64,000 nt of DNA from positions 1 to 64,000 of the forward strand of contig CADCTW010000001.1 in assembly GCA_902805735.1 (NCBI GenBank), in the 5' to 3' direction. The notes beneath the pieces were generated by a model. It made no database searches and had not been told where the DNA came from. It saw nothing but the letters and a program-made list of their open reading frames with translations. The translations under genes and the position numbers were made by a program. Below are positions 1-64,000 of the stretch, piece by piece. Within the stretch, counting starts at the first letter, position 1; each line of letters begins with the position of its first letter. This DNA comes from an uncultured Gemmatimonadota bacterium. GTDB lineage: Bacteria > Gemmatimonadota > Gemmatimonadetes > Longimicrobiales > Longimicrobiaceae.

Positions 1-605
1 ATCACCACGAGAACCACCACGGTCATCACCATCACGTCCGGCCGGAAGCGCTGGTAGCCGTAGCGGATCGCCACGTCGCCCAGCCCGCCGCCGCCCACCG
101 CGCCCGCCATCGCCGAGTAGCCGACCAGGGTGATGGCCGTGAGCGTGACCGCGCGCACCAGCGCCGGCACGGACTCCGGCAGGTAGGCGCGCCGCACCAC
201 CTGCCAGGGCGTGGCGCCCATCGTCACCACCGCCTCGACCACCCCGCGGTCCACCTCCTTGAGCGCCGCCTCCGCCAGTCGCGCCACGTACGGAATGGCG
301 CCCACCACCAGCGGGACGATGGCCGCGGCGGTGCCGATGGAGGTGCCCACCACCAGCCGGGTGAAGGGGATGATGGCCACCATCAGGATGATGAAAGGGA
401 TGCTGCGCCCCACGTTGATGGCCGCGCCCAGCACCCGGTGCGCGCGCGGCGCGGGCAGCACGCCGCCCCGTTCCGTCGCCACCACCAGCACGCCGAGCGC
501 GAGCCCCGCGATGCCGGCGAGCACGGTGGAGACGGACACCATCAGCAGGGTTTCGATCGTCGCCCGGCCCAGCATGGGGAGGAGGGCGGACGAGAAGCCG
601 GTCAT
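1..605 (-). CDS. metI: Methionine ABC transporter permease MetI (3' end outside window)
   Basis: Inner-membrane permease subunit that imports D/L-methionine together with MetN and a substrate-binding lipoprotein. About 201 codons are visible of a usual 215-220, so only the C-terminal tip is missing. The translation holds several hydrophobic segments and the binding-protein-dependent permease (EAA-type) loop, seen as a MGATPWQVVRRAYLPES stretch, followed by GYSAMAGAVGGGGLGD, which is typical of MetI. Its ATG overlaps the metN stop codon (ATGA), so the two are translationally coupled. A metQ gene would be expected just beyond the window edge but cannot be seen. Confidence 0.93.
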   Translation of the reverse strand, partial: MTGFSSALLPMLGRATIETLLMVSVSTVLAGIAGLALGVLVVATERGGVLPAPRAHRVLGAAINVGRSIPFIILMVAIIPFTRLVVGTSIGTAAAIVPLVVGAIPYVARLAEAALKEVDRGVVEAVVTMGATPWQVVRRAYLPESVPALVRAVTLTAITLVGYSAMAGAVGGGGLGDVAIRYGYQRFRPDVMVMTVVVLVV

Positions 606-1645
606 GCGGCCTCCAGCCGGGACACTTCCACGCCGCGCCCGCGCAGGTGGTCCACCGCGCCCGCCAGCGCTTCGCCGCTCCCGGTGACGTCCACCACGAA
701 CGATCCGTATGGCGTGGCCGTGGTGCGGTCGATCTCGCCCGCGAGCACGTTGACGGTGACGCCGAAGCGGTGCCCCACCTCCCACAGCAGCGGCTCGCCG
801 GTGACCGGGCCGAGGAACTGGAGGGAGAGGCGCGCGGCCGAGCTTCCCGCGGGCGGGCTCCACGCCGGTCCGGCCTCGCGCGGCGACAGGAGACGGCGGG
901 CGGCGGCGCTCCGGGGGCGGAGGAGGACGTCGCGTGCGGCCCCTTCCTCCACCACCTGGCCCGCATCCAGCACCGCCACGCGGTCGCACAGGGCGCGAAC
1001 GGAGCTCATCTCGTGCGTCACCAGGAGGATGGTGAGGCCCAGCTCGTCGCGCACGCGGCGCAGGAGGTCGAGCACCGTCGCCGTGGTCTCGGGATCGAGC
1101 GCGGAGGTGGGCTCGTCGGTCAGGAGGAGCTCCGGGCGGGCCACCAGCCCGCGCGCGATGGCCACGCGCTGGCGCTGCCCGCCCGAGAGCTGGCCGGGGT
1201 AGCTGTCGGCGCGCTCGGCGAGCCCCACCCAGCGCAGGATCTCCAGCGCCCGCTTGCGCCCCTCGCCGGCCGACGCGCCCGCCAGCGAGAGGGGGAGCGC
1301 GACGTTCTCCGCCACGGTGGCGGAGCGGAGGAGGTTGTAGCTCTGGAACACCATCCCGATCTTGCGGCGCGCCTCGCGCAGCGCGTCGCCGTCGAGGACG
1401 GCCAGGTCGTCGCCGCCCACCAGCACGCGGCCGGCGTCGGGCTGCTCCAGCCGGGCGAGGCACCTCACCAGCGTGCTCTTGCCGGAGCCGCTGAAGCCGA
1501 TCACCCCCTGGATGGTGCCGCGCGCCACGCCCAGGTCGACGCCGCGGAGGGCGTCCACCCATCCGGCCGGGGTCCGGTATCCCTTTCTCACTCCCTCCAG
1601 CCGCACCACTTCGGCGGGGGGAGTGCTCGCTTGGTCGTTCACCAT
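602..1645 (-). CDS. metN: Methionine import ATP-binding protein MetN
   Basis: ATPase of the methionine uptake ABC transporter, 347 aa, the usual family length. The Walker A motif is GFSGSGKST near residue 50, the signature is LSGGQRQRV, and Walker B ends in LLTDEPTSALD. The last ~90 residues form the NIL regulatory domain, which binds methionine and inhibits transport in the E. coli enzyme. The start is supported by a GGAAG ribosome site about 5 bases upstream of the ATG. A terminator hairpin ends only 19 bases before the start codon, so expression is probably controlled by attenuation (see the leader peptide entry). It overlaps metI by 4 bases. Confidence 0.96.
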   Translation of the reverse strand: MVNDQASTPPAEVVRLEGVRKGYRTPAGWVDALRGVDLGVARGTIQGVIGFSGSGKSTLVRCLARLEQPDAGRVLVGGDDLAVLDGDALREARRKIGMVFQSYNLLRSATVAENVALPLSLAGASAGEGRKRALEILRWVGLAERADSYPGQLSGGQRQRVAIARGLVARPELLLTDEPTSALDPETTATVLDLLRRVRDELGLTILLVTHEMSSVRALCDRVAVLDAGQVVEEGAARDVLLRPRSAAARRLLSPREAGPAWSPPAGSSAARLSLQFLGPVTGEPLLWEVGHRFGVTVNVLAGEIDRTTATPYGSFVVDVTGSGEALAGAVDHLRGRGVEVSRLEAA

Positions 1646-1663
1646 GCCACTTCCGGTTGAGGC

Positions 1664-1703
1664 AAAAACAAAAAGGCCCGCTCTCCGTATGGGAGAGCGG
1701 GCC
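1664..1703 (-). terminator. Attenuator-type terminator in the metN leader
   Basis: On the minus strand a perfect 12-bp stem (GGAGAGCGGGCC with its complement, 5-base loop, positions 1675-1703) is followed by TTTTTGTTTTTG. This is a textbook intrinsic terminator, yet it lies between the leader ORF and the metN ribosome binding site. It must therefore be read through to express metNI, which points to transcription attenuation. Confidence 0.85.
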
Positions 1704-1734
1704 GGTGCGGGCGTTCGCCGCTGCGTTCAGACCA

Positions 1735-1827
1735 TCAACCGCAGGGAACAGCTCCGCAACCGTGACCGCCCTCGTGGGAGCGAGCACACATGCACATGCG
1801 GCAGCACATGAGGGTTGCGAAGGTCAT
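1735..1827 (-). CDS. Met/Cys-rich leader peptide upstream of metNI
   Basis: A 30-codon ORF that ends in TGA 31 bases before the terminator stem. Residues 7-14 read MCCRMCMC, and the whole peptide has four Met and six Cys. Such clustering of the regulated amino acids is the hallmark of amino-acid attenuators (as in trp, his and leu leaders). The inferred role is that ribosome stalling at Met or Cys codons, when charged tRNA is scarce, prevents terminator formation and lets transcription enter metNI. A second possible hairpin (GTTC/GAAC plus CTGCG/CGCAG arms, 1713-1749) overlaps the leader stop codon and could be the pause structure. No strong ribosome site precedes the ATG, which is the main weakness; an internal ATG is also possible. 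Confidence 0.6.
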   Translation of the reverse strand: MTFATLMCCRMCMCARSHEGGHGCGAVPCG

Positions 1828-1859
1828 CTTGCGGTTTCGGGTCCGGTTCGTGTGGCGAG

Positions 1860-1865
1860 CTTATA
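1860..1865 (-). promoter_or_regulatory. Possible -10 element for the metN leader transcript
   Basis: TATAAG on the minus strand would start transcription near 1853, about 26 bases before the leader ATG. No good -35 hexamer is seen at 16-18 bp spacing, so the call is weak. Confidence 0.3.
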
Positions 1866-1904
1866 TGCGCGGGGATGCTAATGGTTCCCCCGCCGGCTGT
1901 AAAG

Positions 1905-2017
1905 GGTCTCACGCAGAGGCGCAGAGACGCAGAAGAGAACAACGAGAGGAATAGAGGAACGTGACCCTCCTCCCTCTCTTCTTCTTTCTCCGCGTCTCTG
2001 CGCCTCTGCGTGAGACC
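1905..2017. repeat. Family 1 palindrome, divergent copy with long loop
   Basis: The left arm GGTCTCACGCAGAGGCGCAG and its complement at 1990-2017 enclose a pyrimidine-rich centre. The arms follow the family 1 pattern with several substitutions (ACGCAG for ACACAG). The element separates the metN leader from the cold-shock gene terminator. Confidence 0.75.
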
Positions 2018-2039
2018 TGCTGTTGCGGTGCATGCGTGC

Positions 2040-2076
2040 AAAAAGAAGGGCCGCCCGTCTCCGGGGCGGCCCTTCT
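2040..2076 (-). terminator. Terminator of the cold-shock gene
   Basis: A perfect 12-bp stem (GAAGGGCCGCCC and complement, 7-base loop, 2046-2076) is followed on the minus strand by a run of six T. It lies 30 bases beyond the csp stop codon. The other strand has only a weak T-run, so it works mainly for csp. Confidence 0.88.
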
Positions 2077-2106
2077 TCTATCCCAATCGTCCGAAGACGA
2101 GAGAGG

Positions 2107-2313
2107 TCAGACCGGCGTCACGTTCTCGGCGGCGGGGCCCTTCTGGCCCTGGACCACGTCGAACTCGACCTTCTGCCCCTCGGCGAGGGTGCGGAAACCC
2201 TGGGCCTGGATGGCGGAGTGGTGCACGAAGCAATCCTTGTCGCCGTTGTCCGGCGTGATGAAGCCGAAGCCCTTGCTGTCGTTGAACCACTTCACGGTGC
2301 CGCTGGTACGCAT
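2107..2313 (-). CDS. Cold-shock domain protein (CspA family)
   Basis: Small nucleic-acid chaperone of 68 aa, normal for the family. It begins [19 protein letters not shown] and carries RNP1 (KGFGFI) and RNP2 (CFVHHSAI), the RNA-binding aromatic patches. A GGAG ribosome site lies about 8 bases before the ATG. It is monocistronic, with its own terminator downstream and a leader of about 190 bases upstream that contains further hairpins, as is common for cold-regulated csp genes. Confidence 0.95.
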
Positions 2314-2423
2314 TCCGAACTCCGTTGTTTGTTACCGACTGCCGAGGTGCGGAATTGTCCGTACCAACCAGCCGCCTGTGTTCTGCGGGTCTTACGCCCC
2401 CCGCTTCGGGCGTTCGCGGAAAA

Positions 2424-2495
2424 CGAAAAAAGGACCGGACGAATCTGCGTCCAGGTCCCTTCTTACACTGGAATCAGCGTCGGTCCCATCCGACG
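2424..2495 (-). promoter_or_regulatory. Structured csp leader with an internal terminator-like hairpin
   Basis: Downstream of the putative promoter, the transcript would fold a CGTCGG/CCGACG hairpin (2478-2495). It would then fold a second one, GGACCTGGACG with CGTCCGGTCC, followed directly by six T (about 2425-2458). The second looks like an intrinsic terminator but lies more than 100 bases before the csp start. It may attenuate csp, act as a thermosensitive leader, or end a short separate RNA. Confidence 0.55.
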
Positions 2496-2510
2496 TTTAT
2501 CGCGCGGCGG

Positions 2511-2539
2511 AATATTGCCGAATCCCGCGGAATTGTCAA
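2511..2539 (-). promoter_or_regulatory. Putative sigma-70 promoter for csp leader
   Basis: A perfect TTGACA (2539-2534) is followed after 17 bases by AATATT (2516-2511) on the minus strand. Transcription would start near 2504 and give a leader of about 190 bases before the csp ATG. Confidence 0.55.
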
Positions 2540-2552
2540 GCAGCGAGCAGCG

Positions 2553-2584
2553 GCTCACACGGAGGCACGGAGACACAGAGGAGG
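2553..2584. repeat. Family 1 half copy
   Basis: Only the left arm (CTCACACGGAGGCACGGAGA and following bases) is present, with no complementary right arm. It sits between the csp promoter and the amidohydrolase gene. The rest of the 2314-2661 gap holds the csp leader and nothing else recognised. Confidence 0.65.
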
Positions 2585-2661
2585 TTTACTTTCGTGCGCG
2601 GGCAAACGTTCGTACCTTGCAACCGTCCCCCCTGACCGCGACCCGCCCCATCGGAGGCTCC

Positions 2662-3993
2662 GTGATTCGCGCACCGCTCGCTCTCTCCCTCGCGGCAACG
2701 CTCGCAGCGGCCACGCTCGCGGCGCAGCAGCCGCGCCCCACCAACTACCCCGTGCGCGGCACCGGCACCGTGGTGCTCCACGCGGCGCGACTGATCGACG
2801 GCACGGGCGCGGCGCCCGTGGCGGATGGGGTGGTGGTGGTGACGAACGACCGCATCGTGGCCGCCGGGCGGCGCGGCAGCGTGGCCGTGCCGGCCGGGGC
2901 GCGGGTGGTGGAGCTGGGCGACGCCACCCTGCTGCCAGGCTTCATCGACGCGCACGTCCACATCATCGGCCGCACGCTGGGCGACCCCGCCGGCGACGAC
3001 GCGGCCGTGCGCGACCTCCCCGCCACGGGCGCCATCCTGGGGGTGGAGAACGCGCGCCGCACGCTGATGGCCGGCTTCACCACCGTGCGCAACGCCGGCT
3101 CCGAGGGCTTCGCGGATGTGGCGCTGCGCAACGCCGTCAACCAGGGAATGGTGGTGGGGCCGCGCATCCTGGCCAGCGGCCATGCCCTGGGGATCACGGG
3201 CGGTCACTGCGACGAGAACGGCTTCCGCCCGGGGCTGCTGGAGGGCGACTACCGCACCGGGCTGGCCAACACGCCGGACGAGGTGATCGCCGCCGAGCGC
3301 TACCAGGCCAAGTACGGCGCCGACGTCATCAAGATCTGCGCGACGGGCGGCGTGCTCTCGGAGGGCGACGCCGTGGGCGTGCAGCAGTTCTCGGACGCGG
3401 AGCTGCGCGCCTCGGTGGAGGAGGCCAAGCTGCTGGAGCGGCGGGTGATGGCGCACGCCCACGGCGCCGAGGGCATCCGCGCCGCCGTGCGCGCGGGGGT
3501 GCACTCCATCGAGCACGGCTCCTTCCTGGACGACGAGGGCGCGCGGCTGATGGCGCAGCGCGGCACCTACCTGGTCCCCACGCTGAGCGCGGGCGAGGCG
3601 GTGCTGCGCGCCGCGGACTCCGGCGTCCTCACGGGCCAGCGCGCGGAGAAGGCGCGCGCCGCCGGCCAGGCCATGCGCAACGCCACCCGCGTGGCCCTGC
3701 GCGCCGGCGCCCCCGTCGCGCTGGGCACGGACGCGGGCGTGGGCCTCCACGGCGCCAATGGCCGCGAGTTCATGTTGATGGTGGAGTGGGGCGGAATGAC
3801 CCCCATGCAGTCGATCCAGGCGGGCACCCTCAACGCCGCCCGCCTCCTGGGCATCGACCGCGAGGTCGGCACCCTGGCCGCCGGCAAGATGGCCGACATC
3901 GTCGCCGTCCCCGGCGACCCCACCCGCGACATCCGCGCGATGGAGCGCCCCCTGTTCGTCATGCGCAGCGGCGTCGTCCACCGCCAGCCCTGA
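2662..3993 (+). CDS. Exported amidohydrolase family protein
   Basis: A 443-aa metal-dependent hydrolase of the amidohydrolase superfamily (imidazolonepropionase/prolidase-like branch). The GTG start is preceded by GGAGG at good spacing, and the reading frame upstream lacks protein character. Residues 1-21 form a signal peptide ending near LAAQ, so the enzyme probably acts in the periplasm. Metal ligands include the HVH of GFIDAHVHIIG, later His residues in MAHAHGAEG and IEHGSF, and the Asp of LGTDAGVG. The substrate cannot be read from sequence; cyclic imides or dipeptides are typical for this branch. It is followed by a family 1 palindrome. Confidence 0.88.
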   Translation: MIRAPLALSLAATLAAATLAAQQPRPTNYPVRGTGTVVLHAARLIDGTGAAPVADGVVVVTNDRIVAAGRRGSVAVPAGARVVELGDATLLPGFIDAHVHIIGRTLGDPAGDDAAVRDLPATGAILGVENARRTLMAGFTTVRNAGSEGFADVALRNAVNQGMVVGPRILASGHALGITGGHCDENGFRPGLLEGDYRTGLANTPDEVIAAERYQAKYGADVIKICATGGVLSEGDAVGVQQFSDAELRASVEEAKLLERRVMAHAHGAEGIRAAVRAGVHSIEHGSFLDDEGARLMAQRGTYLVPTLSAGEAVLRAADSGVLTGQRAEKARAAGQAMRNATRVALRAGAPVALGTDAGVGLHGANGREFMLMVEWGGMTPMQSIQAGTLNAARLLGIDREVGTLAAGKMADIVAVPGDPTRDIRAMERPLFVMRSGVVHRQP

Positions 3994-4001
3994 ACAGCAT
4001 G

Positions 4002-4066
4002 TCACACAGAGACACAGAGGCACAGAGAAAATCGTTCTTTCTCCGTGCCTCTGTGTCTCTGTGTGA
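4002..4066. repeat. Family 1 palindrome, full copy
   Basis: Arms of about 26 bases (TCACACAGAGACACAGAGGC and complement) flank a short loop. It lies 8 bases after the amidohydrolase stop and 2 bases before the convergent tetR stop, so it could serve both genes as a 3'-end element. Confidence 0.9.
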
Positions 4067-4068
4067 GC

Positions 4069-4707
4069 TCAGTTGTTCACCAACTTCTCGTTCCCCGCCC
4101 CGGGCGTCGCCGTCAGGTAATCCACCAGCGCACGGCGCAGGCAGTCGATGAGCTGGGGGATGGGAACGGGGACGCCGAGCTTCACGGACTGGAAGAGCAT
4201 CCCGTCGCGCGCGGCCAGGATGAGGCCGGCGGCGTGCTCGGGGGGGACGTCCAGGCGGAAGACGCCCTCGTCCTGGCCGCGGCGCACCAGGGCGGCCAGC
4301 GAGGCCAGGTACGTCTCATGGCGCTGCTGGATGCTGGTGCGCACCGCCGGGATGTCGCCCGCGGAGAGCCACAGGTCCACCACGGCGCGCCGGGCGGCGG
4401 TGGCGTGGGGATCCTGCGACGATTCCTTGTAGCTCTCCAGGAACTCTTCGAGCTGCAGACGCGCGCCCACTCCCTCGCGCGGGGCCAGGAGGGCCACCTG
4501 CGTCTCCAGGAACCGCTCCGCGATGGCCAGGAGGATGGCCTCCTTGCTGTCGAAGTACGGGTACAGGCCGCCTTTCGTGAGCCCCACCGCCTCGGCGATG
4601 GTGCGCATGTTGGTGCCGGCGGACCCGTGCTCCGCCAGGCAGTCCACCGCGGCCTGGAAGATGGCCTCGCGGCGGTCTTCGCGGCGCTCCAGCGAGATCT
4701 TGGGCAT
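4069..4707 (-). CDS. TetR family transcriptional regulator
   Basis: A 212-aa one-component repressor. It starts MPKISLERREDRREAIFQAA, and the helix-turn-helix spans about residues 28-55 (TIAEAVGLTKGGLYPYFDSK). The C-terminal ligand domain resembles the YfiR/TetR_C_6 type. The upstream continuation of the frame is antisense to pckA and was excluded. The target is unknown: no transporter is directly adjacent, and pckA lies upstream on the same strand. The stop codon directly abuts a family 1 palindrome. Confidence 0.88.
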   Translation of the reverse strand: MPKISLERREDRREAIFQAAVDCLAEHGSAGTNMRTIAEAVGLTKGGLYPYFDSKEAILLAIAERFLETQVALLAPREGVGARLQLEEFLESYKESSQDPHATAARRAVVDLWLSAGDIPAVRTSIQQRHETYLASLAALVRRGQDEGVFRLDVPPEHAAGLILAARDGMLFQSVKLGVPVPIPQLIDCLRRALVDYLTATPGAGNEKLVNN

Positions 4708-4787
4708 AGGAACTCGGCAGAGAGGGATGCGACAAAGCGGCTCCCACACCGACGCGGCAAGAAAAGGACCCCCGCGGATGCTCGCCC

Positions 4788-4846
4788 GGAGACACAGAGG
4801 CACAGAGAAGATGTCCTTTCTCTGTGCCTCTGTGTCTCTGTGTGAG
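4788..4846. repeat. Family 1 palindrome, full copy
   Basis: Arms GGAGACACAGAGGCACAGAG and the complement enclose an AAGATGTCCTTT-like loop. The right arm ends 10 bases from the pckA stop codon. Confidence 0.9.
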
Positions 4847-4856
4847 CCCCCGCGGT

Positions 4857-6494
<1,638 letters not shown>

Positions 6495-6639
6495 CTCGCT
6501 TTCGTGAGTGCAGCACGCCCCCGGCCCAATGACGGCCGGAGGCGGTGGAGAGGGGACACTGTAGCATGATGCGGCGGAACAGGCAAGGTGAGCGGCGTTC
6601 ATAACATACGCGCGCGCCCCTCCGTGTATCGCGCACCAA

Positions 6640-6889
6640 GGCCCTCACCCCCCGTCCCCCTCTCCCAAACTGCTGGGAGAGGGGGCGCATCTTCCGTATC
6701 TGCGCGACGAATGACCCCTCCCCCGCGTGCGGGGGAGGGGAAGAACTTTCAGCGCGCGCGAACGGCCGCGGAGGAGGACGAGGCATGCCTCGCCGCGTGC
6801 GGCGCCCGGCTCGCGGCACGCGAAGTAGTCCCCTCTCCCAGGGCGGTTTCTGGGAGAGGGTGGCAGCTGTAAGCTGCCGGGTGAGGGCC
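6640..6889. repeat. Family 2 composite palindrome
   Basis: The outer GGCCCTCACC and GGTGAGGGCC ends enclose three hairpins: CCCTCTCCC/GGGAGAGGG at 6655-6685, a CCCCTCCCCC...GGGGGAGGGG hairpin near 6713-6740, and CCCTCTCCC/GGGAGAGGG near 6832-6860. The tract TGGCAGCTGTAAGCTGCC also occurs at 44173-44190. The element fills most of the 6495-6892 gap and ends 3 bases before the stop codon of the chemoreceptor gene. Confidence 0.85.
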
Positions 6890-6892
6890 GTT

Positions 6893-8596
6893 TCAGACCC
6901 GGAAGCGCCGCGCCACCTCGTTCATCTCGGCGGCCATCCCGGCGAGCTGCTGCGTGGTGCCGGAGATCTCCTCCATCGCCGCGCCCTGCTGCTGCGCCGC
7001 CGCCGCCGTCTGCCCCGTGCGTGCGCGGCTGGCCGACGCGATCCGCTGCACGTCGTGCATCGCGGCCAGCAGCTCCGTGAGCACCGCGGACTGCGCCTCC
7101 ACCTCGGAGTGGATGCGCTCGATGGCCTCCACGGCGCCGCGCAGCCCGCCCACCATGCTCTCCAGCGCCGCGCGCCCCTCCTCGGACGCGGCGCCCACGC
7201 CGGCCAGGCGGCTCTCGGCCAACTCCAGCTGCCCGCGCACGCTGGCGATGGCGCCGCGCGTCTCCGCCACGGTGCCGCCGACCTCGGTGGCGGAGGCGGC
7301 GGACTGGGCGGCCAGCTTGCGCACCTCGTCGGCCACCACCGCGAAGCCGCGCCCCTGCTCGCCCGCGCGCGCGGCCTCGATGGCGGCGTTGAGCGCCAGC
7401 AGGTTGGTCTGGTCCGAGATCTCGCGGATGGTGGCCACGAAGCCGCCGATGCGCTCCCCCGCCCCGCCCAGCGCCTCCATGGCCCGCGCCGAGCGCCGGT
7501 ACTCCTCCCCCACCTCCTCCAGCAGCCGGCTGGACTGGGCGATGCGCCCCACGTGCACGTCCGTCTCGGCGGCCAGGCGGCGCGCGTCGCCGGCGGCGGA
7601 CGAGGCGCCGCCGTGCAGCGCCCGGCTGCGGCCCGCCAGCCGCTCCAGCGCGTCGCCGCCGCGGGTGAGGATCGCCATCTCCCGCTCCGTCTCGTCCGCG
7701 GCCTCGGCGGCCAGCGAGCCCACTTCCACGGCCGACGCCTGCACCTCCTCCGTCGTGGCGCTGAGCTCCTCGGCCGCCGCGGCCAGGGCGTGCGCCTGCT
7801 CCTGCACCCCGCGGATCACCCCGCCCAGCGACGCGGCCACGCGGTTGACGGCCGCGGCCAGGAAGTCCATCTGGTCCCGCGCGCCGGCCTGCAGCGTCAC
7901 CCGGAAGTCGCCGCCCTCCACCGCCGCCAGCCCGTGCCGCACCTGGTCCAGCCGCCGCGTGTAGCGGGTGGGGCCGATGAGGGTGCTTCCCACCACCGAC
8001 ACCACCACCCCCGTCTCCAGCAGGATCATCGCCGCGGGGAGCGGGACTCCGGCGGAGAGCGCGCCCGTCCAGCGGGCCAGCGGGTAGGCGATCGTGCTCA
8101 CGGCCAGGCCCATCCAGCCCGCCTTGGGGACACCGAGGGTGGGGGTGCTGATGAGGCTGACGTAGTACGGCATCATCAGGAAGCCGTACGGCCCGTGCCC
8201 GGCCGTGAAGCCGAAGAGCACGAGCCAGTCGCATACGGCGCTGGCCCAGAACTGCCAGGGCGTCCACCTCCCCGTCCTGAGCGCCACCCAGAAGAGCAGG
8301 TTGACGAGCGACACCCCGCCGCCGAGCGCGAACAGGGTGAAGTACGGCATGGTGAGGAGGCCAAAGAAGTAGCGCACCAGGAAGACCAGCGGCACGCCCC
8401 CCACGATCAGGATCCAGCGCACCCGCACCTGGTCTTCCGTCTTGGCCCGCAGGATGTGCCACTCTTCGCGGCGCAGCCGTGCCTCCAGCGGCTCGTCAGG
8501 GGCGGGGGATGGGGACGGGAGGGCGCGGGGACCGACGCGGACCGCGCGCGCGGCCTCCACCTCGGGCCGGGCCGCGGTGTAGGGGACGGTGCTCAC
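6893..8596 (-). CDS. Methyl-accepting chemotaxis protein
   Basis: A 567-aa transducer. The N-terminal third holds about six hydrophobic segments (roughly residues 60-205) and no large periplasmic loop, so the sensor is probably the membrane domain itself. A HAMP-like linker (about 210-265) leads into the signalling domain with the conserved hairpin tip [20 protein letters not shown]. It relays signals to CheA/CheW in the cytoplasm. The GTG start has a GGAG ribosome site 5 bases upstream; an ATG 48 bases earlier is less likely. No other che gene is in the window. Confidence 0.92.
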
Positions 8597-8725
8597 ACGT
8601 TCTCCGGGATCGGGCGGGGGGATGGGAAGCTGCGCGCGGCACACCGCGCTGACCGATGCGGCACGCTACGATTGCGCCAGGAGGCGAACATGCTGTGAAG
8701 GATCGCATCATCTTCGCGCACCGAG

Positions 8726-8748
8726 GAAGTGTCGTCAAGAGACACTTC
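8726..8748. promoter_or_regulatory. Inverted repeat over the putative chemoreceptor promoter
   Basis: GAAGTGTC and GACACTTC are 8-bp perfect arms with a 7-base spacer. The spacer contains TTGACG on the minus strand, which would be a -35 element with GAAGAT 17 bases on. This looks like an operator for the chemoreceptor gene, although a transcript hairpin is the alternative. Confidence 0.4.
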
Positions 8749-8774
8749 TCCCAACGGCCCGCATACGCCATTTC

Positions 8775-8820
8775 CACGCACGGAGGCACAGAGAATCCAC
8801 TCTCCGTGCCTCCGTGTGAG
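8775..8820. repeat. Family 1 palindrome, short copy
   Basis: CACGGAGGCACAGAG and CTCTCCGTGCCTCCGTGTGAG form the arms. The copy lies 11 bases beyond the stop codon of the lipoprotein gene. Confidence 0.85.
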
Positions 8821-8831
8821 CCCGCGTCCGT

Positions 8832-9473
8832 TCAGCTACGCGGCGCCTCGTAAAGCTGCAGCGTGTAGTCCGAGCCCGTCAGGAAGCCCGGGAGCCGGCG
8901 CGGGTTGAAGACGGAGAGCGACGCGACCGCGCCGCCGCTGTACCACGACGGCGCCTCGGTCACCCGGAGGTGGCACCCGGCCAGCACAAGCCCCGCCGTG
9001 GGTACGTCGTTGCTGACCAGCGTGCACCCGCCGCGCGCCGTCACGGGACCTTCGGGAAGGTTGAAGCGCACGTAGAACTCCTGCCGCAGGTCGGCGGGGA
9101 ACTTCGGGTCAGTGATGCGGGCGCACGCCGTGGCGGTGCCGATGCGGCGGGTGCTGCGGTTCACGATGCGCCCCTCGTGCCCGTTGGAGGCCTCGGAGTA
9201 GAGCACGGCCCCGAAGCGCACGTTGGAGGTGAAGCCCGCCGCCGCGCACACGGCCGGGTCCGGCGTCACGGAAGGATCTTCCTCGGAGCGGAAGCGCAGC
9301 ACCTGCACGCCGTCGCGCGACACGGAGTGGCTGTCGGGAGACCCGGCGGAAGCGGCGTTCAGCGCCGCGGGGGCCGGGACGTCCTGCTGCACGGGGGTGG
9401 AGCGGCCGTCTTCGCAGGCGGCGAGGGCGAGCGCGGCGAGCACGAGAGCGGCGGAGCGGGATGCAAGCGACAT
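8832..9473 (-). CDS. Hypothetical lipoprotein
   Basis: A 213-aa protein of unknown function. The first 20 residues form a lipoprotein signal with lipobox LAAC (Cys20), so it should be lipid-anchored in the periplasm or outer membrane. Residues 21-60 are a low-complexity linker. The remainder is beta-rich with four further Cys, which could form disulfides. No family was recognised. It is flanked by a family 1 palindrome downstream and a family 2 element upstream and appears monocistronic. Confidence 0.75.
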   Translation of the reverse strand: MSLASRSAALVLAALALAACEDGRSTPVQQDVPAPAALNAASAGSPDSHSVSRDGVQVLRFRSEEDPSVTPDPAVCAAAGFTSNVRFGAVLYSEASNGHEGRIVNRSTRRIGTATACARITDPKFPADLRQEFYVRFNLPEGPVTARGGCTLVSNDVPTAGLVLAGCHLRVTEAPSWYSGGAVASLSVFNPRRLPGFLTGSDYTLQLYEAPRS

Positions 9474-9527
9474 CGTGTGGATCTCCGGGGGAAGGAATGT
9501 GCGTGAATGCGTTGGTGCGTGCTGAGA

Positions 9528-9726
9528 GGGCCCTCACCCCCCCGGCCCCTGCTCTCCCGATAACGGGAGAGGGGGGCGCATCTTCTGTAACCGCGCGGTG
9601 ATCGGCGGCGTCGCGCCCGCGGTTTCGCGAGCTGCGGGAATCGAGATCCGTGGGTGCGGCCGGATGGCCGGAGTGCGCCCCCCTCTCCCGTTATCGGGAG
9701 AGGGGGGTCGGGGGGGTGAGGGCCCC
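9528..9726. repeat. Family 2 composite palindrome
   Basis: The ends GGGCCCTCACC and GGTGAGGGCCC enclose two hairpins of CTCTCCCGATAACGGGAGAG type, one in each arm, so the whole element can fold on itself. It spans the gap between the lipoprotein gene and the end of the KAS III-type gene. Confidence 0.85.
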
Positions 9727-9771
9727 CCGCGGACGCCAGCGAGGTCTCTGCCGGCGCACTCACGCACTTCG

Positions 9772-10887
9772 TTACAGCCTGACCAGCTGCGCGCCGTAGT
9801 GCACGTTGGCGCCGACGGCGGCGATCAGGACCAGGTCTCCGCTGCCCAGGCGCACGGCGCCGGACTCCAGGTCTTCGGCCAGGAGCACCAGCATGCCGGC
9901 GGCGGAGGTGTTGCCGTAACGGTCCACGTTGCACGCCACCCGGTCGGCGGGGAGGCCCACGTCGGCGACGAAGTGGTCCAGGAGGCGCTTGTTGGGCTGG
10001 TGGAAGTAGTAGCGCTTCACCTCGTCGGCCAGTTCGGGCCGGTCGGCGAGCACCTGGGTGATGCACTTCTTCATGAACACGCGGTACGAGCGCGCCACGA
10101 GCTGTCCGTCGATCACGAAGGCGTCCTCGGCGGCCGAGCTCTTCCCGTACAGCCGCTCGTGCAGCCCGCCGCCGCGGCGCACCACCAGCTCCTGGTAGTC
10201 GTTGCCCGCCACGGAGGCCAGGATCCCCAGCTTGGGGTCCGGGTCCGAGCGCAGCACCACGGCGCCGGCCGCGTCGCCGAAGACGTACATCCCGAAGGCG
10301 GCGTTCAGCGGCTTGCGCCCGGGGGTGTGGCTCACCTCGCCGCTCCACACGTCCCGGTCGATCAGGGCCGAGGTGCACGCCGACCCGATCACGGCCACCG
10401 AGTTCACGGCGCCGCTGCGGATCATGCGGTACGCCATGTCCATGATGTAAGGCGTCCCGCCGCAGCCGTCGTCGATGGTGAGCGCGTAGGTGTCCACGCG
10501 GCACCCCAGGCGGCGGTGCACCTCCATGGCGTCGTAGCTGAAGTTCAGCCGGTCCGGCGTGCAGGTGACCAGGAGCACGGCGTCCAGCTCGGTGGCGTCC
10601 ATCTCGGCCATGTCCAGCGCGCGGCGCAGCGCGATCTCGCACATGTCCGTGTTGGTCTGGGGCTCGCCGGCGGCCACCTTGGGCACCACGGCGACCCCCG
10701 CCTCGGTGTCCACGTCCCACAGGAAGCGCCGCTCGCGCATCCCGGTCTTTTCCTCGATCCACTCCGCGGACCAGCCGGGGATCGCTTCCACCATCCGCGC
10801 GGTCTCCACCACGCGGGGAGGGACGTAGGCGCCGGCGCCGGCGATCCGGACGCTGCGGGGGACGAAGGGGATAGCGGGCTGGATCAT
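9772..10887 (-). CDS. 3-oxoacyl-ACP synthase III family protein
   Basis: A 371-aa thiolase-fold condensing enzyme of the KAS III type. The catalytic triad is visible: Cys in IDDGCGGTPYI, His in YYFHQPNKRLLD, and Asn in RYGNTSAAG. The first half begins with the typical IAGAGAYVPPRVV strand-loop, followed by WIEEKTGMRERR. It may start fatty-acid or secondary-lipid chains or serve an unusual ketoacyl pathway. No acyl carrier protein or reductase is adjacent, so it is unlikely to be the housekeeping FabH of a fab cluster. Start and length are normal for the family. Confidence 0.85.
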   Translation of the reverse strand: MIQPAIPFVPRSVRIAGAGAYVPPRVVETARMVEAIPGWSAEWIEEKTGMRERRFLWDVDTEAGVAVVPKVAAGEPQTNTDMCEIALRRALDMAEMDATELDAVLLVTCTPDRLNFSYDAMEVHRRLGCRVDTYALTIDDGCGGTPYIMDMAYRMIRSGAVNSVAVIGSACTSALIDRDVWSGEVSHTPGRKPLNAAFGMYVFGDAAGAVVLRSDPDPKLGILASVAGNDYQELVVRRGGGLHERLYGKSSAAEDAFVIDGQLVARSYRVFMKKCITQVLADRPELADEVKRYYFHQPNKRLLDHFVADVGLPADRVACNVDRYGNTSAAGMLVLLAEDLESGAVRLGSGDLVLIAAVGANVHYGAQLVRL

Positions 10888-11282
10888 GGGATCGCTGTAT
10901 GTGGAGGCAAGGAAAACGCGGGAGCAGGCCCGGATGGCGCCTGTCGGTCGGGGGCACCGGGACGGAGTGCACGCCGGATGCCGTACTGTTTATTTCACGA
11001 CGAGTCTTGTCCGCACGATGCGCGAGCGAGGGTCCTGCCCCATGTCAGCCTCGGCTAACCCGTTGCTGACAGCGCCTTTGGGACCTTCACGGGAGTCGTG
11101 TGCCCAAATGTAGCGTCTTTTGTGCCGTCGCGATACCCCCCGTCCACTTCCATGCCGATCCACGCAAGAAGGTACGGCCGCGTGAAAATATTTCCGTATC
11201 TGATGGGTCCGGCCGTGGCAGCCGGGGACGCGGAAGACAAACTGATTTCCGCATCCCCGGTTTCCGGCGCGAGCCCCGCTTG
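10888..11282. other. Intergenic region without a recognised gene
   Basis: Between two minus-strand genes. It holds short inverted repeats: TGTCAGC/GCTGACA at about 11043-11070 and TTTGGG/CCCAAA at about 11081-11107. A hairpin CGGGGACGCGGAA with TTCCGCATCCCCG (about 11222-11260) lies 20 bases after the cupredoxin stop and may be its terminator, though it lacks a T-run. No ORF with coding character was found. Confidence 0.45.
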
Positions 11283-11660
11283 CTACCTCACGCGGATGGT
11301 GCCGCGCATCACCCCCGAGTGGGGGTTGCAGTGGTATGGGAAGTCGCCCGCCGTCTGCATCACCGTCTTGTAGATCGCGCCGGCCGCGCTGAGGGAGGTG
11401 CTGGGCCACGCGCCCGCCTGCGTGGCGTTGTCCGGGGTGACGGTGTGGCCCATCGCCACGTCGTTCGCCCAGCGCACCCGGGTGCCCGGCGCCACGGTGA
11501 CGACATCCGGCGAGAACTTGAGGCCCGAGGTCAGGTGGATGACCACGGTGCCCGCCGGCGGCGGGGGCGGAGACGGGGGGGGAGGGGGCGGGTCGGTGAT
11601 CCCGCCGCCGTCGCCCCCGCCTCCGCACGCGATGAGGCCGGCTGCGAGTACCGGGGGCAC
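11283..11660 (-). CDS. Cupredoxin (plastocyanin-like) lipoprotein, possible frameshift at the 5' end
   Basis: A small blue-copper protein for periplasmic electron transfer, 125 aa from a GTG. It has lipobox LIAC near residue 12, a Pro-rich linker, and a cupredoxin domain with ligands His in GHTVTPDN, Cys and His in YHCNPHSG, and Met in GVMRG. The GTG start has a GGAG only 2 bases away and leaves almost no n-region before the lipobox. A perfect AAGGAG-6-ATG start lies at 11682 in another frame (MNLFIR...). Joining the two needs a one-base shift near 11662-11670, so the gene may carry a real or sequencing frameshift. Confidence 0.82.
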
Positions 11661-11887
11661 AGCTCCGAATGAACAGGTTCATGGGCGGCTCCTTGCGGGT
11701 GATGAAGCACGCGGCGGACGTGCCGCGCTCCCCGCCGGCCGGGCAAATCAGGCTCTAGCCGCCCCCGCGCGGGACGACGGCGGGGAACGCGCGCCGCCCC
11801 AACGCGTTGCGCGCGCGCGGGCTGAACGGATGTCACGCGCGGCGGTGTCCCGCTGCGCGACACGGTGCCCCGTTCCGCCACAGGCAC

Positions 11888-11917
11888 TTGCGGCGCGCGC
11901 GCGCCGTGGCATACGAT
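11888..11917 (+). promoter_or_regulatory. Possible acs promoter
   Basis: TTGCGG and TACGAT are separated by 18 bases, about 57 bases upstream of the acs ATG. The rest of 11683-11973 is GC-rich and without other recognised signals. Confidence 0.3.
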
Positions 11918-11973
11918 GCGCGGAAGACTCCACGCCACGCACGAGCGCACCCGAACCGCCGGAGAGCCGCCGC

Positions 11974-13983
11974 ATGTCCACGCCGGAGATCAAGCTCGAC
12001 TCCCTCCTCCAGGAAGACCGCGTCTTCCCGCCGCCGCCGGAGTTCGCGCGCCGGGCCCTCGTCTCGGACCCCGAGGTGTACGCCCGCGCCGAGGCCGACC
12101 CGGAAGGCTACTGGGCGGAGTGGGCGGAGCAGCTCCACTGGTTCCGCCGCTGGGACCGCGTGCTGGACTGGCAGCCGCCCGACGCCAGGTGGTTCGTGGG
12201 CGGCACCCTGAACGCCGCCTACAACTGCCTGGACCGGCACCTGGACGGCCCCCGCCGCACCAAGCCCGCGCTCCTGTGGGAGGGCGAGCCCGGCGACCGG
12301 CGCGCGTACACCTACGAGGAGCTTCACCGCGAGGTGGGCCGCGCCGCCAACGCCCTCAAGGGGCTGGGGGTGAAGCGGGGCGACCGGGTGGCCATCTACC
12401 TCCCCATGATCCCCGAAGCGGCCATCGCCATGCTGGCCTGCGCGCGGATCGGCGCGGCGCACTCGGTGGTCTTCGGCGGCTTCTCGGCCGAGAGCCTGCG
12501 CGACCGCATCCGCGACGCGGAGGCCCGGGTGCTCATCACGGCCGACGGGGGCTACCGGCGCGGGGGCGTGGTGGCGCTCAAGCGCAGCGCGGACCAGGCG
12601 GTGGAGGAAGAGGGCGGATGCCCCACCATCGAGCACGTCCTGGTGGTGCGCCGCCACGGCGCCGCCGCCGACTCCGTGGGCGAGGCGGAGATGAAGGCGG
12701 GGCGCGACGTGTGGTGGCACGACGCGGTGGAAGGGGCGGACGCCGGGTGCCCCGCCGAGGAGATGGACGCGGAGGACCTGCTCTACATCCTCTACACCTC
12801 GGGCACCACGGGGAAGCCCAAGGGGATCATGCACACCACGGGCGGCTACCTGACGCAGGTGTACGCCACCACCAGGTGGGTGTTCGACCTGCGGGAGGAC
12901 GACGTCTACTGGTGCACGGCGGACGTGGGATGGGTGACGGGGCACTCGTACATCGTGTACGGCCCGCTGGCCAACGGGGCCACGGTGGTGATGTACGAGG
13001 GCGCCCCGGACTGGCCGGACCGCGCGCGCATGTGGAAGACGATCGAGGACTACAAGGTCACCATCTTCTACACGGCGCCCACGGCCATCCGCGCCTTCAT
13101 GAAGTGGGGGACGGATTTCCCGGCGCAGCACGACCTGTCGTCGCTGCGGCTGCTGGGCACGGTGGGCGAGCCCATCAACCCGGAGGCGTGGATCTGGTAC
13201 CACAAGTTCATCGGCGGGGAGCGCTGCCCCGTGGTGGACACGTGGTGGCAGACGGAGACGGGGGCCATCATGATCACCCCCCTCCCCGGCGTCACGCACA
13301 CGGTGCCGGGCTCGGCCACCACCCCCTTCCCGGGCATCCAGGCGGACATCCTCTCGCTGCAGGGCGAGTGCATCCCCACGGGGGGCGGCTTCCTGGCCAT
13401 CCGCCGCCCCTGGCCCTCCATGCTGCGCGGCATCTGGGGCGACCCGGAGCGCTTCCGCGAGACGTACTGGAGCAAGTGGACGGGGAAGGCCGTGGGCGGC
13501 TCGCAGCCCGGCGAGGGCGTCTACTTCCCGGGCGACGGGGCCAAGCGCGACGAGCGGGGCTTCTTCTGGGTGATCGGCCGCATCGACGACGTGCTGAACG
13601 TGGCCGGCCACCGCATCGGCACCATGGAGGTGGAGTCCGCCCTGGTGGACCATCCCTCCGTGGCCGAGGCCGCCGTGGTGGGCAAGGCGCACGAGCTCAA
13701 GGGCCAGGCCGTGGCCGCCTTCGTCACCCTCAAGGAGGGCCAGGAGGCCACCGAGGAACTCAAGAAGGAGCTGAGCGACCACGTGGTGCGTAAGATCGGC
13801 GCCATCGCGCGCCCGGACGCCATCCTCTTCGCGGGCGACCTCCCCAAGACGCGCTCCGGCAAGATCATGCGCCGCCTACTCAAGGACATCGCCGAGGGCC
13901 GGGCGCTGGGCGACACCACGACCCTCGCGGACCCCAACGTCGTGCAGCGGCTCAAGGGCGAGTACGAGGCGAAAGAGTCGTAA
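11974..13983 (+). CDS. acs: Acetyl-CoA synthetase
   Basis: Cytosolic AMP-forming ligase (acetate + ATP + CoA to acetyl-CoA), 669 aa, close to the usual 650. The AMP-binding core motif is [16 protein letters not shown]. The acetate pocket region [10 protein letters not shown] and the C-terminal regulatory Lys of [10 protein letters not shown], which is acetylated in known enzymes, are both present. The ATG has a GGAG 9 bases upstream. The acetate symporter pair at 19-21 kb supplies its substrate, and pckA allows gluconeogenesis from it. A family 1 palindrome follows the stop. Confidence 0.96.
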
Positions 13984-13992
13984 AAGATTTGG

Positions 13993-14056
13993 CTCACACA
14001 GAGACACAGAGGCACAGAGATGACTTCACCTCTGTGCCTCTGTGTCTCTGTGTGAG
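13993..14056. repeat. Family 1 palindrome, full copy
   Basis: CTCACACAGAGACACAGAGG arms with the central loop ATGACTTCAC. It starts 10 bases after the acs stop codon. Confidence 0.92.
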
Positions 14057-14155
14057 AAACTTCCGTATTCTGTCCATCAGACATATCATGTAGGCCCCGC
14101 CGTTTTCATCCGCTGTACCCCCCAATCGAAGGTGGACTCCTTGAGCACCCAATCC

Positions 14156-16081
14156 ATGGGCGTGCAGAGCCCCGCGTCGTACCCGCTTCTGAAGGTCTTC
14201 AACGTGGTCTCGTCTCCGGAGGCAGGGGAGACCGCGGCGGAGTGCGGCGAAGGACAGCCAGCCCGCAGAGTGGCCCTGCTGGTCTGCCATGGAATGGGCC
14301 AGCAGGTGCCGTTCGAGAACATCGACCTGGTCGCGAGCGCGCTGAAGGACGATCCGTCCCGCGCGGGCGGAGCTGCCGCCGCGAAGCCCGCGAGCCGGGT
14401 GCGCCTCGTGCGGCTGGGCGACCAGTGGCTGCCCCGGGCCGAGGTAGAGCTCGGGACCGGGACGGAAAAGGTGGAGGCGCACGTGTACGAGGCGTACTGG
14501 GCCCCGCTGACGGAAGGCCGCGTGAAAGCGTTCCACGTCACCCGCTTCCTGCTGGAAGCGGGGATGCGAGGGCTCCGCTACGGGCTGCGCGGCGAGTTCA
14601 GCCGCTGGGTAGACGGGGAGGAGCGGAAGTACGCCATCACCCGGAAGAGCGTACTGTACCTGATCGCGGTATTCGTCACCGTGATCGGGATGCTGGTGCT
14701 TCACGCCGCGCTCGGCTTCGTGGCCGTCATGCAGGTGCTGGCGCTGGTGGTGGCGCCCGGGTTCCTGGACCCCGTCGCCACCGGGCTGGCCACGCTGCTC
14801 CAGGGGCGCCTCCTGCAATCTCCCCTCGTCCTGTCGCTGGCGCTGGTGCCCTGGCTCGCCGTCCGGGCGATCGCACGCACCGCGGCGGTGGGGCGCAAGG
14901 GCGTGGAGTACGACGCGGCCATGCGCCGGTGGACGGCCCTGATCGGGATCGGTGCGCTCGCTTCCGCGGCGGCACCGGTGGTGCTGGCGAATCCCACGTT
15001 CTGGGATCGCCCGGGGCAGCAGCTCGCGGCGATGGCGGCGGGAGCGATCGCGCTTCTGTACGCGGCCTATCGCGCATTCCTGCCGCGGTGCCGCGCGTAC
15101 GTGGACCCGCCGCGCCGGGCGAAGGAGGGTGCAGCCGAGGCACCGGACGCGGCCCGCGCCGCACGGGCGAGCGCCACCCTGGGAGCGGTGTGCGCGACGG
15201 CCGCCCTGGCGGCAGCCGTGTGGGTATGCTTCGTGGGAGGAGCGATCCTGTGGGACGCGGTGGGCTGGCTCGCGGACCCCAGGGGCACGCCGGGGCGCCC
15301 GGCGATCTTCGAATCGCGCGGATTCGTCTTCCTCTTCCTCGCCTCGGCGTGGTACGCGTCGTACCAGCTGCGCGCGCTGTACATCCAGTACATGGGCGAC
15401 GTGGCGGTCTACCTCTCTTCGCACACCCTGAACGTCTTCGCCGATCTGCGCACGCAGATCCGGAAGACCGGCTACGAGGCGGCGTGCGCCATCTACGGGG
15501 CGCAGCGGGCGGGGCCGCAGGGCGAGCCGCTTGTCCGGGAGGGGAAGCCGGTGTTCGAGTACGACGAGGTGCTGGTGGTGGGGCATTCGCTGGGCTCCGT
15601 GGTGGCCTACGACACCCTCAACGCGGTGCTCAACGAAGACGTGGCGCTCGGCCGCAGGATGAAGGCCGAGGAGCGCACGCGGCTGCTGATCACCTTCGGC
15701 TCGCCACTGGACAAGAGCGCCTTCATCTTCCGCACGCAAAAGGAGAAGGCGGACTTCCGCGAACAGCTCGCGGCGGCGGTGCAGCCCCTGATCGAGCCGA
15801 GGAACGACGAGGGCGAACGGAAGCCGCGGGAGATCCCGTGGATCAACCTTTTTTCCCCGTTCGACCCCGTTTCCGGGCCGGTGAACTACTACGACGCGCC
15901 GGAGGGCGCGCCGGCCGGCGGCGACGCCACCCCGGTGACGCTGGTCGCCGGGCGCGTGGTGAACCTGCCGGACCGCGACGCGGTGAACTTCGGCCAGGCG
16001 CACGTCACCTACTGGAAGAACCCGCTCCTGGGCCGCCTCCTGCACGAAGCCATTACGACCTCCCGCGCCGTTCGCGCCTGA
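14156..16081 (+). CDS. Membrane protein with alpha/beta-hydrolase motifs
   Basis: About 641 aa, not assigned to a named family. Residues 40-50 (ALLVCHGMGQQ) look like the first core strand and oxyanion loop of a lipase fold. Residues 476-481 are GHSLGS, the nucleophile elbow with Ser478, followed by ITFGSPLDKS. Between the two halves are six or seven hydrophobic segments (about residues 160-410). The hydrolase fold therefore appears to be interrupted by a membrane domain. The reaction is probably ester or lipid hydrolysis at the inner membrane, by inference only. The start is uncertain: no good ribosome site precedes this ATG, and a GTG 24 bases upstream is possible. Confidence 0.7.
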   Translation: MGVQSPASYPLLKVFNVVSSPEAGETAAECGEGQPARRVALLVCHGMGQQVPFENIDLVASALKDDPSRAGGAAAAKPASRVRLVRLGDQWLPRAEVELGTGTEKVEAHVYEAYWAPLTEGRVKAFHVTRFLLEAGMRGLRYGLRGEFSRWVDGEERKYAITRKSVLYLIAVFVTVIGMLVLHAALGFVAVMQVLALVVAPGFLDPVATGLATLLQGRLLQSPLVLSLALVPWLAVRAIARTAAVGRKGVEYDAAMRRWTALIGIGALASAAAPVVLANPTFWDRPGQQLAAMAAGAIALLYAAYRAFLPRCRAYVDPPRRAKEGAAEAPDAARAARASATLGAVCATAALAAAVWVCFVGGAILWDAVGWLADPRGTPGRPAIFESRGFVFLFLASAWYASYQLRALYIQYMGDVAVYLSSHTLNVFADLRTQIRKTGYEAACAIYGAQRAGPQGEPLVREGKPVFEYDEVLVVGHSLGSVVAYDTLNAVLNEDVALGRRMKAEERTRLLITFGSPLDKSAFIFRTQKEKADFREQLAAAVQPLIEPRNDEGERKPREIPWINLFSPFDPVSGPVNYYDAPEGAPAGGDATPVTLVAGRVVNLPDRDAVNFGQAHVTYWKNPLLGRLLHEAITTSRAVRA

Positions 16082-16130
16082 GGTGCACGCAGGCTGAGCA
16101 GGAAAGAGCCGCACGGCTCACCAGGACAGG

Positions 16131-16161
16131 GAGGCACGGAGACGACCTGGTCTCCGTGCCT
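16131..16161. repeat. Family 1 palindrome, core only
   Basis: GAGGCACGGAGAC and its complement GTCTCCGTGCCTC with a short loop; the outer arm bases are degenerate. It lies 50 bases after the hydrolase gene. Confidence 0.7.
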
Positions 16162-16231
16162 CTTTGTTCACCTGTGACGGAATTTTCGGGTGCGCGTCCG
16201 TCAGATCAGGCACCCGAACTCCGGATGAGCC

Positions 16232-16732
16232 GTGACGATGGATTCAGTGGCATCCGCGCTCCCCCGCTGGACGGGCGGCTCCGGCGTTCCGGTGACGGTG
16301 GATGCCGCCGGTATGATCTCCGCCCGCGCGCAGAGCCTGACGGTGCACTTCGACTCGTTCACCGTCACCCCGCCCAGCAGCGCCGGCCAGAGCATCACGC
16401 GGACGGTGGCCTTTCGCGCCGTGCTCGGCACCGACGCGCCCGTGCACCTGCTCATCACCCACCAGCTCCGCGGCCGGATCGTGAAAGGCGCCGGGAGCCG
16501 CATCGTGCTCACCGCGATCCTGGGCCCATCCATCCTGGTGCGCGAGTTCCCGTACGGCGAGCCCTTCGTCGACGACGGCATCCTGCTGGAGGACAGCGAC
16601 GACTTCGTCCCCGCCGGACGGCAGCCCTACACCGGGATCGTCACCGTCCTGATCGAGCAGCGCGAAAAGGACTCCCCCATCCTCGTCGCCGTCGACAGCA
16701 TCGACGCCATTCTCGCGCCTCCCGCGGACTGA
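16232..16732 (+). CDS. Hypothetical protein
   Basis: A 166-aa protein from GTG 16232 (or ATG 16238, two codons in). No signal peptide or membrane segment is evident. Alternating hydrophobic residues suggest a mostly beta fold, and the acidic DDGILLEDSDDF segment sits near residue 115. No family was recognised. Codon use matches neighbouring genes and the stop is 4 bases from a family 1 palindrome, which supports a real gene. Confidence 0.55.
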   Translation: MTMDSVASALPRWTGGSGVPVTVDAAGMISARAQSLTVHFDSFTVTPPSSAGQSITRTVAFRAVLGTDAPVHLLITHQLRGRIVKGAGSRIVLTAILGPSILVREFPYGEPFVDDGILLEDSDDFVPAGRQPYTGIVTVLIEQREKDSPILVAVDSIDAILAPPAD

Positions 16733-16736
16733 AGAA

Positions 16737-16801
16737 CTCACACAGAGACACAGAGGCACAGAGATTAAGTTCATCTCTGTGCCTCTGTGTCTCTGTGTGA
16801 G
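16737..16801. repeat. Family 1 palindrome, full copy
   Basis: Nearly perfect arms of CTCACACAGAGACACAGAGG type with loop ATTAAGTTCAT. It lies between two convergent stop codons, 4 and 6 bases away. Confidence 0.93.
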
Positions 16802-16807
16802 CCCAAA

Positions 16808-17596
16808 TCAGTCCGGCCCGGTGATCTCCGCCCGCTCGCGCCGCAGCGTCTCTTCCACGACCTGGTCCTCGGTGACGCGCGTCTTGCGGATGACGAGCTC
16901 TTCGTGGGCGACGAGGCGCTTGGTGATGACCAGCTCCTCCTCGACGATGGGGACGTAGAGGACCCCGTCTTCGGTGCGCGGCTCGAAGCCGACGCCGGGG
17001 GGGACGGGGCGGCGCTCCACCTCCACGTGCTCGCGCATCAGGGGGACGGTCTGGCGGACGACCTGCTCCTCCATGTGCTTGTGCACCACCACCTCGCCCG
17101 CGTCCACCTGCCGCTTCCCCACCATCAGCTCCTCTTCGGAGAGGACGACGCGCTCCTCGTCGCCGGCCAGCTCGCGGGCGGCGGGGGCGGCCGGCTCGGG
17201 CGCGGGGGCGATGCCGGCGTCCGCCAGGGAGTCGGCGGCGCGGGCGCGGTCGAGCACCGTTGCGTCGGTGTCGGCGGCCGGGGTATCGGTGGGGGCGGTG
17301 GGGAGGGTGGTGGCGCTCTCCCCCGTCACGCCGTCCAGGTGCACGCGCTGCGCATCATCCACGCGCGCGCTGGTGAAGGGGACGTACACGCGCTTCCCGC
17401 CGAGCTGGCGCGCCACGGCGGCTTCCAGGGTCACGGCGAGGTAGCGCGGCCCCTCGCCGCGGATGTCGCCCAGCACGTCGGCGACCTCGCCCAGCAGGGT
17501 TCCGTCACCGGCGAACACGGGGCGGCCCGTGAGCCCCAGGTCCGCGCCCGCGCCCAGCTCACCCAGCGACACCAGCTCATCCGTCGATCCGTCCAT
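16808..17596 (-). CDS. PRC-barrel and DUF2382 (YsnF/AvaK-type) stress protein
   Basis: A 262-aa cytosolic protein. Residues ~15-85 resemble a PRC-barrel (VFAGDGTLLGEVADVLGD...). A disordered Thr/Ala/Pro-rich linker follows. The C-terminal ~110 residues form a DUF2382-like domain with repeated VxKRxVxxGEVVVHK and EELVITKRLVAHEELVIRK strands, often linked to stress tolerance. The ATG has a strong GGAGG ribosome site 4 bases upstream. The stop lies 6 bases from a family 1 palindrome. The precise function is unknown. Confidence 0.85.
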   Translation of the reverse strand: MDGSTDELVSLGELGAGADLGLTGRPVFAGDGTLLGEVADVLGDIRGEGPRYLAVTLEAAVARQLGGKRVYVPFTSARVDDAQRVHLDGVTGESATTLPTAPTDTPAADTDATVLDRARAADSLADAGIAPAPEPAAPAARELAGDEERVVLSEEELMVGKRQVDAGEVVVHKHMEEQVVRQTVPLMREHVEVERRPVPPGVGFEPRTEDGVLYVPIVEEELVITKRLVAHEELVIRKTRVTEDQVVEETLRRERAEITGPD

Positions 17597-17716
17597 CGTT
17601 CCTCCCGGGGCTCCGTCCGTCCGGCGGGCGCGGTGTGCGCCGCGGATGGGTCGCGCGGGGCGGTTGCAAGGGGCATTCCCGGGGGGAACGGGGAGAGACG
17701 GGTGCGGGCGGACGGA

Positions 17717-17895
17717 GGCCCTCACCTCCCGACCTCCTCCCCCAAACTGCTGGGGGAGGAGGCGCTTCTTCCGTGTCCGCGCGCGACCAGGCACCACGGA
17801 GTCCGCGGCCTGCGTGGTGCCCGGTGCCGGCTGGATGGCTGGAATGCGCCCCCCTCTCCCGTTATCGGGAGAGGGGGGTTGGGGGGGTGAGGGCC
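17717..17895. repeat. Family 2 composite unit A (179 bp)
   Basis: In order: GGCCCTCACC end, hairpin CTCCCCC/GGGGGAG, middle arms ACCAGGCACCAC and GTGGTGCCCGGT, hairpin CCTCTCCC/GGGAGAGG, and GGTGAGGGCC end. Near-identical units occur at 18638 and 18856. It fills most of the gap between the DUF2382 gene and the next gene. Confidence 0.88.
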
Positions 17896-17933
17896 CTGCG
17901 GTGCGCTCCCAACGCGTTCCCCGCTCCCGCCCT

Positions 17934-18593
17934 TCACTCGCCCCGGCGGAGCTTGCGGATCCGCTCCACGCGCCGGAAGGAAGCGTCCTCGCGGCCCAAG
18001 ATCACCGCCTTCGCGGGGCGGTCCAGGGCCTCCGCCTCCTCCACCCGCCCCAGGAGCTTGCGGATGCCGTACTGGCCGCGCTCGCAGCAGATGCACGCGC
18101 ACGGAGGCTGGCCGTTGGCGCCCGGCCGGTAGCGCCAGCCCACCACCTGCGGGAGAGCCTTGATGCGCAGGATCTCCGAAGGGTGGATGCCGCGGGGGAT
18201 GAAGACCTCGTACCCCTCCGCGGAGGTGGGGAGGACCCGCCCGCGCTGTACCGCCTTCGACGCGGCGTCTTCGGCGCGGGCGCGGGCGGGGTCGCGGGCC
18301 TCCGCCTCGAAGAGCAGCCCGGCGGCCTCCGCGGCCGTCATCAACACGCGCCCCCGGTTGTAATGCCCCACCTCCACGGGCTCGTCGTCCGGGAGGCGGA
18401 AGTAGACGCCCGCGATGGTGCCTCCGCCCCAGCGGCGCAGCTCGCGCAGCCACTGGTGCGAGATGTAGAAGCTGTGCGTAACCGGCAGCGCGTACACGCC
18501 GCGCCGCCCGAAGCGCACGCGCGGAGGCACGATCCCTTTGCGGCGGATGGAGCGCAGGACCCGCTCCGGGGCAAGGTGGACGAAGACGGGCAT
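17934..18593 (-). CDS. Hypothetical protein with CACICC cluster
   Basis: A 219-aa protein with no signal peptide. The opening PVFVHLAPERVLRSIRRKGI resembles the first strand-helix of ADP-ribosyltransferase-like folds (DarT, KptA), but this is a weak visual likeness. Near residue 165 the cluster CACICCERGQYG could bind metal. The rest is rich in Arg. It sits between family 2 units on both sides and appears monocistronic. Function unknown. Confidence 0.6.
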   Translation of the reverse strand: MPVFVHLAPERVLRSIRRKGIVPPRVRFGRRGVYALPVTHSFYISHQWLRELRRWGGGTIAGVYFRLPDDEPVEVGHYNRGRVLMTAAEAAGLLFEAEARDPARARAEDAASKAVQRGRVLPTSAEGYEVFIPRGIHPSEILRIKALPQVVGWRYRPGANGQPPCACICCERGQYGIRKLLGRVEEAEALDRPAKAVILGREDASFRRVERIRKLRRGE

Positions 18594-18637
18594 AGGGGGA
18601 GGGGAAGAACGTTGAGAGACGGGTGCGGACGGACGGA

Positions 18638-18817
18638 GGCCCTCACCTCCCGGCCTCCTCCCCCAAACTGCTGGGGGAGGAGGCGCATCTGCCGTGTCCG
18701 CGCGCGACCAGGCACCACGAAGCCCGCCGCCTTGGTGGTGCCCGGTCGCGGCTGGATGGCCGGAATGCGCCCCCCTCTCCCGTTATCGGGAGAGGGGGGT
18801 CGGGGGGGGTGAGGGCC
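18638..18817. repeat. Family 2 composite unit B
   Basis: Second copy of the ~179-bp unit, with the same order of ends and three hairpins as unit A and only scattered substitutions. It is followed after 38 bases by unit C, giving two units in direct tandem. Confidence 0.88.
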
Positions 18818-18855
18818 TGCGGCGCGCTCCCGTTCCCCTCCCTAAACCGCCGGCA

Positions 18856-19034
18856 GGCCCTCACCTCCCGACCTCCTCCCCCAAACTGCTGGGGGAGGAG
18901 GCGCATCTTCCGTGTCCGCGCGCGACCAGGCACCACGGAGTCCGCGGCCTTGGTGGTGCCCGGTCGCGGCTGGATGGTCGGAATGCGCCCCCCTCTCCCG
19001 TTATCGGGAGAGGGGGGTCGGGGGGGTGAGGGCC
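18856..19034. repeat. Family 2 composite unit C
   Basis: Third copy, nearly identical to unit B. Both B and C are followed by GCGGCGCGCTCCCGTTCCCC, so the duplicated segment includes flanking sequence. Together they fill the 18594-19058 gap upstream of the end of actP. Confidence 0.88.
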
Positions 19035-19058
19035 TGCGGCGCGCTCCCGTTCCCCTCC

Positions 19059-20690
19059 CTAAACTGCCCCAAGACCCGTATTCGCCCGCACGTTCAGCTC
19101 GCTGTACGCGGCCTCGGCGGCGGGGTCGCGGGTGAGCAGCGAGCCCAGGATCGCAGCCAGGAAGCCCAGCGGCACCGATACCACCGCCGGGTTGTCCAGG
19201 GGGAAGAGGGCGGCGGACTGGATCAGGCGGCGCGTGGCCGCGGTGGGCGGATCCACGCCCATCACGGCGGGGCTCATCACGATCAGCACCACCGACGAGA
19301 TCAGGCCCACCAGCATCCCCGCGACCATCCCCGTGGTGTTGAAGCGGCGCCAGTACAGGGTGAGGAGGATGGCCGGCACGTTGGCGCTGGCGGCCACCGC
19401 GAAGGCCAGCCCCACCAGGAAGGCCACGTTCAGCGAGCGCAGCGCGATGGCCATGCCGATGGAGATGATGCCGATGAGCGCCGCCGCGATGCGGGCCACG
19501 CGCACCTGCTCCTTTTCGTCGTGCCCCACCCCGCGCTTCACCACGCTGAACCAGATGTCGTGCGCGAAGGCGGAGGACGACGCGATGGTCAGCCCCGCCA
19601 CCACCGCCAGGATGGTGGCGAAGGCGATGGCCGCCACGAACGACAGGAAGATCTCACCCCCCACCTCCTGCGCCAGCAACGGCGCGGCGAGGTTCTGGTT
19701 GGGTACGATGGCGCCGTTCTTCATCAGGCCGATGTTGGCCTTCCCCACCAGCGTGGCCGCGCCGAAGCCCAGGAAGGTGGTCATGATGTAGAAGGAGCCG
19801 ATCAGGATCATCGCCCACACCACCGAGGTGCGCGCCGCCACGGCCGACGGCACCGTGTAGAACCTCACCAGGATGTGCGGCAGGCCGGCCGTGCCGAAGA
19901 TCAGCGCGATCCCCAGCGAGATCAGCGAGAGCGGGCCCCACTTGCCGTGGTAGTAGAGGCCGGGCTGCGTAAAGTCCTTGGTGACGGGAGCGCCGCCGCC
20001 CGGGCACACGCCGTCCTTCACCGCCCCCTCGGCGCACACCTGCCCGGTCACGCGGGCCACCGCGTCGAAGAACTGGATGAAGGAGAAGTCGAAGCGGTAC
20101 ATCACCAGGATGGAGAGCAGGATGGTGCCCAGCATCAGGAGCACCGCCTTCACGATCTGCACCCAGGTGGTGGCCAGCATCCCCCCGAAGATCACGTACA
20201 CCAGCATCAGCGCGCCCACCATCACGATCGCCAGGTTGAACGAGATCTGCGGGATCAGCAGGCTCACCAGCGACCCCGCGCCCACCATCTGCGCGATCAT
20301 GTAGAAGAGCGAGACGGTGAGCGTGGAGATGGCCGCCACCGTGCGCACCACCGGGCTGCGCAGGCGGAAGGCGAGCACGTCCGCCATGGTGAACTTCCCC
20401 GTGTTGCGCAGCGGCTCGGCCACCAGCAGCAGCACGGTGAGGTACGCCACCAGCCACCCCACCGAGTACATGAAGCCGTCGTAGCCGTAGAAGGCGATCA
20501 GCCCCGCGATCCCCAGGAACGACGCGGCGCTCATGTAGTCGCCCGCCACGGCCCACCCGTTCTGGAACCCCGTGATGCTGCGCCCGGCGCTGTAGAACTC
20601 GGCCGCCGTCTGCGTGCGGCGCGACGCCCAGAAGGTGATCCCCAGCGTGAGGAGCACGAAGACCAGGAACATCAGGAGCGAAGTGGTCAC
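19059..20690 (-). CDS. actP: Cation/acetate symporter (sodium:solute symporter family)
   Basis: An inner-membrane permease of 543 aa with about 13 hydrophobic segments. The FYSAGRSITGFQNGWAVAGD segment after TM1 and the TM3 region are typical of ActP-like symporters, which import acetate with Na+ or H+. It starts at GTG, overlapping the upstream DUF485 stop codon by 4 bases (GTGA) with GGGAGG 6 bases ahead. Pairing with a DUF485 protein is the standard arrangement of actP operons and supports acetate as substrate, feeding acs. Confidence 0.92.
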   Translation of the reverse strand: MTTSLLMFLVFVLLTLGITFWASRRTQTAAEFYSAGRSITGFQNGWAVAGDYMSAASFLGIAGLIAFYGYDGFMYSVGWLVAYLTVLLLVAEPLRNTGKFTMADVLAFRLRSPVVRTVAAISTLTVSLFYMIAQMVGAGSLVSLLIPQISFNLAIVMVGALMLVYVIFGGMLATTWVQIVKAVLLMLGTILLSILVMYRFDFSFIQFFDAVARVTGQVCAEGAVKDGVCPGGGAPVTKDFTQPGLYYHGKWGPLSLISLGIALIFGTAGLPHILVRFYTVPSAVAARTSVVWAMILIGSFYIMTTFLGFGAATLVGKANIGLMKNGAIVPNQNLAAPLLAQEVGGEIFLSFVAAIAFATILAVVAGLTIASSSAFAHDIWFSVVKRGVGHDEKEQVRVARIAAALIGIISIGMAIALRSLNVAFLVGLAFAVAASANVPAILLTLYWRRFNTTGMVAGMLVGLISSVVLIVMSPAVMGVDPPTAATRRLIQSAALFPLDNPAVVSVPLGFLAAILGSLLTRDPAAEAAYSELNVRANTGLGAV

Positions 20691-21037
20691 CGGTCACCTC
20701 CCAGGGTGGAGCCCGCGGCGATCTTCGCGGCCTGCGCGTCGAAGTCGCGGGCGCGCCGCACGTACATCGCCATGAGGATCCAGGCCATGAAGAACTGCGA
20801 AAGGGCGAAGAGGTACGCCACGTTCACGTTCCCCACCACGTCGCGCCCCATCATGCCGGGGAAGTACCCCACCAGCACGGGGAGCGCGAAGTAGTAGACC
20901 ACGAAGAACAGGGTGGCCGGCAGGATGAAGCGCCGCTTGGCGGCCACCAGCGCGCGGAACTCGGGCTCGCTCTCCAGGCGTGCCCACCCTTCGTCGGGCG
21001 GGGGCGGGGTGGAGCCGGACGGGGACGGACCGGGCAT
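20687..21037 (-). CDS. DUF485 membrane protein
   Basis: A 116-aa protein with two membrane helices (around FVVYYFALPVLVGYFPG and YLFALSQFFMAWILMAMYV), as in the YjcH-type partners of acetate permeases. The start MPGPSPSG was chosen because the upstream frame lacks protein character. Translationally coupled to actP. Confidence 0.9.
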   Translation of the reverse strand: MPGPSPSGSTPPPPDEGWARLESEPEFRALVAAKRRFILPATLFFVVYYFALPVLVGYFPGMMGRDVVGNVNVAYLFALSQFFMAWILMAMYVRRARDFDAQAAKIAAGSTLGGDR

Positions 21038-21135
21038 GGCTGACCAGGGGGAACGGGGAACGGGAGCGGCCTTCAGGCGCGGGCAAGAAACAGGCGGACG
21101 GGATGGGTGTGGCACGTTAGGGCGGGGCCCGCGCG

Positions 21136-21164
21136 TTGACAAGGGTTGGCGGGCACGGCATTGT
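21136..21164 (+). promoter_or_regulatory. Putative promoter of the cytidylate-kinase-like/mqnA operon
   Basis: A perfect TTGACA (21136-21141), a 17-base spacer and CATTGT (21159-21164) lie about 28 bases before the ATG at 21193. This leaves a leader of roughly 20 bases containing the GGAGG ribosome site. Confidence 0.5.
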
Positions 21165-21192
21165 CACCGCGCACCCTGGCCGGAGGCTGTGG

Positions 21193-21852
21193 ATGACCGT
21201 GGTGACGATCGCGCGGCAGCTGGGCGCGGGGGGCGAGGCCGTGGCCAACCGGCTGGCCGGCGCCCTGGGCTGGCGCCTCCTGGACCGCGCCCTGGTGGAG
21301 CGCATCGCCCGCGAGCTGGAGGTGGCGCCGGAGCAGGTGGAGGCCACCACCGAGCGGGTGGAGCGCTTCGTGGAGCGGCTGGGGATGTACCTTTCCGAGA
21401 GCTTCCCCGAGGCGCTTCCCGGGGCCGCGCTCCCGGCCGCCCTGTCGCCCGAGGCCACGGCGCGGGCGGCGCGGCGCATCGTGGCCCAGGCCGCGGCGGA
21501 GGAGCCGGCGGTCATCGTGGGGCACGGCGCGCAGTGCATCCTGCGCGGCAGCCCGGCCACGCTCCACGTTCTCCTCCACTCCCCCTTCGACGTGCGGCTG
21601 GCGCGGGTGCGCGAGCACTTCGGGGTGGGCGAGCGCGCCGCCGCCGAGCGCGTGCGCCGCTCGGACGCGGACCGGCGCGCCTACGTGCGCGAGCACTTCG
21701 GCGCCGAGTGGCTGGACCCGGCGCTCTACCACCTCAGCATCGACACCCACCGCTTCGGCGTGGAGGGCTCGGCGGAGCTGATCTGGGAGGCCGCGAACCG
21801 GCTGTTCTCACACAGAGACACAGAGGCACAGAGAGGGGATGGAAACCGATAG
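21193..21852 (+). CDS. Cytidylate kinase-like family protein
   Basis: A 219-aa P-loop protein of the cytidylate-kinase-like family: TIARQLGAGGEAVANRLAGALGW at the N-terminus, then a helical insert, GHGAQCIL, and an Arg-rich lid RRSDADRRAYV. The substrate in this family is uncertain. The ATG has GGAGG 6 bases upstream. The last 14 residues (SHRDTEAQRGDGNR) are translated from a family 1 half copy, which has replaced the natural C-terminus and carries it into the start of mqnA with a 14-base overlap. Confidence 0.85.
   Translation: MTVVTIARQLGAGGEAVANRLAGALGWRLLDRALVERIARELEVAPEQVEATTERVERFVERLGMYLSESFPEALPGAALPAALSPEATARAARRIVAQAAAEEPAVIVGHGAQCILRGSPATLHVLLHSPFDVRLARVREHFGVGERAAAERVRRSDADRRAYVREHFGAEWLDPALYHLSIDTHRFGVEGSAELIWEAANRLFSHRDTEAQRGDGNR
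21807..21833. repeat. Family 1 half copy inside coding sequence
   Basis: CTCACACAGAGACACAGAGG plus CACAGAG, left arm only. It is read in frame as SHRDTEAQR by the kinase-like gene and provides the purine-rich AGAGAGGGG just before the mqnA start. Confidence 0.85.
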
Positions 21853-22663
21853 AGCGCTCACGCTGGGGCACATCACGTACAGCAACTGCTTTCCGGTGCA
21901 CGCCGGGATCCTGGACGGGGGGATGGGGGCGGGGCTGCGGGTGGTGGAGGGGGTGCCGTCGTACCTCAACGAGCTGCTGGACCGGGGGGAGATCGACGTG
22001 GCGCCCTCGTCCAGCATCGAGTTCGCGCGGCACGCGGAGCGGTACGGGGTGATGCCGGAGCTGGTGATCGGGTCGCGGGGGCCGGTGCGCAGCATCCTCT
22101 TCCTGGCCCGGCGCGCCCCGGAGTCGCTGCACGGCGCCGTGGTCGCCCTCCCCACCGCGTCCGCCACCTCCGTGGTGCTCCTCAAGATCCTGCTGCGCAC
22201 GCGCTGGGGGGTGGCCCCGCGCTTCACCTGGTTCGACCAGGCGCGCGACGACCCCTTCGGCGCGGGGGCGGACGCGGCGCTCTTCATCGGCGACGTGGCG
22301 CTGCGCGGGGGGCTGCACCCCGCCCTCCCCTTCCGCTTCGACCTGGGGCAGGTGTGGTGGGAGCAGACGGGGCTCCCCTTCGCCTTCGCCGTGTGGCAGG
22401 TGGCGGGGGGAGGTCGCGAGGCGCTCGCGCGCCTGCACCGCACGCTGCTGGCGTCGCGCGCGTACGGCGCGCGGCACCGCGCGGGGCTGGCGGAGCGGTG
22501 GGGGCCGCACTTCGGCTTCGCTCCGGGATTCCTGGAGCGCTACTGGGCGGACCTGTCGTTCGAGCTGGACGCGTCCATGATCGAGGGGCTACGCGCGTTC
22601 TACGCATTGGCCGCCGAGATCGGCGAGATCCCACGGGTTCCGGAGCTGCGCTGGGCGGTGTGA
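21839..22663 (+). CDS. mqnA: Chorismate dehydratase MqnA (futalosine menaquinone pathway)
   Basis: A 274-aa enzyme with the periplasmic-binding-protein-like fold that dehydrates chorismate to 3-enolpyruvylbenzoate, first step of the futalosine route to menaquinone. Family hallmarks are LGHITYSNCFPVHAGI at the N-terminus, DVAPSSSIEFARH, and the SRGPVRSILF segment. It overlaps the upstream kinase-like gene by 14 bases. Other mqn genes are not in the window. It implies that the host uses menaquinone made without MenFDHCEB. Confidence 0.92.
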   Translation: METDRALTLGHITYSNCFPVHAGILDGGMGAGLRVVEGVPSYLNELLDRGEIDVAPSSSIEFARHAERYGVMPELVIGSRGPVRSILFLARRAPESLHGAVVALPTASATSVVLLKILLRTRWGVAPRFTWFDQARDDPFGAGADAALFIGDVALRGGLHPALPFRFDLGQVWWEQTGLPFAFAVWQVAGGGREALARLHRTLLASRAYGARHRAGLAERWGPHFGFAPGFLERYWADLSFELDASMIEGLRAFYALAAEIGEIPRVPELRWAV

Positions 22664-22752
22664 CGCCGCGCCGCGCGCCTCCGTCAGAAAGCCTCGCGCC
22701 GGCGCATTTGCCTGCAGACGCGAACCCACGCTCCGAACCCAAGCACCCATCC

Positions 22753-23283
22753 ATGAAGAAGCTGATCGTCGCCGCCGCCCTCCTGCTCGCCGCCCCCGCC
22801 CACGCGCAGGACCAGGATACCCTGCCGACGTACCGCACCCTGATAACCGTGAACCCGCTCGGGGTGCTGACCGACTACTACAACGTCGAGGTGGAGCGGG
22901 CGTTGAGCAACGTGACCAGCCTGTCGCTCGCCTTCGAGCGCTCCACCGCCGACGGCGACAACACCACCGCCGGCGACGTCCGCTTCCGCTACTACCCGCA
23001 GGCCCAGGTCTTTTCCGGGCTGGCGCTGGGCGCGTCGCTGGGCTACGGCCGCTTCAACGAAGACGCGGACGACGGCGAGTTCGAGCTCGGGGACGACGAC
23101 GACAAGATGACCGGCCCCACCCTCGGCCTGGAGGTGGACTACAGCTGGCTGGTGGGCCGCGACCGCCGCCTGTACGTGGGCCTCGGCTTCGGCGCGCGCC
23201 GCCTGCTGGGCGGCAGCGACGACGGCGGCGACCCCATCCTGCTCCCCGGCGCCCGCTACTTCGGGATCGGCTACACCTTCTAA
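22753..23283 (+). CDS. Hypothetical outer-membrane beta-barrel protein
   Basis: A 176-aa exported protein with a clear signal peptide (MKKLIVAAALLLAAPAHAQ). The mature part has alternating polar and hydrophobic strands, an acidic DDGEFELGDDDDK turn and a C-terminal aromatic residue (GIGYTF), as in small outer-membrane barrels. No named family was recognised. Confidence 0.72.
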   Translation: MKKLIVAAALLLAAPAHAQDQDTLPTYRTLITVNPLGVLTDYYNVEVERALSNVTSLSLAFERSTADGDNTTAGDVRFRYYPQAQVFSGLALGASLGYGRFNEDADDGEFELGDDDDKMTGPTLGLEVDYSWLVGRDRRLYVGLGFGARRLLGGSDDGGDPILLPGARYFGIGYTF

Positions 23284-23288
23284 AACGC

Positions 23289-23432
23289 TCAGCGGCGCGC
23301 CAGGCTCCGGCCCCCGCAGCGGCTGCAGCGCCAGTACGCCAGCCGCGGGAAGATGATGCGCAGCGAGCGAAGCACGAGGGGCATGCGGCTGCGTGTCATG
23401 GGGGCACCGCAGCGGTGGATGTGGTTGCTCAT
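23289..23432 (-). CDS. Small Cys-containing basic protein
   Basis: A 47-aa ORF beginning MSNHIHRCGAPMTRSR and ending CSRCGGRSLARR. The Cys and His residues could form a zinc site, and the protein is strongly basic. It is convergent with the beta-barrel gene and separated by 5 bases. No strong ribosome site is seen, so it may be a chance ORF. Confidence 0.35.
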   Translation of the reverse strand: MSNHIHRCGAPMTRSRMPLVLRSLRIIFPRLAYWRCSRCGGRSLARR

Positions 23433-23520
23433 CGGGTAGCCGGGGGGGGGTGGCTCGGAAGGAAGGGGACGTGCTACGCGCCAACGTAACACATCCACCC
23501 CGTTTGCGGAAGAGAAAAAC

Positions 23521-23571
23521 GGAGAGGCACAGAGATGAAGTCATCTCTGTGCCTCTGTGTCTCTGTGTGAG
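23521..23571. repeat. Family 1 palindrome, full copy
   Basis: GGAGAGGCACAGAGATGAAG and complement; the right arm is longer than the left. It ends 9 bases from the stop codon of the MlaD-type gene. Confidence 0.85.
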
Positions 23572-23579
23572 CCCAACTT

Positions 23580-24575
23580 TTAGAAGACCCGCAGGTTGAT
23601 GTACTTCTTGGGATTCGCCTGGATGTCCTCGGCCAGCGCCCCGTAGCGCGTGACGGTGGTGTTCAGGTTGGTGGCGGCCGCGTTCATGTTGTTGTAGAGC
23701 GACTCGTCGCGGCTGAGCTTGCCCAGCGTCCCCTCGCCGCGCTCGATGCGGCCCACCACGCTGGCCAGCGACTGCCCCGCGGCGTTCAGCGACTTCGTGG
23801 CCGCGTCCAGCTGCACGGTGATGCTGTCCGTGCGGGCGATGGCGCGCGCCAGCTCCGGACGCGTGGCGGCGCCCTCCACCCCCGCGGCCGAGCGGCGCAG
23901 CGAGCCGGAAAGGCCCTGCAGTTCGCGGCGCTGCTCCGTCGCCAGGGCGGAGAGCTCCACCAGCAGCCCCTGCAGCTCGGTGGCGCTCGTCTGCACGGCT
24001 CCGATCGTCTGCTGGCTCAACAGGGCCTGCGCGCGGCCCAGCACCGTGTCCGCGCGGGTGCCGATGGCGCCCGCGGTGGCCATGATGTCGCCCGAGCCGG
24101 CCACGGAGGTGGCGGGCTCCAGGATGCCGCCGTCCGCCAGCCGCGCCTGCGAGCGGCCGGGCTGGATGGTGGCGACGACGCCGCCCAGCAGCCCGTTGCT
24201 GCTCAGCAGCACGCGCGAGTCGGCGGGCACCGGGTACTCGCCCTCCAGCTCCATGCGCACCCGGACGCCGTTGTCCTGGATCTCGAAGGAGCGGATGCGG
24301 CCGATGTTGACGCCGCGAAGCTGCACGGGGTCGCCCTTGCGGATGCCGCCGGCCGTTTCCACCAGCGTGCTCACGTAGTAGCGGCCGCGGAAGGTGCCCG
24401 GGTCGGTGAGCAGGAAGAGCGCGAGCAGCACCGAGAGGATGCCGGCCAGTACGAAGAGGCCCACCTGCACCTCACGGCGGGGAGTGCGTGCGACGCTCAC
24501 GGCGGCGAGGTCCTCGCTAGGGATTCGGTTGCGCGGGGCCGTATTCGGTGCCCCGCCATCGGCGCGCTGTATCAT
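23580..24575 (-). CDS. MlaD family (MCE domain) lipid-transport protein
   Basis: A 331-aa protein with one N-terminal membrane helix (GLFVLAGILSVLLALFLL), an MCE domain (about residues 65-150, with GDPVQLRGVNIGRI) and a long helical C-terminal region. It forms the periplasmic lipid-binding ring of an Mla-type transporter that moves phospholipids between the membranes. The ATG overlaps the stop of the ATPase gene (ATGA), so mlaE, mlaF and mlaD-like genes form one operon. Confidence 0.9.
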   Translation of the reverse strand: MIQRADGGAPNTAPRNRIPSEDLAAVSVARTPRREVQVGLFVLAGILSVLLALFLLTDPGTFRGRYYVSTLVETAGGIRKGDPVQLRGVNIGRIRSFEIQDNGVRVRMELEGEYPVPADSRVLLSSNGLLGGVVATIQPGRSQARLADGGILEPATSVAGSGDIMATAGAIGTRADTVLGRAQALLSQQTIGAVQTSATELQGLLVELSALATEQRRELQGLSGSLRRSAAGVEGAATRPELARAIARTDSITVQLDAATKSLNAAGQSLASVVGRIERGEGTLGKLSRDESLYNNMNAAATNLNTTVTRYGALAEDIQANPKKYINLRVF

Positions 24576-25348
24576 ACTGCCTCGAGGAGGTCGGAGTCGG
24601 GAACGTCTCGTTCGAGGAACGCTCTCACCAGCGGGTCGGGGCTCGCCCGGAACTCGTCCGGGGTCCCCACGAAGCGGATGGCCCCGTGGTCGAGCATCGC
24701 CACCCGGTCGGAGATGGGAAGCGCTCCCTCGATGTCGTGCGTGACGATGATGGAGGTGACCCCCAGCTCGGCCGCCAGGCGGGCGATCAGCCGGTGGACC
24801 ACCGTCGCGTTTACCGGGTCGAGCCCCGTCACCGGCTCGTCGTACAGCAGGATCTGCGGGCGCGACACGATGGCCCGCGCGATCCCCACCCGCTTCCTCA
24901 TCCCCCCCGAAAGCTCGGAGGGAAGCTTCCCCAGCACGGCGGCCGGGTCCAGGTTCACGTGCTCCAGGGCGTCCACCACGCGGCGCAGCACCTCGCCCTC
25001 GCCCTGCTCCTTCTGCTCCCGGTCGGAGAGCCCCTGCGCCACGTTCTCGAACACCGTCATGCTGTCGAACAGGGCGGCGTTCTGGAACACGTACCCCACC
25101 TTGCGGCGGATGCGGTCCAGCGTGCGCTTGTTGGCCGCGACCACCGAGTCGCCGTCGATCACCACGTCGCCGTGCTCGGGAACGATGAGGCCGATGGTGG
25201 TCTTCAGCAGCACGCTCTTGCCCGTGCCGGAGTGCCCCACCACCGCGATCGTCTCGCCCCGCCCCACCTCCAGCTCCACGCCGGCCAGGATGGGCCGGTC
25301 GAAGCGCTTGTGCAGGTCCACGTACCGCACCATGGGCGTCTCGTTCAT
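24572..25348 (-). CDS. MlaF-type ABC transporter ATP-binding protein
   Basis: A 258-aa ATPase that powers the Mla-type lipid transporter. Walker A is GHSGTGKSVLL, the signature is LSGGMRKRV, Walker B is LLYDEPVTGLD, and the H-loop is IIVTHD. The LSGGM form is characteristic of the MlaF/Mkl family. It lies between the permease (10-base gap) and the MCE gene (4-base overlap). Confidence 0.93.
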   Translation of the reverse strand: MNETPMVRYVDLHKRFDRPILAGVELEVGRGETIAVVGHSGTGKSVLLKTTIGLIVPEHGDVVIDGDSVVAANKRTLDRIRRKVGYVFQNAALFDSMTVFENVAQGLSDREQKEQGEGEVLRRVVDALEHVNLDPAAVLGKLPSELSGGMRKRVGIARAIVSRPQILLYDEPVTGLDPVNATVVHRLIARLAAELGVTSIIVTHDIEGALPISDRVAMLDHGAIRFVGTPDEFRASPDPLVRAFLERDVPDSDLLEAV

Positions 25349-25358
25349 CGTCCCTCCC

Positions 25359-26195
25359 TCAGTTGAGCAGGAGGGGCGGGAAGAGCGCGTCCAAAAAGAG
25401 GACGGCCAGCGTCATCATCACCACGGCGCTGGTGGTGGCCTTGCCCACGCCCTCGGCGCCGCCGCGGGTGGCCAGCCCCATGTGGCTGGCGATCAGCGGG
25501 ATCACGAAGCCGAACACCACGCCCTTGCTGAGCGAGTAGAACAGGTCCCAGCTGTGCCACCAGAGCTGCGCGCCGTAGAGGAACGCGTCGCGGCTGAGCC
25601 CTATGGTGGCCTGCGCGGCGAACATCCCGCTCAGGATGCCGGCCGTGTTGGCGATCCCCACCAGCACCGGCACCACGATGACGCCGGCGATGATGCGCGG
25701 CGACACCAGCGTGCGCACCGGGTCGCGCCCCAGCGAGTGCAGCGCGTCGATCTGCTCGGACACGGTCATCGTCCCCAGCTCGGCGGTGATGCGCGCGCCC
25801 ACGCGGCCGATGAGCACCACGGCCGTCATGATGGGCCCCAGCTCCAGCACCACAGACGAGGTGACCACCGAGCCCAGCACGTACAGCGGCACCGAGCCGG
25901 TGAACTGGTAGCCCCCCTGCTGCGAGGTCACCACGCCGGCCAGGATCCCCGTCACCATCACGATGGGGATGGACGCCACGCCCATCCAGTACATCTGCTT
26001 CACGACTTCGCGGAGCGGGATGCGCCCCGTGAAGAGGTATACCACCGTCTGCCACACCAGCATGCCGAGGCCGCCGATGTTGGCCATGATGTTCTCGTAG
26101 CTCCGCCCCAGCTTGCCGAGCCCCGTCTCCACCGGCTTGAGCGGCCTCACCCGCCTGCGCGGGGCCTGCTCCGCCGCTTCCCTGGTCGCCTGCAT
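25359..26195 (-). CDS. MlaE-type permease
   Basis: A 278-aa inner-membrane subunit of the lipid transporter, usual length, with five or six hydrophobic segments. The MlaE family segment ELGPIMTAVVLIGRVGARITAELGTM is complete. It is the first gene of the operon. The N-terminal ~30 residues are polar and cytosolic. Confidence 0.93.
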   Translation of the reverse strand: MQATREAAEQAPRRRVRPLKPVETGLGKLGRSYENIMANIGGLGMLVWQTVVYLFTGRIPLREVVKQMYWMGVASIPIVMVTGILAGVVTSQQGGYQFTGSVPLYVLGSVVTSSVVLELGPIMTAVVLIGRVGARITAELGTMTVSEQIDALHSLGRDPVRTLVSPRIIAGVIVVPVLVGIANTAGILSGMFAAQATIGLSRDAFLYGAQLWWHSWDLFYSLSKGVVFGFVIPLIASHMGLATRGGAEGVGKATTSAVVMMTLAVLFLDALFPPLLLN

Positions 26196-26290
26196 CGCCT
26201 GTCCGCCGCAAAAGGATCGGGCTCGCCCTCGGCCCGCACCGCCACCTTCAAGCCCGCGCCCCGTTTCACCGGAAATGCAGGTAAGTCCTT

Positions 26291-26319
26291 AATTTACCCA
26301 CACTTACCGGTAATCGCAA
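26291..26319 (-). promoter_or_regulatory. Putative promoter of the mla-like operon
   Basis: On the minus strand TTGCGA (26319-26314), a 17-base spacer and TAAATT (26296-26291) lie about 95 bases before the permease ATG, in an unusually AT-rich patch. The spacer contains the perfect palindrome TTACCGGTAA (26304-26313), which could be an operator. Confidence 0.45.
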
Positions 26320-26397
26320 CCCAAACGCCCGTTTAGCTCTCCTCCACCTGCTGCACCGGGGTACGGCTCCAGGCGCCAAGATGGATTGCCGGGCGGA

Positions 26398-26613
26398 AGG
26401 GCCCTCACCCCCCGTCCCCCTCTCCCGATAACGGGAGAGGGGGCGATTTCCACACACCTGCGCGCCGCTGGAGCGCCGGCGGAACCGCGGCGTCCCGCCA
26501 TGGGGGTGGAGCGCGCCGAGAGGGCCCTCACCCCCCGTCCCCCTCTCCCGATAACGGGAGAGGGGGCGATTTCCACACACCTGCGCGCCGCTGGAGCGCC
26601 GGCGGAACCGCGG
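26398..26613. repeat. Family 2: two identical 93-bp direct repeats
   Basis: Copies at 26398-26490 and 26521-26613 appear identical. Each starts GGGCCCTCACCCCCC, contains the CTCTCCCGATAACGGGAGAG hairpin, and ends GGCGGAACCGCGG. The period is 123 bases. Both are left halves of the family 2 element, so the left half has been duplicated. Confidence 0.9.
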
Positions 26614-26644
26614 CCCTGAGAGAGCTCCGGGGTTCCGGCCCGAC

Positions 26645-26723
26645 ACCGAAGATGCGCCCCCTCTCCTGATAACGAGAGGCGCAGCCTCTCCTGTTATCGG
26701 GAGAGGGGGTCGGGGGGTGAGGG
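26645..26723. repeat. Family 2 right half
   Basis: CTCTCCTGATAACGAGAG-like and CTCTCCTGTTATCGGGAGAG hairpins followed by GGGGGTGAGGG. It closes the cluster begun by the two left halves and ends 2 bases before the stop codon of the RND pump gene. Confidence 0.8.
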
Positions 26724-26725
26724 TC

Positions 26726-29700
26726 TCAGTCTCCCGGCACCGGCTCCGGCTCCGTCACCACCACCCGGCGCGGACGCTCGCTGTGCCCGCCCGTGCCCTG
26801 CCCGGCCGCGTGGTCGTGCGTGCCCTTGCGCCCGAACATCCCCATGGTGCGCTCGCGCAGCTCGTCCAGGATCTCGTAAAAGGTCGGGATCGCCACCAGC
26901 GTCAGCAGGGTGGAGGTGATGGTGCCGCCGATCACCGCCACGCCCAGCGGCGAGCGGAACTGCGCGCCCTCGCCGGAGCCCAGCGCCACCGGGATCATCC
27001 CCGCGATCAGCGCGAAGGTGGTCATCAGGATGGGGCGCAGGCGGATGGCGCCCGCCTCGATCAGCGCCTCGCGCCGCGGCATCCCCTTCTCCTGCGACCA
27101 GATGGCGAAGTCGATCAGGAGGATGGCGTTCTTGGCCACGATCCCCATCAGCAGGATCACGCCGATCATGGACATGATGTTGAGCGTGTTGCCCGTGAGC
27201 AGCAGGCCCAGCATCACCCCCACCAGCGACAGCGGCAGGGAAAGCATGATGGCCATGGGGTCCAGGAACGAGCCGAACTGGACCACCAGGATCAGGTACA
27301 TCAGCATCACCGCCACGCCCAGCGCGAAGAAGATGCGCCCGAACACCTCGTTCTGGTCCTCCGTCTCGCCGCCCTGGCTCACCTGGTAGCCCTGCGGCAC
27401 GTTCACCCGCTGCAGCCGCTCGGTGATCCCCGCCACCACGTCCGTCAGGGGGACGCCCTCGGTGTTGGCCTCCACGTTGATCACGCGCTCGCGGTCCAGG
27501 TGGCTGATGACCGCCGGGCCCAGGTTGCGCTCCACGCGGGCCACCTGCCCCAGCGGCACGGAGACGGGGCCGCCCGCCGGCCCCGGGGCGGGAAGCACCA
27601 GCGGCACCGCCTCCAGGTTGGCCGTGCGGCTGCGCGCCTCGGGAGAGAAGCGGACGTACACGTCGCGCGTCTCGCCCGAGGGGTCCACCCAGTCGCCCGC
27701 GTCGATCCCGGCGAAGGCGGGGCGCAGCGCCTGGGCCACCTGCCCCGCCGTCACGCCCAGCGAGCCGGCCAGCCCGCGGTCGAGCTGCACCGTGAGCTCG
27801 GGGCGCTGGCCCTTGGTGGAAAGGCCCACGTCCACGGCGCCGGGCACCTGCTTCACCTCGCCCATCACCTGCTCGGCCAGCGTGTTGAGCGTGGCCAGGT
27901 CCGGCCCGCGGAGCTGGATCTGGATCTGCTTCTGGTTGCCGAAGCCGCCCGTGGCCAGCGCCGCCTCGGCGCCCCCGATGCGCTTGGCCTCTTCGCGCAG
28001 CTCGGCCGCGATCTCGTCCTGGCCGCGCGCGCGCTCGCCCTTGGGCGTCAGGCGCACGTACACGGAGGCCTCGTCCACCGCGCCGCCCCGCCCGCCCACG
28101 GTGGTGTAGGTGTAGCGCACCTCGGGCTTGCCGCGCGCCAGCGTCGCCACCTCCTCGGCCTTCATCTGCGTGTAGGCCAGGTTGGAGCCCGGCGGAGTGT
28201 CGATCTCCACGATGAACTCCGAGCGGTCGTCCGCCGGGAAGAACTCGCCGCCCAGCTTGAACACCACCGGCACCACCCCGGCCAGGTTCAGCCCCAGCAC
28301 CAGCGCCCCCAGCACCACCGCCGTGCGCCCGATGCCGCCCAGGATCTGCCCGCCGCGCCCGCGCCCGGTGGGGATCAGGGGGGCCACGACGGAGGCCAGC
28401 AGCGCCATCCCCAGCACCGTCGCGAAGCCCAGGATGCCCGTGGCCGGGATCTGGAGGGCGCCCAGGAACATCCCCAGCGCCAGCATCACGATGAAGAGGC
28501 GGTGGTCCAGCGCCCAACCGATCACCCCGCGGTAGCGGTGGGCCTGGTGGTCGAACCAGCGGTTGAAGCGGTCCAGCGTGCGCGTGATCCACCACTTCTC
28601 GTTCTCGGGCACGTGCGGGTCGGGCCAGTACGCCGAGAGCATGGGGTCCAGCGAGAACGACACGAAGAGCGAGACCAGCACCGAGCAGGCGATGGTGAGC
28701 GCGAAAGGCGCGAACCACTGCTCCGCCAGGCTCCCCATGAACGCGATGGGGACGAACACGCAGACGATGGAGAAGGTGGTCGCCGCCACCGCCAGCCCGA
28801 TCTCGTCCGTCCCCTCGCGCGCCGCCGTGTAGTGGTCCTTACCCATCTCCACGTGGCGCACGATGTTTTCTCGCACCACGATGGCGTCGTCGATCAGGAT
28901 GCCGATGGCGAGCGAAAGGCCCAGCAGCGACATGGTGTTGAGGGTGAACCCGAAGGCCCACACCGCCGTGAACGAGGCCAGCACGGACACGGGGAGCGCC
29001 AGGCCGGTGATCACCGTGGAGCGCCACGAGTTGAGGAAGAGGAACACCACGAGCACGGTGAGGATGGCGCCCTCGATCAGCGTCTCCTGTACGTTGTCCA
29101 CGGAGTTCTCCACCCGCTCGCCCGCGTTCTGCACCACGTCCAGCTTCACGCCGGCGGGGAGGGCGCCCTGCAGCTTCTCGATCTCCGCGATCACCCGCTC
29201 GCTGACCGCGGTGGTGCTGTACCCCTGCGACTTCACCACCTCGATGCCCACCGCGGGGCGGCCGTTGAAGAGCGCCACCGAGCGGGGCTCCTCCGTGGCG
29301 TCGCGCACGCTGGCCACCTCGCTCAGGCGGATGACCTGCCCGTTGCGCGACGCCACCACGAGCTGCGCGAACTCCGCCGGGTCCTGCAGCCGCCCGCGCA
29401 GGCGGATGGTGCGCTCGTCCAGCGCGCCGTTGATGCGCCCCACCGGCGCCGCCAGGTTCTGCGACTGCACCGCCTGCACCACCTGCGGGATGCCGATCCC
29501 CGCCGCCTGCATGCGCTGCGGATCCACCTCCACCGTGAGCTCGCGCTCCACGCCCCCCACCACGTTCACCTCGGCCACGCCCTGCAGCCCGCGGAGCTGG
29601 CGGGTGATCCCCGGGTCCGCCAGCCGCGTGAGCTCGGGGGAGCGCAGCGCCTGCGACGACAGGGTCAGCGAGACGATGGGCTGGTCGTTCGGGTCGAAGC

Positions 29701-30088
29701 GCGTGAGGATCGGCTCCTCCATCTCCTGCGGCAGGTCGGCCCGGATCTGCGAGATGGCGTCGCGGATGTCCTGGGTGGCCTGCTGCAGGTCCTTTTCGAA
29801 ATTGAACTCCACCAGGATGGTGCCGAAGCCGTCCAGCGACTGCGAGGTCACGCGGTCCACGCCGCTGATCCCGGCGATCGCCTCTTCCATCGGCTCCACC
29901 ACCTCGCGCTCCACGATGTCCGGCGAGGCGCCGGGGTACGGCACGGCCACGTTGACGATGGGAGGGTTGACCTCCGGGAACTCGTCCGTGTCCAGGTTGA
30001 TCAGCGCGAAGATGCCGAACACCACCAGCGCCAGCATCGTCACCACGGTGACGACGGGCTTCTTGATGGCGAAATCCGAGATGAGCAT
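26726..30088 (-). CDS. RND multidrug efflux transporter (HAE1/AcrB type)
   Basis: An inner-membrane proton-driven pump of 1120 aa with 12 membrane helices and two large periplasmic loops. It starts MLISDFAIKKPVVTVVTML, typical of the family. The proton-relay Asp pair is in GILIDDAIVVREN and the partner Lys in MGIVAKNAILLIDFA. The C-terminal ~40 residues are polar (GRKGTHDHAAGQGTGG) and exceed most homologues. It is the last gene of a tetR-tolC-adaptor-pump operon, 13 bases after the adaptor. Confidence 0.94.
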   Translation of the reverse strand: MLISDFAIKKPVVTVVTMLALVVFGIFALINLDTDEFPEVNPPIVNVAVPYPGASPDIVEREVVEPMEEAIAGISGVDRVTSQSLDGFGTILVEFNFEKDLQQATQDIRDAISQIRADLPQEMEEPILTRFDPNDQPIVSLTLSSQALRSPELTRLADPGITRQLRGLQGVAEVNVVGGVERELTVEVDPQRMQAAGIGIPQVVQAVQSQNLAAPVGRINGALDERTIRLRGRLQDPAEFAQLVVASRNGQVIRLSEVASVRDATEEPRSVALFNGRPAVGIEVVKSQGYSTTAVSERVIAEIEKLQGALPAGVKLDVVQNAGERVENSVDNVQETLIEGAILTVLVVFLFLNSWRSTVITGLALPVSVLASFTAVWAFGFTLNTMSLLGLSLAIGILIDDAIVVRENIVRHVEMGKDHYTAAREGTDEIGLAVAATTFSIVCVFVPIAFMGSLAEQWFAPFALTIACSVLVSLFVSFSLDPMLSAYWPDPHVPENEKWWITRTLDRFNRWFDHQAHRYRGVIGWALDHRLFIVMLALGMFLGALQIPATGILGFATVLGMALLASVVAPLIPTGRGRGGQILGGIGRTAVVLGALVLGLNLAGVVPVVFKLGGEFFPADDRSEFIVEIDTPPGSNLAYTQMKAEEVATLARGKPEVRYTYTTVGGRGGAVDEASVYVRLTPKGERARGQDEIAAELREEAKRIGGAEAALATGGFGNQKQIQIQLRGPDLATLNTLAEQVMGEVKQVPGAVDVGLSTKGQRPELTVQLDRGLAGSLGVTAGQVAQALRPAFAGIDAGDWVDPSGETRDVYVRFSPEARSRTANLEAVPLVLPAPGPAGGPVSVPLGQVARVERNLGPAVISHLDRERVINVEANTEGVPLTDVVAGITERLQRVNVPQGYQVSQGGETEDQNEVFGRIFFALGVAVMLMYLILVVQFGSFLDPMAIMLSLPLSLVGVMLGLLLTGNTLNIMSMIGVILLMGIVAKNAILLIDFAIWSQEKGMPRREALIEAGAIRLRPILMTTFALIAGMIPVALGSGEGAQFRSPLGVAVIGGTITSTLLTLVAIPTFYEILDELRERTMGMFGRKGTHDHAAGQGTGGHSERPRRVVVTEPEPVPGD

Positions 30089-30101
30089 GCGGGCGCTCCT
30101 T

Positions 30102-31214
30102 TTACCGCGCCCCGGCGGGCGCGGCGCCGGCGGCGCGCACCTTCACCGGAGTGCCAGGGGTGGTGCCGACCGAGGCGCCCACCAGCACGGTGTCGCCCGC
30201 GGCCAGCCCCGAGAGTACCTCCACGCGGTCCGTCTCCGAGTCGCGCGTGCCCACCTGCACGGGGACGCGCTCCGCCTTCCCCCCCTTCAGCCGCAGCACC
30301 GTGGGCGACACGCCGCGCTCGTCCACCGCGTCGGCCGGCACCGTGATGGCCATGCGCGCCGACGCCTGCACCCGCCCCTCGGCGAAGAGCCCCGCCACCA
30401 GCACGCCGTCCTCGTTGGGAAGCGTCACCACCACGGGGATCTGGCGCGTGGCCGCGTCGGCCGCCGGGGAGATGCGCTGGATGGTGCCCGTGAAGGTGCG
30501 CCCCGGGTAGGCGCTGCTGGTGAACCTCACCGGCGTCCCCACGCGCAGCGCGCCGAGCTGCTCGGCCGGCACCGCCGCCTCCAGCCGCATGCTGCCGGGG
30601 TCGATAATGGTGAAGAGGGGCGTGCCCGGCTGCACCACGTCGCCCGCGCTCACCGGCCGCGCGCTCACGACTCCCGAGATGGGAGCGGTGATCACCGTGT
30701 TGGCCTGCTGTTTCCGCGCCTGCGCCAGCCGCGTGCGCGCGTCGGCGAGCTGCGCCTGCCCGCCGGCGAGCTGCGAGCGCGCCAGCTCCAGGTCGCGGTC
30801 CGCCACGGCGCCGGCCTGGTTGAGGGTGGCCGCGCGCTCCGCGTTGCGCTGCGCCGTGCTCACCGCGATCTGCGCCGACCGCACCCCGCTCTGCGCCGAG
30901 GTCACGGCGTCGCTGATGGCCGAGTCGTCGATGCGCCCCAGCGTCTGCCCGGCGCGCACCGCCACCCCGCGGTCCGCGTTCACCTGCAGAACCGTTCCGC
31001 CGAGCTGCGCGGTGACGGTGGCCTCGCGCTCCGCCGCCAGCGTCCCGGAAAGGGTGGGGCCGGTGGACACTTCGCGCGCCGACACCACCTCGATGGCCTC
31101 CGGCCCCACCAGCACCTCGGCGGGCCCCCTGGGCTGCGCCGCGTCCGAATCGCGCCCGCACGCCGCCAGCACCAGCGCGGCGCCCACCACCAGCCCGCTT
31201 CCTCTATTCATCAT
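30102..31214 (-). CDS. RND efflux periplasmic adaptor (membrane fusion lipoprotein)
   Basis: A 370-aa adaptor that bridges the pump and the TolC-like channel. Lipobox LAAC (Cys19) anchors it to the inner membrane. Barrel-sandwich halves surround a coiled-coil hairpin (about residues 95-165), followed by PISGVVSARPVSAGDVVQPG and the beta-barrel and membrane-proximal domains. The start has two adjacent ATG codons overlapping the tolC stop (ATGATGA). Confidence 0.93.
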   Translation of the reverse strand: MMNRGSGLVVGAALVLAACGRDSDAAQPRGPAEVLVGPEAIEVVSAREVSTGPTLSGTLAAEREATVTAQLGGTVLQVNADRGVAVRAGQTLGRIDDSAISDAVTSAQSGVRSAQIAVSTAQRNAERAATLNQAGAVADRDLELARSQLAGGQAQLADARTRLAQARKQQANTVITAPISGVVSARPVSAGDVVQPGTPLFTIIDPGSMRLEAAVPAEQLGALRVGTPVRFTSSAYPGRTFTGTIQRISPAADAATRQIPVVVTLPNEDGVLVAGLFAEGRVQASARMAITVPADAVDERGVSPTVLRLKGGKAERVPVQVGTRDSETDRVEVLSGLAAGDTVLVGASVGTTPGTPVKVRAAGAAPAGAR

Positions 31215-32869
31215 TGCCCGCCTCCGGTGAACGCGCTCTGGGGTTGATTGGCGCCCTGCTGGGGCTGCTGCTGCTGGGGCGGCGCCTGCTGCCGCTGCTG
31301 CGGCGGGGCCTGCCGCTGCTGCCCCCCCTGCCCCGCGCCCTGCAGCGGCAGGTCGGGGAGCAGCGCGATCCGCACACGGGCCACCGCCAGGTCGCGCGCG
31401 GCCTGGGCGCGGTTGGCCTCCGCCTGCTGCAGCAGGATGCGCGAGTCGGCTACCTCAATCTGCGTGGAGATCCCCTCGCGGTAGCGGATCTCGGCGATGC
31501 TGTACGCGCGCCGGGCCTGCTCCACCGTGCCCGACGACGCTTGCCACGCGGCGCGGGCGGCGTCGAGCTGTTCCAGCGCGGTGCGGGTGTCCAGCGACGC
31601 GGCCTCGCGCGCCTGGCGGAACTGCGCCTGCGCCTCGGCCAGGTTGGCCTCGGCCACCAGCCGCTCGCCGCGCAGCCGCCCGCCCGTGAAGATGGGCACC
31701 GACAGCCCCGCCGCCACGCTGGCGTTGGTGCGGAACTCGTCCAGCGCCGGCACCAGGCTTTCCGGGAACGCCACCCGCCCGTACGTGAAGCTGAGCGCCA
31801 CGTTGGGGAGCGCCGCCGCCCGCGCGATGCGCCGCTCGGCCTCCTGCACGCGCACCGCTTCGGCCGCCTGCCGCACGGGTGCGCGCAGCGCCGTGCTGGT
31901 GTCGCCCAGCGCCCCCTGGTTGCTGGCGAAGCGCCCCACCGGCACCGGCCGCTCGTCGTTGAGCGGGGTGGTGAGCGTCAGCGGCTCGTCGGCCGGCAGG
32001 TCGAGGAGCTGCTTGAGGCGCAGGAAGGCCAGGTCGCGCTCCGCGCGGCGCTGGATCAGCACGGGGCGCAGGTTGTCGCGCGACACCTGGGCGCGCAGCA
32101 GGTCGAACTCGGGCTGGTTCCCCACCTGCCGGGCGAGCTGGGTCTGCCGCAGCGTGGTCTCGGCCTGCGCCAGCGTGGCCTCGGCGATGTCCACGAGCTG
32201 GTTGGAGAGCCCCGCGTCGAAGTACGCCTGCGTCACGTCCAGGGCGAGCTGCGCCCGCTGCGTGCTGAAGGTGACCTCGGCCACGCGCCGCGCGGCGTCC
32301 GCGATGCGGTTGCGGGCCGCCACGGAGCCGCCGTTGAAGGCGCTGTACGACGCGCTCAGCCCGTAATTCCAGGTGTTCTCGCTGCCGAAGCCCGCGCGGC
32401 TCAGCCCCGCGAAGGGGTTGCCCGGCTGGCGGCAGCGCAGCGCCTGCTCCAGCGAGTCCACCCGCTCCTGCAGTGGCAGCGCCGGGTTGGGCTGGTACGG
32501 CGCGCCGGGCGGCGTGGCGGGGCATCCCGGGGGAGGCCCGCCCGTGCCGCCGCCGCCGCCCGCGGTGTCCCCCGCCGCCGGGGGCCCGCCGAACCCCGCG
32601 AACTGCGAGGCCAGCGTGCGCGAGTAGGAAAGGCTCCCGCTCACCTGCGGCAGGCGCGCGCTGCGGGCCTGCAGCACCTGCCCGCGGGCGCGGGTGACGC
32701 CGGCGCGGGCGACGTCCACCGTTTCGCTGGCGTCTTCGGCTCGGCGCAGGGCTTCTTCCAGGGAAAGCGACGCGCCCCGGGGCGTCTGCGCCCGCAGCGG
32801 GGGCGCGAAGGCTAGAACCACGAGGGCGGCCGCCGCGATGCGGAGGCGGGCCCCGTTGGACGATCTCAT
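31211..32869 (-). CDS. TolC family outer-membrane efflux protein
   Basis: A 552-aa outer-membrane channel subunit. A signal peptide ends near LRAQ, and two OEP repeats cover roughly residues 30-330 and 340-520. A Gly/Pro-rich insert follows the first strands (about residues 75-120), and the C-terminal tail is Gln/Pro-rich. The long upstream frame was rejected because it overlaps tetR. No clear ribosome site precedes the chosen ATG. It overlaps the adaptor start. Confidence 0.9.
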   Translation of the reverse strand: MRSSNGARLRIAAAALVVLAFAPPLRAQTPRGASLSLEEALRRAEDASETVDVARAGVTRARGQVLQARSARLPQVSGSLSYSRTLASQFAGFGGPPAAGDTAGGGGGTGGPPPGCPATPPGAPYQPNPALPLQERVDSLEQALRCRQPGNPFAGLSRAGFGSENTWNYGLSASYSAFNGGSVAARNRIADAARRVAEVTFSTQRAQLALDVTQAYFDAGLSNQLVDIAEATLAQAETTLRQTQLARQVGNQPEFDLLRAQVSRDNLRPVLIQRRAERDLAFLRLKQLLDLPADEPLTLTTPLNDERPVPVGRFASNQGALGDTSTALRAPVRQAAEAVRVQEAERRIARAAALPNVALSFTYGRVAFPESLVPALDEFRTNASVAAGLSVPIFTGGRLRGERLVAEANLAEAQAQFRQAREAASLDTRTALEQLDAARAAWQASSGTVEQARRAYSIAEIRYREGISTQIEVADSRILLQQAEANRAQAARDLAVARVRIALLPDLPLQGAGQGGQQRQAPPQQRQQAPPQQQQPQQGANQPQSAFTGGGQ

Positions 32870-32883
32870 GGCCGGGTGTCCGT

Positions 32884-33474
32884 TCAGGTTCGCGAAGCGG
32901 GAGGGGGCGTCGCCCCGATCCCGCGCAGCAGCAGCGTCACGTACTTCACGGGGGCTTCCTCGGGAGAGTAGGCGTAACGCTCGGGCATCATCTCCCGCCC
33001 CATTGCGTCGGTGAAGAGCGCGCCCATCAGCATGGCGGCGGCGGCGCTCGCGTCCACGCCGGGGTCCGCCATCCCCCGGCCCTGCAGCCGCTGCAGGTAT
33101 CCCGTCAGCTCCTCCGCCACCCGCTGCGGGCCCGCCTGCGCGCACGCCCTCATCTCGGGCGCCTGCTCCATCTCGCCCATGCAGGTGCGGATCATCCCGC
33201 TGTTGCGGCGCAGGTGGGCCAGGTGCTCCCGGCACCATGCCGTGAGCTCCGCCGCCGGGTCCTCGGGCACTTCGGGGAGCTGGTAGTCCAGCCCCCGTTG
33301 CGCCTCCGCGAGTATGGCCTCGGACAGGAGGGCGCCCTTGGAGCCGAAGTGGCGGAAAAGGGTGATCTCGTTGACTCCGGCCTCCGCGGCGATGCGCCGG
33401 GTGGTGGCGCCGCGCGATCCCGCCTCCTCGAAGACCCGCAGGGCCGCTTCCATCAATCTTTCGCGTACATCCAT
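32884..33474 (-). CDS. TetR/AcrR family regulator of the RND pump operon
   Basis: A 196-aa repressor. The helix-turn-helix is at residues ~27-50 (RRIAAEAGVNEITLFRHFGS). It is the first gene of the operon and ends 14 bases before the tolC ATG, so it probably autoregulates the pump. The operator at 33501-33522 lies just upstream. Start MDVRERLMEAA was preferred to an ATG inside the operator. Confidence 0.9.
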   Translation of the reverse strand: MDVRERLMEAALRVFEEAGSRGATTRRIAAEAGVNEITLFRHFGSKGALLSEAILAEAQRGLDYQLPEVPEDPAAELTAWCREHLAHLRRNSGMIRTCMGEMEQAPEMRACAQAGPQRVAEELTGYLQRLQGRGMADPGVDASAAAAMLMGALFTDAMGREMMPERYAYSPEEAPVKYVTLLLRGIGATPPPASRT

Positions 33475-33500
33475 GGGGCTACGGTAATCCGTCCAGAGCG

Positions 33501-33522
33501 TGAAAGCAAGTGCTTGCATTCA
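33501..33522. promoter_or_regulatory. Operator of the TetR-pump operon
   Basis: A 22-bp palindrome centred on GCAAGTGCTTGC; its 10-base arms match at 9 of 10 positions. It lies 27 bases before the tetR start, as expected for AcrR-type autoregulation. Confidence 0.75.
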
Positions 33523-33550
33523 ACTTGTTACACGCCTCGCGCAACATCGT

Positions 33551-34024
33551 TCACGCGGCGTCGTCGGTGCGCCGGCGCCGGTGTTCGCGCCAGCTCTGGA
33601 TGAGCCCGTCCACCCGTTCCACCAGGAGGCGGTGGAAGCGCGCGGCGCTGGCCAGCCGCTCGCACCCCACCCGCCGCGTGGCGGGGAAGCTTGCCTGCGC
33701 CTCCTCGAACACCTGGATCATGTCTGCCCAGCGCCCCTGCGCCACGCGCAGCATGCGCTCCCAAGGATCGTCGCCCACGCGGTAGAAGTCGCGCCGGTCC
33801 CCCAGCGACGACACGCGCTCGATGAGCCCCAGCGACTCCAGCATGCGCGCGTTGGTGCTCACGGACGCCTTGCTGGCCTGCAGGCTCTCGGTGAGCTCGT
33901 CCAGCGAGTACGCGCGGTCGCTCACCAGCAGCAGCCCGAACAGCCGTCCAGCGCCGCGCGGCATCCCCTCGCGCTCGCAAAGAAGCCCCATCCGCTCCAC
34001 GAACTGCTGTACCGATCCTTCCAT
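33551..34024 (-). CDS. GbsR/MarR family transcriptional regulator
   Basis: A 157-aa winged-helix regulator. Residues ~20-80 hold the DNA-binding domain (AYSLDELTESLQASKASVSTN as recognition region, RRDFYRVGDD as wing). The C-terminal part is helical. It resembles the GbsR-like family. Its promoter region holds a palindrome at 34077-34096 and faces the ATPase operon, so it may control itself, that operon, or both. The stop lies 29 bases from the pump operator. Confidence 0.85.
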   Translation of the reverse strand: MEGSVQQFVERMGLLCEREGMPRGAGRLFGLLLVSDRAYSLDELTESLQASKASVSTNARMLESLGLIERVSSLGDRRDFYRVGDDPWERMLRVAQGRWADMIQVFEEAQASFPATRRVGCERLASAARFHRLLVERVDGLIQSWREHRRRRTDDAA

Positions 34025-34076
34025 GTCTCACCGCAGGCAGGGGGTTTCGTAGGTGGCCAAGCTAAAGCGTTCACAT

Positions 34077-34096
34077 CGTTCAGTCAATACTGAACG
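34077..34096. promoter_or_regulatory. Palindromic operator between the GbsR-type gene and the ATPase operon
   Basis: CGTTCAGTCAATACTGAACG is a perfect palindrome with 8-bp arms and a 4-base spacer. GTTCA also occurs once more at 34070-34074. It is 53 bases upstream of the regulator start in the divergent gap, the natural place for a GbsR/MarR site. Confidence 0.7.
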
Positions 34097-34213
34097 TTCC
34101 AAAAACAGATGTTCTCCCGCACGGCAACGACGGCAGAAAGGTCTTGTGTCTGGCAGAGGAGAATCATACGTTGGAAGCAACGTACAACGAAAACACCGTA
34201 CGATGGGGCTGCC

Positions 34214-35377
34214 GTGAGAGCGAACCCGGGCGGGCAGATCGCAGCGGAAGAGGTGATTGGCAGAGACCCTCTGATCGAGCGTCTATGGCGGGTGCTCTCT
34301 CGACAGAGCGTCCTCCTCACCGCCGAGCGCCGTGTCGGGAAGACATCCGTGCTGAAGAAAATGCAGAAGGAGTGTCCCCAGGGCACCCTCATCTTCTACC
34401 GCGACCTGGAAGGGGTGCGGACGCCGCTGGAGTTCGTGCAGAAGGTCCTGGAGGATGTCGACGGAAACCTGAGCGGAGGCGATCGCGGGAAAAGCCGCGC
34501 CCGTGCGCTGATGAAATCTCTCGGTGGGTTCGAGCTCGGATCGATCATCAAGTTCCCCGCATCGGCCGAGCCGGACTGGAAGGCGCTCCTCGATGCCACG
34601 ATCGAGGATCTCGCGACCTTCCAGAAGCAGCGCGTGCTCTTCTTCTGGGATGAGATCCCGCTGATGCTGTTCAACCTAAAGGAGCGCTACAGCGAGGAGC
34701 TCGCGATGGACGTGCTGGATTCCCTGCGGGCTCTGCGGCAGCACCACCCCTCCGTGCGCATGGTGTTCACCGGGTCCATCGGCCTTCACAACGTGCTCTC
34801 TTCGCTGAAGCGCGGTGGGTACGCGAACGCGCCCGTCAACGACATGTTCTCGGTCGACGTGCCGGCGCTGTCGGATCGGGATGCGCGTACCCTGGCCCTG
34901 CGTCTCGTGCAGGGCGAAGAACTCACGCCCGCCGATCCCGACGAACTGGCGGCGCACATCGCGACGGCGGTCGACCGTTTCCCATTCTACATCCATCACA
35001 TCGTGGATGGGCTCACCGAGAAGGACGAACACAGCGCGGCTGCCGTGGACGCCATCATCACGGATCGCCTCACGGACGCGCAGGATCCCTGGCATCTTCG
35101 CCATTACGAGGAGCGCATCACGACGTACTACGAAGGTCCGATCGTCCCCATCGCATTCGCGGTGCTCGACCGGCTGGCCACGGCGGACGGTCTTTCCTTC
35201 GCGGAGCTGCGCAACGCGGTGGATGCGCAAATCGCCACCACCGAGAAGCAGGACGTGCACGACACGCTCGATCTCCTGAAGCGCGATCACTACCTCACGC
35301 AGCACCCGCAGGATGGCACGTACGCCTTCCGCGTTCCGATCATCCGCCGCTGGTGGCGCTTCAACCGAGGGCTCTGA
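34214..35377 (+). CDS. AAA/STAND-like ATPase with C-terminal winged helix
   Basis: A 387-aa P-loop ATPase of unknown role. Walker A is AERRVGKTS (Lys43), Walker B is VLFFWDEIP (Asp146-Glu147), and sensor 1 is in VRMVFTGSIG. The last ~70 residues look like a winged helix followed by a basic IIRRWWRFNRG end, as in archaeal-type STAND ATPases. No membrane, nuclease or toxin domain is visible. The start is uncertain: GTG 34214 was chosen because residues upstream look non-coding. It is followed after 2 bases by a second ATPase, so the pair is surely one operon. Base composition looks less GC-rich than in neighbouring genes. Confidence 0.75.
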   Translation: MRANPGGQIAAEEVIGRDPLIERLWRVLSRQSVLLTAERRVGKTSVLKKMQKECPQGTLIFYRDLEGVRTPLEFVQKVLEDVDGNLSGGDRGKSRARALMKSLGGFELGSIIKFPASAEPDWKALLDATIEDLATFQKQRVLFFWDEIPLMLFNLKERYSEELAMDVLDSLRALRQHHPSVRMVFTGSIGLHNVLSSLKRGGYANAPVNDMFSVDVPALSDRDARTLALRLVQGEELTPADPDELAAHIATAVDRFPFYIHHIVDGLTEKDEHSAAAVDAIITDRLTDAQDPWHLRHYEERITTYYEGPIVPIAFAVLDRLATADGLSFAELRNAVDAQIATTEKQDVHDTLDLLKRDHYLTQHPQDGTYAFRVPIIRRWWRFNRGL

Positions 35378-35379
35378 CG

Positions 35380-38058
35380 ATGGTGACTTTCCTCTCGCAC
35401 TTCACGCCGAGCATGATGCCTGAGGACGTGATCGAGCGGATCTTCGTCCAGCGCAAGCGCCTGGCGAGCCGCCTAGTCACTCTCATCCGAGAAAGCGTCT
35501 TGGGCACGGCCAAGCACCACACCCTGATCGTCGGTCCCCGCGGCATCGGAAAGACGCACCTCGCCTCCCTCGTTTACCACCGCGTCCGCGGAATGCCTGA
35601 TGTCGCGGACAAGATGCGGATCGCGTGGCTGCGCGAGGAGGAGTGGGGCATCGCGTCCTTTCTGGACTTCGTCATCCGCATCCTCCGCGCGCTCGACGAG
35701 GGATACCCAGACGCCGAACTCGCTGGCAGGATCGAGGGCCTGTTTGCCCACAATCCGGAACAAGCCGAGCGCGAGGCGGTCGCCATCCTCGACGAGTTCG
35801 TCGGCGAGCGAACCGTGTTCCTGATCACGGAGAACCTGGACCAGCTATTCGAGGGGCTGGACGACGTAGGCCAGCAGCAATTCCGAGCCTACCTGCAGGA
35901 CCGCGCCACCTGGACCATCCTCGCCACCGCACCCGGCCTGTTCAACGGAATCTCGCTCCAGAGCTCGCCCTTTTACGGGTTCTTCCGAATCCAACACCTG
36001 AAAGAGCTTTCCATAGACGAAGCGGTCGAGCTCCTCCAGAAGATCGCGGAGATAGGCGGACGCGACGAGCTTGCCTCCTTCGTCCAGACGCCGGTGGGGC
36101 GTGCCCGCATCCGCGCCGTGCACCACCTCGCGGGAGGCAACCACCGGATCTACGTCATCTTCTCGGAGTTCCTGACTCGCGAGACTCTAGACGACCTCGT
36201 GGAGCCCTTCCTCACCACGATGGATCACCTGACGCCGTACTACCAGGCACGGATGCAGTCGCTCTCTCCGCAGATGCGGAAGATCATCGATTACCTTTGC
36301 GACGTCCGGCATGCCGTCTCAGTGAAAGAGATTGCTCAGCGCTGCTTCATCAGCCAACAAACGGCATCCGCTCAACTGAAGCTCCTGAAGGAGCGCGGTT
36401 TCGTTCGTTCGTTCACCGTCGGCCGCGAGTCTCACTATGAACTTCTGGAACCACTGCTTCGCCTTTCATTAGAGGTGAAGAAGCAACGAGGTGAACCCAT
36501 CCGCCTCTTTATCGATTTTCTGCGTTTCTGGTATACACGGCCTGAACTGGAGGCCAGACTACTTACAGCCCAGATGGTGAGCCCTACGGACAGAGAGTAC
36601 CTACTACGGACTCTTCAGCAGTGGGATCAGCTTTCACTCACAAGTGAGATACACGTACAGGAATGGGCAGAAAAGCTGGTTGAAAGCTTCCAACATGGGG
36701 ATATCGCTGGCGCACTGGAATTCGCTGACACACTCGTTCATATGCGTGGAGATCCTGCCGATTACATCTTGAAAGCAGGCTGCTTATTCGGTTTGGGGGA
36801 TTCAGAAGCCGGGTTATCCTGCCTCGAGGAGGCCCACGGATTCGCACCGTCCCATCAAGGCGTCATCTTAGCCTTGGGCTACGGCTACACTAAACTCGGC
36901 CGCTTTTCTGAAGCACTAGAGATCGTCGATGGGTCGGCCACTCCGGACGAATTACCATCCCTTGGATGGGCCATACGTGCAGAGATCCTGACCAGCCTTG
37001 GACGCGTACCAGAAGCGCTGGCCGCCTACGAAACGGCATTACGACTTGATCCGCAGAACTCTGATCTGCGCGTCGATTTCGCGTTGTGCCTGCAGCGGCA
37101 GGCAAGATTCGATGAAGCATTGAAGCTGGTTGCGGCCGTGCCCGACTCGGGAACGAATGCTTGGGTACTTGAAGTCACGGGCGCTCTCCTTGTGATGGTT
37201 GGCCGGCCAGAGGATGGCGTGGATGCGCTTCGTACCGCTAACCAGATACAAGAAACGTCGAATCGAAGAGCGCGCCTCGCGGCGGCACTTTTTGCGGTCG
37301 GGCGAGCGGACGATGCACAGGTTGAGTCTGCACGCGCTCTGGATCTCGATGCAGGCAATCCGCTTGCGTGGGCTCAGTTCTGTTTGTTGCAGGTCAGCCG
37401 AGGAGAAACGGAGGCAGCACTCGCCTCCATTCTTCGAGCCAGCGAACTAAACCCCACCTCTCCTGAGATCCAGGTGCTCACTGGCGTATGCTTTGAGAAC
37501 GTCGGGAAAACCCGAGAGGCTGTAAGCTTCTATCGCCGGGCAATTCAGGGCCGGATCGATGATCGTACCCCGTACCTCCGCCTGCCTCTCGCACTAGCGA
37601 AGAGCGGTGAATGGGAAGAGGCACTTGCATCTCTCCGTCAGGCGATTCGGCAAGAAGACGGCCGACCAGTCGGCGACGCAGGGCTTGCCGATGCATTGTT
37701 GGGCGTCTGGTTAGTGTCTCGGCCGAGCTCAACATGGCTTAGGGAGCTAAAGGTGATCGCCGAGGTGTACACTGAGGCCGGGATCGTTACAATCCTTTCG
37801 ATCGCAATCGCTAAATCGCTAGCGAGCATCGTGAGCGCCAACATGGATCCCGCACGTGCGCGTACGTGGGCCGATACGTGGGAATCACTCGCGCAGATCT
37901 CAGCGGAGCTCGGATTCGGAGTGAGGTTGCTTCGCGCAGGGACCGAGTATCACATCACGGGCGACCCCCGGCACCTTCTCGAACTCGTAACTGAAGAGCG
38001 TGCCATGGTGGAGAGCATCCCCGGCATCCGTCCGTTGTCGGAACCGACCGGGAGGTAG
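35380..38058 (+). CDS. Large STAND-like ATPase with winged helix and TPR-like repeats
   Basis: An 892-aa protein. P-loop GPRGIGKT (residues 52-59), Walker B-like VFLITENLD (146-154, with Glu where Asp is usual), sensor region WTILATAP, and a HLAGGNHRIYVIF segment near 250-260 as in STAND proteins. A winged helix spans about 300-350 (VKEIAQRCFISQQTASAQLK). From about residue 430 to 800 there are helical repeats of TPR type (EALAAYETALRLDPQNSDL is one). Codon use in the second half is visibly AT-richer than flanking genes, which suggests acquisition. No effector domain is visible in either protein. Function unknown; signalling or defence are possibilities. Confidence 0.8.
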   Translation: MVTFLSHFTPSMMPEDVIERIFVQRKRLASRLVTLIRESVLGTAKHHTLIVGPRGIGKTHLASLVYHRVRGMPDVADKMRIAWLREEEWGIASFLDFVIRILRALDEGYPDAELAGRIEGLFAHNPEQAEREAVAILDEFVGERTVFLITENLDQLFEGLDDVGQQQFRAYLQDRATWTILATAPGLFNGISLQSSPFYGFFRIQHLKELSIDEAVELLQKIAEIGGRDELASFVQTPVGRARIRAVHHLAGGNHRIYVIFSEFLTRETLDDLVEPFLTTMDHLTPYYQARMQSLSPQMRKIIDYLCDVRHAVSVKEIAQRCFISQQTASAQLKLLKERGFVRSFTVGRESHYELLEPLLRLSLEVKKQRGEPIRLFIDFLRFWYTRPELEARLLTAQMVSPTDREYLLRTLQQWDQLSLTSEIHVQEWAEKLVESFQHGDIAGALEFADTLVHMRGDPADYILKAGCLFGLGDSEAGLSCLEEAHGFAPSHQGVILALGYGYTKLGRFSEALEIVDGSATPDELPSLGWAIRAEILTSLGRVPEALAAYETALRLDPQNSDLRVDFALCLQRQARFDEALKLVAAVPDSGTNAWVLEVTGALLVMVGRPEDGVDALRTANQIQETSNRRARLAAALFAVGRADDAQVESARALDLDAGNPLAWAQFCLLQVSRGETEAALASILRASELNPTSPEIQVLTGVCFENVGKTREAVSFYRRAIQGRIDDRTPYLRLPLALAKSGEWEEALASLRQAIRQEDGRPVGDAGLADALLGVWLVSRPSSTWLRELKVIAEVYTEAGIVTILSIAIAKSLASIVSANMDPARARTWADTWESLAQISAELGFGVRLLRAGTEYHITGDPRHLLELVTEERAMVESIPGIRPLSEPTGR

Positions 38059-38084
38059 AGGGGGGCATCCCCAGAGAATGCACA

Positions 38085-38118
38085 GGAGGCGCTTCGACCC
38101 GAAGCGCCTCCGTGTTTG
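38085..38118 (+). terminator. Terminator of the two-ATPase operon
   Basis: A perfect 11-bp stem GGAGGCGCTTC with its complement and a 5-base loop (38085-38111), followed by GTGTTTGT. It lies 27 bases after the stop codon and delimits the operon from the histidine kinase gene. Confidence 0.8.
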
Positions 38119-38282
38119 TAGAAGCGCGCGGGTACCATCCAGAACTGTGCCTCCGGTGCGTAGGTGCGAACCCCGTAGGTCCGCGAGCACCGGGCCAGCG
38201 CGCCACAAGTATGACGGACAGTGGCCGTCTTCTTGCCACGACGCGCCCGATTCCACCACGCAATCGTCCCCGGACCCGCGCG

Positions 38283-41156
<2,874 letters not shown>

Positions 41157-41186
41157 TCTCACACCGAGACACAGAGACACAGAGGG
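41157..41186. repeat. Family 1 half copy supplying a ribosome site
   Basis: TCTCACACCGAGACACAGAG and following bases, left arm only, starting directly after the kinase stop codon. Its end runs into GAGGGAG, the likely ribosome site of the next gene. Confidence 0.8.
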
Positions 41187-41191
41187 AGCGC

Positions 41192-41956
41192 GTGGTGGTG
41201 CTTGCCGGCGACAACGCGCAGGCGCGGCAGCTGATCGGAGAGATGCACGCCCGCGGCATCCCCCTTCATGCCATCGTGGTCCTCACCGGGAGCTTCCGTG
41301 CGCCCCGGCGGCGCGGGTGGATCGCCACGGCGCGCCGCAAGATCGTCTTCCGGCTGCGGCGGAGACGGGTGTTCCGGGAGTGGTGCGCGCGGGTGATCGG
41401 CACGGGGGAGCTGAACGATGCGCAGGTGCTGCGCGACCTGCGCCGGCTGGAGCCCGACTGGATCGTGCTGGGCGGGCTCGGCATCCTGTCGGAGGAGACC
41501 ATCGGCACGGCGCGTCGCGGGGTGCTGAACGCGCACCCCGCCCTGCTCCCGTGGGTACGCGGCAACGGGGTGGTGGGGCACTCGCTGGCGCGGGGCATCC
41601 CGATCGGCGCCACCGTGCACTACGTGGACCGCTCCATCGACACGGGCGCGATCATCGACCGGCGCCTCCTTCCCGTGCGCCCCGGCGCCGTCCCCCTCCA
41701 GGAGCTGGAGCGCGATGCGGGCCGGCTCGCCGTGCGGATGATGGCGGACACGGTGGAGGCCATCCTCCGCACCGGCGAGGCGCCGCCCGCGGCCACCCAG
41801 CCCGTGCGCTACCCGCTCGTGCGCTGGCCCGACGCGGAGGGCAGGCGCGCGCTCCGGGCGCTGGCCGACGCCGGGCGCGCGCACGAGCTCTACGCCACCT
41901 GGGAGCCGTTCTGCCCCGGCGGCACCGTGCCCCCGGACCGCTTCGCTCCTCCGTGA
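41192..41956 (+). CDS. Formyltransferase family protein
   Basis: A 254-aa protein related to folate-dependent formyltransferases (PurN/Fmt fold). The catalytic Asn-x-His-Pro is in LNAHPALLPWVRG, and the Asp in HYVDRSIDTGAII; together they match the Asn, His, Asp triad. It lacks the C-terminal OB domain of Fmt and is too divergent for PurN, so the acceptor is unknown; sugar-nucleotide amines are a common substrate of such relatives. It starts at GTG 41192 (three GTG in a row) after GGGAG. The stop codon lies inside another family 1 half copy. Confidence 0.78.
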   Translation: MVVLAGDNAQARQLIGEMHARGIPLHAIVVLTGSFRAPRRRGWIATARRKIVFRLRRRRVFREWCARVIGTGELNDAQVLRDLRRLEPDWIVLGGLGILSEETIGTARRGVLNAHPALLPWVRGNGVVGHSLARGIPIGATVHYVDRSIDTGAIIDRRLLPVRPGAVPLQELERDAGRLAVRMMADTVEAILRTGEAPPAATQPVRYPLVRWPDAEGRRALRALADAGRAHELYATWEPFCPGGTVPPDRFAPP

Positions 41957-41976
41957 CTCTGCGCCTCCATGTGAGC
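41947..41976. repeat. Family 1 half copy
   Basis: Right arm only (CTCCGTGACTCTGCGCCTCC then ATGTGAG). The TGA stop of the formyltransferase gene is inside it. Confidence 0.65.
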
Positions 41977-42023
41977 CCCGCTCCGCTGGACGTACCAGCT
42001 TTGCACAGGCTAGTTTCCCCCCC

Positions 42024-42821
42024 ATGATCACCCTGCTGCTCGCCCTCGCGGGCGACCCCGCGCCCGGCCTGCTGGTGGAGCGCCGCCTGGCCGAGTCGGT
42101 GCCGCTGGAGGTGGGCGACACCGTGCGGGTGCGCGCGCTGGCCAGCGGGCTCCAGCCGCGGGTGTTCGTCGTGTCCGGCGTCTTCGAGCGCGCCGCCGAT
42201 CCCAGCCGCATCGCCCGCAACGACTTCGAGGTACGCCTCCACCTCCCGGACCTGGAGGGGCTCCTCCCCACGCGCGACCGGGTGGACCGCTTCGCCGTGG
42301 TGCTGGCCCCCGGCGCCGACGCGGACTCGGCGGCGCGCTGGATCGAGACGACGGCGTTCGGGACGCGCGCCTACTCCAGCGCCGCGCTGGCCGAGCGCAC
42401 CAGCGCCACCTTCGCGGTGGTCTCGCGCTTCCATGACGCCATCGGCATCGTCACCATCCTGGCGAGCGCCATCTTCCTGCTCTGCGTGATGGTGATCCGC
42501 GTGGACGAGCGGCGGCGCGACATGGGGGTGCTGCGGCTGATCGGGGTGAGCCGCGGCACCGTCTTCCGGGCCATCGTGCTGGAGGCCATCGGGATCGCGG
42601 TGCTGGGGAGCGCGGCCGGCGCGGTGCTGGGGGTGATCGTGGCACGCATCGTAAACGCGTACTACGCGCAGGTCTACGACACCACGCTGCGCTTCGCCCT
42701 GGTCACGCCGCGCATCGTGCTGCTGGCGGCGCTGCTGGGGCTGGCGCTGGGCGCCGTGGCGGGCGCGCTGGCCGCGTGGCGCGTGGTGCGCGTGGCCCCG
42801 CAGAAGCTGGGGGAGCGATGA
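42024..42821 (+). CDS. FtsX/MacB-type ABC permease lacking the N-terminal helix
   Basis: A 265-aa permease, whereas family members have about 380-410 aa. It begins in the second half of the periplasmic MacB_PCD region (LVERRLAESVPLEVGDTVRV) and keeps three C-terminal membrane helices with the FtsX motif DERRRDMGVLRLIGVSRGT. The usual first helix and first ~130 residues are absent. It overlaps the next permease by 4 bases (ATGA). Either the gene is N-terminally truncated or its missing part is supplied by another protein; see the AttH-like gene at 44915. Confidence 0.82.
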   Translation: MITLLLALAGDPAPGLLVERRLAESVPLEVGDTVRVRALASGLQPRVFVVSGVFERAADPSRIARNDFEVRLHLPDLEGLLPTRDRVDRFAVVLAPGADADSAARWIETTAFGTRAYSSAALAERTSATFAVVSRFHDAIGIVTILASAIFLLCVMVIRVDERRRDMGVLRLIGVSRGTVFRAIVLEAIGIAVLGSAAGAVLGVIVARIVNAYYAQVYDTTLRFALVTPRIVLLAALLGLALGAVAGALAAWRVVRVAPQKLGER

Positions 42822-43996
42822 TCGTTTCCGCCTCGCTGCGCGCGCTGGGGCGCAGGCGCGGGCGCACGGCGCTGGCGCTGGCGGGGATCGCCGTGTCCGC
42901 CGCGCTGCTGCTGGACATGACCATGCTCGCCTCCGGGCTCACCCGCTCCTTTGGCGAGCTGCTGGGGGTGAGCGGATACGCACTGCGCGTCACGCCCAAG
43001 GGCATCCTCCCCTTCGACAGCGAGGCGGCCATCCCCGGCGGCGACGCGGTGGGCGAGCGCATCCGCCGCATCCCGGGGGTTCGCGCGGTGGCCCCGGTGC
43101 TGGGCGCGCAGTTCCGCGTGGTGCGCGGCGACTCCGCCGGCCCGCCGCTCTTCACCACCGGCATCGACCCGCGCGCGCAGTTCCTCTACCGCGTCGTGGA
43201 GGGGCGCGAGCCCGGGCCCGGCGAGGTGGTCGTCAGCGAGCCCATGGCGCGGCTGGACGGCATCCGCGTGGGCGCCACGCTGCGCCTGGCCGGCGGCGCG
43301 GACGTGTCGCTGGGCCGCGTCCGCGACACGCGCGACTTCCGCGTCAGCGGCGTGGGCGACTTCCTCTACGACTACGCGGACCAGCGCTCCCTCGCCATCC
43401 CGATATCGGACGTGCAGCGCGCCACGGGGCGTCCGGGCGAAGTGTCGCTCTTCGGCGTGGCGACGGCGGAGGGCGTGGACGACGAGGAGCTCGCCCGCCG
43501 CATCGCCGCCGCGGTCCCGGAGGTCTCGGCCCTGTCCACGCGCGAGCTGCTGGCGGAAACGGACCGGCGCCTCCTCTACTTCCGCCAGCTCGCCACCATC
43601 CTGGGGAGCATCGCGCTGGTGGTGACGGCGCTGCTGGTCTCCACCATCGTGACCATCGGCGTGCGCGAGCGCTTCGGCGAGATCGCGACGCTGCGGGCCA
43701 TCGGCGTGTCGCGCGCCCGCATCCTCCTCGCCGTGGTCGCGGAGGGGCTGGTGCTGGCGGGCGCCGGGTGCCTGGCCGGTCTCCCGCTGGGCCTGTGGAT
43801 GGCGCGCCGCCTGGACCGCATCCTCCTTTCCTTCCCCGGCATCCCGGCCAAGATGACCTTTTTCGCATGGGAGCCCGAGCGCGTGGCCCTGGCCATGGGC
43901 CTGGTGATCGCGGTGGGCGCGCTGGCGGGGTGCATCCCCGGCCTCGCCGCCGTGCGCTCGCCGCTGTCGCAGGCGCTGCGCGAGGAGGCAGAGTGA
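42818..43996 (+). CDS. FtsX/MacB-type ABC transporter permease
   Basis: A 392-aa full-length permease: N-terminal helix (TALALAGIAVSAALLL), periplasmic domain (about residues 40-245), and three C-terminal helices with the FtsX segment RERFGEIATLRAIGVSRARIL. GGGGGAG precedes the ATG. It is coupled to the shorter permease upstream and forms, with the ATPase at 44220, a lipoprotein/AttEFGH-type exporter. The stop is directly followed by a family 2 element. Confidence 0.9.
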   Translation: MIVSASLRALGRRRGRTALALAGIAVSAALLLDMTMLASGLTRSFGELLGVSGYALRVTPKGILPFDSEAAIPGGDAVGERIRRIPGVRAVAPVLGAQFRVVRGDSAGPPLFTTGIDPRAQFLYRVVEGREPGPGEVVVSEPMARLDGIRVGATLRLAGGADVSLGRVRDTRDFRVSGVGDFLYDYADQRSLAIPISDVQRATGRPGEVSLFGVATAEGVDDEELARRIAAAVPEVSALSTRELLAETDRRLLYFRQLATILGSIALVVTALLVSTIVTIGVRERFGEIATLRAIGVSRARILLAVVAEGLVLAGAGCLAGLPLGLWMARRLDRILLSFPGIPAKMTFFAWEPERVALAMGLVIAVGALAGCIPGLAAVRSPLSQALREEAE

Positions 43997-44203
43997 GGGC
44001 CCTCACCCGGCGGCCTGAGAGCCGCCACCCTCTCCCAGAAACTGCCCTGGGAGAGGGGACCAGGTCGTGTGCGGCGAGCAAAGGCCCAGCGGTACAGAGA
44101 ACTCAGCACGCATCGGCTTCGGCCGTAAACGCACACGAAGTAGTCCCCTCTCCCACGCTGTTTGTGGGAGAGGGTGGCAGCTGTAAGCTGCCGGGTGAGG
44201 GCC
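43997..44203. repeat. Family 2 composite palindrome inside the ABC cluster
   Basis: The ends GGGCCCTCACCCGGC and GCCGGGTGAGGGCC enclose two CCTCTCCC/GGGAGAGG hairpins and the TGGCAGCTGTAAGCTGCC tract also found in the 6640-6889 copy. It separates the permease gene from its ATPase gene. Confidence 0.85.
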
Positions 44204-44219
44204 AGACCAGGGGACACAG

Positions 44220-44918
44220 GTGAGCGACCAGCCACGGCGCGTGATCGAGGCGCGCGGGATCGTCAAGGAATACCCCTACCAGGGCGATGCCGTGCGCGCG
44301 CTGCGCGGCGTCGACGCGGACATCGAGGCGGGGGAGATGGTGGCGGTGGTGGGACCTTCAGGGTGCGGGAAGAGCTCGCTGCTGAACGTGCTCGCCGGGA
44401 TCGACCGGCCCACCAAGGGCACCGTGCGCCTGCTGGGCGAAGACCTGTACGCGCTGGACGAGGCGGCGCGCTCGCGGATGCGGCTACGGCGGGTGGGGTT
44501 CATCTTCCAGCGCTTCCACCTGCTGGCCGTGCTGACCGCCGCCGAGAACGTGGAGCTCCCCATGGCCGAGGCCGGCGTCCCCAGGCGCGAGCGGCGCGAC
44601 CGCGCGCGCGAGCTGCTGGAGTACGTGGGGCTGGGGCACAGGACCACGCACCGCCCGCCCCACCTTTCCGGCGGCGAGCAGCAGCGCGTCGCCATCGCGC
44701 GGGCGCTGGCCAACCGGCCGGAGGTGATCTTCGCCGACGAGCCCACCGGCGAGCTGGACCGCCGCACCGGCGCAGAGATCATCGCCCTCTTCGAGCGCCT
44801 CAACGCGGCCGGCACCACGCTGGTCGTCGTCACCCACGACCCGGGGGTGGCGGAGCACGCGCCACGCGTGGTGGAGATGGCGGACGGGCTGGTGGTGGAC
44901 GCGGGGGTGCGCCGGTGA
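44220..44918 (+). CDS. ABC transporter ATP-binding protein (LolD/MacB type)
   Basis: A 232-aa ATPase. Walker A is GPSGCGKSSLL, the signature is LSGGEQQRV, Walker B ends in IFADEPTGELD, and the H-loop is VVVTHD. The DEPTGELD form is typical of LolD/MacB/AttE-type ATPases that partner FtsX-like permeases. GTG start with GGGG 6 bases upstream. It overlaps the AttH-like gene by 4 bases (GTGA). Confidence 0.93.
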   Translation: MSDQPRRVIEARGIVKEYPYQGDAVRALRGVDADIEAGEMVAVVGPSGCGKSSLLNVLAGIDRPTKGTVRLLGEDLYALDEAARSRMRLRRVGFIFQRFHLLAVLTAAENVELPMAEAGVPRRERRDRARELLEYVGLGHRTTHRPPHLSGGEQQRVAIARALANRPEVIFADEPTGELDRRTGAEIIALFERLNAAGTTLVVVTHDPGVAEHAPRVVEMADGLVVDAGVRR

Positions 44919-46333
44919 TCCTGCGGCTGGCGCTCGCGGAGCTGCGCAACCGGCCGGGGCGCGCGCTCTTCCTGCTGGGCGGCTACGCGTTGGGCGTGGC
45001 CGTGATGGTGGTGCTGCTCGCCGTGGGCGAGGCCATGCTGGAGCAGGCGCGCGACAAGGAGCTGGTGGGCGGCGGCGACGTGGTGGTCGTCCCCTCCGGC
45101 GTCAGCGCGGAGATGCTCAAGTCCGGCGGCACCTCGTCGCTCTTCTTGGGGATCGACCACGCGCGCTTCATCCAGCGCCAGCTCCTGGAGACGCCCCGCG
45201 GGCGCGAGGACCACGGCGTGCTCGCCGCCTCGCCCCTCCTGGACAACAAGCAGGTGGAGCTGTTCGCGCGGGGCCGCGTGTGGAAGGCCGTCGCCACCGG
45301 CGAGATCCCCTCCCGTGCGCGCGCGGCGGGCGCCCGCCGCGACCTGCAGCGCGGGCGCTGGGAAGATTCGCCCGCGGACCGGGCGTGGGCGGCGCCGTCG
45401 CCCGAACAGCTGTTCCGCGAGATCGACCACTTCCACCTGCCCACGGGCGAGGCGGCGCGCGACAGCACCTGGGCGGAGTGGCACTACTTCAACGTGGTGC
45501 TGGACGAGCGGCGCTGGGTCTACGTGACGCTCGCCGTGGGCGGGCGCGTGCGGGTGCCGGGGATGTGGGGCGGGCAGATCCTGATGACGGTGCGCGAGGC
45601 GGATGGCACCCACCGCTCCCTCACGCGCAACCTCACGGACCGCGAGATCACCTTCGACACGGCCTCCGCCGACCTGCGCTTCGGCCCTCGCGCCGGGGTG
45701 CGGCAGGCGGGCGGCGTGTACCACGTCACCGCCGACGCCGGCGGCGCGCGCGTGGACCTGCGCGTGACGCCCGCGCCGCGCCGCTACTTCCCGTCCACCG
45801 ACCTGGGCGGGGCCGCGCTGGTCTCGGGGTACGTGGCGCCCGCCCTCTTCGCGCGCGCCGAGGGCACCGTGTGCCTGCCCCGCTGCGAGGCGGTGCGGGG
45901 AGCGCAGGCGTACCACGACCACAACTGGGGCGTGTGGCGGAACGTGTCGTGGGAGTGGGGCTCCGCGTCGGCCGAGGAGATGTCCCTCCTCTACGGCGTG
46001 GTCCGCGGCGACTCCACCGCCGCCGAGGGCCTCTTCGCGTACCTGGTGGACGCGCGCGGCGTGCGCGGCGTGCACCGCCCCGGCCCCATCCGCTTCACCG
46101 AATCGCAGTCCGTTCGCTCCGGCGACGCCCGCGTCCGCGTCCCCCGCCGCTTCGAGTTCGAGGACGCGGACAGCGGCCTGCACGTGGCCGTCGACGTCAC
46201 CGCCGTCCACGTCACCGACCGCGAGCGCCCCCGCCGCCGCTATTTCGTGCAGATGCGCGGCACCGCCACCGTCCGCGAGCACGGCCGCGTCGTGGCGCGC
46301 CTCCCGGGGTTTTTCGAGACGTACGTGGACTGA
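44915..46333 (+). CDS. AttH/CrtC-like protein with an FtsX-like N-terminus
   Basis: A 472-aa protein. Residues 1-115 look like the start of an FtsX permease: LRNRPGRALFLLGGYALGVA, one helix, then GGGDVVVVPSGVSAEMLKSG. From about residue 165 it resembles the lipocalin-like AttH/carotenoid-hydratase (CrtC) fold, with WHYFNVVLDERRWVYV and YHDHNWGVWRNVSWEWGS, where CrtC enzymes carry DxNWG. It is coupled to the ATPase, so the cluster matches AttEFGH order in content. The N-terminus may simply be a membrane anchor, or a displaced piece of the short permease at 42024. The substrate is unknown. Confidence 0.72.
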   Translation: MILRLALAELRNRPGRALFLLGGYALGVAVMVVLLAVGEAMLEQARDKELVGGGDVVVVPSGVSAEMLKSGGTSSLFLGIDHARFIQRQLLETPRGREDHGVLAASPLLDNKQVELFARGRVWKAVATGEIPSRARAAGARRDLQRGRWEDSPADRAWAAPSPEQLFREIDHFHLPTGEAARDSTWAEWHYFNVVLDERRWVYVTLAVGGRVRVPGMWGGQILMTVREADGTHRSLTRNLTDREITFDTASADLRFGPRAGVRQAGGVYHVTADAGGARVDLRVTPAPRRYFPSTDLGGAALVSGYVAPALFARAEGTVCLPRCEAVRGAQAYHDHNWGVWRNVSWEWGSASAEEMSLLYGVVRGDSTAAEGLFAYLVDARGVRGVHRPGPIRFTESQSVRSGDARVRVPRRFEFEDADSGLHVAVDVTAVHVTDRERPRRRYFVQMRGTATVREHGRVVARLPGFFETYVD

Positions 46334-46338
46334 CTGGG

Positions 46339-46402
46339 CTCACACAGAGACACAGAGGCACAGAGAAGAACTTATCTCTGTGCCTCTGTGTCTCTGTGTG
46401 AG
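46339..46402. repeat. Family 1 palindrome, full copy
   Basis: CTCACACAGAGACACAGAGG arms with central AAGAACTTAT. The same core and loop recur at 47017-47072. It lies between two convergent stop codons (5 and 7 bases away). Confidence 0.93.
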
Positions 46403-46409
46403 CCGCTGT

Positions 46410-46646
46410 TCACGCGGCAGGATCGTGAGCCCGCTGCTCGCGCATGTCGGCCGCCATCGCACGCAACGCGCGATTTACGGTCTCGGAATCGGGGAAGACC
46501 TCCGCCACGTCGGGGTCTAGCACCACGACATTTCTGGCGCGTGCGAATCGCTCCGCGTACTTGCCCCGGACCCCTCCGCTGAAGTCGTACTCCGGAAGCA
46601 TCTCGTCGTCTTCCGACGTACCCTTACCACCCGGTTTCTTGCTCAT
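46410..46646 (-). CDS. Putative antitoxin of a BrnT-type pair
   Basis: A 78-aa protein. The middle DEMLPEYDFSGGVRGKYAER segment is typical of small antitoxin-like proteins that accompany BrnT toxins but is not the BrnA ribbon-helix-helix type. The C-terminal half (DPDVAEVFPDSETVNRALRA) may be helical and DNA-binding. It overlaps the toxin gene by 23 bases; the toxin comes first. Confidence 0.75.
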   Translation of the reverse strand: MSKKPGGKGTSEDDEMLPEYDFSGGVRGKYAERFARARNVVVLDPDVAEVFPDSETVNRALRAMAADMREQRAHDPAA

Positions 46647-46911
46647 ACTTCCTGCTTTCGCGGCGGGATGCCAGCCGCGCGCTGATGATACGGATCACCC
46701 CGCCGCGTTCGGTGTGAACGACGACGAGCATACGTCCCGACGCGGACCTACCCAGCAGCAGTAAGCGTTCCTCCCGTTCCGAATGGACCGGATCGGCGAC
46801 CGTGATCGAGAGCGGGTCAGCAAACGCGGTGACCGCATCTCGAAAGTGCACGCCGTGCCTGCGCAGGTTCCTTTCGGCCTTCGCCGCGTCCCACTGGAAA
46901 CGGAAGTCCAT
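46624..46911 (-). CDS. brnT: BrnT family toxin
   Basis: A 95-aa RelE-fold ribonuclease toxin. Family hallmarks are FQWDAAKAERNLRRHGVHF at the N-terminus and GGVIRIISARLASRRESRKYE at the C-terminus, with the catalytic basic residues. BrnT cleaves RNA and is held inactive by its partner. It is the upstream gene of a two-gene operon, with the antitoxin overlapping its end. Confidence 0.88.
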   Translation of the reverse strand: MDFRFQWDAAKAERNLRRHGVHFRDAVTAFADPLSITVADPVHSEREERLLLLGRSASGRMLVVVHTERGGVIRIISARLASRRESRKYEQETGW

Positions 46912-47016
46912 GCGCGCAATCTACCCGGCGGCAACCGCCGTTCCAACATACCGCCATACCTTCGCCACCTCACGAACGCTGCGAGGCGCACGGTGTCCCC
47001 AGGCGCCCTATTCCCA

Positions 47017-47072
47017 AAGACACAGAGGCACAGAGAAGAACTTATCTCTGTGCCTCTGTGTCTCCGTGTGAG
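47017..47072. repeat. Family 1 palindrome, full copy
   Basis: AAAGACACAGAGGCACAGAG, loop AAGAACTTAT and complement. It ends 9 bases from the stop codon of the pseudokinase gene. Confidence 0.9.
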
Positions 47073-47081
47073 CCCCGCCGT

Positions 47082-48041
47082 TCAGATCACCGCCCACGCG
47101 CACAGCGCCAGGAGCGCCGCCGCGCCGCCGGCGATCAGCGCGGGATTGGGGCCGCGCGCGGGCTGCACGAAGCGGGGCGCGCGCCGGGCCGCGTACACGT
47201 GCGCGGCGGCGGATGGCGCGGGAGGCGGAGCGGCGGGTGCGGCCGGCGTGAAGGCTTCCGCAAAGGCGGCGGCGTCCGGCCAGCGGCGGGCGGGGTCGGG
47301 TTCCAGCGCGCGGAGCACGGCGGCGGCGAGCGCTTCCGGCACATCCGGGCGCAGCTCGCGCGGGGAGGGGATGGCGGCGGCCTGGCCGCGGGCCAGGGCG
47401 GCCAGCGTGGCGCCCCACTGCGGCGGGAGGCCGGCGAGCAGCTCGTAGGCCACCACGCCCAGGCTGAACACGTCCGCAGCCGGCAGCAGCGCCTGCCGCC
47501 GCAGCGCTTCGGGCGAGGCGTAGCGCGCCGCCGCGGAGCGCACCGCGATCCCCGCGCCCCCGCCGAAGCCCAGCACCCGCACGCGCATGCGCCGGTCTTC
47601 CTCGCCGCGCGAGAGGAAGAGGGTGCCCGGGTGCACCTCGCCGTGCACGATCCCCGCGCCGTGCCCGGCCGCCACACCCGCCGCCGCTTCACGCACGATG
47701 CGCAGCGCCTGTGCGGCCGGCGGCGTCCCCCGCTGCGCCAGCAGTGACGCGAGCGACTCGCCCGCCCGCGCCTCCCACACCACCCACGCCAGGCCCAGCG
47801 CCTCATCCGCCCCCGTGTCCAGCATCGCCGCCACGTGCGGGTGCTCCAGCAGCGACGCCGCCGAGGCGCGCCGCCGGAACCCGTCGTGCTCCTCCGCGCC
47901 CCAGTCGGCCGTCGCGAACGCGCGCAGCACGACCTCGCGTCCCGTGCTCGTGTCGGCGGCGCGGAATGCGCCGTCGGCGGGCCCGGCGATGCGGTAGCGG
48001 CCGGAGACGGTGGCTCCGGGGGTCAACAGGTCGTGCGACAT
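47082..48041 (-). CDS. Serine/threonine kinase-like protein, probable pseudokinase
   Basis: A 319-aa protein with a Hanks-type kinase fold and one C-terminal membrane helix (ALIAGGAAALLALCAWAVI). The key catalytic residues are changed. The Gly loop reads GPADGAFRAAD, the VAIK-type Lys is Arg (EVVLRAF), the HRD loop is HGEVHPGT (no catalytic Asp, Asn to Thr), and DFG is GFG. The activation segment YASPEAL and ADVFSLGVVAYELL are intact. It is probably a membrane-tethered scaffold or sensor rather than an active kinase. Start chosen at MSHDLL because the upstream frame lacks protein character. Confidence 0.82.
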   Translation of the reverse strand: MSHDLLTPGATVSGRYRIAGPADGAFRAADTSTGREVVLRAFATADWGAEEHDGFRRRASAASLLEHPHVAAMLDTGADEALGLAWVVWEARAGESLASLLAQRGTPPAAQALRIVREAAAGVAAGHGAGIVHGEVHPGTLFLSRGEEDRRMRVRVLGFGGGAGIAVRSAAARYASPEALRRQALLPAADVFSLGVVAYELLAGLPPQWGATLAALARGQAAAIPSPRELRPDVPEALAAAVLRALEPDPARRWPDAAAFAEAFTPAAPAAPPPAPSAAAHVYAARRAPRFVQPARGPNPALIAGGAAALLALCAWAVI

Positions 48042-48099
48042 CGGGTCGGCGGGGATGCGGGCGGTGCGTGGGAGGGGCGGATCGGGGATGGGGACGCGC

Positions 48100-48128
48100 A
48101 ACCTACCCGAGCGGCCGGGCATCGTCAA
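48100..48128 (-). promoter_or_regulatory. Putative promoter of the pseudokinase gene
   Basis: TTGACG (48128-48123), 17-base spacer, TAGGTT (48105-48100) on the minus strand, about 59 bases before the start codon. Confidence 0.45.
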
Positions 48129-48311
48129 CGGTCTGCTACGCATCTGCCCCACGGAGGGGCCAATCGGCGTGCCCCGGAAGGGACACCCGCCGGGCGCCCG
48201 CGGGTGAAACTCCACGCAAATGCTTGACGTTTATTGGATTGCGCGGCGGCACGCCCGATGCACTTCCACGCATCCGAGGGCGGAGGCCACCGCCCCCAAG
48301 GAGGGTTGCTC

Positions 48312-48497
48312 ATGGAAGTTGCTCGTCGGTACGTGGAGAGCTTCCCGTCGCCGTTCGCGGCGTACACGGCACTGCAGTGCGCGCTGATGCGCCGCCACCT
48401 GGCTCGCGGTGGGACGGCTGAAGACTTCTGCATCAGGCTGGCCCCCGTCTTCCACCGGCGTTACGCCCCGGTCTTCCTGGAAGCGCCAGCCCGCTGA
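48312..48497 (+). CDS. Small hypothetical protein
   Basis: A 61-aa ORF starting MEVARRYVESFPSPFAAYTA with an excellent AAGGAGG ribosome site 7 bases upstream. It is mostly helical, with basic and aromatic residues and two Cys. A TTGACG at 48224-48229 could be its -35 element, but no good -10 follows. No family was recognised. A family 1 palindrome lies 26 bases after the stop. Confidence 0.6.
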   Translation: MEVARRYVESFPSPFAAYTALQCALMRRHLARGGTAEDFCIRLAPVFHRRYAPVFLEAPAR

Positions 48498-48522
48498 GAC
48501 GGTGAAGCTCCCACAAATGAAA

Positions 48523-48567
48523 CGGAGGCACGGAGATCTTCTTCTCCGTGCCTCCGTGTCTGTGAAG
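48523..48567. repeat. Family 1 palindrome, CGGAGG variant
   Basis: CGGAGGCACGGAGA and complement TCTCCGTGCCTCCG with a short loop. It lies between the small ORF and the convergent Yip1-type gene. Confidence 0.82.
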
Positions 48568-48589
48568 CCGCACCGCCGGCGCCAGCCCC

Positions 48590-49159
48590 TTACCCCGCCA
48601 GCAGCGCGCCCGCCGCGAGTGCGCCGCCCAGCAGGAGCATCGGGATCAGCGCCAGCGCGAACGCGATCAGGGTAGAGATGACGGCGGTCAGGACGGCCTT
48701 GCCGGTGTCCACGTCCAGCGCCTGTCGGATCGCGACCACCTGCGCCACCAGCACCCACAGCCACACGGCGGCCATGATCAGCCAGCCGAGCCCCGGGATG
48801 ATCCCCAGCACGTTGAGCACGCGTGGCGCCTGCGCGAAGCCCAGCGTGCGCAGCAGCTCGCCCCAGTCCGCCGTCCCGCCGAAGAAGCGCGTCCCCACGA
48901 AGTACGCGAGCCCCGCGGAGACCCCCCAGCTGAAGAGCGCGCCGATCACCCCGCCCATCATCACCGCCAGCCCCCCGTTCCATGCGCCGATGGCCGAGGC
49001 GATCGCGGCCACGATCACCACCACGGCGGCCTGTCCGGTGGCGCCGCGGTCCGCCTCCACCTCTTCGTAGGTGGCGATGTCGAGCCTGGCCGCCCCGATG
49101 GCGCGCTCGGTGATGGAGCGGCGGGCGTAGGGCGTGCCGGAAGCGTACGAATCGGTCAT
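48590..49159 (-). CDS. Yip1 family membrane protein
   Basis: A 189-aa inner-membrane protein with a polar N-terminus of about 45 residues and five hydrophobic segments, matching the Yip1 domain (RTLGFAQAPRVLNVLGIIPG is typical of the family in bacteria). Function in bacteria is not established. It starts at ATG with GGAG upstream and is monocistronic. Confidence 0.82.
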   Translation of the reverse strand: MTDSYASGTPYARRSITERAIGAARLDIATYEEVEADRGATGQAAVVVIVAAIASAIGAWNGGLAVMMGGVIGALFSWGVSAGLAYFVGTRFFGGTADWGELLRTLGFAQAPRVLNVLGIIPGLGWLIMAAVWLWVLVAQVVAIRQALDVDTGKAVLTAVISTLIAFALALIPMLLLGGALAAGALLAG

Positions 49160-49259
49160 CGGGATCTCCTTGGGGATCGTTGCGGCGGGGCGAACGGCGG
49201 GCTGCAGCGGATGCTAACGCCCGCCGGGCCCCGTACGCAACGATCTCGTAGTTTGTTTC

Positions 49260-49287
49260 TCCTCCGTGCTCCGTGCCTCTTGTGAGC
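49260..49287. repeat. Family 1 half copy
   Basis: Degenerate right arm (CTCCGTGCCTCTTGTGAGCC) ending 11 bases from the DUF445 stop codon. Confidence 0.6.
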
Positions 49288-49298
49288 CATTCGGTTCG

Positions 49299-50573
49299 TC
49301 AGAACCCGAACACCCGCCCCACGCTGTAGATCACCAGCCCCGCCAGCCCGCCCACCAGCGTGCCGTTGATGCGGATGAACTGAAGGTCCTTGCCGATCTG
49401 CAGCTCGATCTTGCGCGTGGTGTCGTTCGGGTCCCAGGCGGCGACCGTGGTGGAGATCAGGTCGGCGATCTCGTGGCGGTACTGCTCCACCACGTAGATC
49501 ACGGCGTTCTCGATCCACGTCTCCACCTTCTCCAGCAGCTCCTCGTCCTCGACCAGCGACTGCCCCAGCCGCGTCACCGCGTGCCCGATGCGGCGGCGGA
49601 ACTCGGATTCCGGGTCCGCCGCGTTCTTGAGCAGCGAGGCCTTGAGGTCGCCCCACAGCGAGGCGGAGTAGTCGCGCACCGCGGGGTGCTGCAGCACCTC
49701 TTCCTTGAGGTGCTCGCCCCGGGCGATGGTGTCCGGCGAGTCCTGCAGGCGCACGATGAACTCGGCGACGGCCTCGTTGAAGCGGCCCCGCAGCGGGTGA
49801 TGTGGGTCCACCGCCACCTCGTGCAGCGTGTTCTCCAGGCTCCCCACCAGCTTCTCGTAGATCTTGTCGTCCACCTGGGTGGGCACCCACCACGGCGTCT
49901 CGCGCCCGATGCGCGCGCGGATGGTCTCGCGGTTCTCGTCCACCAGGCGCCCCAGCAGGCGCAGGGCGGCATCCAGCAGCTCCTGGTGCCGGTTGTCCTG
50001 CGTGACCAGGGAGAGCACGCGCGCCACCACCGGCGTCACCGGCGTCTTGCGCACGCGCCCCATCACGTTGTCCTGGATGATCTCCTGCACGTCCTCGTCG
50101 CGCAGCACCTGCACCACGCCGGACACGGCCGCCGCCGCGTGCCGCCCCACGGACTCGCCGTGCTCCGGCCGCGCCAGCCACTCGGCCCCCTTTCGGGCCG
50201 CCCCCGCCGAGCGCAGCCGCGCGCGGATGACGGTGGGCGACAGGAAGTTGTTCTGCACGAAGTTCCCCAGGCTGCGCCCGATGCGGTCCTTGCGGTTGGG
50301 GATGATGGCGGTGTGGGGGATGCGCAGCCCCATGGGGTAGCGGAAGAGGGCCGTGACGGCGAACCAGTCCGCCAGCCCGCCCACCATGGCGGCCTCGGCC
50401 GTGGCGCGCAGGTAGCCGAACCCGGGCCAGCGGGTTTCCAGCCCCCGCGCCACCACGTACACCACGAACGCCGCCACCAGCAGCCCCGTGGCGCGCCGCT
50501 TCATGGTGGTGAGCTGCTCCTGCTTCAGCTGCTCGTCCTGGAGCGGTTGAAGGGCGATCTCTCCCGTCTGCAT
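49299..50573 (-). CDS. DUF445 family membrane protein
   Basis: A 424-aa protein: N-terminal helix (ATGLLVAAFVVYVVARG), the GGLADWFAVTALFRYPMGLRIPHT segment that defines DUF445, a long helical periplasmic or cytosolic middle, and a C-terminal helix (LVGGLAGLVIYSVG). Function unknown. The start at 50573 was chosen over the longer frame, which runs through a family 2 repeat. Confidence 0.9.
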   Translation of the reverse strand: MQTGEIALQPLQDEQLKQEQLTTMKRRATGLLVAAFVVYVVARGLETRWPGFGYLRATAEAAMVGGLADWFAVTALFRYPMGLRIPHTAIIPNRKDRIGRSLGNFVQNNFLSPTVIRARLRSAGAARKGAEWLARPEHGESVGRHAAAAVSGVVQVLRDEDVQEIIQDNVMGRVRKTPVTPVVARVLSLVTQDNRHQELLDAALRLLGRLVDENRETIRARIGRETPWWVPTQVDDKIYEKLVGSLENTLHEVAVDPHHPLRGRFNEAVAEFIVRLQDSPDTIARGEHLKEEVLQHPAVRDYSASLWGDLKASLLKNAADPESEFRRRIGHAVTRLGQSLVEDEELLEKVETWIENAVIYVVEQYRHEIADLISTTVAAWDPNDTTRKIELQIGKDLQFIRINGTLVGGLAGLVIYSVGRVFGF

Positions 50574-50600
50574 CGGATCTCCGGAAAACGTTGGTGCGGG

Positions 50601-50786
50601 GGCCCTCACCCCCCCCCGGCCCCCCTCTCCCAAACTGCTGGGAGAGGGGGGCGCATCTTCAGTGTCGGCGAGCGGCCCGCTGTTCATCAGGGCCGCGGCT
50701 ACGCCTGGCCCTCGTCCACGCACGAGCCTGGGGAAATCGCCCCCTCCCCCAGCAGTTTGGGGGAGGGGGTCGGGGGGTGAGGGCCC
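50601..50786. repeat. Family 2 composite palindrome
   Basis: The ends GGCCCTCACC and GGTGAGGGCC enclose CTCTCCCAAACTGCTGGGAG and CTCCCCCAGCAGTTTGGGGG hairpins facing each other. The right end is 2 bases from the stop codon of the next gene. Confidence 0.87.
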
Positions 50787-50788
50787 CT

Positions 50789-51022
50789 TCAGCGGAGCTC
50801 CTGGTCCCCCGGCTCGCTCCACCCGCGCCCCGCGCGCAGCTCGGCGGCGAGCGGCACGTCGCGGGCCGCGAGGAAGACGATGGTCTGCTCCGCCTGCGTG
50901 GCGAAAAGGTACTTCGTGAACCCCGCCGCCGCGCGGTCCACCCCCCGCTCCTCCAGGCGCCGCAGCGCGGCATCCACCTCGCGCAGCGCGTCGCCCTTCT
51001 TGATGAAGATGTGCGATGGCAC
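50789..51022 (-). CDS. Small hypothetical protein
   Basis: A 77-aa protein: helical first half (KKGDALREVDAALRRLEERG), then KYLFATQAEQTIVFLAARDV. No signal or membrane segment. Codon use matches real genes. It lies 34 bases after the DUF3616 gene on the same strand and may be its operon partner. No family was recognised. Confidence 0.6.
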   Translation of the reverse strand: MPSHIFIKKGDALREVDAALRRLEERGVDRAAAGFTKYLFATQAEQTIVFLAARDVPLAAELRAGRGWSEPGDQELR

Positions 51023-51026
51023 GGCC

Positions 51027-51050
51027 GCTCTCCGCGTCTCTGTGTGAGCC
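51027..51050. repeat. Family 1 half copy
   Basis: Right arm only (CTCTCCGCGTCTCTGTGTGA), located 7 bases from the DUF3616 stop codon. Confidence 0.7.
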
Positions 51051-51056
51051 CGCCGT

Positions 51057-52154
51057 TCAGCCGCGCAGCTCGAACACGTCCGTGTACACCCCGTTGGGGA
51101 ACAGCCGGTCCTGGGCCGCGGAGTCGTACAGCACCATCACCGCCGGCTGCTGCAGGCCGTCGTAGAGCGCCACCGCCTCGGCGTGGTCGTCGCGCTGCCC
51201 CCTCGTGAACGGGAGGTCCAGCACGCGGCGGAGCTCGTTGCCGCGCACCAGCGACGGCAGGTCCGGGCTCGCGCCGCCGGGCCACCGCCACAGCGACATC
51301 GGCGCCTCGTCGCTCAGCGTGGTGCCCGCCAGCACCAGCAGGTCGTCGCCGTCGCGCCGCAGGTCGCGGATCCCCATCCCCTCCAGCTCCAGGAAGTGCT
51401 TGCGGTAGCGCTCGCCGTCTTCGCCGATCTTGCGCAGGCGCAGCCGGTCCGCCCGGTCGCGCTCGGCGACGGGCTCGAGCTCCAGGATGATGGCCCACCC
51501 GCGCAGCACGGGGCCGCGCAGCCCGATGAACACCCGCTCCCCCATCACCGCCAGCCCCTCCACGTCGAAGCCGTTGTCCTTGCCGGGGATGCGCAGGAAT
51601 GGGCGCAGGTGCTCGTCGTCGCGCAGCTCGCGCACGATGCCGCCCTTGGGCCCGCGCCCCCGCAGCCGCGCGGCCGTCAGCTCCCGGTCCGGGTCCTCCG
51701 GATCGGGGCGGCGGGCGCAGGGGACGAGCCCCAGCTCGTCGTCGTTCGCCAGGGGGATGCGGGCCAGGAAATAGCGGCTGGCGTCCGTCTCCACCCTGGC
51801 GATGCGGTCGATGCACGCCTGGTCGTCGTCGCCCTCCTTCGCCTTGTTCCGCTTGCGGCTGTGCGACCCCACCACCCACAGGTAGGGCGCGGCGTAGGCC
51901 ATCCCCTCCACGTCCACCTCGCCGTCGTCCGGCAGGTCCACGTAGTCGGCCAGCGCAAAGGTCACGTGCCCGCCGAAGCTGCCGTCGGGGCGCAGCGTGA
52001 GGCGCTCGATGGTGGGCGTTTCGTCGCACGCCAGCCACAGGTAGTCGCCCGTGCGCTCCACCGCGGAAAGGCCCTCGCGCAGCCGCTCGGGGTCGCTGAT
52101 TCCGTCCGCGGCGCGGTCGAAGTGCAGGGGAACGCGGTAAAGTGGCGTCGCCAT
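51057..52154 (-). CDS. DUF3616 family protein
   Basis: A 365-aa cytosolic protein that looks like a beta-propeller: repeated motifs such as DVEGMAYAAPYLWVVGSHSR and FDVEGLAVMGERVFIGLRGP, each with a [DE]-x-EG-[LM]-A core, mark the DUF3616 family. The end FPNGVYTDVFELRG is intact. The long upstream frame is antisense to the HD gene and was discarded. The role is unknown. Confidence 0.85.
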   Translation of the reverse strand: MATPLYRVPLHFDRAADGISDPERLREGLSAVERTGDYLWLACDETPTIERLTLRPDGSFGGHVTFALADYVDLPDDGEVDVEGMAYAAPYLWVVGSHSRKRNKAKEGDDDQACIDRIARVETDASRYFLARIPLANDDELGLVPCARRPDPEDPDRELTAARLRGRGPKGGIVRELRDDEHLRPFLRIPGKDNGFDVEGLAVMGERVFIGLRGPVLRGWAIILELEPVAERDRADRLRLRKIGEDGERYRKHFLELEGMGIRDLRRDGDDLLVLAGTTLSDEAPMSLWRWPGGASPDLPSLVRGNELRRVLDLPFTRGQRDDHAEAVALYDGLQQPAVMVLYDSAAQDRLFPNGVYTDVFELRG

Positions 52155-52289
52155 CGGCGGATCTTGGGCTCGGGTGGGGGCTGGACCGCGCCGGGTTGCT
52201 ACGCAGGCCCGGTGCCGCGCGCTTGCCGGACGTGTGCCGCGGAGTACATTGCCGGCTTCGCGCGCACGCTTCCACGCACCCCCCGCACC

Positions 52290-52937
52290 ATGACCGGCCT
52301 CCTCGCCCGCACCGAAGCCTTCGTACGCGAGCGCATGCACGGCGACGGCTCCGGGCACGACTGGTGGCACGTCCACCGCGTGCGCAGCACGGCGCTGCGC
52401 CTGGCGCGCGAAGAGGGGGCGGATGAACACGTCGTGGAGCTCGCGGCGCTGCTTCACGACGTGTGGGACCACAAGCTCCACGGCGGCGACGACACGGTGG
52501 CCCCGCGCGAGATCCGCCGCTGGCTGGCCGCGGCGGGAGCGGACGAGGCCACCATCTCGCACGTCTGCGAGATCGTGGCCGGGGTGTCGTTCAAGGGCGC
52601 GGGCGTGCCCACCCCCATGCGCACCCCCGAGGGCGCGGTGGTGCAGGACGCCGACCGGCTGGACGCCATCGGCGCCGTGGGCATCGCGCGCGCCTTCGCC
52701 TTCGGGGGGAGCCGGGGGCGGCCGCTGCACGACCCGGAGAGCGCGCCGGAGCACCACGCCACCTTCGACGCGTACCGCGCCGGCTCCGGCGGCACCACGG
52801 CCCACTTCCACGAAAAGCTCTTCCTCCTCCGCGACCGCATGAACACGGCCTCCGCGCGCCGCCTGGCCGACGAGCGGCACCGCTTCATGGAAGAGTTCCT
52901 GCGCCGCTTCCACGACGAGTGGAACGGATGGAGCTGA
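52290..52937 (+). CDS. HD domain phosphohydrolase
   Basis: A 215-aa metal-dependent phosphohydrolase of the YedJ/YpgQ type. The motif residues are His in HDWWHVHRV, the His-Asp pair in LLHDVWDHK, and the distal Asp in VVQDADRLDAIGA. It is divergent from the DUF3616 gene. It overlaps the following metallo-beta-lactamase gene by 10 bases, so the two are translated together. The nucleotide substrate is unknown. Confidence 0.9.
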   Translation: MTGLLARTEAFVRERMHGDGSGHDWWHVHRVRSTALRLAREEGADEHVVELAALLHDVWDHKLHGGDDTVAPREIRRWLAAAGADEATISHVCEIVAGVSFKGAGVPTPMRTPEGAVVQDADRLDAIGAVGIARAFAFGGSRGRPLHDPESAPEHHATFDAYRAGSGGTTAHFHEKLFLLRDRMNTASARRLADERHRFMEEFLRRFHDEWNGWS

Positions 52938-53842
52938 CCTCGCTGGGCGGGGGCGTGCACGTGCTGCGCGGCGCCGTCAACAGCGGCCTCGTGGAGACGG
53001 AGAACGGCCTGCTCACGGTGGACACGGGGATCGACCGCGGCGCGGCCAACCGCATCGCCCGCGCGGCGGAGGAGCTGGGGCGCCCCCTGGTCGCCATCCT
53101 CAACACCCACGCCCACGCCGACCACCACGGCGGCAACGCGCAGCTCGTGCGCCGCTTCGGCATCCCCGTGTACGCGCCTGCCGTGGAAGAAGCCGTCATC
53201 CGCGAGCCCCGCTTCGAGCCCATCTACCTCTTCGGCGGCGCGCTGCCCGTGACGGGGCTGGCCAACAAGTTCCTGCAGGCGGAGCCCTCGCCCGTGGACC
53301 ACGTCGTCCGTCCCGGCGAGACGGTCGTCATCGACGGGCGCGAGCTGGCGCTGGTGGACCTCGCCGGGCACAGCATGGCCCAGGCCGGCGTGGGCGTCGG
53401 CCTGGGCACACCGGAGGGCGTCCTGTTCGCGGCGGACTCGTTCTTTGGAAGCGAGCCGCTGGCCAAGCACGGCGTCCCCTACCTGGTGGATGCGCGGGGG
53501 ATGCGGGACAGCCTGGGGCGGTTGCCGGCCATCGAAGCCGCCTGGTTCGTCCCCGGCCACGGCGACCCGGTGGACGACGCGCACGCGCCCGTGTTCGCCG
53601 AGAACGTGGCCGCGCTGGACCGCGCCTTCGCCTGGCTGGACGAGCGGGTCGCGCGCGAGCCCGCATCCACCGAAACGCTGCTGGTGGAGTTCGCGGGCGC
53701 GCTGGGGATGCGGCTGGACAACCCGTCGTCGTGGGTGCTCAACCGCGCCACTCTCCTCGGCTTCCTCGCGGCCATGGAGCGCGGCGGCGCTCTCGGGGTG
53801 GTGATGGAAGAGGGCCGCTGGTTGTGGAGTAGAAGTGCCTAG
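52928..53842 (+). CDS. MBL fold metallo-hydrolase
   Basis: A 304-aa hydrolase. The metal site motif is NTHAHADHHGG; further ligands are His in LAGHS, Asp in AADSFFG and His in VPGHGDP. The C-terminal ~75 residues are helical and may be a winged-helix-like extension. It is coupled to the HD hydrolase. The stop codon TAG lies within the first boundary of a heptamer repeat (AGTGCCT), so the last residue comes from the repeat. Confidence 0.9.
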   Translation: MELTSLGGGVHVLRGAVNSGLVETENGLLTVDTGIDRGAANRIARAAEELGRPLVAILNTHAHADHHGGNAQLVRRFGIPVYAPAVEEAVIREPRFEPIYLFGGALPVTGLANKFLQAEPSPVDHVVRPGETVVIDGRELALVDLAGHSMAQAGVGVGLGTPEGVLFAADSFFGSEPLAKHGVPYLVDARGMRDSLGRLPAIEAAWFVPGHGDPVDDAHAPVFAENVAALDRAFAWLDERVAREPASTETLLVEFAGALGMRLDNPSSWVLNRATLLGFLAAMERGGALGVVMEEGRWLWSRSA

Positions 53843-53932
53843 TGCCTAGTGCCTAGTGCCTAGTGCCTAGTGCCTAGTGCCTAGTGCCTAGTAACTGCAG
53901 TCACTAGGCACTGGGCACTCGGCACTGGGCAC
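53834..53932. repeat. Heptamer tandem array with inverted continuation
   Basis: Eight perfect AGTGCCT units (53834-53889) are followed by AGTAACTGCAGT and then four units of the opposite orientation (AGGCACT, GGGCACT, CGGCACT, GGGCACT). A transcript would form a long hairpin. The array starts inside the MBL gene and ends close to the stop of the next gene on the other strand. Confidence 0.95.
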
Positions 53933-53936
53933 TACT

Positions 53937-54173
53937 TCAGAAGCTCGACGGAGGCGGCGTCGGCGACGTGCCGCGGGGGCCGCGGAACCACTCCCACGCC
54001 TTCAGCGCCAGCCACACCAGCAGCACCAGGGGCAGCACGCGGAAGAGCAGGAACCCGCCGAGCAGCCACGCGATACCCAAGACGGCCAGTGCCACCTTGA
54101 GCGCGGCGACGGCAAGGATGATGATGACGGCCCACTTCAGGATGTTTTCGAGGTCGCGATTGGTGCTGGACAC
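53937..54173 (-). CDS. Small membrane protein
   Basis: A 78-aa protein starting VSSTNRDLENILKWAV from GTG with a GGAGG ribosome site 5 bases upstream. Two hydrophobic stretches (WAVIIILAVAALKVALAVLG and LLGGFLLFRVLPLVLLVWLA) span the membrane and the tail is Pro/Ser-rich. No family was recognised. Confidence 0.72.
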   Translation of the reverse strand: MSSTNRDLENILKWAVIIILAVAALKVALAVLGIAWLLGGFLLFRVLPLVLLVWLALKAWEWFRGPRGTSPTPPPSSF

Positions 54174-54357
54174 GGGTCCCTCCAGGTGGCACGCAGTTGA
54201 GTTCCGGCGTTCGTCGGGTGCCCTACGGGGCGGTTCGTCCGCGAGTTTCACAGGTATCGAATTTGAAACGAAATCCCGGGTCCTGAGTGCCAGGGCCTGA
54301 GTCACCGCGGTTCGGCGCTCAGGGCCTGCGACTCGGCATTTCTCCTCCCCAGCAGCT

Positions 54358-54720
54358 ATGAGCGATACGGAAGAAGCGCAGCGCGAGTTCATCCGCGCGT
54401 GGTACCTGTGGCGCCACACGCCGCTCCCGGTGGACGCGTATCGTTCCAACCGCAGCGTCGCGCCGAGCTTCACGGTGGAGTTCGCGCTGGACCACCTGCG
54501 CAGCTACGTGTACGCGCTGGGCTCCGCCTTCATGGAAGAACGCCCGCGCGACTACCCCGCGCTGGTGGCCGACAACCTGGAGCACCTCCACGGCGCCGAG
54601 GCGGACCTGGAGAACGGCCCCATCCCCGAGGACGAGCGCGGCCCCTACCGCGAGTACGTCGCCGCCACGCGCACCCTCCTCCACCGCCTCCTCGCCCGCG
54701 CCAGCGCGGCGCGGGACTGA
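54358..54720 (+). CDS. Hypothetical helical protein
   Basis: A 120-aa, mostly helical cytosolic protein (EFIRAWYLWRHTPLPVDAYR near the start). No ribosome site is obvious and no family was recognised. It lies 17 bases upstream of the DUF72 gene on the same strand and probably shares its transcript. Confidence 0.65.
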   Translation: MSDTEEAQREFIRAWYLWRHTPLPVDAYRSNRSVAPSFTVEFALDHLRSYVYALGSAFMEERPRDYPALVADNLEHLHGAEADLENGPIPEDERGPYREYVAATRTLLHRLLARASAARD

Positions 54721-54737
54721 ACTCGCGGAGACACGGA

Positions 54738-55565
54738 ATGAGCGAGCCCGGCCGCATCCGCATCGGCACGCAGGGGTGGAATTACACGGCCTGGGTGGGC
54801 GCCTTCTACCCCAGCGGCACGCGCCCCGCCGACTTCCTGGGGCTGTACGCGCGCGCCTTCGACGTGGTGGAGGTGGACTCCACCTTCTACGCCGTCCCGG
54901 CCGCGAAGACGGTGCGCGGGTGGGCCGAGCGTACGCCGGAGGGGTTCACCTTCGCCCTCAAGATGCCGCAGGAGATCACGCACGAACGGCGGCTGCGCGG
55001 GGCGGACGACGTGGTTGCGGCGTTCATGGACGCGGCGCGGGAGCTGGGGCCCAAGCTGGGCCCCGTGCTCATCCAACTGGGGCCGGACTTCCTGCCCCCC
55101 GAGCTGGACTCGCTGCGCCGCTTCCTCCCCTGCCTGCCGCGTGACGTGCGCTTCGCCGTGGAGGTGCGCAACCACAGGTGGACGCGCCCCGAGGTGCTGG
55201 CCGAGCTCCTCTCGCTGCTGGCCGAGCACGAGGCCGCGCTGGCCCTCAGCGACGGCCGCTGGATCCGCCGCGAGACGATGACGGAGCTGGCCGGGCGCCC
55301 CACCTCCACCTTTCACTACGTGCGGTGGATGGGCCCCAACCGCGACATCGTGGACTACTCGCGCGTCCTCTTCGACCGCGGCGAGGAGCTGGACACCTGG
55401 ACGGGCGCCCTCGGCCGCGTGGCCACGAAGGGCATCGACATCTTCGGCTTCTTCAACAACCACTTCTCCGGCCACAGCCCCGCCACCGCCCGCGACATGC
55501 AGCGCCGCCTGGGGCAGCGCCCCGTGGACCCTTCCACGCTCGCGGAGCAGACGTCGCTGTTCTGA
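54738..55565 (+). CDS. DUF72 (YecE-like) family protein
   Basis: A 275-aa TIM-barrel protein. Family motifs are IGTQGWNYTAWVGAFYP, VEVDSTFYAVP, FAVEVRNHRW and FGFFNNHFSGHSPATARDM. The biochemical role is not known. The ATG follows GCGGAGACACGGA, a family 1-like tract. A family 2 half element starts 2 bases after the stop. Confidence 0.92.
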   Translation: MSEPGRIRIGTQGWNYTAWVGAFYPSGTRPADFLGLYARAFDVVEVDSTFYAVPAAKTVRGWAERTPEGFTFALKMPQEITHERRLRGADDVVAAFMDAARELGPKLGPVLIQLGPDFLPPELDSLRRFLPCLPRDVRFAVEVRNHRWTRPEVLAELLSLLAEHEAALALSDGRWIRRETMTELAGRPTSTFHYVRWMGPNRDIVDYSRVLFDRGEELDTWTGALGRVATKGIDIFGFFNNHFSGHSPATARDMQRRLGQRPVDPSTLAEQTSLF

Positions 55566-55566
55566 G

Positions 55567-55618
55567 GGGCCCTCACCCCCCCGACCCCCCTCTCCCAAAC
55601 TGCTGGGAGAGGGGGGCG
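55567..55618. repeat. Family 2 left half
   Basis: GGGGCCCTCACCCCCCCGAC followed by the CTCTCCCAAACTGCTGGGAG hairpin. No right half follows. Confidence 0.8.
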
Positions 55619-55696
55619 ATTTCCACGCGCCGGCACGACGCGCAATGTGGGGGCGCGATTCATCGCGCCTGCCGTTGGCACGCGACCACCACGCAA

Positions 55697-55730
55697 CGAG
55701 GGTGGCCGCGCGATTGCGGCCACCCTCGTA
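55697..55730 (-). terminator. Strong hairpin after the small membrane gene
   Basis: CGAGGGTGGCCGC with its complement (13-bp stem, short loop) lies 26 bases after the stop of the gene at 55756-55962. No T-run follows on either strand, so termination is likely but not certain. Confidence 0.5.
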
Positions 55731-55755
55731 TTCGTCCGCGACCACCGGCTGCGGA

Positions 55756-55962
55756 TCAGGCGTGTGAGGCAGCGAGGGCGCGGCGGTGCCGGAAGACGAG
55801 CCAGGCTGCGCCGCCCAGGCCGATTGCGAGCTGCAGGCCCACCATGACCGTGCGCGACGTGCTCACCTCAGGGTGCGAGATGAACCAATGCACGGCGTTT
55901 GCACCTAACATCATGAGAGTCCCGGCCAGCAAGCCGCGCTGAAACGCCCGCGTGTCGTTCAT
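55756..55962 (-). CDS. Small membrane protein
   Basis: A 68-aa protein with two hydrophobic segments (LLAGTLMMLGANAVHWFI and VMVGLQLAIGLGGAAWLVF) and a basic tail. GGAG 6 bases upstream supports the ATG at 55962. No family was recognised. Confidence 0.65.
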   Translation of the reverse strand: MNDTRAFQRGLLAGTLMMLGANAVHWFISHPEVSTSRTVMVGLQLAIGLGGAAWLVFRHRRALAASHA

Positions 55963-56164
55963 CCCTGTCTCCGGAGGTGAGGAGTCGAGCCGCCCTGCCG
56001 CCCCATGCAGCAAAGCAGGTCAAGAGTCACTCTGTGGATCACATCGTACCGACAGGGCCCGGCAAGCACAAGGGAATCGCGTCGCGCCGAGCCGCTGTCC
56101 TGATCCGGGGTGCTGAGGCATTCTCCGTGGACTCCCATCCGTTTCTCGCCACGGTGACGCAGAC

Positions 56165-56788
56165 ATGAAACGCCTTGCTGCTCTTCTCCTCCCGCTCCTC
56201 CTGGCGCTGCCCGCGGCGGCGCAGACGCGCGGGCCGGTTCCGTTCCTGGGCTTCGCGGTGGGCGGGAGCAGCCTGCCCGAGGCGTTCTCCGGGTGCACCA
56301 GCGACGCGCGCTCGGCGGGGGAGATCCGCGCCGGATTGTCGTTGGGCAGGGTGGCGGTGGAGGCGCGGGGGGCCGCGTTGCTGGCGGGGTACGCGCAGTG
56401 CCTGATCATCCTCTCGGAGGAAGTGCATCTGCCTGGCATCCACCCGGCGGTGGAATACCCGTTCGAGCGCGGCGATGCGCACCTCGCGGCGGAGATGCGC
56501 GTGCGCTACGGCCTCCCCCTGGGCCTCCCGCTGGTGGTGGCGGCGGGCGCCGGATGGCTCGCGCCGCAGGACCTCCCGTACCTGGTCGCCTCCGCCGGCA
56601 TCCGCACGCGCGGACGCGTGCGGGTCGCGCTGGACCTGGACCGCAACTGGTTCCGCGTCCCCTACGACGTGGTGGTCCGCGAGTTCGGAGAGCACGGCGA
56701 GCCCGGCCCCGCCCTGTCCACCAACCGGAAGCACGACTGGCGCGCCGGCCTCGGAGCGCGGCTCGGCCTGGAGGTCCCCCTTCGTTGA
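56165..56788 (+). CDS. Hypothetical exported protein
   Basis: A 207-aa protein with a signal peptide (cleavage after LPAAAQ). The mature part has alternating strands and ends LGARLGLEVPLR, which suggests a small outer-membrane barrel. Two Cys (in SGCTSD and YAQCLI) might pair. No family was recognised. A family 1 palindrome starts directly after the stop codon. Confidence 0.7.
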   Translation: MKRLAALLLPLLLALPAAAQTRGPVPFLGFAVGGSSLPEAFSGCTSDARSAGEIRAGLSLGRVAVEARGAALLAGYAQCLIILSEEVHLPGIHPAVEYPFERGDAHLAAEMRVRYGLPLGLPLVVAAGAGWLAPQDLPYLVASAGIRTRGRVRVALDLDRNWFRVPYDVVVREFGEHGEPGPALSTNRKHDWRAGLGARLGLEVPLR

Positions 56789-56851
56789 CTCACACAGAGA
56801 CACAGAGGCACAGAGATTGGTTTTTCTCTGTGCCTCTGTGTCTCTGTGTGA
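56789..56851. repeat. Family 1 palindrome, full copy
   Basis: CTCACACAGAGACACAGAGG arms with loop ATTGGTTTTT. It starts on the base after one stop codon and ends 12 bases from the convergent one. Confidence 0.93.
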
Positions 56852-56863
56852 CCCCCAGCTTCT

Positions 56864-57493
56864 TTACTCCCGGATCAGCACCGCCACCGGCTTCGAGAGC
56901 CGCACCTCGCGCGAGGTGTCGGACTTGGCCAGCGTCTCCTGGTACCACTCGGGCGGGCGCGACGAGCCGCCGTGCTCCATCAGGATGCGCCCAAGCTCCG
57001 CCGCGTCGATGTTGCGCATCCGCACGCACCCGTGCGACGCGGGTCGGCCCAGCGAGCTGGTGAGGCCGGTGCCGTGGATGTAGAAGTCCGGCGCCCGGAA
57101 GAAGATCTTGATGCGCCCCATGGGGTTGCCCGGGGAGCCGGGCGGCTCGTACGACTTGCCGCGCGCCCACCCGGACGGCGGGGGCCGCCAGCTCGGGTTC
57201 CAGATCATGTGGCTGATGCGGAACTGTCCCTTGGGCGTCGGATAGTTCTCCGCGCCGATGGAGACGGGGAAGCGCCGCACCATCCGCTGGCCGTCCATCA
57301 GGTACAGCGTGCGGTCCGACAGGTCGACCGTCACGCTGAGGGCCTCGCGCTTGTCCAACCGTTGGGACACCGCCGACTCCATGGTGGAGACGATCAGCCC
57401 CGTGTCGCGCGGCGCGGTGCGCTGCCCTTCCGCCATCCCCGGCATCACGGCCAGCCCCAGCGCCACGCCCCAAAACCAACCAGATACTCGCAT
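56864..57493 (-). CDS. L,D-transpeptidase (YkuD domain)
   Basis: A 209-aa periplasmic enzyme that cross-links peptidoglycan stem peptides (3-3 links) or attaches proteins. A signal peptide covers about residues 1-24 (GVALGLAVMPGMAEGQ). The YkuD catalytic motif is HGTGLTSSLGRPASHGCVRM, with the nucleophile Cys in SHGCVRM. The start MRVSGWFWG was chosen because it gives a proper signal peptide. Confidence 0.92.
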   Translation of the reverse strand: MRVSGWFWGVALGLAVMPGMAEGQRTAPRDTGLIVSTMESAVSQRLDKREALSVTVDLSDRTLYLMDGQRMVRRFPVSIGAENYPTPKGQFRISHMIWNPSWRPPPSGWARGKSYEPPGSPGNPMGRIKIFFRAPDFYIHGTGLTSSLGRPASHGCVRMRNIDAAELGRILMEHGGSSRPPEWYQETLAKSDTSREVRLSKPVAVLIRE

Positions 57494-57617
57494 ATGCCTT
57501 TGCCACGTAACGAATTGGATTCCTGCCGACACCCCAGTCCCTGAGGCCAATATCATGCCACGAGGTGCTGCTGGATCGTCTCTGCTGCACGACGCGGCCG
57601 CCCGGCGTGACCAGGGG

Positions 57618-57738
57618 GTGTGAGGAAAGTCCCCGCACGGTTCAGGGATTCTCCTGCTGCGCGCGCCGGTGCGCGAAGCTACCGTGCGGATGTCCCGCGC
57701 ACCGCACGGCGGGGCAACCCCGCAACGGGAGTCCACTC
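57618..57738 (+). promoter_or_regulatory. Highly structured leader upstream of a membrane protein gene
   Basis: Successive inverted repeats: GGGG/CCCC around TGTGAGGAAAGT, CCGCACGGT with ACCGTGCGG enclosing a CGCGC hairpin, and CGGGG/CCCCG just before the ribosome site region. The folded leader reaches almost to the ATG at 57739. It may be a regulatory RNA; no known riboswitch consensus was recognised. Confidence 0.35.
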
Positions 57739-58740
57739 ATGAACGCCCTCAGGCAGCGCTCGCCGCTGCTTCCCTTCGCGCTCCTCGCCGCGGCCGTGTA
57801 CGCCGCGGAGATCGTGGCCGCTCAGCACATCGCCGGCTCGCCGGCGCCCGGAGTGCTGGCGGCCGCCGTCGTTTTAGACCTCGCCGTGGCCCTGCCGGCC
57901 GCGTACTGGTGGTTCTTTCTGCGCGGGCGCGGCGCGACCCTGCGCGTGGTGCCCGTGATCGCGCTGAGCCTGGCCGGCGCGTGGGCCGTGCTCCCGCCCG
58001 GGCACCGCGGCATCATCGACTCGGCGCGCTTCCTCCTGGTCCCGCTGGAGGTGGCGGCGGTGGGCCTGGTGCTGCGCGGCATCGTGCGCTCCCTCTCGCG
58101 CGGCGGCGACATGGTGGAGCGGATCGGGGAGGCGGCACGCGCGGCGCTCCCGCACCGCGCGGCGGCGGACGCGGTGGCGTACGAGATCACCCTCTTCTAC
58201 CTGGCGCTCCTCTCCTGGCGCGCCCGCCCGCACGTGCCCGCGGGCGCCGCCGCGTTCAGCACGCACCGGCGCAGCGGGTACGCCGGACTGGTGCTGGCGG
58301 TGGTGATCATGAGCGCGGTGGAGGGCACCATCGTGCACCTGCTGGCCGCGCGCTGGAGCGTCACGGCGGCGTGGATCCTGACCGCGCTCAGCATCTACGG
58401 CGTTGTGTGGATGCTGGGCGACCTGCAGGCCATCCGCCTGCGCCCCACGCTGGTGCAGGACGATGCGCTGCACGTGCGCGTGGGGCTGCGCTGGGACGTG
58501 CGCCTCCGCTGGGCGGACATCGAGGCGGTGGAGCCGCGCGGCGCGGCGCCCTTCCCGCGTCGCGCCCCGGGCCACCTCCGCGCCACGCCCCTGGGCGAGC
58601 CCAACGTCGTGGTCACGCTCCGCCACCCCGTGCGCGTGCGCGGTCCGTACGGGATCTCACGCCCCGTCACGCGGCTCGGGGTCGCGGTGGACGAGCAGGC
58701 CTCCTTTCTGTCCCACGTGGAGAGGCACAGAGAAGGGTGA
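57739..58740 (+). CDS. Hypothetical multi-pass membrane protein
   Basis: A 333-aa protein with about seven hydrophobic segments in the first 245 residues and a cytosolic C-terminal domain of ~90 residues with beta character (LVQDDALHVRVGLRWDVRLR). GGGAG is present 6 bases before the ATG. The last residues (SHVERHREG) appear to be encoded by a degenerate family 1 half copy. No family was recognised. Confidence 0.7.
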   Translation: MNALRQRSPLLPFALLAAAVYAAEIVAAQHIAGSPAPGVLAAAVVLDLAVALPAAYWWFFLRGRGATLRVVPVIALSLAGAWAVLPPGHRGIIDSARFLLVPLEVAAVGLVLRGIVRSLSRGGDMVERIGEAARAALPHRAAADAVAYEITLFYLALLSWRARPHVPAGAAAFSTHRRSGYAGLVLAVVIMSAVEGTIVHLLAARWSVTAAWILTALSIYGVVWMLGDLQAIRLRPTLVQDDALHVRVGLRWDVRLRWADIEAVEPRGAAPFPRRAPGHLRATPLGEPNVVVTLRHPVRVRGPYGISRPVTRLGVAVDEQASFLSHVERHREG

Positions 58741-58746
58741 GCCCCT

Positions 58747-59163
58747 TCAGGACACGAGCCACACCACGCTGCGCGCCACCCAGAGAAGGCCCGCGAGGAG
58801 GAGCGGCAGCAGCGTCAGGCCGACCGAGAAGATCAGCCCCTGGCGGAACAGGATCGGCCCCAGGTCCGGCGCGTTTCGCCCCCAGAGTCGGCGGGCGAGG
58901 AGCTCGGCCTGCCAGCCGAAGGTGTAGCACAGGTTCGCCATGATCGCGTAGGCCGCCACGGGGCCCAGCACCTCCGGAAAGGGCATGGGCGACGAGAACG
59001 GCGGGAGCGCGAAGAAGAACGACATTCCCGCGAGCGTCACCAGCCCCGCGGCGCCCACCGCCTTGTTGAACACCAGGCGGCGCGACTCCCACCAGCGCAC
59101 CGTGGAAAGCGGGGTGCGGCGGTAATCGGGAGGCGGGTACAGGACGTTGGCCAGACTGGACAT
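58747..59163 (-). CDS. Hypothetical membrane protein
   Basis: A 138-aa protein with three hydrophobic segments and a conserved-looking N-terminus (MSSLANVLYPPPDYRRTPLS). A GAGG ribosome site 8 bases upstream and the promoter at 59213-59241 support this start over the longer frame. No family was recognised. Confidence 0.68.
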   Translation of the reverse strand: MSSLANVLYPPPDYRRTPLSTVRWWESRRLVFNKAVGAAGLVTLAGMSFFFALPPFSSPMPFPEVLGPVAAYAIMANLCYTFGWQAELLARRLWGRNAPDLGPILFRQGLIFSVGLTLLPLLLAGLLWVARSVVWLVS

Positions 59164-59212
59164 GTTGATCACCTCACTCAGAGATCGTGTGGGGACGACA
59201 GCCACGCTGGAT

Positions 59213-59241
59213 ACGGTAGATGTTTTCAGCCGTGTCGTCAA
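59213..59241 (-). promoter_or_regulatory. Putative promoter of the small membrane gene
   Basis: TTGACG (59241-59236), 17-base spacer, TACCGT (59218-59213) on the minus strand, with a predicted leader of about 43 bases. Confidence 0.45.
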
Positions 59242-59287
59242 GTACTTTGCATTGCAGAGTTGATGCCAGCGCAGCGCCACAGAGGGG

Positions 59288-60409
59288 TTAAGCTGCGGCG
59301 GAGCGGATGGCCCCGTCGAGATCCGCCCAGAGGTCGTCGGCGTCCTCGATGCCGACGCTGAGCCGCAGGAGCGAAGGGGGAAGGTGTCCCTGTCCCGCGA
59401 TGGCGGCGCGGCGTTCCATGGTGGATTCCACGCCTCCCAGGCTGGTGGCGTGGCGGATGAGCCTCACGTTCCGGCAAACCGCGTCCGCCAGCTCGGCCCC
59501 GCCATCGACGTCGAAGGAGATGATGGTGCCGAAGCCCCTGAGCACGCGCCTGGCGACCGCGTGCGTCGGGTGGGAGGGCAGGCCCGGAAAGCGGACGCGG
59601 GCGACGCGCGGGTGCGCTTCGAGCCGCTCCGCGAGCAGGGTGGCGGTCTGCTGGGCGCGTTCCAGGCGCAGGGCCAGAGTCCTCGCGCCGCGGACGGCCA
59701 GGAAGGCTTCCAGCGTTCCGGGTGTGGCGCCGGTCAGCTCGCGGGACTTGAGGAGAGCGTGCCACAGGGCATCGTCCCCCGTCGTGGCGACCCCTGCCAG
59801 CAGGTCGGAGTGGCCGCCGATGAACTTGGTGGCCGACTGCATGGACACGGTGGCGCCGAGGTCGAGCGGCCGCTGGTTGAGCGGCGTGGCGAAGGTGTTG
59901 TCCACCGCCACGATCGTCCCCGGCTTGCGGGGCGCCGCGCAGACGGCCTCCAGGTCCGCCACGGTGAGCAGCGGGTTGGAGGGCGATTCGAGCCAGACCA
60001 GGTCGGCGGCGCCGCAGGCGCGGATCCAGGCGGCCGTATCGTCCACCGCCACCCGCTGCACGGTCCAGCGCCCCTTTTCCGCGCCCGCCGCCACCAGCCC
60101 CGCGACGCCCTGGTAGCAATCGTCCGGCAGCGCCACGACGGCGCCGGCCTGGAGCTGGTCGAACACCGCGGCAATGGCGGCCATCCCCGAGGCGAACGCC
60201 ACCGCCCTCCCCAGCTCCAGCCCGCCGACCACTTCCTCGAGTGCTTCCCAGGTCGGCGTGCCCTCGTCGCGCGAGTAGTCGCGCCCGGCGCCGATGATGA
60301 AGTTGGACGCGGGGACCAGCGGCACGTTCAGCGGAGCGCCGGGCTCCGACGGGCGCCCCGCCGAGACGAGCCACGATTCCGGTTTGATTCCAAACGGGTG
60401 CTTGTCCAT
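59288..60409 (-). CDS. Cys/Met metabolism PLP-dependent enzyme (cystathionine gamma-synthase/lyase family)
   Basis: A 373-aa type I PLP enzyme. The PLP Lys is in QSATKFIGGHSD. FASGMAAIAAVF binds the phosphate, DNTFATPLNQRPLDLGA holds the Asp that pairs with the ring nitrogen, and TSLGGVESTMERRA is the C-terminal family signature. It could act in transsulfuration (cystathionine gamma-synthase or lyase) or in homologous Cys/Met steps; the sequence alone does not decide. The start at 60409 has GGGAGG at long spacing; 60445 is the alternative. Confidence 0.88.
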   Translation of the reverse strand: MDKHPFGIKPESWLVSAGRPSEPGAPLNVPLVPASNFIIGAGRDYSRDEGTPTWEALEEVVGGLELGRAVAFASGMAAIAAVFDQLQAGAVVALPDDCYQGVAGLVAAGAEKGRWTVQRVAVDDTAAWIRACGAADLVWLESPSNPLLTVADLEAVCAAPRKPGTIVAVDNTFATPLNQRPLDLGATVSMQSATKFIGGHSDLLAGVATTGDDALWHALLKSRELTGATPGTLEAFLAVRGARTLALRLERAQQTATLLAERLEAHPRVARVRFPGLPSHPTHAVARRVLRGFGTIISFDVDGGAELADAVCRNVRLIRHATSLGGVESTMERRAAIAGQGHLPPSLLRLSVGIEDADDLWADLDGAIRSAAA

Positions 60410-60442
60410 GCTTTCGAATACCTCCCGGGGAGGGGCGCCGTT

Positions 60443-60531
60443 CATCGCGCCCGCGCTTTCCGCCGTTCCGTCACGTCCGGGACCACCGGGCGCAACACGC
60501 CGAATGGGCCGATGGCACGGGCGCGATGAAC
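60443..60531. repeat. Long inverted repeat
   Basis: TTCATCGCGCCCG (from 60443) and CGGGCGCGATGAA (to about 60530) are perfect 13-bp arms with about 62 bases between. A related GCGCGATTCATCGCGCC occurs near 55655. The left arm overlaps the alternative start of the PLP enzyme gene. Confidence 0.7.
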
Positions 60532-60538
60532 CGCGCCT

Positions 60539-62764
60539 TTACCTCCGATCTGCGTCCACGGCCGGGTCCAGGACGCGGAAGGTGGCTCTGAGGCCCCCCA
60601 CCATCACGTCGAAGGCGCCGGGCTCCAGGGTAGGGCGGCCGTCGCGGGCGATGAAGCGCAGGTCGTCGGTGGAGAGGCGAAAGGTGACGGTGCGCGAGGC
60701 GCCGGGCTGCAGGCCCACCTTGTGGAAGGCGCGCAGGCGGCGGACGGGCGGGGTGACGGAGGCGTAGTGCTGGCGCGTGTAGAGGAGTACCGTCTCCTGG
60801 CCGGCGCGGGCCCCGGTGTTGGTGACGGTGACCTCCACCGTCAGGGAATCGCCGGGGGCGACCTCGCCGGAGGCGCGCAGGGCGGAGTAGGCGAAGGTGG
60901 TGTAGCTGAGGCCGTGGCCGAACTCCCACTGGGGGTTGAAGGCCGTGGCGCGGCGGTCCATCCCCGGGCCCAGCGTTTCCGTGAGCACGTGGTCGTACGT
61001 GAGCAGGTGATTGGGGTGGCGCGGGTAGGTGAAGGGGAGCTTGCCGCCCGGGTTGTGGTCGCCGAACAGGACGTCGGCGATGGCGTCGCCGCCGTGCATC
61101 CCCGGCCAGTACGCCATCACCACGCCGCACGCGCGGTCCGCCACGCGGCTGATGATGCGCGGGCGGCCCTCCACCAGCACCAGGACGACGGGGGTGCCGG
61201 TGGCCTGGATCGCCTCCACCAGGCGAAGCTGCGGCTCGGGAAGGGTGAGGTCGCCGATGTCGCCCACCCACTCGGCGTACGCGTCTTCGCCGATGGCGAC
61301 CACCGCCACGTCCGCGTCGGCGGCGGCGCGGGCGGCGGCGGCGATGTCGATGGGGTCCGTGAAGCGCGAGCCACCTACGTAGCGCACGTCGCTGCCGCGG
61401 CGCAGCATGGCCTGCAGCAGCGTGGGCGAACCCGGCGGGAAGAGCGACGCGTCGGTGCCCTGCCAGCTGTGCGTCCAGCCGCCGTTGAGGGCGGTGAGCG
61501 AGTTGGCGGCGGGGCCGGTCACCAGGACGCGCGCGTCCTTTTTCAGCGGCAGCACGCCGTCGTTCTGGAGCAGGGTGATGGACTCGCGCGCCGCCTGCCT
61601 CGCCGCGCCCGCCGCCTCTTCCGTGGCGAAGCGCGCGCGCAGGGCGGGATCGGGAAGGGGTGAATCGAACAGCCCCAGCTCTTCCTTGAGCGCGAGGATG
61701 CGGCGCACCGACGCGTCCACGCGGCTCTCCGGGATGGTGCCCTCGCGCACCAGCGCCAGCAGGTGGTCCGCGAAGCCGAAGTCGTGCGGGGTCATGCTCA
61801 TGTCGATCCCCGCCTCCACCGCCATGCGCACGGCGTCCCTGTGCGTGGCCGCCACCCGGTGACGCGTGTGGAGGAAGATGACGTCCTCCCAGTCGGTCAC
61901 CACCACTCCGCCGAAGCCCAGCTCGCCGCGCAGCACGTCCGTCAGCCAGTAGCGGCTGGCGTGCAGCGGCTCGCCGTCGATCTCCCCCGAGTTGACCATC
62001 ACCGCGCGCGCCCCGGCCCGCACCGCGGCGGCGAAGGGCGGGAGGACGTGCTCGCGGACGCCCCGCGGCGTGAGGTCGGCGGGGGTGCGGTCGCGGCCGG
62101 TGCGCGGCACGCCGTAGCCCAGGTAGTGCTTCAGCGTGGCGGCCACGCGGCCGTCGCGCTGCATCCCCATCACCATCTCGCGCCCCAGCAGCGACGCCAC
62201 CAGCGGGTCCTCGCCGAACGTCTCGTAGAAGCGCGCCCAGAGCGGCTGGCGCCCCACGTCCAGCACGGGCGCGAAGTTCCAGGGAAGGGCGGAGGCGATG
62301 GCCTCGTCGCCCGTGACCTCGCCGGCGCGCCGGGCCAGCGCGGGGTCGAAGGTGGCCGCCATCCCCAGGTTGTGGGGGAAGATCGTGCCGCCGCGCGTGT
62401 AGTTGGCCCCGTGCACGAAGTCGATGCCGTACAGCACGGGGATCCGCAGCCGCGTGCGGTTCACGGCCACGTCCTGGATCTCGCCGATCAGTGCGTGCCA
62501 ACCCTCCAGCGTCAGCGACCCGCCCACCACGTTGAGCAGCGACCCCACGTGCCGGTCCACCAGCGCCTCGCGCAGCTTCGCCGAATCCAGGCGCACGCTG
62601 TCGCGCGCGGGCCCGCCCCTGGCCGCCACGGCCGCCAGGGTGAGCTGGGTCATCTGCCCCACCTTCTCCTCCAAGGTCATCCGCGCCAGCAGCGAATCCA
62701 CCCGCGTCTGGGCGGAAGCCGAGCCCGCGAGCGCCACCCCCAGCAGAGCCACGATGTACCTCAT
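60539..62764 (-). CDS. bglX: Beta-glucosidase, glycoside hydrolase family 3
   Basis: A 741-aa periplasmic or secreted glucosidase (BglX type). A signal peptide ends near SASAQ. The N-terminal GH3 barrel carries the nucleophile Asp in GGVVVTDWEDV (about residue 290) and the KHYLGYGVP substrate segment. The C-terminal sandwich and fibronectin-III-like domain (GDSLTVEVTVTNTGARAGQE) are complete. It releases glucose from beta-linked oligosaccharides. The longer frame upstream is encoded by a family 1 repeat. Confidence 0.93.
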   Translation of the reverse strand: MRYIVALLGVALAGSASAQTRVDSLLARMTLEEKVGQMTQLTLAAVAARGGPARDSVRLDSAKLREALVDRHVGSLLNVVGGSLTLEGWHALIGEIQDVAVNRTRLRIPVLYGIDFVHGANYTRGGTIFPHNLGMAATFDPALARRAGEVTGDEAIASALPWNFAPVLDVGRQPLWARFYETFGEDPLVASLLGREMVMGMQRDGRVAATLKHYLGYGVPRTGRDRTPADLTPRGVREHVLPPFAAAVRAGARAVMVNSGEIDGEPLHASRYWLTDVLRGELGFGGVVVTDWEDVIFLHTRHRVAATHRDAVRMAVEAGIDMSMTPHDFGFADHLLALVREGTIPESRVDASVRRILALKEELGLFDSPLPDPALRARFATEEAAGAARQAARESITLLQNDGVLPLKKDARVLVTGPAANSLTALNGGWTHSWQGTDASLFPPGSPTLLQAMLRRGSDVRYVGGSRFTDPIDIAAAARAAADADVAVVAIGEDAYAEWVGDIGDLTLPEPQLRLVEAIQATGTPVVLVLVEGRPRIISRVADRACGVVMAYWPGMHGGDAIADVLFGDHNPGGKLPFTYPRHPNHLLTYDHVLTETLGPGMDRRATAFNPQWEFGHGLSYTTFAYSALRASGEVAPGDSLTVEVTVTNTGARAGQETVLLYTRQHYASVTPPVRRLRAFHKVGLQPGASRTVTFRLSTDDLRFIARDGRPTLEPGAFDVMVGGLRATFRVLDPAVDADRR

Positions 62765-62779
62765 CCTTACTCCATAAGC

Positions 62780-62831
62780 CACAGAGGCACAGAGAAGACC
62801 CAATCTCTGTGCCTCTGTGTCTCTGTGTGAG
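62780..62831. repeat. Family 1 palindrome, full copy
   Basis: CACAGAGGCACAGAG and complement with loop AAGACCCAAT; the right arm is longer. It lies 5 bases from the stop of the M16 peptidase gene and 16 bases upstream of the bglX start. Confidence 0.9.
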
Positions 62832-62836
62832 CCCCC

Positions 62837-64000
62837 TTATCGAACCTTGACCCCGTTCGGATCCAGCACTTCCACCGTGCCCAGGTTCAGCGCCCGGATG
62901 GGCGCCTCGATCTTGGACAGGTCGCCGGCCACCACGATGGTGAGCGCGTCCGGCGTCAGCCGCGTCCGGGCGATGCGCGCGACGTCGGCCGGGGTGACGG
63001 CGGAGAAGCGCTCGCGGTACGTGTTGTAGTAGTCCAGCGGCTGCCCGTTCTGCAGGAGCTGCTGGATGCGGTCGGCCAGGCCCTGCACCGTCTGGATGGA
63101 GCTGGGGAAGCTCCCCACCACGTTGGCGGCGGCGGCGCGCAGCTCATCCGCCGGCACCGGCTCGGTGGCGATGCGGCGGTACTGGCTCACGATCTCCGCC
63201 ACGGCCGAGTCGGTGGCGTTGGTGCGCGCCGAAGTGGCCATCATGAAGGTGCCCGAGAGGGGGCGCGCGATCAGGTCGCTCCCCGCGCCGTACGTCCAGC
63301 CGTGCCGCTCGCGCAGGCTCATCATCAGGCGCGACCGGAAGCCGCCCCCCAGCACCTGCGAGAGCGCGGTGTACGGGATCAGGTCCGGATCGCTGGCCGT
63401 GACCGCCGCGTGGCCCACGCGGATCCCGGACTGCACCGAGCCCGGGCGGTCCACCAGGATGATGCGCGTGGCGTTCACCGGGCGCAGCGCGGGGCGCGGC
63501 AGCGAGGCCGCCGTGCCGCCCGCGACGTTCCACGAGCCGAAGGCCCGCTCGGCCATGCGGCGCGCCTCGTCCTGCGTCACGTCGCCCACCAGGAGCAGCG
63601 TGGTGTTGGCGGGGGAATACATGCGCTGGTGGTACGCCACGGCGTCGCCGCGCGTGATGCGGGGCAGCGACGCGGCCGTGCCGGCCACGGGGCGCGAGTA
63701 CCCGGTGGCGGAGTCGAACAGGGCGCGGTTGTGCGCCAGCCCGGCCAGCCCTTCCACCGTGGAGTTGAGGCGCACCGCGCCGGCCACCATCTGGCCGCGC
63801 ACGCGCAGCAGCTCGCTTTCCGTGAAGGCGGGCGAGGTCACCGTGGTCGCCGCCAGCTCCAGCGCGTCGCCGAAGGTGCTCTTGGGCGCCGTGACGTTGG
63901 CGGTGGCGAACTCGAAGCCCGCGCCGGTGCCGAACGACGCGCCCAGCGCCTCCATGCGCTCGGCGATCTGCGGGCCGGTCAGGGTGCGCGTGCCCTCGCG
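62837..64000 (-). CDS. M16 family peptidase, C-terminal part (5' end outside window)
   Basis: At least 387 residues of an insulinase/pitrilysin-type zinc peptidase. Visible are the second-domain motif SPANTTLLLVGDVTQDEARR, GGGFRSRLMMSLRERHGWTYG (typical of M16 inactive or C-terminal domains) and YRERFSAVTPADVARIARTR. The HxxEH zinc motif is N-terminal and would lie beyond the window. Upstream exported genes suggest a periplasmic enzyme, but the signal peptide cannot be seen. Confidence 0.9.
   Translation of the reverse strand, partial: REGTRTLTGPQIAERMEALGASFGTGAGFEFATANVTAPKSTFGDALELAATTVTSPAFTESELLRVRGQMVAGAVRLNSTVEGLAGLAHNRALFDSATGYSRPVAGTAASLPRITRGDAVAYHQRMYSPANTTLLLVGDVTQDEARRMAERAFGSWNVAGGTAASLPRPALRPVNATRIILVDRPGSVQSGIRVGHAAVTASDPDLIPYTALSQVLGGGFRSRLMMSLRERHGWTYGAGSDLIARPLSGTFMMATSARTNATDSAVAEIVSQYRRIATEPVPADELRAAAANVVGSFPSSIQTVQGLADRIQQLLQNGQPLDYYNTYRERFSAVTPADVARIARTRLTPDALTIVVAGDLSKIEAPIRALNLGTVEVLDPNGVKVR

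Follow-up and report, generated by a model that had tools for sequence, protein, structure and literature searches.

A predicted cysteine-responsive, ribosome-mediated transcription attenuator ahead of metNIQ and related leaders before other sulfur genes in Gemmatimonadota

Classical attenuators such as the trp, ilv and his leaders encode a peptide rich in the regulated amino acid and form mutually exclusive hairpins, and in the ilv leader several amino acids act as signals. The polycysteine leader ORFs of mycobacteria are reportedly cysteine-responsive attenuators (Canestrari 2020). Compared with the trp, ilv and his attenuators, in the leaders analyzed here cysteine appears to be the signal and one device stands before several sulfur operons. 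Leader ORFs with runs of Cys codons were described before the cys operons of Mycobacterium and other bacteria, with no conserved terminator hairpins reported for them (PMC1262725). Like these ORFs of mycobacteria and other Actinobacteria, the present leaders are Cys-run uORFs before cys genes, some of which may be leaderless; in contrast to the mycobacterial ORFs as reported (PMC1262725), they have intrinsic terminators and a predicted antiterminator. In Rhodobacterales, ribosome-mediated cysteine attenuation with an intrinsic terminator was proposed for the uORFC-8-2 motif before cysS (PMC8632094). The present leaders share with it, as it is described there, a uORF with tandem Cys codons and an intrinsic terminator. 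By the same description (PMC8632094), uORFC-8-2 belongs to an alphaproteobacterial cysteinyl-tRNA synthetase gene and has two tandem Cys codons, whereas the leaders here precede genes of sulfur uptake and assimilation, carry two to six Cys per ten codons and come from another phylum. A position before cysS, as for uORFC-8-2, was read in none of the 32 leaders accepted below. No description of the Gemmatimonadota leader set was found in the open-licence literature searched.

The window, that is, the whole 64,000-nucleotide stretch of DNA analyzed, comes from an uncultured Gemmatimonadota bacterium. Upstream of metN on the minus strand lies a 30-codon Cys-rich ORF followed by an intrinsic terminator. 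The features are listed below.

1903-1875, minus strand: promoter-like site, TTTACA-17-TAGCAT
1735-1827, minus strand: leader ORF of 30 codons, MTFATLMCCRMCMCARSHEGGHGCGAVPCG, with six Cys and four Met including the start
1786-1809, minus strand: regulatory codon cluster MCCRMCMC, read from the sequence, with four Cys in eight codons
1778-1782, minus strand: segment 1, CGCTC of the Arg-Ser codons, putatively able to pair with segment 2
1766-1773, minus strand: segment 2, GAGGGCGG, predicted antiterminator strand, starting 12 nt past the last Cys codon of the cluster
1703-1675, minus strand: intrinsic terminator with a 12-bp stem, GGCCCGCTCTCC-CATAC-GGAGAGCGGGCC, from the terminator search
1693-1700, minus strand: segment 3, CCGCTCTC, within the 5' arm of the terminator, with segment 2 and the 3' arm as alternative pairing partners
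1674-1664, minus strand: T5-G-T5 tract of the terminator, TTTTTGTTTTT, read from the sequence
602-1645, minus strand: metN, an ABC ATPase with a C-terminal NIL domain (PF00005 and PF09383, both above cut-off)
1-605, minus strand: metI, truncated at the start of the window and contig (read by eye)

The original prediction of a 30-codon ORF with an MCCRMCMC cluster, and of a perfect terminator with a 12-bp stem and T5-G-T5 tract 19 bases ahead of metN, was borne out at these positions; the metN ATG starts at 1645. The hairpin said to overlap the ORF stop also appears in predicted folds of the leader. The best NCBIfam model for the window MetN was TIGR02314 (MetN), with 288.7 bits, below its cut-off of 499.7, and the start of metI overlaps the stop of metN. 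A csp gene lies upstream of the leader on the same strand. No clear Shine-Dalgarno site was seen by eye ahead of the leader ORF.

The promoter-like site was the only one in 1600-2110, against a shuffle mean of 0.0. It places the expected transcription start near 1868, so the extent first given for the leader is about right. Two terminator-like sites were called in 1600-2110, compared with 0.3 in shuffles, the other one being on the plus strand (2055-2069), inside the csp terminator. The folding z-score of the leader was -4.4, and none of 200 shuffles was as good. Both strands of the window held 18 Cys-rich short ORFs (at least three Cys in ten amino acids), and only the leader ORF had a terminator within 100 nt. 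With the same distance, 5 of 96 such ORFs were positive in 184 kb of other loci, the five including the second metN leader described below; this control set was non-random, its loci having come from peptide similarity or failed model matches. For the leaders found by models and for the sir leaders described below, up to 150 nt was allowed, and the terminators called in accepted leaders were all at most 74 nt away.

A SAM or T-box motif in the same leader would have spoken for another kind of control. The Rfam scan of the window yielded no SAM or T-box family at threshold and no family at cut-off, and the list of a lax search of 1640-2060 held no SAM or T-box match. Atu_C7 (RF02501), a Rhizobiales sRNA, matched 1670-1762 on the minus strand with 31.6 bits, below its cut-off of 45, and is not claimed. 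Inverted repeats of the CAGAGGCNCAGAG type occur at 1902-2021, with similar ones seen by eye at 4005-4065 and 2553-2580; short matches to them are numerous in other parts of the assembly, and they yield spurious miRNA matches in Rfam.

A second metN, 82% identical to that of the window, was found in the same assembly on contig C167 (locus L013). It is followed by metI, above its NCBIfam cut-off, and by metQ, below cut-off. Control of a methionine importer operon, as originally proposed for metNI, is supported, with the operon extended to metNIQ, since MetI and MetQ are both seen in the second copy. The second metN-leader-csp segment (G000:C167:40840-42307) corresponds to window positions 1-2313, and the csp fragment at the end of C167 shares 99% identity with the window csp along 113 bp. 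Completeness of the assembly is 86% and contamination 5%, and the second copy may therefore be a variant from a related strain rather than a paralogue; the duplicated segment probably reflects a strain mixture in the assembly.

When the two metN leaders were compared, the C167 ORF was found to have deletions of 3, 2 and 1 nt, which jointly restore the frame and leave the stop codon at the same place. All six Cys codons are kept in the C167 leader and one internal Met is lost, and the two ORFs start at different places. The promoter hexamers and their spacing are identical in both copies. The expectation that an alignment of metN leaders would show conserved Cys codons and terminator with other codons varying agrees with this sole other metN copy, and the comparison suggests coding selection on the leader ORF. 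Searches of 61 relatives (E <=1e-60) and of 295 genomes of the class (E <=1e-70), each scoring few candidates per genome, detected MetN in no genome but the window's. With no further metN leaders to align, the wider evidence was drawn from leaders of other sulfur genes.

A degenerate MCC-CMCAR core pattern matched 2 of 395 genomes of the phylum, namely the window's own, in both copies, and G223. An exact-pattern search of genome contigs gave eight loci, of which L055 holds a leader and seven were put down to chance by eye, as the stretch inspected showed no leader layout; the same pattern had no match in viral contigs. In G223 and L055, a terminator and a sulfite reductase (assigned by HMM for G223) follow the peptides MIHSAFVMCCCACMCARSLEGGRHGGALPVNTG and MMCSAFAMCCCACMCARSLEGGRHGGALPVNAG, respectively, and the two sulfite reductases are 77% identical. 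A single-peptide search of 61 genomes recovered the two metN leaders, its other matches being weak (E 0.04 at best), and a DNA search of 21 genomes of the family gave the two metN leaders and one 29-nt match.

A sequence model (R1) was built from four seed leaders, both metN copies, G223 and L055. It matched 363 of 394 class genomes at E <=1, so weak matches to it mean little; 12 of the 28 best loci examined were Cys-rich ORFs with the leader layout. Among the 16 not accepted was L065, with a Cys-rich frame and a weak terminator call, which was treated as chance. A model combining sequence and hairpin (R2), trained on 15 leaders, had matches at E <=0.05 in 66 of the 395 phylum genomes. Judged for R2 were 51 of the 75 matches listed, plus L055 (52 loci), of which 35 had a Cys-rich ORF and 17 had none. 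All 23 matches with E <=4.1e-5 had one, 14 of them being training leaders and 9 others. The called terminator lay 51-73 nt past the stop codon in 29 of the 35 Cys-rich loci. Three of these loci (L109, L114 and L116) were dropped as chance, leaving 32 accepted leaders. Retained among them were L090, L091 and L098, despite a short or absent T run, and L106, a doubtful leader before a TonB receptor with two Cys in its window of ten codons. Cysteine was required for acceptance and the models include Cys codons, so its presence in all 32 is partly circular.

In the window's genome, R2 supported only the two metN leaders (next match E 1.5), and at three PF01053 loci in it neither such a leader with a terminator nor an Rfam match was seen. 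Of 35 leaders, 20 had a promoter-like site. In L100, L104, L110, L121, L127, L149 and L150, the end of a -10-like hexamer and the uORF start codon are 5-10 nt apart, and some of these may be leaderless mRNAs, as in mycobacteria. The sequence ATGTGTGC at 1783-1790, directly ahead of segment 1, recurs in many leaders beyond what coding for Cys needs; it was in the model seeds, and part of this recurrence is selection by the models.

The first gene downstream of the 32 leaders was assigned as follows, with families confirmed by HMM for representatives and otherwise read from translations.

9 leaders: sir
7 leaders: cysC
7 leaders: ATP-grasp
2 leaders: metN
2 leaders: PF01053, metY-like
2 leaders: Porin_O_P
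1 leader: cysH
1 leader: sat piece
1 leader: TonB receptor

At the cysC loci, cysH came next in all four that were read or scanned (L062, L090, L099 and L102), and the sat locus holds a C-terminal sat piece followed by a sulfite-reductase-type gene. An ATP-grasp-like gene stands behind the Cys-rich leaders of L094, L100, L101, L105, L110, L112 and L126. This assignment is weak, as RimK-type models matched three of four scanned genes with low scores, either below the NCBIfam cut-off or, in L110, PF08443 at 35 bits; L126 also matched PF02786, and the L094 gene had no Pfam match. The ORF after the ATP-grasp gene was a Bac_luciferase (LLM) monooxygenase in all three loci scanned (L094, L100 and L112), with SfnG, below cut-off, as the best NCBIfam model in L100 and L112. 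The pair is a candidate organosulfur operon. Porins of the Porin_O_P family stand behind the Cys-rich leaders L091 and L097 and possibly serve sulfur compounds. The regulated genes supply the sensed amino acid in most of the set, metNIQ only indirectly and the porins and the TonB receptor not clearly so. A SAM-type element was suspected by eye upstream of L077; Rfam found none there, and it is not claimed.

Leaders were also sought from the gene side. A sulfite reductase (sir) search of 198 class genomes at E <=1e-60 gave ten positive genomes, and a Cys-rich uORF with a called terminator was present upstream in the operon in nine of them. Six of these loci (G019, G067, G103, G129, G239 and G244) were outside the matches listed for R2 and are left out of all counts of 32; one genus contributes three and a second genus two. 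In G019, which belongs to the window's family, about 0.7 kb separates the terminator from sir. The tenth genome, G087, had no Cys-rich uORF with terminator upstream; its cysH-sir operon has a SAM-II riboswitch (SAM_alpha, RF00521) at L151:2607-2680 on the minus strand, about 110 nt before the gene read as cysH. SAM-II, a SAM aptamer without an ORF, thus also stands before sulfur genes in the same phylum, and it had no match in the window. In G176, a SAM-II riboswitch lies at L113:1653-1727 on the minus strand, ahead of the Cys/Met leader of metY. The order read by eye is SAM-II with its own terminator, a Cys/Met-rich uORF with a second terminator, and metY, a possible two-input tandem.

The antiterminator was analyzed by pairing segment 2 with segment 3. 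In the folds of all four seed leaders, the 2:3 helix formed when the 3' arm of the terminator was left out, and the terminator formed when the arm was present. An ungapped 8-bp 2:3 helix was found in 22 of 28 leaders, compared with 6.8 +/- 2.2 (maximum 13) in 500 mononucleotide shuffles, and in 20 of 28 it started 4-14 nt past the last Cys codon, compared with 2.0 (maximum 7) in shuffles; the 28 are the 32 without the near-duplicates L101, L102 and L105 and without L126, for which the hairpin picker chose the wrong stem. The remaining 6 of 28 had no such helix. In the leaders that had it, segment 2 started a median of 11 nt past the last Cys codon. A ribosome halted on the last Cys codon covers roughly the next 9-12 nt, and this is where segment 2 starts.

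The letters of the helix vary between leaders: GAGGGCGG/CCGCTCTC in the window, GAGGGCGG/CCGCCCTC in C167, GGGAAGCG/CGCTTCCC in L117, GGGAGAGG/CCTCTCCC in L110 and AGGGGCCG/CGGCCCCT in L113. The helices are not in one register, so column tallies were not used as covariation counts, and an RNAalifold run on alignment A1 was discarded because the terminators of two rows were misaligned. When arms were swapped between leaders, a leader's own arms gave -20.7 kcal/mol on average, compared with -18.5 kcal/mol for swapped arms (0 of 20,000 permutations); the own arm beat the swapped mean in 22 of 28 leaders and was the best of all arms in none of the 28. The 2:3 duplex of the window itself was not significant, with 63 of 200 shuffles as good, and the case for a mutually exclusive antiterminator is therefore carried by the leader set and not by the window alone. 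In the window, segments 1 and 2 would pair weakly; its lowest-energy fold instead has segment 2 held by a CCCTC upstream of the Cys codons.

Taken together, the leader is highly likely to be a ribosome-mediated transcription attenuator that controls the metNIQ operon in response to cysteine, as judged from sequence comparison. The ORF keeps its frame, its Cys codons are clustered and conserved, and a terminator lies between ORF and gene. A coding ORF, a Cys cluster, 2:3 complementarity with its spacing and a recurrent terminator are what the comparison of leaders supports, and it likewise favors the ribosome-mediated attenuation of a methionine importer operon first suggested for this locus. 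We infer translation of the ORF, stalling, the response to cysteine and the gain in metNIQ expression. RNA polymerase would start near 1868, and a ribosome would translate the 30-codon ORF behind it. When Cys-tRNA is sufficient, the ribosome would pass the Cys cluster and cover or pass segment 2, the terminator would form, and transcription would end before metN. When Cys-tRNA is scarce, the ribosome would stop on the Cys codons with its leading edge about where segment 2 begins; segment 2 would then be free to pair with segment 3, no terminator would form, and metNIQ would be transcribed.

The transporter resembles methionine importers, and solved relatives of MetQ include methionine-binding proteins; a cysteine signal therefore requires that Met be converted to Cys or that the transporter accept a broader range of substrates. 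The window's genome had no sir at E <=1e-60, in which case the cell might obtain sulfur amino acids through a Cys-responsive importer, presumably with Met-to-Cys conversion.

The reading closest to this one, with the ribosome stalling at Cys or internal Met codons alike so that either shortage opens the operon, is possible but rather unlikely. The proportion of Met is in its favor: in windows of ten codons closing with the last Cys of the cluster, 46% of residues were Cys and 15% were Met (29 leaders, near-duplicates removed), with means of 4.6 Cys and 1.5 Met over the 32 leaders, each window holding two to six Cys, and an internal Met was missing from only 5 of the 32. The ATP-grasp leaders L100, L101 and L105 have MCMCMC runs, and the six sir leaders found without a model also carry Met beside or near the Cys run (CCCM, CCMM, CCM and CCAM). 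However, R1 and R2 were trained on seeds containing ATGTGT, which favors Met in the leaders they found; an internal Met was lost between the metN copies while every Cys was kept; and some windows, such as CCCCVCLC and CCCPKTC, have no internal Met. A Met ahead of the cluster may also be an alternative start codon, and the SAM-II riboswitch ahead of the G176 metY leader means that Met status has another sensor there. The dual Met and Cys peptide originally envisaged therefore holds up for Cys (six of six kept in the second copy) and less so for Met, enriched as it is at 15%. Cysteine is the best-supported signal, with Met as a possible second one.

Very unlikely is the explanation that the ORF encodes a genuine small Cys-rich protein, metal-binding or a RiPP precursor, followed by an ordinary terminator, with metN having its own promoter. 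Such a protein would fit a Cys-rich peptide that recurs and an ATP-grasp gene as first downstream in 7 of 32 loci; it does not account for a segment after the Cys run that is complementary to a terminator arm, or for the same layout ahead of unrelated sulfur genes. The gene after the ATP-grasp gene is the LLM monooxygenase in the three loci scanned, the sole promoter-like site in 1600-2110 is upstream of the ORF, and the window peptide had no match in Pfam or NCBIfam, nor two other leader peptides in NCBIfam.

There is likewise little probability that control is Rho-dependent or translational and without intrinsic termination, as proposed for the mycobacterial polycysteine ORFs. The mycobacterial cys leaders, with Cys runs and no conserved terminator hairpins (PMC1262725), would be a precedent, whereas the regular position of the terminator past the stop codon in the 29 Cys-rich loci argues against it. 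A chance Cys-rich frame before an unrelated terminator, e.g., that of the csp gene upstream on the same strand, is next to impossible, as csp has its own terminator (about 2080-2041, by eye), the promoter-like site intervenes and the leader features are conserved.

Cysteine attenuators are known elsewhere, and the metN leader, as far as sequences can tell, is very probably another, one of a set spread over the phylum. More speculatively, and with doubtful odds, one reused cysteine attenuator might run much of the sulfur supply in Gemmatimonadota (sulfate assimilation, organosulfur compounds, porins, metY and metNIQ), standing in places behind SAM-II so that the gene would open only at low levels of both SAM and Cys-tRNA, with Met codons adding a second sulfur amino acid as direct input. 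Before metY, the tandem of SAM-II and Cys leader would form a natural gate with two inputs. The leaders could also mark sulfur-supply genes, candidates being the ATP-grasp enzyme beside the luciferase-like monooxygenase and the porins. A little-studied phylum thereby gains a concrete system of sulfur control, which suggests that a classical attenuator may serve as a multi-operon cysteine regulon.
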